The position numbers and the translations under genes were made by a program. A DNA stretch of 26,450 bases from Chromera velia (taxonomy: Eukaryota > Sar > Chromeraceae). The notes beneath the pieces are model-generated. The model was not told the DNA's origin. It did no database searches and was given only the letters and a program-made list of their open reading frames with translations. Location: NCBI GenBank assembly GCA_018398765.1, contig JAHBMJ010003922.1, positions 5,001-31,450 of the forward strand, given 5' to 3'. Positions 1 to 26,450 of the stretch are shown here, in pieces. Every line of letters begins with the position of its first letter. The stretch's first letter is position 1.

Positions 1-196
1 AACGTGCCGTACACAAAGACTGACAGGGAAACCCGTCTACAGAGTTCGCTTTGCAACGAAAGCGCTCAGAGGGTTCCGGCCAGGGAGCTCATCTGACACA
101 AAGCCGAGTTCGCCACCATAGATTGCCCATTTCAGCAAAGCAACTGGTCTTGCCTGTCCACTTCTTTAGACTTTAAAGTCCGCTCTTCTCCCCACC

Positions 197-1887
197 ATGT
201 GGACAGAGGCAGATGCGACAAGCCAGGCTTCCGAGAAGCAGCGCAGATCGGTTTGGGACTTCGTTGTGAAGTATCCTCGATGGAGCTTGACGCTGTCCTG
301 CTCCTTTCTGTGGGCCCCCTTCATTGTCATGGTCGTCCTCGCCTACCTTTATGCCGAGCAATGTGAGCAATGAGCTGGGAGAGCAGTCGTAGATTCGGTT
401 CAAGGAGGACAAGCAAGCAAGCTAGGAATCTGAAAAGTGCATGCATGCGGACGAGAAGTGCATGTATATATGTATGCATGCATGAGCTGATGATCCCTCC
501 TGGCCCTCTCCCTGCATGTGCGTGCTTGCAGTCGTGGAGTTCAACTTAAAGATTCCTCCTGTGACGAGTCACTACAGTCAGTCCGGCATCTTGTCTTGTC
601 GGTTTGCTCTGTCGACTGCGGCACAGGGAAGAAGGGGGGGGGGGCACTCGACTGAATGAGGGAAAGGAGGTGTCGGCACGAGGGTGGAGGGAGGGGGGGA
701 TGGGCACAGATGCTGGACAAGACACGTGATTCGACAGCAGTTGACAGGCATGTTTTTGTTTTCCTCCAGGCAACCTTGCTAGCTTGCATCGAAAGGAGAG
801 GAGCGCTTCTTGACAACATCCTTTAATGGCGGATCGAAGAAACTAAGTGCAGTGCCTTCCTCCTTTCCTGCATTGCATTATGCTGTGTGAGTGGTTCCTT
901 GCAGACCACAAGTGGAGTTTCAGGAGCTTTGCGCTGGATGCCATCGCGAGGGAGACGACCGAGATAGGGAGGTTGAAGGGGAAGTCACAGCTCGAGCGCT
1001 CGCAAGTGACTGTGTCCAGTACGACAGGATACGTCACGATGATCTATGAGGCCAGAGACGGCAAAGATGTTTTGAATGAAGAACACCTTCTCCGTGCAGC
1101 AAGGCTGAACGACAAGTTGCGAAATCTAGACGCCTACAAGTCTGTGTGCGAGCTGGAGTGGCCGCTCGAGTTGGCAGAAGCTCCAAGCGACCAGGTCCCC
1201 CAATTAAACGAACAAATGGCCGGCACTCTCCCATGCTCGGTACACCAGTCGCCTGCAAATGCCTGTGTGGATTTTCATTGGATCAACGGATTTACCAGAT
1301 CAACGTGCGACGCTGGGGTGAGTAGTAAGGCATGAAGGTTTGCTGATGAGTGCGCGTCTTTTAAGAGGTATCAAACTGACTTTTCCCCTCTCAGTGTGGG
1401 ATGAACCTGTTCACATCGCTTCTGATTTCCCTTACGTACAAGTCAAATTTTTAGTCACCACCCTATCAGCCAGCGAGCTATGGAGAGTCGCAGCATGACA
1501 ACATATGAAACGGTGTAAGAAAACACATCTTCAGTCAGCCAGTCAGTAAGTAAGTCAGTCAGTCGCGCAATGAGTCAGTCGCACACCAAGGCCTTCACTC
1601 TCTCACTCTCTCACTTTGCCACTCACTCACTCACTTACTCATGCAGTCACCTGCTCAGTCATGAGAAACTTTCGCCATCCAGCATTCAGTTTTCCTTTCA
1701 AGTTTTTTCCGCTCTCCTCGTGCCACTTGCGCTTCACTGCACTGGATAATCTGATGCTCATGGCTAAGCTCCCACGTGCAAGCAAAGACGCTTGCTCCAA
1801 AGATGTGCGCACAATGGAGTGCCGTCGTGCAATTGTATATGTGCATGCGTGTGTGAAGACACAAACGTGTGTATACACATACCTCTG

Positions 1888-1936
<49 letters not shown>

Positions 1937-4900
1937 GTCGTTGCTTATCCTGGGGGGCTGCTGACATGTCAAGCCAAGTCAACAGTGGAGACGGGGGGAC
2001 GATTTCAGTGCCCCCTGGAATTCCTGACATACGATGCTCAAATTGCAGAAATGAAGAAGGAGCAATACTTCGCGTTTGACATTTCCGCCCCAAGAACTGT
2101 GGAGACTGTGGCAACGGGGGAGGCACTGACAGGAATTGACAACAGCTTCGGTTCAGCACAGGCAGGCGGGAACGGAGCATTGAGTGCAAAGATCATAAGA
2201 AGCAGATTTCCTGTCGGAATGCCTCTAAGAGGGTACACATCTGTTGACGATAGGTGCATCTGATTCTCTCTCGGAGACTCTAAGTCGCTCTTTATTTCCC
2301 CTCTCTGTCTGATGAAATCAGACGTTTTGAATTTCTTTCTCTCTGATTTTCGAAACGTTGAGTCGCTGTGTCTGTCCTTTTCTGCCTGCAGTTTTCTTGA
2401 CAGACTGTCTCCCTGCCCGCCGGTCTACTTGTCCGTCTGTCTATCCGTCCGTCCGTCTGCGTCTGTTCTTCTCAGTAATTGGCTTCAAAGCCAAACTTTG
2501 ATCAAATCTGGGTGGATGCAGGCAAGAAGAGCAGATCGAAAAAATCGGAGACATCTTGTTCAACTCCCTGGAGGAGGCCTTCGGGGAGACTCAGAGAAAT
2601 TCGGTGGAGGACACAAACTCCCCCTTCAAGCTCTACTTCTATTTTCCGAACGGGCAGTGGGAGGCAGTTAATGATTCCACCGACTTCGACGGAGCTCTGA
2701 GAGGAGCAGCGATCGTTTTCGTGTTCATCTTCACGATCGTGCGCCTTCGGTCTTGGTTCCTTGCCTCCATGTCTGCAATGGTCTTCCTCAGCAGCATCAC
2801 TTGGGCCTTGCTCATCTACAACGCTTCCGTGACCCAGTCAGTATGTATGTACATGTATGTATATATATGTGTCGGACTGCTGGGCCTTGCTCATCTACAA
2901 CGCTTCCGTGACCCAGTCAGTCCCTGATTTGTGCGATTTGCTATCTAGTGTTCTCTTCATTGCGAGCAGAATTGCAGCTTGCAACTGACCCCTTCAGAAG
3001 GACTGAAAGAAGAAATGCCGTTCCTGCTGAGGCTGAATTGGAACGCTCTCATTCGTTTTATTGCTGAGGTTATCACCCCTTTCTCCGTTTCCCTGGTAAA
3101 AAAGGGTCGCATGATGTTCTCCGTATCTCTGGTCAAAGAAAGGTGACGTTACAGCAGCTCCTTGACCTTCTTTTCTGTCCCCTCTCCTTTCACTTCGGAT
3201 TCATTAATTCAGGTACGTGACGTTCTTCACCGTTCTTGCCGCGTGCGTTTTCATCGGAGCATCGGCAGACCCTGTCAACGTCATTGCGGTCCGTCTGCAT
3301 GTCTCGTCATTCAACGCAGCTAGTAGCTCTTCCGAAATGCTCACTAGGAAGCAAGGAGACGTATATTTGCCAGAAACCGATTGCACACAGGAAGATTTGT
3401 TTTTCTTTCTGCCTGTGATGGTATCAATGCCATTCACCAGACAGAAGCATGAAGAATTACCCTGCGATGCATCAGTGTCCTCTCAATGCATGCGCCCATA
3501 GATTACTCTCTACGTCTGCCAATCAAAACTCCGTTTCTCCCTTTGCCGCATAAGCACACATGTATGGATGCAAGGTAGCGCGTGTCAAGACATATGCGCC
3601 GATGCATCACGCGTTTTGTATTGTTTCCGTCTTGTATTTTGCTGATTCTTTCTTGGAAAATCAACCATTGAGCCGGCAGCCGATCGCATCTGTTTCCTTC
3701 CACTCTTCCGTTCATGCATCCTTCGATTGTTCCTTTCTCCTCGCTTCCTCCGGCCCTCCTTCCCCCATTCATTATTCTTCCTTCCTTAATTCCCTCTTCC
3801 CTCCCTCTTCTGCAGGACTTGTGGGACAAGGCAGGAGAAGAAATCCCAGCCCTCCGGAAAGCTCCCGGCATTCGAATGGAGTGGATCTGGCCTAGGGCAG
3901 CAAAGGCCATCTCCATCTCGTACTCCCTCGCGACCGTCTCCTTCTTCCTTCTCTTGACGACACCAGTCCCTGCAGTCAGGTCTGTCGAGTTCTCTCTTTC
4001 TGTCTGTCTCTATCTGTTTGATTTTTTTCCCGTCTCTTTTGGGACTTCATGACAGGGTTGCCCCGTCTCTGCCCTTTCATGGTACTCTCCTGTGAACATA
4101 CTTTTAGACTGCACTCTAACTCTTGCTTTCTGCTCTATGGAGGGTGGACGTCCTCATGCTCGATCGATTGTCAGTTTGTTGGATTGACGCATGCATGTCT
4201 GCATGCATGCATGTGCCCACTGTCCTATTTTGGTTGCTTACTTGCAGAGGCATGGGTTTCTATGGAGGCTTCCTTGCCTTGTTCATTTGGATCGAGGCAC
4301 TCACCGTTCTGCCAGTCGGGCTGCTGTTCTCGGAGACGCAACTGAGCAAACGGAAATTCTGCTTCGGGTGGTTCGACAGGTCCGTCCCTGTCTTTCCGTC
4401 CGATCGTCCGACAGGCAGGCAGGTCAAGAGAGGGGGGAACGTGAAGGTCTGCTCTTGTGGCAGTGTGTCCAAAGAGCAGAGATTCGAATCCGATTCTCTG
4501 ACGGACTGAGTGGCTGGCTGCTGACTGAATGACTGACTGACTGAAGACTGACTGTCTGTCTGTCTGCCTGTATGTCTAAGGAGGAAACAGAAGAGAAAAA
4601 GGAAAGAAGCGAGAATATAGTCTTTGTGTCTGTCTGTCTGACATGCACACATGCAGGTGTGTACAGAAACGACTGATCAGTCAGCGCACCCGGACATCCC
4701 TCTTCGGAGGCCTCTCGAGGACTTTCTCGAGAAAAAACAGAAAAAGCATTCAGTCAGATGGGCCTCGGGACAGTCTTCCAAGAGTTGACCTGGAGGGGGG
4801 AGAGAGAGACGGAGGTTTGGGATCCCATGGGAAACAGGAAAGGGAAAATATCGAGCAGCGGGCAGCAAAACATTCGACAACAAAGGGAGGAGAAGCAGAA

Positions 4901-6045
4901 GAACAAAGGGGGTCGGGTGCAGAAATTCATCCTCGATTCGAAAGTCAACCAGAAGGGCCACCAGATCAGCAGGGAGGTGGTGAAGTGGCAAGGCATGTGA
5001 CGGTACAGGGAGAAGCGCTTGCGGCGGTGGGCGATGAAGAGAATCAACCGCCAGGTCTGGAAAGAGGGAAGAGCAGCAAGATCTTGGTTGAAGAAGAGCA
5101 AACGAGGTTCTCTCGTTGGTTGGCGGACACTTTCGCAACATTCATTATTCGTTTCAAGTGGTGGTTGCTTATTCCCTCCTTTCTCGCTGTAGCGGTCTTC
5201 ATGGTTCTTCTCGCCTTCAATGCCGAGAGCGATCCCCAAGGCTTGTCAATCCTTCCTGACACGAACAACCTCAACGAGTTCTCTTTTCTGGATCGAGAAA
5301 AGAGCTTTGACAGGTCGGAAAGGAAAGGAAAGGAGCATGACTCTTCCTTCCCCGTTTTATTCTCGAGAATCCTTCTTTTTTTTTTTTTTTGCGCAGATCA
5401 AACAAAGCAGAGTTGCTTCATTGGATATGCTTTGAGTGAATCTGCCGTCCCACGCACCCATCAATAGACCTCCTTTAGTGTCATGCAAGCGCCAAAACGG
5501 TTTCAGAGTGCCAGGAGACACAGATGGAAAGGAGAAAAAGGGAGGGAGAAAAGAAGTGGAAAACAAAGAGAGCTAGGAAGAAAGATGACAGGGTCGGGCC
5601 TACCCAAAGGACTTGCAGTGGAACACTAGATTGTTCAATGCGCTTCGCCAAGAACACCACCGCAAATGAATTTCCGCACTGCGTTTCCAGACAGCATGCC
5701 GGAATTTTTTCCCTTATTTTTTTTTTAATGAGTGCGTGTGCAGGTCTGGCGGCTCAGAGGGGAATTCGAACGTGCGCATTGTCTTCGGTCTGAACCCCGA
5801 CAACCCTATTGATAGATCAGGGGTCGACAACAACGAGCCTTTCGAATACGGAACTTTGAATAGAGCCCCTGGGTTTGAAGACCCTGTTCACACCTTCGGG
5901 TTTTCTGTGCAACAGGGGTCAATCTGCCTCGTGGACATGTGTTCAAAGCTGACACAGGCAAATCCAGACATCCGCCTGGGTCAGTCAGCGCAAGTAACAG
6001 GAACAGAAAAAAGGGGATGAATTCCCGAAGGATTCTTCCCTCGAC

Positions 6046-6076
<31 letters not shown>

Positions 6077-8968
6077 TGTTTCCAAATGACGGAACTGCTA
6101 GTTAAAATTAGTCTCACTTGGAGCTTCTCAGCCCTTGTACGGTCTTTCTTCGATGTCAGGAACGAATTTGCTGGTAGGAAGTGCCTTCTTTCCGCTCACC
6201 TCCCTTTCTTCGGTGTCTTCCTTTTTCTCTCTGCTGTCCGAGAAGATCATTCCGTCTCTTAATTTCGCTCTGCAGGTGAGACCAGTTCCTCTCAGGGATT
6301 CTCCTGCTGGCCAGAGGAATTCCTCCAAACTTTCATTACCAACCCGTCGATCTTCCCCCAAGTCGACGCGTCAGACGATCAAGTCGCGGGTCCATCTGCA
6401 GAAATCCGGTATCTGGAATATTTCAATGAAGCAACCTTTGCATGGTCAGCTTGGGACTGCCGCGACGTGCTTTGCATTCACGAATCAGTGACTTCATTGC
6501 CCAAAACTGTAGCGCTGCACCGCTCTGATCCGAGCTTTGCGCTTGCAGGAGAGAACAAAAGTTCGTTTTCTGTTTGCATGATTCGTCCATCATATGTCCG
6601 TATGTTGCCCTTTCATTCGTGGTCGGTTTGCGAAAGAACTGAAGTCAAAGTCAGTCGAGAAATTTTGTGGCCCTGTTCCTCGTGGATGTTCTTCTGAGCA
6701 CCCTCTGTCTTCCGTTCTCTGTCTCTATCTGTCCCCTGACCACTTTACCCTTCGCTCATCGATGTTCTTTTTCGTGGCAGTGAAGGAATGCGTTCCCTCA
6801 AACCGAGGAAATAGGTGTACACCCCATACAACACATGCACGCACGCAGGTACTACTCACCCATCTTCACTGGAGGTCCCAGTTGGAGTCTTGTTTTTGAC
6901 TCGTCCTTCAATATGGACACCCGGACAGATGCTGAGATCGCAGGTTCGTCTTGCATATGTCTATCCGGTATCATCTCAGCCAAAACTGATATTCGCTTGT
7001 TCTCCTGAGGAGTGTTTCTTATACTTCTTTCTCAGAGCATGGATGTTCAGCGGTCCTTTCCACAACTGCTCATTCTTGCATAATGCATGAAGATGCATTC
7101 GATGTTCGTTTTGTTTTTTCGTTTGCATCGTCAGAAGAATCCAGCAATGATGCAGCTCTTCTTTTTCTTCCTTTTCTGCGCTGCAGCTGGAAACTCCCAA
7201 CAGACGATGCTGGCCACCAGTCTGACGGTGCCAATTGCTGCCGGGACAAACTTTAGAGCAGAGGACGGCGTCGCACTGGCAGAGAGATGGGATGATTGGA
7301 TGAATGGCGCATTCACAGAGGGACACAAAGAGGCGATCCCTTCCTGTGTGGGCGCACCCAACTTTCGAGGCTTCGCGCTCTTAGAGCTAGCCGTCGGATG
7401 GCAGACCGTCCAGGAGTTGGCAATGTGCGTGCGTCAGTCTGGGGGCTAGGCAGGCAGTCAGCCGGTGGCTGTGGACACATACTGAAAAGTAGAGTTCTTT
7501 TTTGAGGTTTTGTGGTCTTGTCTGCAAGTAAGCAGGTGTCCTTTCTTCCCGCTATCTCGAACCACGTGGTGAAAGGTAGTCCTGCGGTTTGTTGTCTCTT
7601 TGTGTAAAGCCGAGCAATCTGGTACTTTTTGCTTTGCTCACGTGTCGCTTCTTCTTTCTTGTCACTGCCTCTCCTGAATTCCTCTGTTGTCTTCCTGCGT
7701 GGTTTTCTCACGGGCTCAGCCCGTTCGCTCTTGGGTGTGTGTACAAACGTGTGGAACGATTATGAAACATACGCGAATTCATTCATAGCAGGAAAGCAAA
7801 TGTGTACGGAAGGAACAGAGAAACTAATTGTCGCCCTCTTCTTTCCTTCCCTTTGCTTTGCCTTGCTTTCCTTTGCAGAGCTGCCGTGCAAGGAGTGGGC
7901 ATCACCATTGGGCTTGGGTTTGCGGCACTTCTGTTGATTGTGAAAAACTGGCGGACGGCCTTCGCAGCGACGCTCTCCCTTCTTTTTTCCATCATCTGCT
8001 CTGTGGGCTGTATGCTTCTGTATAGAAAAATCGGGCAGGTGGAGTCGGTGGCATTGATCGTCGTCCCGGGACTTGCGATTGACTACAGCGCCCAGTTGGC
8101 GCTTGCCTATCACTGGTATGCCGAGACGGAGAATGTGCCCCCGGGAAGGGCAGGGAAAGCAGCTCGACAGAAAGAGAGGGAATTTCGGATACGGGATTCT
8201 CTGGGAGGTTCGGGTCAGGCTGTGTGTCTGGGTTTCGTGACCACTGGGGTTGCCTGTGCCCTTCTGATTCCCTCGACTTTGAGTTTCTTTACGGCGTTCG
8301 CAGAAGTCGTCATTCTGGTGTTGGCGTGGTCTTTCGTCTTCGCCTTCACATTCTTCATCCCCCTCATGACCACCTCTCTAGCCCCAGCAGGCCGCAGGGG
8401 GTACCTGCCTGTGTTGAAGAAGAAGGAATTGGACGCTGCAGAAAAGCGCATCTGTCATTTGATAGGCAGCAGGAGAGCAAGTCTGAAAGGATGGAATTGG
8501 CAGGCGCAGTTTTTCAGCAGCAACAGCCGCAAAGCCAGCAGGGTCAGCATGGACGACGTCCTGTCTGCTCGAGAGCGGGGAAGCGTCCCTGTTGACCAGG
8601 TTGACAAGAGTGGGCAGGTGGAAGGTGAAGAGAAAGAGGATGTGCCTAGACTCTCTGCCGTCTCTCCCCAAGTACCTGCAGAAGACTTTGGAGAGTCCCC
8701 GTACAGTCAGCAGGAGCAGATGCAGGAGGAGAGGGTAGAGCGTTCTGACTGGACACAAAGAGAAGTGATAGAGATTCCAGAAGACGAGGTGGATGAGACA
8801 AGTCCTGACGTGGGAGCCGCAGGGCGAGGTTTGGGTTTGGGTGAGGCTCTGAGGAGGCCGGGGGAGAGAGGGCGGGAAGGCATTGAAAGGGCCGGGACTT
8901 CCCGGGAGTTAGAGCGGCACGGTGACGTGGACAGCGTGCCTGACGGGGGAGGGGACGTTCTAGACTGA
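197..8968 (+). CDS. Patched/Dispatched-like RND family membrane protein, 14 exons
   Basis: Exons: 197-362, 532-576, 905-1317, 1937-2253, 2522-2836, 3213-3288, 3816-3979, 4248-4379, 4657-5313, 5744-5979, 6276-6444, 6849-6943, 7187-7424, 7879-8968. All phases match; the spliced length is 4113 nt (1370 residues, TGA stop). Start chosen at ATG 197, preceded by CCCACC, just before the first membrane segment. Seen: TM1 about residues 31-52; a large loop to about 370; TM2-TM6 about 373-530 with a TM4 motif GASADP (434-439); a hydrophilic linker of about 165 residues; TM7 about 709-733; a second large loop; TM8-TM12 from about 1014 with the TM10 motif GLAIDY (Asp1076); and a charged acidic tail of roughly 200 residues. 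Two repeats of 1+5 membrane segments with an Asp in TM4 and TM10 are the RND hallmark shared by Patched, Dispatched and NPC1, which move lipids or sterols using ion gradients. The actual substrate is unknown. Least certain: exon 2 and the donors of exons 5 and 6. Confidence 0.85.
577..904 (+). other. Intron 2 of the RND gene
   Basis: Assigned because donor GTCAGT at 577 leaves phase 1 and the acceptor TTGCAG ending at 904 restores the frame into the first loop. It holds a G-rich run near 637-645 and a purine-rich stretch. A second possible exon after the AG near 770 was not used because it does not keep frame. Confidence 0.6.
1318..1936 (+). other. Intron 3 with tetranucleotide and GT tracts
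   Basis: Donor GTGAGT, acceptor GTGCAG, phase 0. It contains CAGT/GTCA-type tetranucleotide runs (about 1535-1580), CTCA-type runs (about 1597-1640) and a GT dinucleotide run (1891-1933) that abuts the acceptor. Open frames over this stretch are simple-repeat artefacts except for exon 4 itself. Confidence 0.75.
1891..1933. repeat. (GT)n microsatellite beside an acceptor site
   Basis: About 21 perfect GT units run directly into the GCAG acceptor of intron 3, standing where a polypyrimidine tract is normally expected. Confidence 0.95.
2802..2842 (+). repeat. 41-bp direct repeat, copy 1 (end of exon 5 plus its donor)
   Basis: Perfectly matches 2881-2921, offset 79 bp. It covers the last 35 coding bases of exon 5 and the GTCAGT donor at 2837. 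Confidence 0.95.
2881..2921 (+). repeat. 41-bp direct repeat, copy 2 (inside intron 5)
   Basis: Identical to 2802-2842, so it carries a second intact-looking GTCAGT donor at 2916. Using that donor would add 79 nt and shift the frame, so it is judged intronic. The 38 bp between the copies is TATG/ATGT-rich. Confidence 0.95.
3289..3815 (+). other. Intron 6, pyrimidine-rich
   Basis: Donor GTCCGT, acceptor TTCTGCAG, phase 0; it joins the TM4 exon to the following loop exon. The last 130 bases are dense in CTTCC/TCCCTC, a strong polypyrimidine tract. No coding signal of its own was seen. Confidence 0.65.
5376..5390 (+). repeat. T15 homopolymer in intron 9
   Basis: An uninterrupted T run within intron 9 (5314-5743); a second T-rich run lies near the acceptor (about 5703-5726). 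Confidence 0.9.
6051..6075 (+). repeat. (GT)n microsatellite in intron 10
   Basis: About 12 GT units in intron 10 (5980-6275). Confidence 0.9.
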
Positions 8969-9354
8969 CAACCCTAGACATGCAGAGGGCAGATCAAGAG
9001 GGAAAGTGACAGCGGCGGGGCTTGTGCATACCGATGTGAGTGTGTACTTCCCCCGGTCCGAGAATTTATACCGGCACTCCCTGAAGTTGACCAGGCAGCA
9101 ACGATATCCCCAGAACTTTGTAAGCCGGTTTTCCCACACTGCAGTCATCGCGGTCATGCAAGGCGCATGGACTGCATGCAGTCTCAAATTCACGGCGTTT
9201 CCCTGTTGCTTCATTGCCTTTTCTCGATCTGAAGACTTGTGCATGCCCTCGTTTCTGCGTTGAAACGCAGTCGATCCTGCAAAGCGCGGGACACTCCGAG
9301 TCAGAGCAAAACATACTAGATTTGAGGCCAGCGGCCGTGGAAACGGCCAAAAGA
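8969..9354. other. 3' flank of the RND gene
   Basis: Normal GC composition and no convincing gene. Short open frames on both strands have no recognisable motif. It probably includes the 3' untranslated region; an AATAAA-containing A-rich stretch follows at about 9383-9400, but no cleavage site can be fixed from sequence. Confidence 0.4.
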
Positions 9355-9900
9355 CCAGTACTTGTAGATCAATACGAATTTTAAAAATAAAAAAAAATAG
9401 ATACTACATATAGTTTTATAGACTATAGTTTTTGAACAATACATTCTAAAACAAAAAATCAAGGGAAAATTGGTCTTATAATTATTTTTTTTGCTGTGAT
9501 AGGCCTAGCTCTAAAGTATTATACTACTACATTAGTATAGTAAAGTCCTGATTCAAAACTGTTTATGCATTATTACTTAGTACTACTAGTAAGGTTCGTA
9601 GTGTGATTTCACATACGTGTTACGTTTATACCAGTTATATAATTTTGTGTTTACTACTTTTAAAAACACTTGAAAATTTTAGATGTACGTAGAAAGCTTG
9701 GCAAAGTGGTGTTACGACTACTAATAATATCAGGAAACATTTTCAATCTAAAGTCTTTTAAGGTAATAATGAGATCTATATATATTAGTAACTACACCAA
9801 ATAGTATACAATAAATTGTGTACGTTATTGTACCGTAATTTGTACGTTGTATAATCAAAGGGCTTTGTGCGTTGCCGCTAAACGCTACACCATGCTAGAC
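9355..9900. other. AT-rich island between convergent genes
   Basis: Composition drops sharply to strongly AT-rich, with A runs, TACTACTA-like strings and stops in every frame. No gene, RNA or terminal repeat was recognised. The island ends just before the 3' end of the minus-strand HNH gene. Confidence 0.7.
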
Positions 9901-9934
9901 TGATCATCGTGACGTTAGAATGCTGAAAAATGAT

Positions 9935-12535
9935 TTATGGTGAAGGCAGGATTGAGCGTCCGATAAACCTGTTCCCTTTCTGCAAGTTCTCTCGCGACCA
10001 CATCGGTTGCAAATTCGAGAAATGCAGACGCGCAATTTGAGTTTTTGTGTCTGGTTTTTCCCCGTCTGGCCCTGGGTACATGATGGGAGTGATGTGGTCA
10101 ACGTGCCAGTGAGTCCCGTAGTTCTCCCACGACATTCCGGGGTTGTCGTGGAAGTTGTTTTTTTCTAAATGGGACTTCAAGTGATCAATCGAGCATCCCA
10201 GATACTCGTGGGAACGCTTCCGTGGAGGACTAGGGTTGCCTTGTCTAAAGGTGACGGCACACCTTTGCGCCCATCTCCGGGCCGATTTTGTCAAGCGAAA
10301 GAGGTAGTCCTCTTTGTACCTTTCTCGTTGTCGTCGTTTTTTTTCTGCAAAGGCTGGGTTGTCCTTCTGGCATTCGGGGCATTCGGTTCTTCTGCGATGG
10401 TGTTCACAAATGCTCCCCCCTCCACACTCTTTGCATCTCGAACGTCTGCGATCGTGTTCGCAAATCTGGCTACCTTTACATTCCCGACAGTTATCTCGTC
10501 TGCGGCCGTGTTCACACATACTGCTTCCACCACATTCCTTACAGTAACTCTTCTGACGACCGTGTTTGCACAATGCACTTCCTCCGCACTCCTTACAGTG
10601 GTGTCGCTGACGGTCATGCTCACAGATTGCACTGCCACCACATTGTCTGCAGAACCGTCGTTCGCGGCCATGTTCACAGATTCCCTTCCCCCCGCACTCT
10701 TTGCACACATACTTTACTTTTCCGTGGGGGCAGCGAGCTTTCCGTCTTTCCGTTGGACAATCGGATGTAGATCGGAGAATATGGCGAGTTATGCGAACTG
10801 AGTTCACAGTGTCAGATATTTTGGCAAACGCAAGCGCATTGCCAAACCACTCAGTACCTTCTCTGAGAGTGGGCGACTCGCCGACAACACCATCAGGACC
10901 AGAACCTGTCGTCTGCAGCACTTGCTCAGATAAACAGGGCCGCCAGGCAGTCCGAATACCCTCCTGCAAAGTACCAGATGAGGGTTTGCGGGACTCTTCG
11001 CAGAAAGAGCCCACACACCCCTCTTCTGCGCCATGCGGCTGTTGAACGGCCTGTCCTTCCCGCCGGGCGGTTCTCTTTGAAACCGCAAAATCCGCACCCA
11101 CAGCCACATAACAGAAGAATCTGTGTCGAGAAGGGACAACAGGATCTGAAGTGTCGTGAGAGGGGGCACCCTGAAAGCTGAAAACCCCCCCTCGGAGCGG
11201 CAATGGACTTGTGAGACGCACAGTCTGTAAGTGATAGGTTGCGGCCACTTTGGGACGAAGGGCCGCAGTTCGGGCACCATCACCTGGAGTGCACTTCTGT
11301 GCGGAAGTGCATGTTTGGAACCTGACATGAGAACGGAATGGTCTGCCAATAAACCTGTTCCCTTTCTGCAAGTTCTCTCGCGACCACATCGGTTGCAAAT
11401 TCGAGAAATGCAGACGCGCAATTTGAGTTTTTGCGTCTGGTTTTTCCCCGTCTGGCCCTGGGTACATGATGGGAGTGATGTGGTCAACGTGCCAGTGAGT
11501 CCCGTAGTTCTCCCACGACATTCCGGGGTTGTCGTGGAAGTTGTTTTTTTCTAAATGGGACTTCAAGTGATCAATCGAGCATCCCAGATACTCGTGGGAA
11601 CACTTCCGTGGAGGTGGGGACTTTCCACCGCGGAACGCAGAAAGGCACCTGTACACGGATGCCTGGATAATTTTCATCAAGCGATACGAGCAGTCCTCTC
11701 TGTACCTTTTTCTGGCTCTTTCAACCGCCCGCTGCTTTCTCTGTGCAAAGACAGGATTATCCTTCTGGCATTCGGGGCAATGTGAACGAAGACGGTCGTG
11801 TTCACAAATTTCGCTCCCTTTGCAATCGCGACACTGAGAGCGCCGGCGACCGTGTTCGCAGATTCCTGCCCCATGACACTCCGCACATCTGTACTTGTCC
11901 CGACCATACGCACAAATTCTCGTCCCTCCACACTCTTTACAGTAGTATTTGTTGCGCCCGTGTTCGCAGAAGACCCCACCCCCACACTCCCTACAAAAGT
12001 ATCGTTGGCGCCCATGCTCACAAATTCCTTTTCCCCCGCACTCCTTGCAATGGTACCTTCTCCTCCCATGGGGACAGTTTGCATTTGCTCGTTTTTCATG
12101 GGCAAGTGAGAGATAGTGCGAAAGGGTCGAATTGCTGTCAGCAGAACTTCTCTCTGCTGTAACGCGTCTCGCTGTGGAGCACGCCCTTTCCTTCAATTTT
12201 GCAACTTCTTTTCCGCGAATAATAACGAGAGCTGTATAGGGTGCACTGAATTTTATTGAGCGCATAGAAACTCCATCGGCGCCATCAAGACTCGTATGGC
12301 TCAATTTTGTAGCTTTGTTTGAAAAGAAACGGTAACCATCAGAAGTCACTGTGGCAGACCAGGTGTACTGTGTCCAGAAGCGCAAAACCGCGCCCGCCCC
12401 ATTAGACGTGCGCGAGGAAGACACGCGTTGATTTGGGGCAACCCAGATAGGCCGCTTTGTTGCTGCCCCTGCAGAGCCTGTGAGCGTCACGGAGGGTCGA
12501 GCAGCCTGGCGCAACACCTCGAGTGCACGTTTCAT
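9935..12535 (-). CDS. Duplicated Cys/His-array plus HNH nuclease protein, 866 aa
   Basis: One intronless frame from ATG (12533-12535) to TAA (9935-9937). Order: a basic, acid-poor N-terminus (residues 1-31) resembling an organelle targeting peptide; array A of six 18-residue modules (154-258); HNH domain A (about 308-396) with HVDH at 349-352, NLQ at 379-381 and EN at 387-388; a low-similarity linker (about 400-600); array B of seven modules (602-724); HNH domain B (about 770-858) with HVDH at 811-814. Module pattern: C-x-H-x6-C-x2-C-x5, usually CEHGR...CKECGG. HNH domains cut DNA using a metal held by the His residues; the modules look like small zinc-binding units. Similar Cys/His repeats occur in algal and protist proteins, from general recall. 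DNA binding by the arrays is inferred. Possibly two genes fused by tandem duplication; an unseen intron in the linker cannot be excluded. Confidence 0.85.
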   Translation of the reverse strand: MKRALEVLRQAARPSVTLTGSAGAATKRPIWVAPNQRVSSSRTSNGAGAVLRFWTQYTWSATVTSDGYRFFSNKATKLSHTSLDGADGVSMRSIKFSAPYTALVIIRGKEVAKLKERACSTARRVTAERSSADSNSTLSHYLSLAHEKRANANCPHGRRRYHCKECGGKGICEHGRQRYFCRECGGGVFCEHGRNKYYCKECGGTRICAYGRDKYRCAECHGAGICEHGRRRSQCRDCKGSEICEHDRLRSHCPECQKDNPVFAQRKQRAVERARKRYREDCSYRLMKIIQASVYRCLSAFRGGKSPPPRKCSHEYLGCSIDHLKSHLEKNNFHDNPGMSWENYGTHWHVDHITPIMYPGPDGEKPDAKTQIARLHFSNLQPMWSRENLQKGNRFIGRPFRSHVRFQTCTSAQKCTPGDGARTAALRPKVAATYHLQTVRLTSPLPLRGGVFSFQGAPSHDTSDPVVPSRHRFFCYVAVGADFAVSKRTARREGQAVQQPHGAEEGCVGSFCEESRKPSSGTLQEGIRTAWRPCLSEQVLQTTGSGPDGVVGESPTLREGTEWFGNALAFAKISDTVNSVRITRHILRSTSDCPTERRKARCPHGKVKYVCKECGGKGICEHGRERRFCRQCGGSAICEHDRQRHHCKECGGSALCKHGRQKSYCKECGGSSMCEHGRRRDNCRECKGSQICEHDRRRSRCKECGGGSICEHHRRRTECPECQKDNPAFAEKKRRQRERYKEDYLFRLTKSARRWAQRCAVTFRQGNPSPPRKRSHEYLGCSIDHLKSHLEKNNFHDNPGMSWENYGTHWHVDHITPIMYPGPDGEKPDTKTQIARLHFSNLQPMWSRENLQKGNRFIGRSILPSP
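9963..10228 (-). repeat. HNH-domain segment, copy B of an internal duplication
   Basis: Matches 11349-11614 at offset 1386 bp, with two mismatches in 266 bp (10048/11434 and 10216/11602). Both change the residue: Thr830 versus Ala368, and Arg774 versus Cys312. Identity stops abruptly at both ends. Confidence 0.93.
10364..10732 (-). repeat. Array B: seven 54-bp Cys/His modules
   Basis: Residues 602-724 of the HNH protein. The first five modules after the leading CPHG unit keep C-x-H-x6-C-x2-C with a near-constant CEHGR/CKECGG frame; the last ends in CPECQKDN, as in array A. The His is present in all seven modules. Positions 6-9 and 16-18 of each module vary most. Confidence 0.9.
10810..11348 (-). 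other. Linker between the two array-HNH units
   Basis: Encodes roughly residues 397-575 of the fused frame. It has no recognisable domain and no clear similarity to the N-terminal 150 residues. It may be former intergenic or leader sequence caught when the unit duplicated, or may hide a spliced intron; the open frame across it argues for translation. Confidence 0.4.
11349..11614 (-). repeat. HNH-domain segment, copy A of an internal duplication
   Basis: Partner of 9963-10228. It encodes about 88 codons covering the whole catalytic core from before the HEYLG motif to the NRFIG motif. No synonymous differences from the other copy were found. Confidence 0.93.
11762..12076 (-). repeat. Array A: six 54-bp Cys/His modules
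   Basis: Residues 154-258. Same module pattern as array B, but one module fewer. The fourth module (from Cys208) has Tyr210 where His is expected, so it would lack one ligand. The linker after the array is Lys/Arg-rich. Confidence 0.9.
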
Positions 12536-13385
12536 TCTAAAATTACTTCGTCCAATATATATGTGATGCTCTTCTCAGGTTGTTTGCTTGAGGTACGAAG
12601 ATGTCAAACTCAGAGTTGGGGATTAGTGGTGAAGGAAACTATGTATACGTCACGAGAGAGAGAAGGTGTCGCACTTTTTAGTATATATGTATTGTAGCTC
12701 TATGTATACGTATATATATGTATATAGCTATATTGCTGCATGCATGCATGCTATATGCATGCTTCATGATCGCGAGAGAGCATGCATGCATGCATGCATC
12801 TTCTCTCTTTTTTTTTTTTTTTTTGAAAAACATTTGCCGTGGCCCCCGGCCATGGTATCTGTTAAGGCCCTTAGCCGCACCTATGGAAAAAAAAAAGTCG
12901 AATTACCAATAAATCGGGTTACATTTGCCTTTCGGGACCCGCGCTTTCCGGCAACTCTACAGCGCGTGCATGGCGAACATGCACCTTTTGAACCTTGATG
13001 TATCAGTACATATATACATATGCAAAAACACACATAGAGGCGAATTGTACATAGATTCGATCATCTGTGTAGTTTTCAAGGAAGGCGATAGAGCACACCG
13101 TCTAAGTGAAGCTGTTCTAAACTGCTCCGTTGTTTAACTATACTACTAAGCTCACTGGTAAGTTAAAACATGCCGCTTTACAGAGTCAGGAGTAAGCCGC
13201 ACCACGACTGAGTGCGCTTGACAAAGAGGAAAAACGGTTAATTTGATCTGCAGGAACCTCTTTTTGCCCGTCTTCTTTCTCTCTACTTAGCCCCTCTTGC
13301 CGTTCTTCGATCAGCACCTGGTTTCTCGACTTCCTTCTACCTCCACTTACGGATTTGGGACGCAAAATACTGTCTATATATAGTG
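12536..13385. other. Intergenic region upstream of the HNH gene
   Basis: No gene seen. It presumably holds the promoter of the minus-strand HNH gene next to 12536. It contains ATATAT runs, clustered GCATGC palindromes and a T18 run (about 12808-12825). Confidence 0.5.
12738..12800. repeat. Cluster of GCATGC palindromes
   Basis: Repeated TGCATGCATGC strings appear at 12738-12764 and 12780-12800, separated by CGCGAGAGAG. Smaller clusters lie at 441-484, 4189-4213 and 16050-16062. Confidence 0.85.
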
Positions 13386-13478
13386 TGTATCGCTGTAGTA
13401 TTTGCTTTGAAATATTGTAGAGAGGCTTATCATGTATGGGTCCAGTGCTTGGTGAGTACAAGAGGGAGAGATGTGAAC

Positions 13479-14995
13479 AGAAGCCGTTTGGGCCTGTGGA
13501 TAAAGCTAGGTAAGCAAGTGTGTGAACAGAAGCCGTTTGGGCGTGTGGGTGAATGTTTGGGCGTGCGGGTGCATGGAGAAAGAGAGGCATGGAAAGGAAA
13601 TATGTGCAGTAACAGAATCCACTTAGGCCTACAGCTGGATGAATAAAGAGAGATGGAGAAAATGAGCGTGTTTATGAGTATGTATGAGTTTGTGAACAGA
13701 AGCCGTTTGGGCGTGCGGGCGAGATAAGGAGAATGAGTCATACAACAGAAGCCGCTTGGGCCCATGGATGAATGAAGAGAGATCAATTGTATATCATTGA
13801 AGAAAAGCCGCTTGGGCCGCTGGTTAGGCCTGTGGATGAATGAAGAGAGATCAAGTGTGTGAACAAAAACATACAGAAGCCGCTTGGGCCTATGGATGAG
13901 TGAAAAGAGATAGGGAGAACGAGTATGTGAACAGAAGTCGTTTGGGCGTGTGGGTGAATGAAGGGAGACAAGGAGATACAGGGAGAGCGAGTATAAACAG
14001 AAGCCGCTTGGGCGTGTAGGTGAATGAAGGGAGACAAGGAGATACAAGGAGAGCGAGTGTGTGAACAGAAGCTGCTTGGGCGTGTGGATGAATGAAGGGA
14101 GTGTGTGAATAAAAGCCGGTTGGGCGTACGAGCGAAGAAAGAGAGACAAGGAGAATGAGTATGTGAACAGAAGCTAGGAACAGGAGCCGTTTGGGTCCGT
14201 GGATGAATGAAGAGGGATCAATTGTGTGTCATTAAACAAAAGCTGCTCGGGCCTATGGTTAGGCTTCGCTAGGCCTGTGGATGAATGAACAGATATCAAG
14301 TGCGTAAACAGAAGCCACTTGGGCCTGCTGATGAATTAAAAGAGACAGGGAGAGTAAGTGTGTGAACAGAAGCCGTTTGGACGTGTGAGTGAATGAAGAG
14401 AGACAAGGAGATACAAGGAGAGCGAATGTATGAACAGAAGCCACTTAGGCCTCATGCAGTGAATCAATGAAGAATAATGAAGAGAGACATGGAGAACAAG
14501 TATGTGAACAGAAGCCGTTTGGGGTATCACGACGGTGTAGGTACATAAACACAGACAAGGCCGCTTGAGAAATAAACCGCAGTAAAAGTGATCAATGAGC
14601 AGTGTTCCTAGATTCAGAACAGATGGGACGAACCGGAACCTTTTGACAGACTAGGCCAGATCCGCCCCTCATATATGGGGACGCGGCATGCATAACAAAA
14701 ACCTAAATCATCACAGACAGGGAAAGCAAGTGTGTGAACCGGTGTGAACAAGCTAGGTGAACAGGAGCTGGTTGGGCGTGTGGGTGAATAAAAAGAGATA
14801 AGGACTCACACAAGCATGTTAGCAGAAGATATTTATATGGGCGTGTGAGTACCTAAATGAATAGAGACAGCCTGTTACTGAGAGAGAATGAAACTCAGTG
14901 TGTAAACAAAACTTTAAGCTGCTAGGGCCTGAAATAGAAATAAACGAAGAGAAACAGAGAGAGCAAGTATGTGAACAAAAGCTGTTCGGGCGTGT
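13479..14995. repeat. Degenerate minisatellite, about 19 units
   Basis: The core GAACAGAAGCCGYTTGGGC recurs near 13479, 13524, 13696, 13743, 13803, 13872, 13927, 13996, 14063, 14107, 14170, 14237, 14307, 14366, 14431, 14507, 14757 and 14973, with a weaker unit near 13610. Units are spaced mostly 45-75 bp and are often followed by GTGGGTGAATGAAGRGAGAC. The number of bases between cores varies, so this is an old, decayed array. Its long minus-strand open frame is a by-product of the repeat. Confidence 0.85.
14579..14714 (+). repeat. Inverted repeat, left arm
   Basis: Aligns at roughly 80% identity to the reverse complement of 16878-17012. The best block is CTCATATATGGGGACG followed by a conserved ATAACAAAAACCT. 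Confidence 0.8.
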
Positions 14996-14999
14996 GGAT

Positions 15000-15190
15000 G
15001 TGAGAGTGTTAATGAAAGCCATTAACTTTGCGCATGTGGGTGAGTGATCGAAGAGAGACAGGGAAAATGAGGGAGTAAGTGAGTGAGCAAGTGAGACAGT
15101 AAGTGAGTGAATTAGTGAGGAAAGCAAGAATAACTCAGTGAGTCAGTGACTAAGTGTGTTGGTGAGTGAGTAAGTGAGCACAACCAACTA
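15000..15190. repeat. GTGA/AGTG tetranucleotide-rich tract
   Basis: Imperfect GTGAGTGA and AAGTGAGTGAGC strings, continuing the minisatellite on its right side. Confidence 0.7.
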
Positions 15191-15988
15191 CAGCAACTAA
15201 TACAGCAAGCATAGCAAGCGTATAGTTTAGAACTTGTATAACGTTGTGTTCAAACATTTTATAGACTAGCTGACAGTCTCAGTCACAGGTAGATGATTTA
15301 AAAGAGCAAGTTGATAATAGAAGGCGTATAATGGCGTATATAATGTTTGGCTACTATATATGCTACTATGCTACTACTAGAATGGCCAAAATATAAATGA
15401 AAGTAAATGAAAGAAACATTATAGCATATGTGTCTGTATATAAAAGACTTATATATTAACTCCGTAAATAAAAAATAAAAATGTAAGTAGATTTAAGCGG
15501 GGAGCACTGTGATTTTTTTTTTTAATAAGCAAAAATGAGTTGTTAAAGATTTATCAATAATGTATTGCTGCGGTTACAGTTTTATTTTCTCTTTCACGTT
15601 TATTCACGTTAACACCATGTGTTAGCGAAGTCCTTGTACGTCATTAATTTTCTTATCAGCAAATGTATCTAATAGCAGAGCTCTTCTTATTTCTTCTTCT
15701 CAACCGTTTTGAAGCCCGTCCAGCCGTCTCTGGCCCTCTACGGCATTTACAGATACCGCGGCTATGCTTTTGCGCAGTCAACAACCGTGATTGAGGGTTT
15801 TGTCATGCACTATATATTAATATGGGAAGGGGAACCTGTTGCATGCATATACCACAATCGATCATGGACGCACCTCTCAGTGCTTTCACCCTATCTCACC
15901 CCTGGGGGCCACGGTATGTCTCGTAGGGACATTACAATGAATTGTATATATCGCCTTGCCAGGCGTATATATACGGGTCTGGTATACA
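15191..15988. other. AT-rich intergenic DNA
   Basis: Stops in all frames to about 15700. A mixed segment at 15700-15980 includes a weak third match (about 15785-15830) to the inverted repeat at 16878-17012. No gene supported. Confidence 0.5.
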
Positions 15989-16380
15989 TACGGGATACAC
16001 CCAACAGGGGGTCGGCCATAATTTGATTGCATGTTGGGCATGTCTTGCCTGCAATGCATGCATGGGCAAATGGCGGAGGCCACGGCAACGTACGCAAAAT
16101 ATGCTTTTCGGGACCGTATATGAACATATATGTAATTAACTCCGTGCGAGTTATACTGGAGGGGCACGTATCATGAAGAACGAAGTATATAATATTATAA
16201 TGCGATCGCGGCTCCGTGTGAGTTGCTTGAGGAGTATATTTTAGAATTTGCGTAACACCGACCATGACGGAGACAGAACCGAATCCCTCCCCCAAAAATG
16301 AAAAAATGCGTTATGCGGATGCGTACGATCTCAGGGCCTCTCGGCTAATCTCAGCAGAGCTGAGCTGTCCCCCGAGGCAA
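15989..16380. repeat. ~392-bp tandem repeat, unit 1
   Basis: Begins TACGGGATACACCCAAC and is followed by a similar second unit. Shared landmarks include GGTCAGCCATAATTTGATT-like, CGCAAAATATGCTTTTCGG, AAAAATGAAAAAATGC and CAGCAGAGCTGAGCTG. Confidence 0.85.
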
Positions 16381-16798
16381 TACGGGATACACCCAACCAG
16401 TTCCCTCGGGGGGCTATTTAGCGGGTCAGCCATAATTTGATTGATGCAAAGCATCAGGGATCGACCTGGGTATGTCTTACCTATGCAAAGTGGCGGGGGC
16501 CACAGCAACATGCGCAAAATATGCTTTTCGGAACCATGCACATGCAACTCTATGCGAGTTACTTGAGGGGCATATATTATGAGGAGCGAAGTATAATTAT
16601 AATATGATCACTGCTCCATGCGACTTGCTTGAGGGACACATTTTGGAATTTGGGTGACACCGTGACGGATATATAGAGACAAAACCGAACCCCCCCCCCT
16701 AAAAATGAAAAAATGCATTATGCCGATATATGCAGATCCGTGCGATCTTAGGGCCTCTCGGTTGATTTCAGCAGAGCTGAGCTGCCCCCTGAGGCGAT
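16381..16798. repeat. ~392-bp tandem repeat, unit 2
   Basis: Follows unit 1 without a gap and repeats its landmarks in order, with indels (about 418 bp). It carries a C-run (about 16690-16698) where unit 1 has a shorter one. Confidence 0.85.
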
Positions 16799-16877
16799 AG
16801 GTTTGGTTCGTATTTCTATTAATCCTAGTTGCTCCACATATGCACCACGCATGGTCCCTATATGCCTGCTCCTAGAA

Positions 16878-17012
16878 CTTGTGATCGAGGTTTTTGTTAT
16901 ACATGCCACGTCCCCATATATGAGGAGCGGATCAAGCCTAGTTTATCCAAAGGTTCCACTTTTTCCTGTTAGTCTCAATTCTAGGAGTAAGCTTATTGAT
17001 CACTTTCAATGC
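16878..17012 (-). repeat. Inverted repeat, right arm
   Basis: Reverse complement of 14579-14714. With its partner it encloses the end of the minisatellite and both 392-bp units (about 2.2 kb). No transposase frame lies between the arms. Confidence 0.8.
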
Positions 17013-17610
17013 GTAGCTTATAACTTGTGGCTTCTGAATTAACAGCAAGATAGCTCTAGATAGCTCTTCGAACTGGTATAAAAATCCTCTCCTGCAAGAT
17101 GTGTTAAGTCCCTGCATGTCTGGGGCCTCGCACTTTTGATCAATCCCCGCCTTGTTGGGTATATTCGAGTGATCTATCGATTCGACGTGAAGGTGGGATC
17201 CAAAAATATATATTGGTCAAAACTGCCCCAACTGATCTCCCCTTCTCCTGTTTTTCCTTTCCTTGTCTATTCCTTAATTGTGTTAAATCAAATGTGGAAT
17301 ATCTTTAAGTACTTCTTTCTCTTCAACTCTTTTTTTTTTTCTTCTTCATGCAACGGTTCTCTTCAACTTTTTATTTTCTCAACAGATTGTACTCAACTTT
17401 TTTTGATTTCCTATCGTTTCCTTATTTTTTCCTTCCTTCAGTAGTTCTGCCCTCCCTCTTTCCTTCTTCTTTCTTTATTCCCCTCCGTTTCTTTAGTCGG
17501 CCAATCTAACATACACCAAGTACTCCCTCCCTAGCAATATTTTAGTAACTTTAAAACTGCGGGCCCCTACATATATATAGTACATGAAACTTTCTTATCA
17601 GTGTTGTTCT
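17013..17610. other. Pyrimidine- and AT-rich spacer
   Basis: Long T/C-rich runs on the plus strand (17220-17480). No gene, RNA or repeat boundary recognised. Confidence 0.5.
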
Positions 17611-18457
17611 GAGCTCCTCCTACTCGTAGGTGAACAGACAGGAGTGGAAGCTGAAGGCTAGAGGTCTCTCTAGGTGAGAAGAGGTTGAGAGGCTAGAGCA
17701 GTCTTGTATACAGACGTATGTGTTCGTGTGTATGTATGTGTGTGTGTATGTATGTCTGTTGTCTATGTCTGTTGTCTGTGTTTATGTCTGTGTCTATGTC
17801 TGTGTGTGTGTGTATATGTGTGTGTGTGTATGTGTGTGTATGTATGTGTATGTGTATGTGTGTGTATATGTGTGTGTGTATGTGTACGTATATGTATGTC
17901 AATTCAGAAGGTTTAAGTTAAGAGTTGATCGATTCAATTGAATGAGAAGAAGAAGCGAGTTGATCGTTCCGATAAAAACTTGAGGATTCGCGAAAATCAT
18001 CTCAAATCAACATTTGCATGTGTATGTTCATACCAGTCCAATTACCGTATACATAATCAGCTCCAGCCAGTCTGCCATAGACATAATCGCCTTTAACGTG
18101 TTTATCATAAATATAATTGACTAATCAGCTCTTGAGTGTATCTACCGTAGACATAATCGGGTTCAGTGTGTCCTTCAGTCTTTATTATCATCCTCTTCAA
18201 TAAGCTTAATCCAACTTGCTTTATGATAATCTTACTGTCTTTTCTACCTTCACTTGCATTCTTATTTCATCCTGTGTTAACCTTTTCCTCTTTCTTTTAC
18301 TTTCTTTTAATTCTCTTAAGGTTTTGAATCATTCTGAATGAATCAATTTCTTTTCTTATTTTTTATTTTATTTTTATTTTATAGTACCAAATTCTTTTCT
18401 TCTTAACTCTTTAAAGCAACTACTTATAACGACTTTTAACTGCTAATTTCAACATAA
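17611..18457 (+). repeat. ~850-bp dispersed repeat, copy 1 (CpG-depleted)
   Basis: Aligns end to end with 22699-23562: a GAGCTCCTC start, a TG-rich tract (about 17715-17898), then about 560 bp of close similarity ending TTTCAACATAA. Compared with copy 2 it repeatedly shows TG or CA where copy 2 has CG. No open frame outside the TG tract, and no terminal TG...CA typical of LTRs. Confidence 0.92.
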
Positions 18458-18898
18458 CATATCCCTCTTTCTCAAGACAGCATTCTACGGCCATCTAAAA
18501 GACTTCCCTTCATCTTACCGAAAAATACACAAAATTTTAATAGGTATATTTTCGGACCCGGAACCATGTGTCCGCCTGTCCGACCGGGTGCAAACTTTGG
18601 GTCACATTTTTCTTGAACCGACCGGGTTCAAGCAGTCGGCGTCTCCTTATCCCTTCTACTTGATTCTTCATTCTTCTTCTCCTTCCCCATAAACTCAATC
18701 AATATAAAACACATCCCTCCTTCTCACGTTCAATAGCAGAGCCTCATCACAGAAAGTTTTCAACACGCTGATGAGCTGCTCCCGAGGCAATACCTGTCTC
18801 TGTCCACTGCATGTAATCGGCTTCGTGTCTGTACGTTTGCACAACTTCGACGCTCTTTTGCACCATTCATGTTTTTATGGTAGAACTCCAACCTTTTA
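18458..18898. other. Unassigned DNA after repeat copy 1
   Basis: Mixed composition; contains two GACCGGGT-type strings (about 18580-18630). No primer-binding site or gene was recognised. Confidence 0.4.
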
Positions 18899-19400
18899 TC
18901 AGAGACAATGTGAAGTCAAAGTGGCACACTTTAGACAGAAGGTGAAAGGAAAGCAAAATTGCATCGATATGAGCGTAGTCAAGCAGGCGGTATGAAAAAG
19001 GTCAGTCGTTTTGCTCTTCTTCAAGAATTTTTGAATGTTCAGGTTGCACGGACTCCCTGAAGAGAACTTACACAAATCCTTCTGCTTCGTTCCTTGCTTG
19101 TGCAGATTGCATGTAAGCTCTGAAGCGTTCGTGGTGAGTTTGTAGTTCTCGAGAGAAGATGGTGCAACAAAGTCAGGCACAACTGAAGGTGCGTCTCTGT
19201 CAAGTCATATGTATGCAGGTAAACGGCAAGCAGCTCAAACGGTTTTTCTCAAGCATTCATCTACGTTCTTGCATATGAGGTCCACTTTGCCTTTCGTGTT
19301 TCTTGTTCTTTCAATATTTTTCTGTTCCATTTGCTCCCACACAGGGTAGTCAAAAAGGCATGTGAGCATTTGTTGAGCGTATTCATTCTTGAATCATAAA
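18899..19400 (-). pseudogene. Possible decayed coding remnant
   Basis: On the minus strand, a frame from about 19400 down to 18899 contains only two stops, both TGA, in roughly 165 codons, and reads like a globular protein with a Cys/His-bearing stretch (about 19070-19125). TGA can arise from CGA by one C-to-T change, which would fit decay by deamination. A GTAAGT near 19078 could instead be a splice donor. No family was recognised; chance is not excluded. Confidence 0.22.
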
Positions 19401-21540
19401 ACAACAGATGATGTCTCGTTCCCTTTTGTTCCCATTCTGATGCTCAGTTGTAATAAATCCCGATATGTGTATGAATGCATATACTTCATATGATCATTCA
19501 GCTTCCTTCTGTTGAAGAATCATTCATTCTTCAAACACAGCTTCAAGCGGCTTCATATGCAGATTGAGTTTTCACATACGCATTGCGCCTGCAACCTGCC
19601 ATTCTTCCACCCACTTCTCATGATCGTTCATGAAGGTCCTCTTACATTCCTCCCAGTCTTCGTCCCCCTTTCTCAGGTTGGTGCATATTAGCATCTGCCT
19701 CCATCAGTTCCCCTAGAGAAGAAAGGCCTGTAGGACTTAAGGTCAAGCTGGCCATGTGGAGTTGTTCCCCCACTTCCCGTCTACTTCCTTGAGTATCACA
19801 AGTTCGTCCCCTTCACGCCGTTGGCCGGGTCCATGCACGTAAGTCAGCATGCACGACGTGGTGTTCTCTTGATGCTTTCTTCGTTTTGTCCAGTGTTTGA
19901 CTTGCCAGACAAGTAACTTCTGTGATGTAAGGCCTTTTCACTGTCTTGCTTTCTCTTCCTTCAAATGCATGGTGTTCAAATCCTTCATCTGCTCATAAAG
20001 CTTCTCGGTACGCATAGGGGCCCTTTTCATTCAAATCCCCTCATGTGTGCACCTGGTGCATGCAATCCAGGAGGCTGGCAATGAACTCTCATTTTGAAAG
20101 CTGTCTTCAGACGACTCCTTCTTTCGTTCTTCTCTCTGAAAAGACACATGAACGCGTGTCGTCTCTGTGTGCGTACGTGTTTTTGTATGTGCATGAATGT
20201 ACAAGTGGCACTGTGTATCTGATCTCTGTGCTCAGTAGCGTCAAAGCAGGGGCCAAAGCAAGAGATGCCGACAACCTTGTGGTGTGCAGATGTGTCACTT
20301 CTGTGCGACGCAACACCGTTTCTCTTCCATACTTGCTCTTTCCTCTTTAACTTTTCCAAACAGTGTCGGTGTGTGTGTTGAGACACTCTCTTTTGCGTGT
20401 CAACATTCCAGCAAGCCTCTTTGACTTCTCTCTCTCGATGATGTCTGCAGACCCCTTTTGCCTGAGAAGGTCCAATGGCGAATGCAAGATTGACGGAGAC
20501 AACGAGACGGCCACTGTATGAGGTCTGTTCCTCATTCTTCTAATCTTCTCTCTACAAACAGAGACGGACAGAGACGGACAGAGACGTGGTTTTACATTTC
20601 ATTACAAGTAAAGTCTTTCTGTTTCTGTCATGATGTTGAATGAGCGGAACTTCCCACGGAGGCCATGCTGAAAGATCTCTTTGCATTCCCCTTCCGTGTT
20701 GTTTCACAGGCACGCTCTCTGCCTGTGCTTCCGATGATGTGGATGGAACGTGGTGGCCAAGGTCCTTCTTGAATGATGGGAGTCTCTTTGATTCGTGTCA
20801 GTCAATGCTCGCTCCTGCTTTCCTCCTCCAAATTCTGTTCCATCTGCTGCTCTGTTCTCCTGTTGCGACTTCTAGATTATTCTGCAGTGAGTTACTGCAT
20901 GTTTGTATGAACCCCCTCAATCTGTCCCTTCCCGTTTGTTTCTTTGGTCGGATCGTGTCCTTCTTTCTGTATTTCCCCTTTAGGGGACTCCGCCGTCTCT
21001 GAGTGGTGTTCAATTTATCGTTGAGCCTTCACCAGTGTTCTTGGTCATCCTTGCAGGATAGAGATCGCCCTCGACCTCGACCTTGATCGAACAGTTTAGT
21101 AAGTCTGCGTAGTCGCCTCTTCTTGAATTGGTTGTGATTCAGGCTCTCAATATTTTTGTGTGCTTTGGGAAAACTTCCCGTGTCACCGACTGAAGAATAT
21201 CTGCAAAGCTTGTTACAAGAGCTGGGCACACACAGGGATCAAAACAACTTGATCCTCCCCCCTTTTCGAGGTAGGTGACACTTTTTCCACCAGACCAGCT
21301 TCCGTGGTCATTCATTTCTTTCGCTGTACACGCATGTCAACTTTCTCAGACTTTTACCCGCTGCAGGTACGCCTGCCCTTTGTTCTTTCTAGTCAAGTTA
21401 ACTCGTACTTTTTTGAAGAGATTTGTCTGCCTCAGTCCATTTAAGTTCTTCTCTTTCTAGTGCTTTTTATCTTTATAGTTGTTGGGCGGTCTTTTCAGAG
21501 AAATTCACTCTCCCCGTTTCTCGGCCGTGCATTTGTACGA
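19401..21540. other. Long stretch without a supported gene
   Basis: Frames on both strands are broken every 20-70 codons. Minus-strand pieces at about 19560-20030 and 20650-21013 have protein-like composition but are stop-interrupted. A short tandem GGACAGAGAC repeat lies at about 20562-20586. Confidence 0.4.
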
Positions 21541-21542
21541 GC

Positions 21543-21545
<3 letters not shown>

Positions 21546-21590
<45 letters not shown>
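21546..21590 (+). repeat. (CT)n microsatellite
   Basis: About 22 CT units with one TTT interruption. Confidence 0.95.
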
Positions 21591-21591
<1 letters not shown>

Positions 21592-21984
21592 AAATAGGCA
21601 TCTGCCCTTCTTACGTGCGTTCCATTTCCAGGACCTAAAATAATTGGCAGGTTTGTTCGTTGGCGTGCTCCCGTCAGTGACTGTCACTTCTCTGAATGTT
21701 CCCTCTTTTTTTTCTTCCTCTGAATCATGAGCTGTTAGACTGGATGCAGCTGACTGGAATCACTTGGCAACAGAGCAGTCCTTTGAGTCTTCTATTTTTT
21801 TCCTTTCATTTCTACAGACTCATTTTTTTTTTTTTAGTGTCTTTTCCACTCTTTTCCCTTCTGTTCCTTTCTTTTGCTTCCTTCTCTTTCTATGTGATTT
21901 AGCTTTTGCGAATGCATCAGCTTGTGTTTCGTAGTCAGGTCGTGTTGGTATACAGTCTATGCAATGCAGAGAAAGATCAGTAAG
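21591..21984. other. Pyrimidine-rich spacer
   Basis: T/C-rich plus strand (21690-21900) with a T12 run; no gene seen. Confidence 0.4.
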
Positions 21985-22262
21985 GTGCGGACGGGTGATG
22001 CAGTTCGCAGTGTGGTCCTCCTTGATGCGGAATTTTGGTCAGAGGACGGGAAATGCGGTTCCATCAGAAATTTTGGCAGCGCTTGGCGGTGTGGTCCTGC
22101 TCGATGCAGAATTTCGGCAGAGGACAGGAAATCGGGCTCCGTCAAAAATTTTGGTAACGCTTCGCGGTGTGGTCCGGCTCGATATGAGATTCAAGCAAAG
22201 GGTTAGAAAATGAAGTTAGTTCAGAAAATTTGGCAGCGCTTCACGATTTACTCTTGCTTGAT
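21985..22262. repeat. 78-bp tandem repeat, about 3.3 units
   Basis: Units start at AAATTTTGG near 22068 and 22146 (period 78) and AAAATTTGG near 22225 (period 79), with a partial unit before 22068. Each holds GGTGTGGTCC-like, CTCGATGCAGAATT-like and AGAGGACRGGAAAT strings. A period of 78 is 26 codons, so the plus strand reads as a repeated 26-residue pattern. The last unit overlaps the end of the minus-strand frame at 22216-22707. Confidence 0.8.
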
Positions 22263-22707
22263 CTGGATTCCAGTGCAGTCTACTCGTCAGGGGTTTTGCC
22301 GAAGGGGGTGGGAGTGAAGGTGTACTTGTGGCTGTTGGTGGGTAGGTGTAGGCGCTGGGGTTCAGGAAGTATAAGTCCAGCGATGCGATTCGGGCACACG
22401 TATCTATGAAGTCTCTCACGTAAGGGTTCCAGCGACACGGGGGTGGAACTGCTAGGTCGAGAAGTAGAAGATGAGGTTGGATGAAGAGCGAGCGCAGGTG
22501 TTTGGTCTCGAAGGAGAGGAAGTAGCCGAAATACTCTCCTCGCCCAGGTCTCCTGGCGTTTGGTGTCTTCGCGAGGAAGAGGGTGCTCTCGGTGGCCTGG
22601 ATGAAGGCGATCTTGTTCACGTCAAGTTCTAGAGAGGACTTGTTCCTGTTGCTCAGCTGGTTGAGGCTTGACTCTCGCGGCAAGTCACCACGTGTTTCGA
22701 GCTCCTC
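22216..22707 (-). CDS. Hypothetical protein fragment, coding-like codon use
   Basis: Minus-strand frame open for about 163 codons, from the TAA at 22708-22710 down to its own TAA at 22216-22218. It has no ATG near its upstream end, so it is probably an internal or final exon, or a truncated copy. Codons in the first 60 residues end overwhelmingly in C or G (AAC, AAG, TTC, CTC, ATC, GAG), unlike the AT-richer surroundings, which supports real coding use. A Pro/Ser/Thr-rich stretch precedes the end. No family recognised. The 850-bp repeat copy 2 begins inside this frame (22699), so the repeat lies at its upstream edge. Confidence 0.45.
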   Translation of the reverse strand, partial: EELETRGDLPRESSLNQLSNRNKSSLELDVNKIAFIQATESTLFLAKTPNARRPGRGEYFGYFLSFETKHLRSLFIQPHLLLLDLAVPPPCRWNPYVRDFIDTCARIASLDLYFLNPSAYTYPPTATSTPSLPPPSAKPLTSRLHWNPDQARVNREALPNFLN

Positions 22708-23562
22708 TTATCGTAGGCGAACAGACAGGAGTGGAAGCTGAAGGCTAGAGGTCTCTCTGGGCAAGAGGAGGTTGAGAGGCTAGAGAAGTCTTGTGTACAG
22801 ATGTGTAGAGACGTATGTATTCGTGTATGTGTATGTGTGTGTGTGTGAGTCTGTTGTCTGTATCTGTTGTCTGTGTCTGTTGTCTGTGTCTATGTCTGTG
22901 TCTATGTCTATGTCTATGTCTGTGTGTATGTGTGTGTATGTGTGTGTGTGTGTGTGTATGTGTGTGTGTGTGTGTACGTATGTGTATGTTAATTCAGAAG
23001 GTTCAAGTTAAGAGTCGATCGATTCGATTGAATGAGAAGAAGAAGCGAGTCGATCGTTCCGATAAAAACTTGAGGATTTGCGTGAAATCATGTCAGATCG
23101 ACATTTGTATGTGTATGTTCATACCAGTCCGATTACCGTGTACATAATCGGCTCCAGCCAGTCTGCCGTGGACATAATCGGCTTTAACGTGTCTGTCGTG
23201 GACATAATTGACTAATCGGCTCTTGAGTGTATCTACCGTAGACATACTCGGGTTCAGTGTGTCCTTCAGTCTTTATTATCATCCTCTTCAATAAGCTTAA
23301 CCCAACTTGCTTTATGACAATCTTACTTTCTTTTCTACCTTCACTTGCATTCTTATTTCATTCTGTGTTAACCTTTTCCCCTTTCCTAAGTTTTCTTTAC
23401 TTTCTTTTAATTCTCTTAAGGATTCGAATCATTCTGAATGAATCAATTTCCTTTCTTTGTATTTTATTTTATTTTGATTTTGATTATAGTACCAAATTCT
23501 TTTCTTCTTAACTCTTTAAGGCAACTACTTATAACGACTTTTAACTACTAATTTCAACATAA
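22699..23562 (+). repeat. ~850-bp dispersed repeat, copy 2 (CpG-retaining)
   Basis: Direct-orientation partner of 17611-18457, with a TG-rich tract at about 22810-22989. It keeps CG at most sites where copy 1 has TG or CA. Flanks differ from those of copy 1, and no target-site duplication was found by eye. Confidence 0.92.
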
Positions 23563-24520
23563 TAGTGCATATGAGTTGCATATAAACCCCGTGAAACGCC
23601 CCGCCGTGGGGATACACAAAATGCCGGTGCCCTACATACGCCTCGGGTTTTGTTTAACAAGTCAGTGCGCGCACTTTGCGCTTACGGAAGTGAAGAACAA
23701 CTATAATTAAAAAAAAAATCCCCCCCTAAAACCCCCATCCACCCACGTACATGTGTGATTGCTTGACCTTAATTTGCTTGACCATCCCAGGAAATAGCAC
23801 AAACTCAGTCACCGTTTTAAAGTAAGTATATATGACTACATGTGACATGTGTTCGTGTATACATATCAGTACATATGAGTAATTTGAACAGATATCGGTT
23901 TTGCTCTAGGTTTTGCTTCTATAATTGGAATACAATAGTTAAAGTACCGGCTAGAGATGCATTTTTAACATTTTTTTTAGATATTTCAATCATACTTGGC
24001 TTTCATCATCATCATCATTATCATCATACGGCGATATACGCCATCGCTATCGGGCTTGAAAAAGTTCTAGCGTTTCGTGGCAACGGTGGCATGCACAAGG
24101 CGTAGTTTTATTCTTACAACACTGGCAGCGTTTGATTCAATTAAATTCACTAAACTACACGTAGTTTTAGAACATGCATTAACATACATTCAGTAAAATA
24201 TTATAACTTATAAGATATTACCCCCGGGTGGACCCTAGGAGATCGCATAACAATTCAGACGTCAGTTCAACGTGTTGTCGCCGCACGTGTACTGACTTTT
24301 TTGTATATAATAACTTTTAAAATTAATAATTCGATTGTCTAAGATTGTTTTTATATTTCTTTCTATATTCAACTTGCTATGTTCAACATGCAATATTGAA
24401 GTTGTTTTAAACTACCTGAAAGTATTTTGAAATTTTGTTTGAATATTTCATAACTCATATGGTTCTCAATATGATGTATTATATTGTGTATGCAATCTTA
24501 GAGGAGCTATAAAGAGTCGA
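23563..24520. other. AT-rich intergenic DNA
   Basis: Mostly AT-rich with stops in every frame. It includes a short GC-rich insert (23585-23650), A9 and C7 runs (about 23709-23726) and a CAT trinucleotide run (about 24003-24027). No gene recognised. Confidence 0.55.
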
Positions 24521-25165
24521 ATTGAAGAGCTGTTCACGTCAGAATCCTTTTGCCGCTTTTTTTTCTCTCCGTACAGATTCAATGTGCCGGTTCATCGCTT
24601 GCGGAAGAAAGAAGAAAGACACTGCGCAACAAACGAGACCCACAAAACCGAAATGGGGCAAGGTCCACGCCTGCACACATGCAGCAACATTACCATCAGC
24701 AACACGAACGACTCGCATCTGGCATCAAAAGCTGAGGGAGATGCACTTCAACCGAGCAACAGAGAAACGACACAGAGATGATGCTTCGTCTTGTCATGGG
24801 AGGCAGTCTGACATTCTCAGTGAAACCTCCCTCCCGGTGATCGAATCAGAAGAAACGTTTGGAGAAAATCACCTTCCTTGTTGCAGAAGGCGGGAAAACA
24901 AGCAGCAGAATAAATACTGCACAAGATAAACCCCAAGCAAATGACTCGAGTTTATGGTAACATTCTCTCCTGCAGAGAAAACGCTGGCACAATTTTCCCT
25001 CGCTCTTCTCTTTTCTTCTGGTTCCCATTCAAACTGACCGGGGAGTTCATTGCACTCAGCAGAGCGAAGAAGGTGATGAAACCAGAGAACTTGAGAATGT
25101 CTGCTCGAGCAACAACCATGACCAAACAGAAGAAGCCGGGGAATGAAAGCGGATAAGAGGTGGCA
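24521..25165. other. Possible exon-bearing segment, unassigned
   Basis: GC returns to normal and open frames lie on both strands. A CCGTACAG acceptor-like site at 24570-24577 is followed on the plus strand by a 67-codon frame ending at 24781, with an overlapping frame to 24929. No domain was recognised and the frame choice is not decidable by eye. Confidence 0.2.
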
Positions 25166-25189
25166 AGGGAAAAAAGAGAGTTCCTCGCT

Positions 25190-25408
25190 CACTCACCCAG
25201 TCACTCACTCACTCACTCGCTCACTCGCAAAATGGTTCAATGAGTCATTCAGTCACTCGCTCACTCACTCGCTGGCAAAAGAACTAAATCACTAACACAC
25301 TCTCTCCCTGACTCATTCACTGAGTCACTCGCTCGTTTGAAAAAGAACACAATCAGTCACTCATTGACTCTCTTTCACTCTCTCACTCGCTCACTCGCCC
25401 ACTTTACT

Positions 25409-25461
<53 letters not shown>

Positions 25462-25665
25462 ATACACTCACTCACTCACTCACTCAGTTGCTTGCAAAGT
25501 AACAAAATCATTTTGCAAAAGTCAGTCAGTCAGTCAGTCAGTCACTCACTCACTCACTTACTCACTCAGTCACTCACTTACTCGCTCACTCACTCACTCA
25601 CTCAGACACTAACTCGCGAAATAAGTCAATCAGTCACTCACTCACTCACTCGCGACTGCAATCAA
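25190..25665. repeat. CTCA/GTCA tetranucleotide tracts with CT and CA runs
   Basis: Imperfect TCACTCAC and CAGTCAGT runs throughout, with (CT)n at 25411-25430 and (CA)n at 25431-25459. Similar tetranucleotides occur in intron 3 of the RND gene. Confidence 0.92.
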
Positions 25666-25981
25666 TCAATATTCAGCAGCCTTCCCTCTCTTCATCCGCC
25701 TCTTGACTTACCCCCTTATACTTCTCTGCTGAGCCTTTTAAAGGACCCCAGAGACAACTCTGTTGTGCATCGTGAAAGAAAACAGTCAGTCACCGACTCA
25801 CCGAAGACCCCCGACAGAAGAGCCGCTGCTGGAAGGACGAGTGCAATTCTGGCGGCAAAGAGGAACAGCGCCGGCGGGTCTGCTCCGGCCGCTGCGGCTG
25901 CGTCCTCCGGACTCACTGCGTCAGAGAATGGCGGGCGTGGGGGACAAGAGTGAAGGAGATAAGGAGAGAGACGACAGAGGG
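25666..25981 (+). other. GC-rich segment, possible exon
   Basis: The plus-strand frame ending at the TGA 25951-25953 reads through a GC-rich Ala/Ser/Arg-rich stretch (about 25740-25950). It starts inside simple repeats, so its true beginning is unknown. It may be an exon of a gene that continues elsewhere; no family recognised. Confidence 0.2.
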
Positions 25982-26001
25982 CCAGACAGACAGACAGACA
26001 G

Positions 26002-26032
<31 letters not shown>

Positions 26033-26033
26033 G

Positions 26034-26070
<37 letters not shown>
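25982..26070. repeat. Compound CAGA/CA/GA microsatellite
   Basis: (CAGA)n, then (CA)n, then (GA)n in order. Confidence 0.95.
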
Positions 26071-26450
26071 TGAGAGAGTTTCCAACCCGGGGCCCTTCCC
26101 CCCTTTCACAAACGAACCTGCCATTCCCAGTTTGGCCATTCTCTGTGTGAACATGGCAGCTGCAAAAGAAATCTCGGGAGCGCAAAAAAGGGAGGAGGGA
26201 GGAGAGCGAAAGTACGTAAGAGAGACCCGCAGAAAACAATCAGAAAGAAAGAATGAAACAAAAAACCAGACAAAGAAAGAGAGAAAAACAGAAGAAAAAG
26301 GAGAGTGGGTGGGACCTTGCAATGAGGCATCTCCAAAGACGCAATTCGACGCACAAAAAAAAACAAAAAACTCCCAAAGGACCCTTCAAGGGACCGACTG
26401 TCCAGAAGGATTTTGCCCTCTCCCCTCGTCCTGACAGCCCCCCCCCCCCC
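26071..26450. other. Purine-rich right end, ending in C10
   Basis: A/G-rich plus strand (26160-26310) giving charged low-complexity open frames; no gene supported. The last ten bases are C, possibly a contig edge or homopolymer. Confidence 0.45.

Follow-up and report, generated by a model that had tools for sequence, protein, structure and literature searches.

Engineered zinc-finger nucleases combine an array of zinc modules with a nuclease that acts as a pair, and the PPR, OPR and RAP organelle RNA factors form large nuclear families whose members have repeated modules and N-termini of an organelle type. Among the latter, RAP is described as expanded in Alveolata (PMC8190603). HNH homing endonucleases carrying NUMODs are a modular type described as known mainly from phages (PMC3943268); in enzymes of this kind (I-HmuI, I-TevI type), a nuclease domain is tethered to small modular binding elements, as appears to be the case in the family reported here. 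The endonuclease VII-like HNH proteins of phages (phrog_1035 and phrog_28061) have the same type of core as this family, consisting of H-[VI]-D-H, N-L-Q-P and a following N.

Here, we analyze a gene that joins an array of 18-residue modules to an HNH core twice in one reading frame, located in a 26,450-nucleotide stretch of eukaryotic DNA (hereafter, the window). In contrast to the NUMOD endonucleases, a single zinc-type module is repeated 3 to 13 times per unit, most of the eukaryotic loci possess two nuclease units, and no Pfam NUMOD model matches the ORF, whole or in parts, at E up to 10, nor any of 11 arrays at E up to 1. Unlike this family, the four named endonuclease VII-like phage proteins that we opened are array-free and single-unit, with a different N-terminus. 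The resemblance to engineered zinc-finger nucleases is a works-like comparison only, limited to a putative zinc-module array and a putative nuclease pair; the present family is natural, employs HNH rather than FokI and another module, and carries both halves in one chain. With the PPR, OPR and RAP proteins it shares the large family size, repeated modules and organelle-type N-termini, whereas the modules and the nuclease are unrelated. An HNH nuclease with modular binding is a known kind of protein; the module and the paired, expanded eukaryotic form are new.

Architecture of the two-unit gene

The initial annotation placed two array-HNH units in a single frame of the window. The coordinates, strand and modules were borne out (Table 1), and the paired architecture stands, with the correction that the two HNH copies are nearly identical at the DNA level, whereas the arrays have diverged and the whole units share 73% of residues. 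There are 12 strict copies of C-x-H-x6-C-x2-C in the frame of the ORF, and a 13th module, in register at aa 208, has Tyr in place of His. The HVDH motifs are at aa 349 and 811 and the NLQPMW motifs at aa 379 and 841. A chance origin of the module motif was ruled out by the complete lack of strict copies in the other five frames of the window. No match was found in NCBIfam, nor in Rfam within the window.

Table 1. Parts of the two-unit array-HNH gene and their positions in the window
Feature	Position	Strand	Remark
Whole two-unit ORF, 866 aa	9935..12535	-	one of 72 HNH loci in the genome
N-terminal region, aa 1-153, begins MKRALEVLRQAARPS; basic, presequence-like	12077..12535	-	varies among copies
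Array 1, six 18-residue modules (aa 154-256), the fourth with Tyr for the His ligand	11768..12076	-	
Basic connector 1, array to HNH	11591..11767	-	scarcely homogenised with connector 2
HNH core 1 (aa 316-398), HVDH and NLQPMW...EN	11342..11590	-	
Inter-unit linker, ~200 aa, fast-evolving, weakly constrained	10733..11341	-	0 in-frame stops
Array 2, seven 18-residue modules (aa 602-722)	10370..10732	-	modelled alone, pLDDT 87.5
Basic helical connector 2	10205..10369	-	predicted helices 127-142 and 144-164 in the unit model, pLDDT ~58-80
HNH core 2 (aa 778-860)	9956..10204	-	98.9% DNA identity to HNH core 1 over 269 bp

The core is probably an HNH-type nuclease capable of cleavage, in keeping with the earlier assignment: it matches phrog_28061 (E 2.3e-11) and phrog_1035, labelled endonuclease VII (1.5e-9), and the D-H, the N and the second N of the core are invariant in all 11 aligned rows, including the two from the window (aa 349-352, aa 379 and the EN downstream of NLQPMW). 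The same residues are present in relatives that carry the same arrays (L008, L012 and L051; see below). A designed repeat in the PDB that matched the HNH profile with E 2e-7 was judged spurious because the match is confined to the helix preceding the core, with no single stretch that passes.

The 18-residue module

Across the 21 copies studied, namely, the window and 20 fetched loci with their flanks, open segments with at least three strict modules contain 290 strict modules against 5 in-register modules between them that lack a ligand, a lower bound because broken end modules go unseen. Among the listed module spacings, 245 are exactly 18, three are 36, and 54, 34 and 31 occur once each. A set of 373 modules from 26 loci, collected with a pattern that imposes the three Cys and nearly imposes the His, comprises 367 different sequences. 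Judging from their sequences, the modules appear to be of a zinc type and probably bind zinc.

The variation among modules is greatest at positions 9, 6 and 8 (pN 0.485, 0.405 and 0.350, respectively), followed by positions 16 and 17, with pN/pS ratios below 1 at all module positions and silent sites close to saturation. At positions 6/8/9, 178 kinds of triplet are found in 273 inner modules and, therefore, there is no small TALE-like alphabet; a discrete code of that type was rejected for the same reason. These positions correlate beyond shuffling, although relatedness inflates the correlation. Ratios below 1 at the variable positions, together with the lack of a small residue alphabet, would count against a modular code.

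Structure prediction, suggested in the initial annotation, yielded a model of array 2 alone (11 sequences) with a mean pLDDT of 87.5 and pTM of 0.56 (71.5 to 87.5 in five models), in which the modules are predicted to be regularly folded; one small fold recurs from module to module, its one-turn helix spanning module positions 7-9. Confidence is lower for the model of the whole unit (pLDDT 73.7, pTM 0.33). Neither Foldseek against the PDB nor a PDB profile search connected the array to a known nucleic-acid-binding fold: Foldseek returned no PDB chain, which by itself does not imply a novel fold, and the best profile match was eS27 (E 0.084), with Csy2 at E 0.91. In the PDB sequence search with the ORF, the S27ae/eS31 ribosomal zinc proteins appeared at E 0.052 and weaker, and sucrose synthase at E 1.2.

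No Pfam family reached its cut-off for the module or the core. The Acb2/Tad1 hairpin (PF24729) came close in one of 11 arrays, that of L008 (26.9 bits, the cut-off being 27, with a best stretch of 17 residues), and did not match the arrays of the window. The classical C2H2 zinc finger has the spacing C-x2-4-C-x12-H-x3-5-H, which differs from that of the module, and the PF13465 match is weak (9 bits against a cut-off of 40). The EsV-1-7 repeat of brown algae, C-x4-C-x16-C-x2-H, also differs in ligand spacing, and no such family was among the Pfam matches. In the literature, we found no description of the module, the string 'CEHGR' turning up solely in an unrelated paper, and no mention of HNH together with Chromera; the main text of PMC4501334 contains neither HNH nor zinc finger.

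A genome-wide family

A search of the genome (177.8 Mb, 4040 contigs) with the 83-residue HNH core of the window ORF produced 124 matches, some of them partial, which represent 72 loci distributed over 70 contigs; 51 of the loci have two HNH matches and 21 have a single one. The exact WHVDH pattern occurs at 111 genome sites, compared with 3 for the reversed control. Of the 51 two-HNH loci, 48 have both HNH matches in one reading frame, compared with 17 expected by chance; the two-unit frame, noted at first in a single gene, is a conserved design and a genome-wide family trait rather than a local accident. In 35 of these loci, both HNH lie in open frames of equal stated length, taken as one frame; a single open frame over both is missing in the other 16. 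When one open frame was required to contain a pair of H-[VIL]-D-H motifs plus eight or more strict modules, 12 of the 21 copies passed, and two of these 12 ORFs (L070 and L081) have a stop inside the second HNH. An upstream stop or the segment end lies no more than 46 codons before the first Met in 16 of 17 copies and 91 codons before it in the remaining one.

The flanks of the 21 copies share 55 upstream pieces (E up to 1e-5) and one 47-bp downstream piece, and most of the 45 upstream pieces listed are shared by the window and a single other copy. No element ends were found in these flanks. A transposon with terminal ends was considered and rejected, given how little flank the 21 copies have in common. 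A stretch of about 2.4 kb upstream of the gene (window 12835-15229) matches the sequence upstream of the C442 copy (L068) at 85-90% and is roughly colinear with it, which makes this pair look like the product of a segmental duplication.

Selection and gene conversion

We calculated dN/dS for six pairs of copies, with 12 comparisons each for the arrays and the HNH cores. Where calculable, both are under purifying selection, with values of 0.06-0.10 for the arrays (3 of 12 comparisons; in the others, silent sites are saturated) and 0.06-0.17 for the HNH cores (11 of 12). The N-terminal regions (0.34-0.97) and the linkers (0.29-0.89), each calculable in five of the six pairs, show little protein constraint in some pairs.

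Both HNH sequences could be compared in 21 genes, for which the proportion of sites that differ between HNH1 and HNH2 is 0.173 within a gene and 0.264 between genes; the corresponding values are 0.096 and 0.212 for the first half of the domain and 0.248 and 0.315 for the second half, and none of 2000 permutations reached the within-gene values. The connector before the HNH differs by 0.434 within and 0.449 between genes (16 of 2000 permutations, 19 genes), and array identity is 0.646 within and 0.627 between genes (3 of 2000 permutations, 12 genes). The within-gene likeness of the HNH, strongest in the first half, indicates that gene conversion is focused on the nuclease, chiefly its first half, with a slight trace in the connector and arrays.

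Presequence-like N-termini

The first 30 residues of the window ORF include six K/R and one D/E, with a hydrophobic moment of 0.76 against 0.44 in shuffles. The basic N-terminus, pointed out in the initial annotation, is present in all 17 copies scored (at least four K/R and at most one D/E in 30 residues; four copies were left out), and the hydrophobic moment beats shuffles at 0.05 or better in 5 of them. Because the N-termini are presequence-like and include no long hydrophobic segment, the mitochondrion is favoured over a complex plastid, and the basic N-termini suggest that the family is imported for mitochondrial work. Myzozoan mitochondrial genomes are described as having fragmented rRNAs and extensive recombination (PMC9550989); if the host is a myzozoan, such features could, we conjecture, give these proteins work.

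Relatives on viral and prokaryotic contigs

The same modules were identified on 12 viral contigs, in a total of 17 ORFs if the inverted copy in 3300037485_001433 is counted once. In 14 of these ORFs, the modules precede HNH-type cores of more than one type, six of them judged by motif only. The HNH class of the window is represented by L008 and L012 (phrog_28061), and a second type, by motif, by L001, L009 and two genes of L066 (phrog_3118 and 3322); L061 shares PHROGs of the second type (phrog_3322, 4.1e-31). The proteins of L009 and L066 also match phrog_1035, so there is a partial link between the HNH types. A different endonuclease VII family (phrog_423) is matched by L063. Six ORFs have a further type, assigned by motif only: two on L011 and one each on L014, L015, L062 (truncated at the contig end) and L093; the five of these ORFs that were scanned (all but L093) matched no nuclease family. 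The three array ORFs without a nuclease are L064 and its duplicate L065, both array-only, and L060, which is interrupted. The array-nuclease gene at L060 4938-5642 and L062 4938-5369 is the same gene on two viral contigs, its nuclease end being replaced in L060 by an apparent IS200/IS605-type transposase sequence.

Like the window gene, L008 and L012 combine the same type of module (seven) with the same HNH class; unlike it, they are single-unit and have an extra N-terminal Cys-Cys ribbon. L012 also encodes ATPase-like and weakly protease-like proteins, both under the Pfam cut-offs, and two neighbours on L008 gave no match; we infer that these contigs are polinton-like or virophage-like. On IMGVR_UViG_3300037485_001433 (L008 and L010), the array gene and its neighbour are present twice as an inverted repeat. 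A search of a genome collection contributed three loci: L051, in a Poseidoniales single-cell genome, has an array and the HNH class of the window (phrog_28061, 2.9e-11); L050, in an Opitutaceae MAG, has an array and a nuclease judged by motif only; and L052 lacks strict modules in all open segments above 60 aa.

With tblastn, the ORF matched 111 phage records at E up to 1. Among plasmids, three records matched (E 3e-12, 2e-8 and 0.7). The arrays had no significant match in the named phage records (best E 0.2, 12 records), and a module scan of H22's locus L019 found none. In an HNH tree of 21 rows, including 12 hand-chosen from 47 eukaryotic HNH sequences, the eukaryotic copies group together (96/93), and their place among the phage and virus rows is left unsettled. 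Because the HNH of an array-free Klebsiella phage is as identical to that of the window (48%) as those of the array-bearing L008 and L012 (46-48%), we treat viral descent as an assumption of the proposal below.

Proposed function and alternatives

We propose that these genes are a multigene family of array-guided HNH nucleases that arose when a virus-like gene was acquired, doubled and expanded, with arrays that steer a nuclease pair; to this proposal we assign an even chance. The string of zinc-type modules at the N-terminal end of each unit would bind a stretch of DNA or RNA, the basic connector would join the array to the HNH domain, and the HNH domain would nick the bound strand. The two units of a chain would bring two nuclease domains and two different arrays to the target, like a built-in nickase pair. 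The ancestor would have been a single-unit array-HNH gene, of the kind now present on virus contigs, which after acquisition and doubling would have spread to at least 72 loci by ordinary duplication; the arrays would have changed later, in module number and at residues 6, 8, 9, 16 and 17, with the HNH pair within each gene kept alike by gene conversion. A more specific version holds that each module reads a fixed piece of nucleic acid via residues 6, 8 and 9 on or beside the one-turn helix, that the units cut two adjacent sites, and that the family comprises dozens of sequence-specific nucleases, probably for an organelle genome, the viruses having plugged the module into several HNH types; this version we consider unlikely.

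Alternatively, the proteins could be structure-guided junction or flap nucleases, with a core that sees branched DNA like endonuclease VII, arrays that add affinity alone and two units that match the two strands of a junction. The matches of the HNH core to phrog_1035 and of several viral array proteins to endonuclease VII PHROGs fit this explanation, as does the triplet diversity at positions 6/8/9, which opposes a simple code. However, Pfam, which we take to contain an endonuclease VII family, returned neither that nor any other endonuclease family at E up to 10 for the ORF, whole or in parts, and kept ligands, variable surface residues and varying array length exceed the needs of affinity, so that we find this explanation unlikely. 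We regard as decidedly unlikely a selfish family that resembles homing endonucleases and spreads by cutting and recombination, using the arrays as site readers: the flanks share little and include no element ends, the flank in common with the C442 copy looks like a segmental duplication, and selfish genes seldom show the low dN/dS seen here in diverged paralogues. Such a family would nonetheless account for the array relatives residing on virus contigs and for copies that are dispersed and have long open frames, many of these copies being broken. Published work describes HNH genes found in phages and polinton-like viruses as homing endonucleases (PMC12220804, PMC3943268).

The many paralogues, with 3 to 13 modules per unit, the variable residues at fixed module positions and the broken copies, as in birth-and-death families, would also be expected of a nuclear family that defends against DNA viruses or transposons and whose arrays have diversified so as to recognise the invaders. 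Yet the ratios are below 1 at every module position, the presequence-like N-termini point away from the nucleus, and the PADLOC defence models, at E up to 0.1, gave no family for the window ORF or either of its HNH parts and weak matches for two of five viral array proteins (E 0.012 and 0.049), making this explanation very improbable. That the ORF reflects chance read-through of two distinct genes, or of a decayed locus, with an untranslated linker, is barely credible: despite the weak protein constraint in the linker and N-terminal region and the stops in some loci, the sharing of a frame by 48 of 51 HNH pairs, where one third is expected by chance, led us to reject a non-coding linker. The linkers of the 12 aligned ORFs have 46-71 stops per other frame against 0 in frame, a count that is illustrative only, these ORFs having been picked as open.

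On virus contigs, an 18-residue zinc-type repeat that falls below every Pfam cut-off stands before more than one HNH type, and in one eukaryote the repeat-HNH combination has expanded into a family of mostly two-nuclease proteins. If, as in the array-guided proposal, the arrays choose the target, the family would offer a new natural route to targeted cutting and a ready panel of variants to decode; if they do not, it is still a large nuclease family with clear gene conversion on the nuclease half. Were the more specific module reading true, the module would be a general targeting part used by viruses with several HNH types.

Additional features of the window and of other copies

In the copy on contig C3574 (L080), the ORF continues past the second HNH into an apparent classical C2H2 zinc finger, an extension absent from the other 11 aligned ORFs. 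On contigs C3569, C1470, C13 and C3600, HNH matches lie in open frames of 2488, 2276, 2051 and 1751 aa, respectively, which are possibly larger fusions. Within the window, a plus-strand ORF at 7802-8968 resembles part of an RND/Patched-type membrane protein, with no Pfam match at E 0.01. Positions 13744-14523 are minisatellite-like, with units of 58-66 bp, and positions 17607-18457 and 22696-23562 are direct copies of a 0.85 kb repeat, 88% identical, with GT-rich microsatellites inside.
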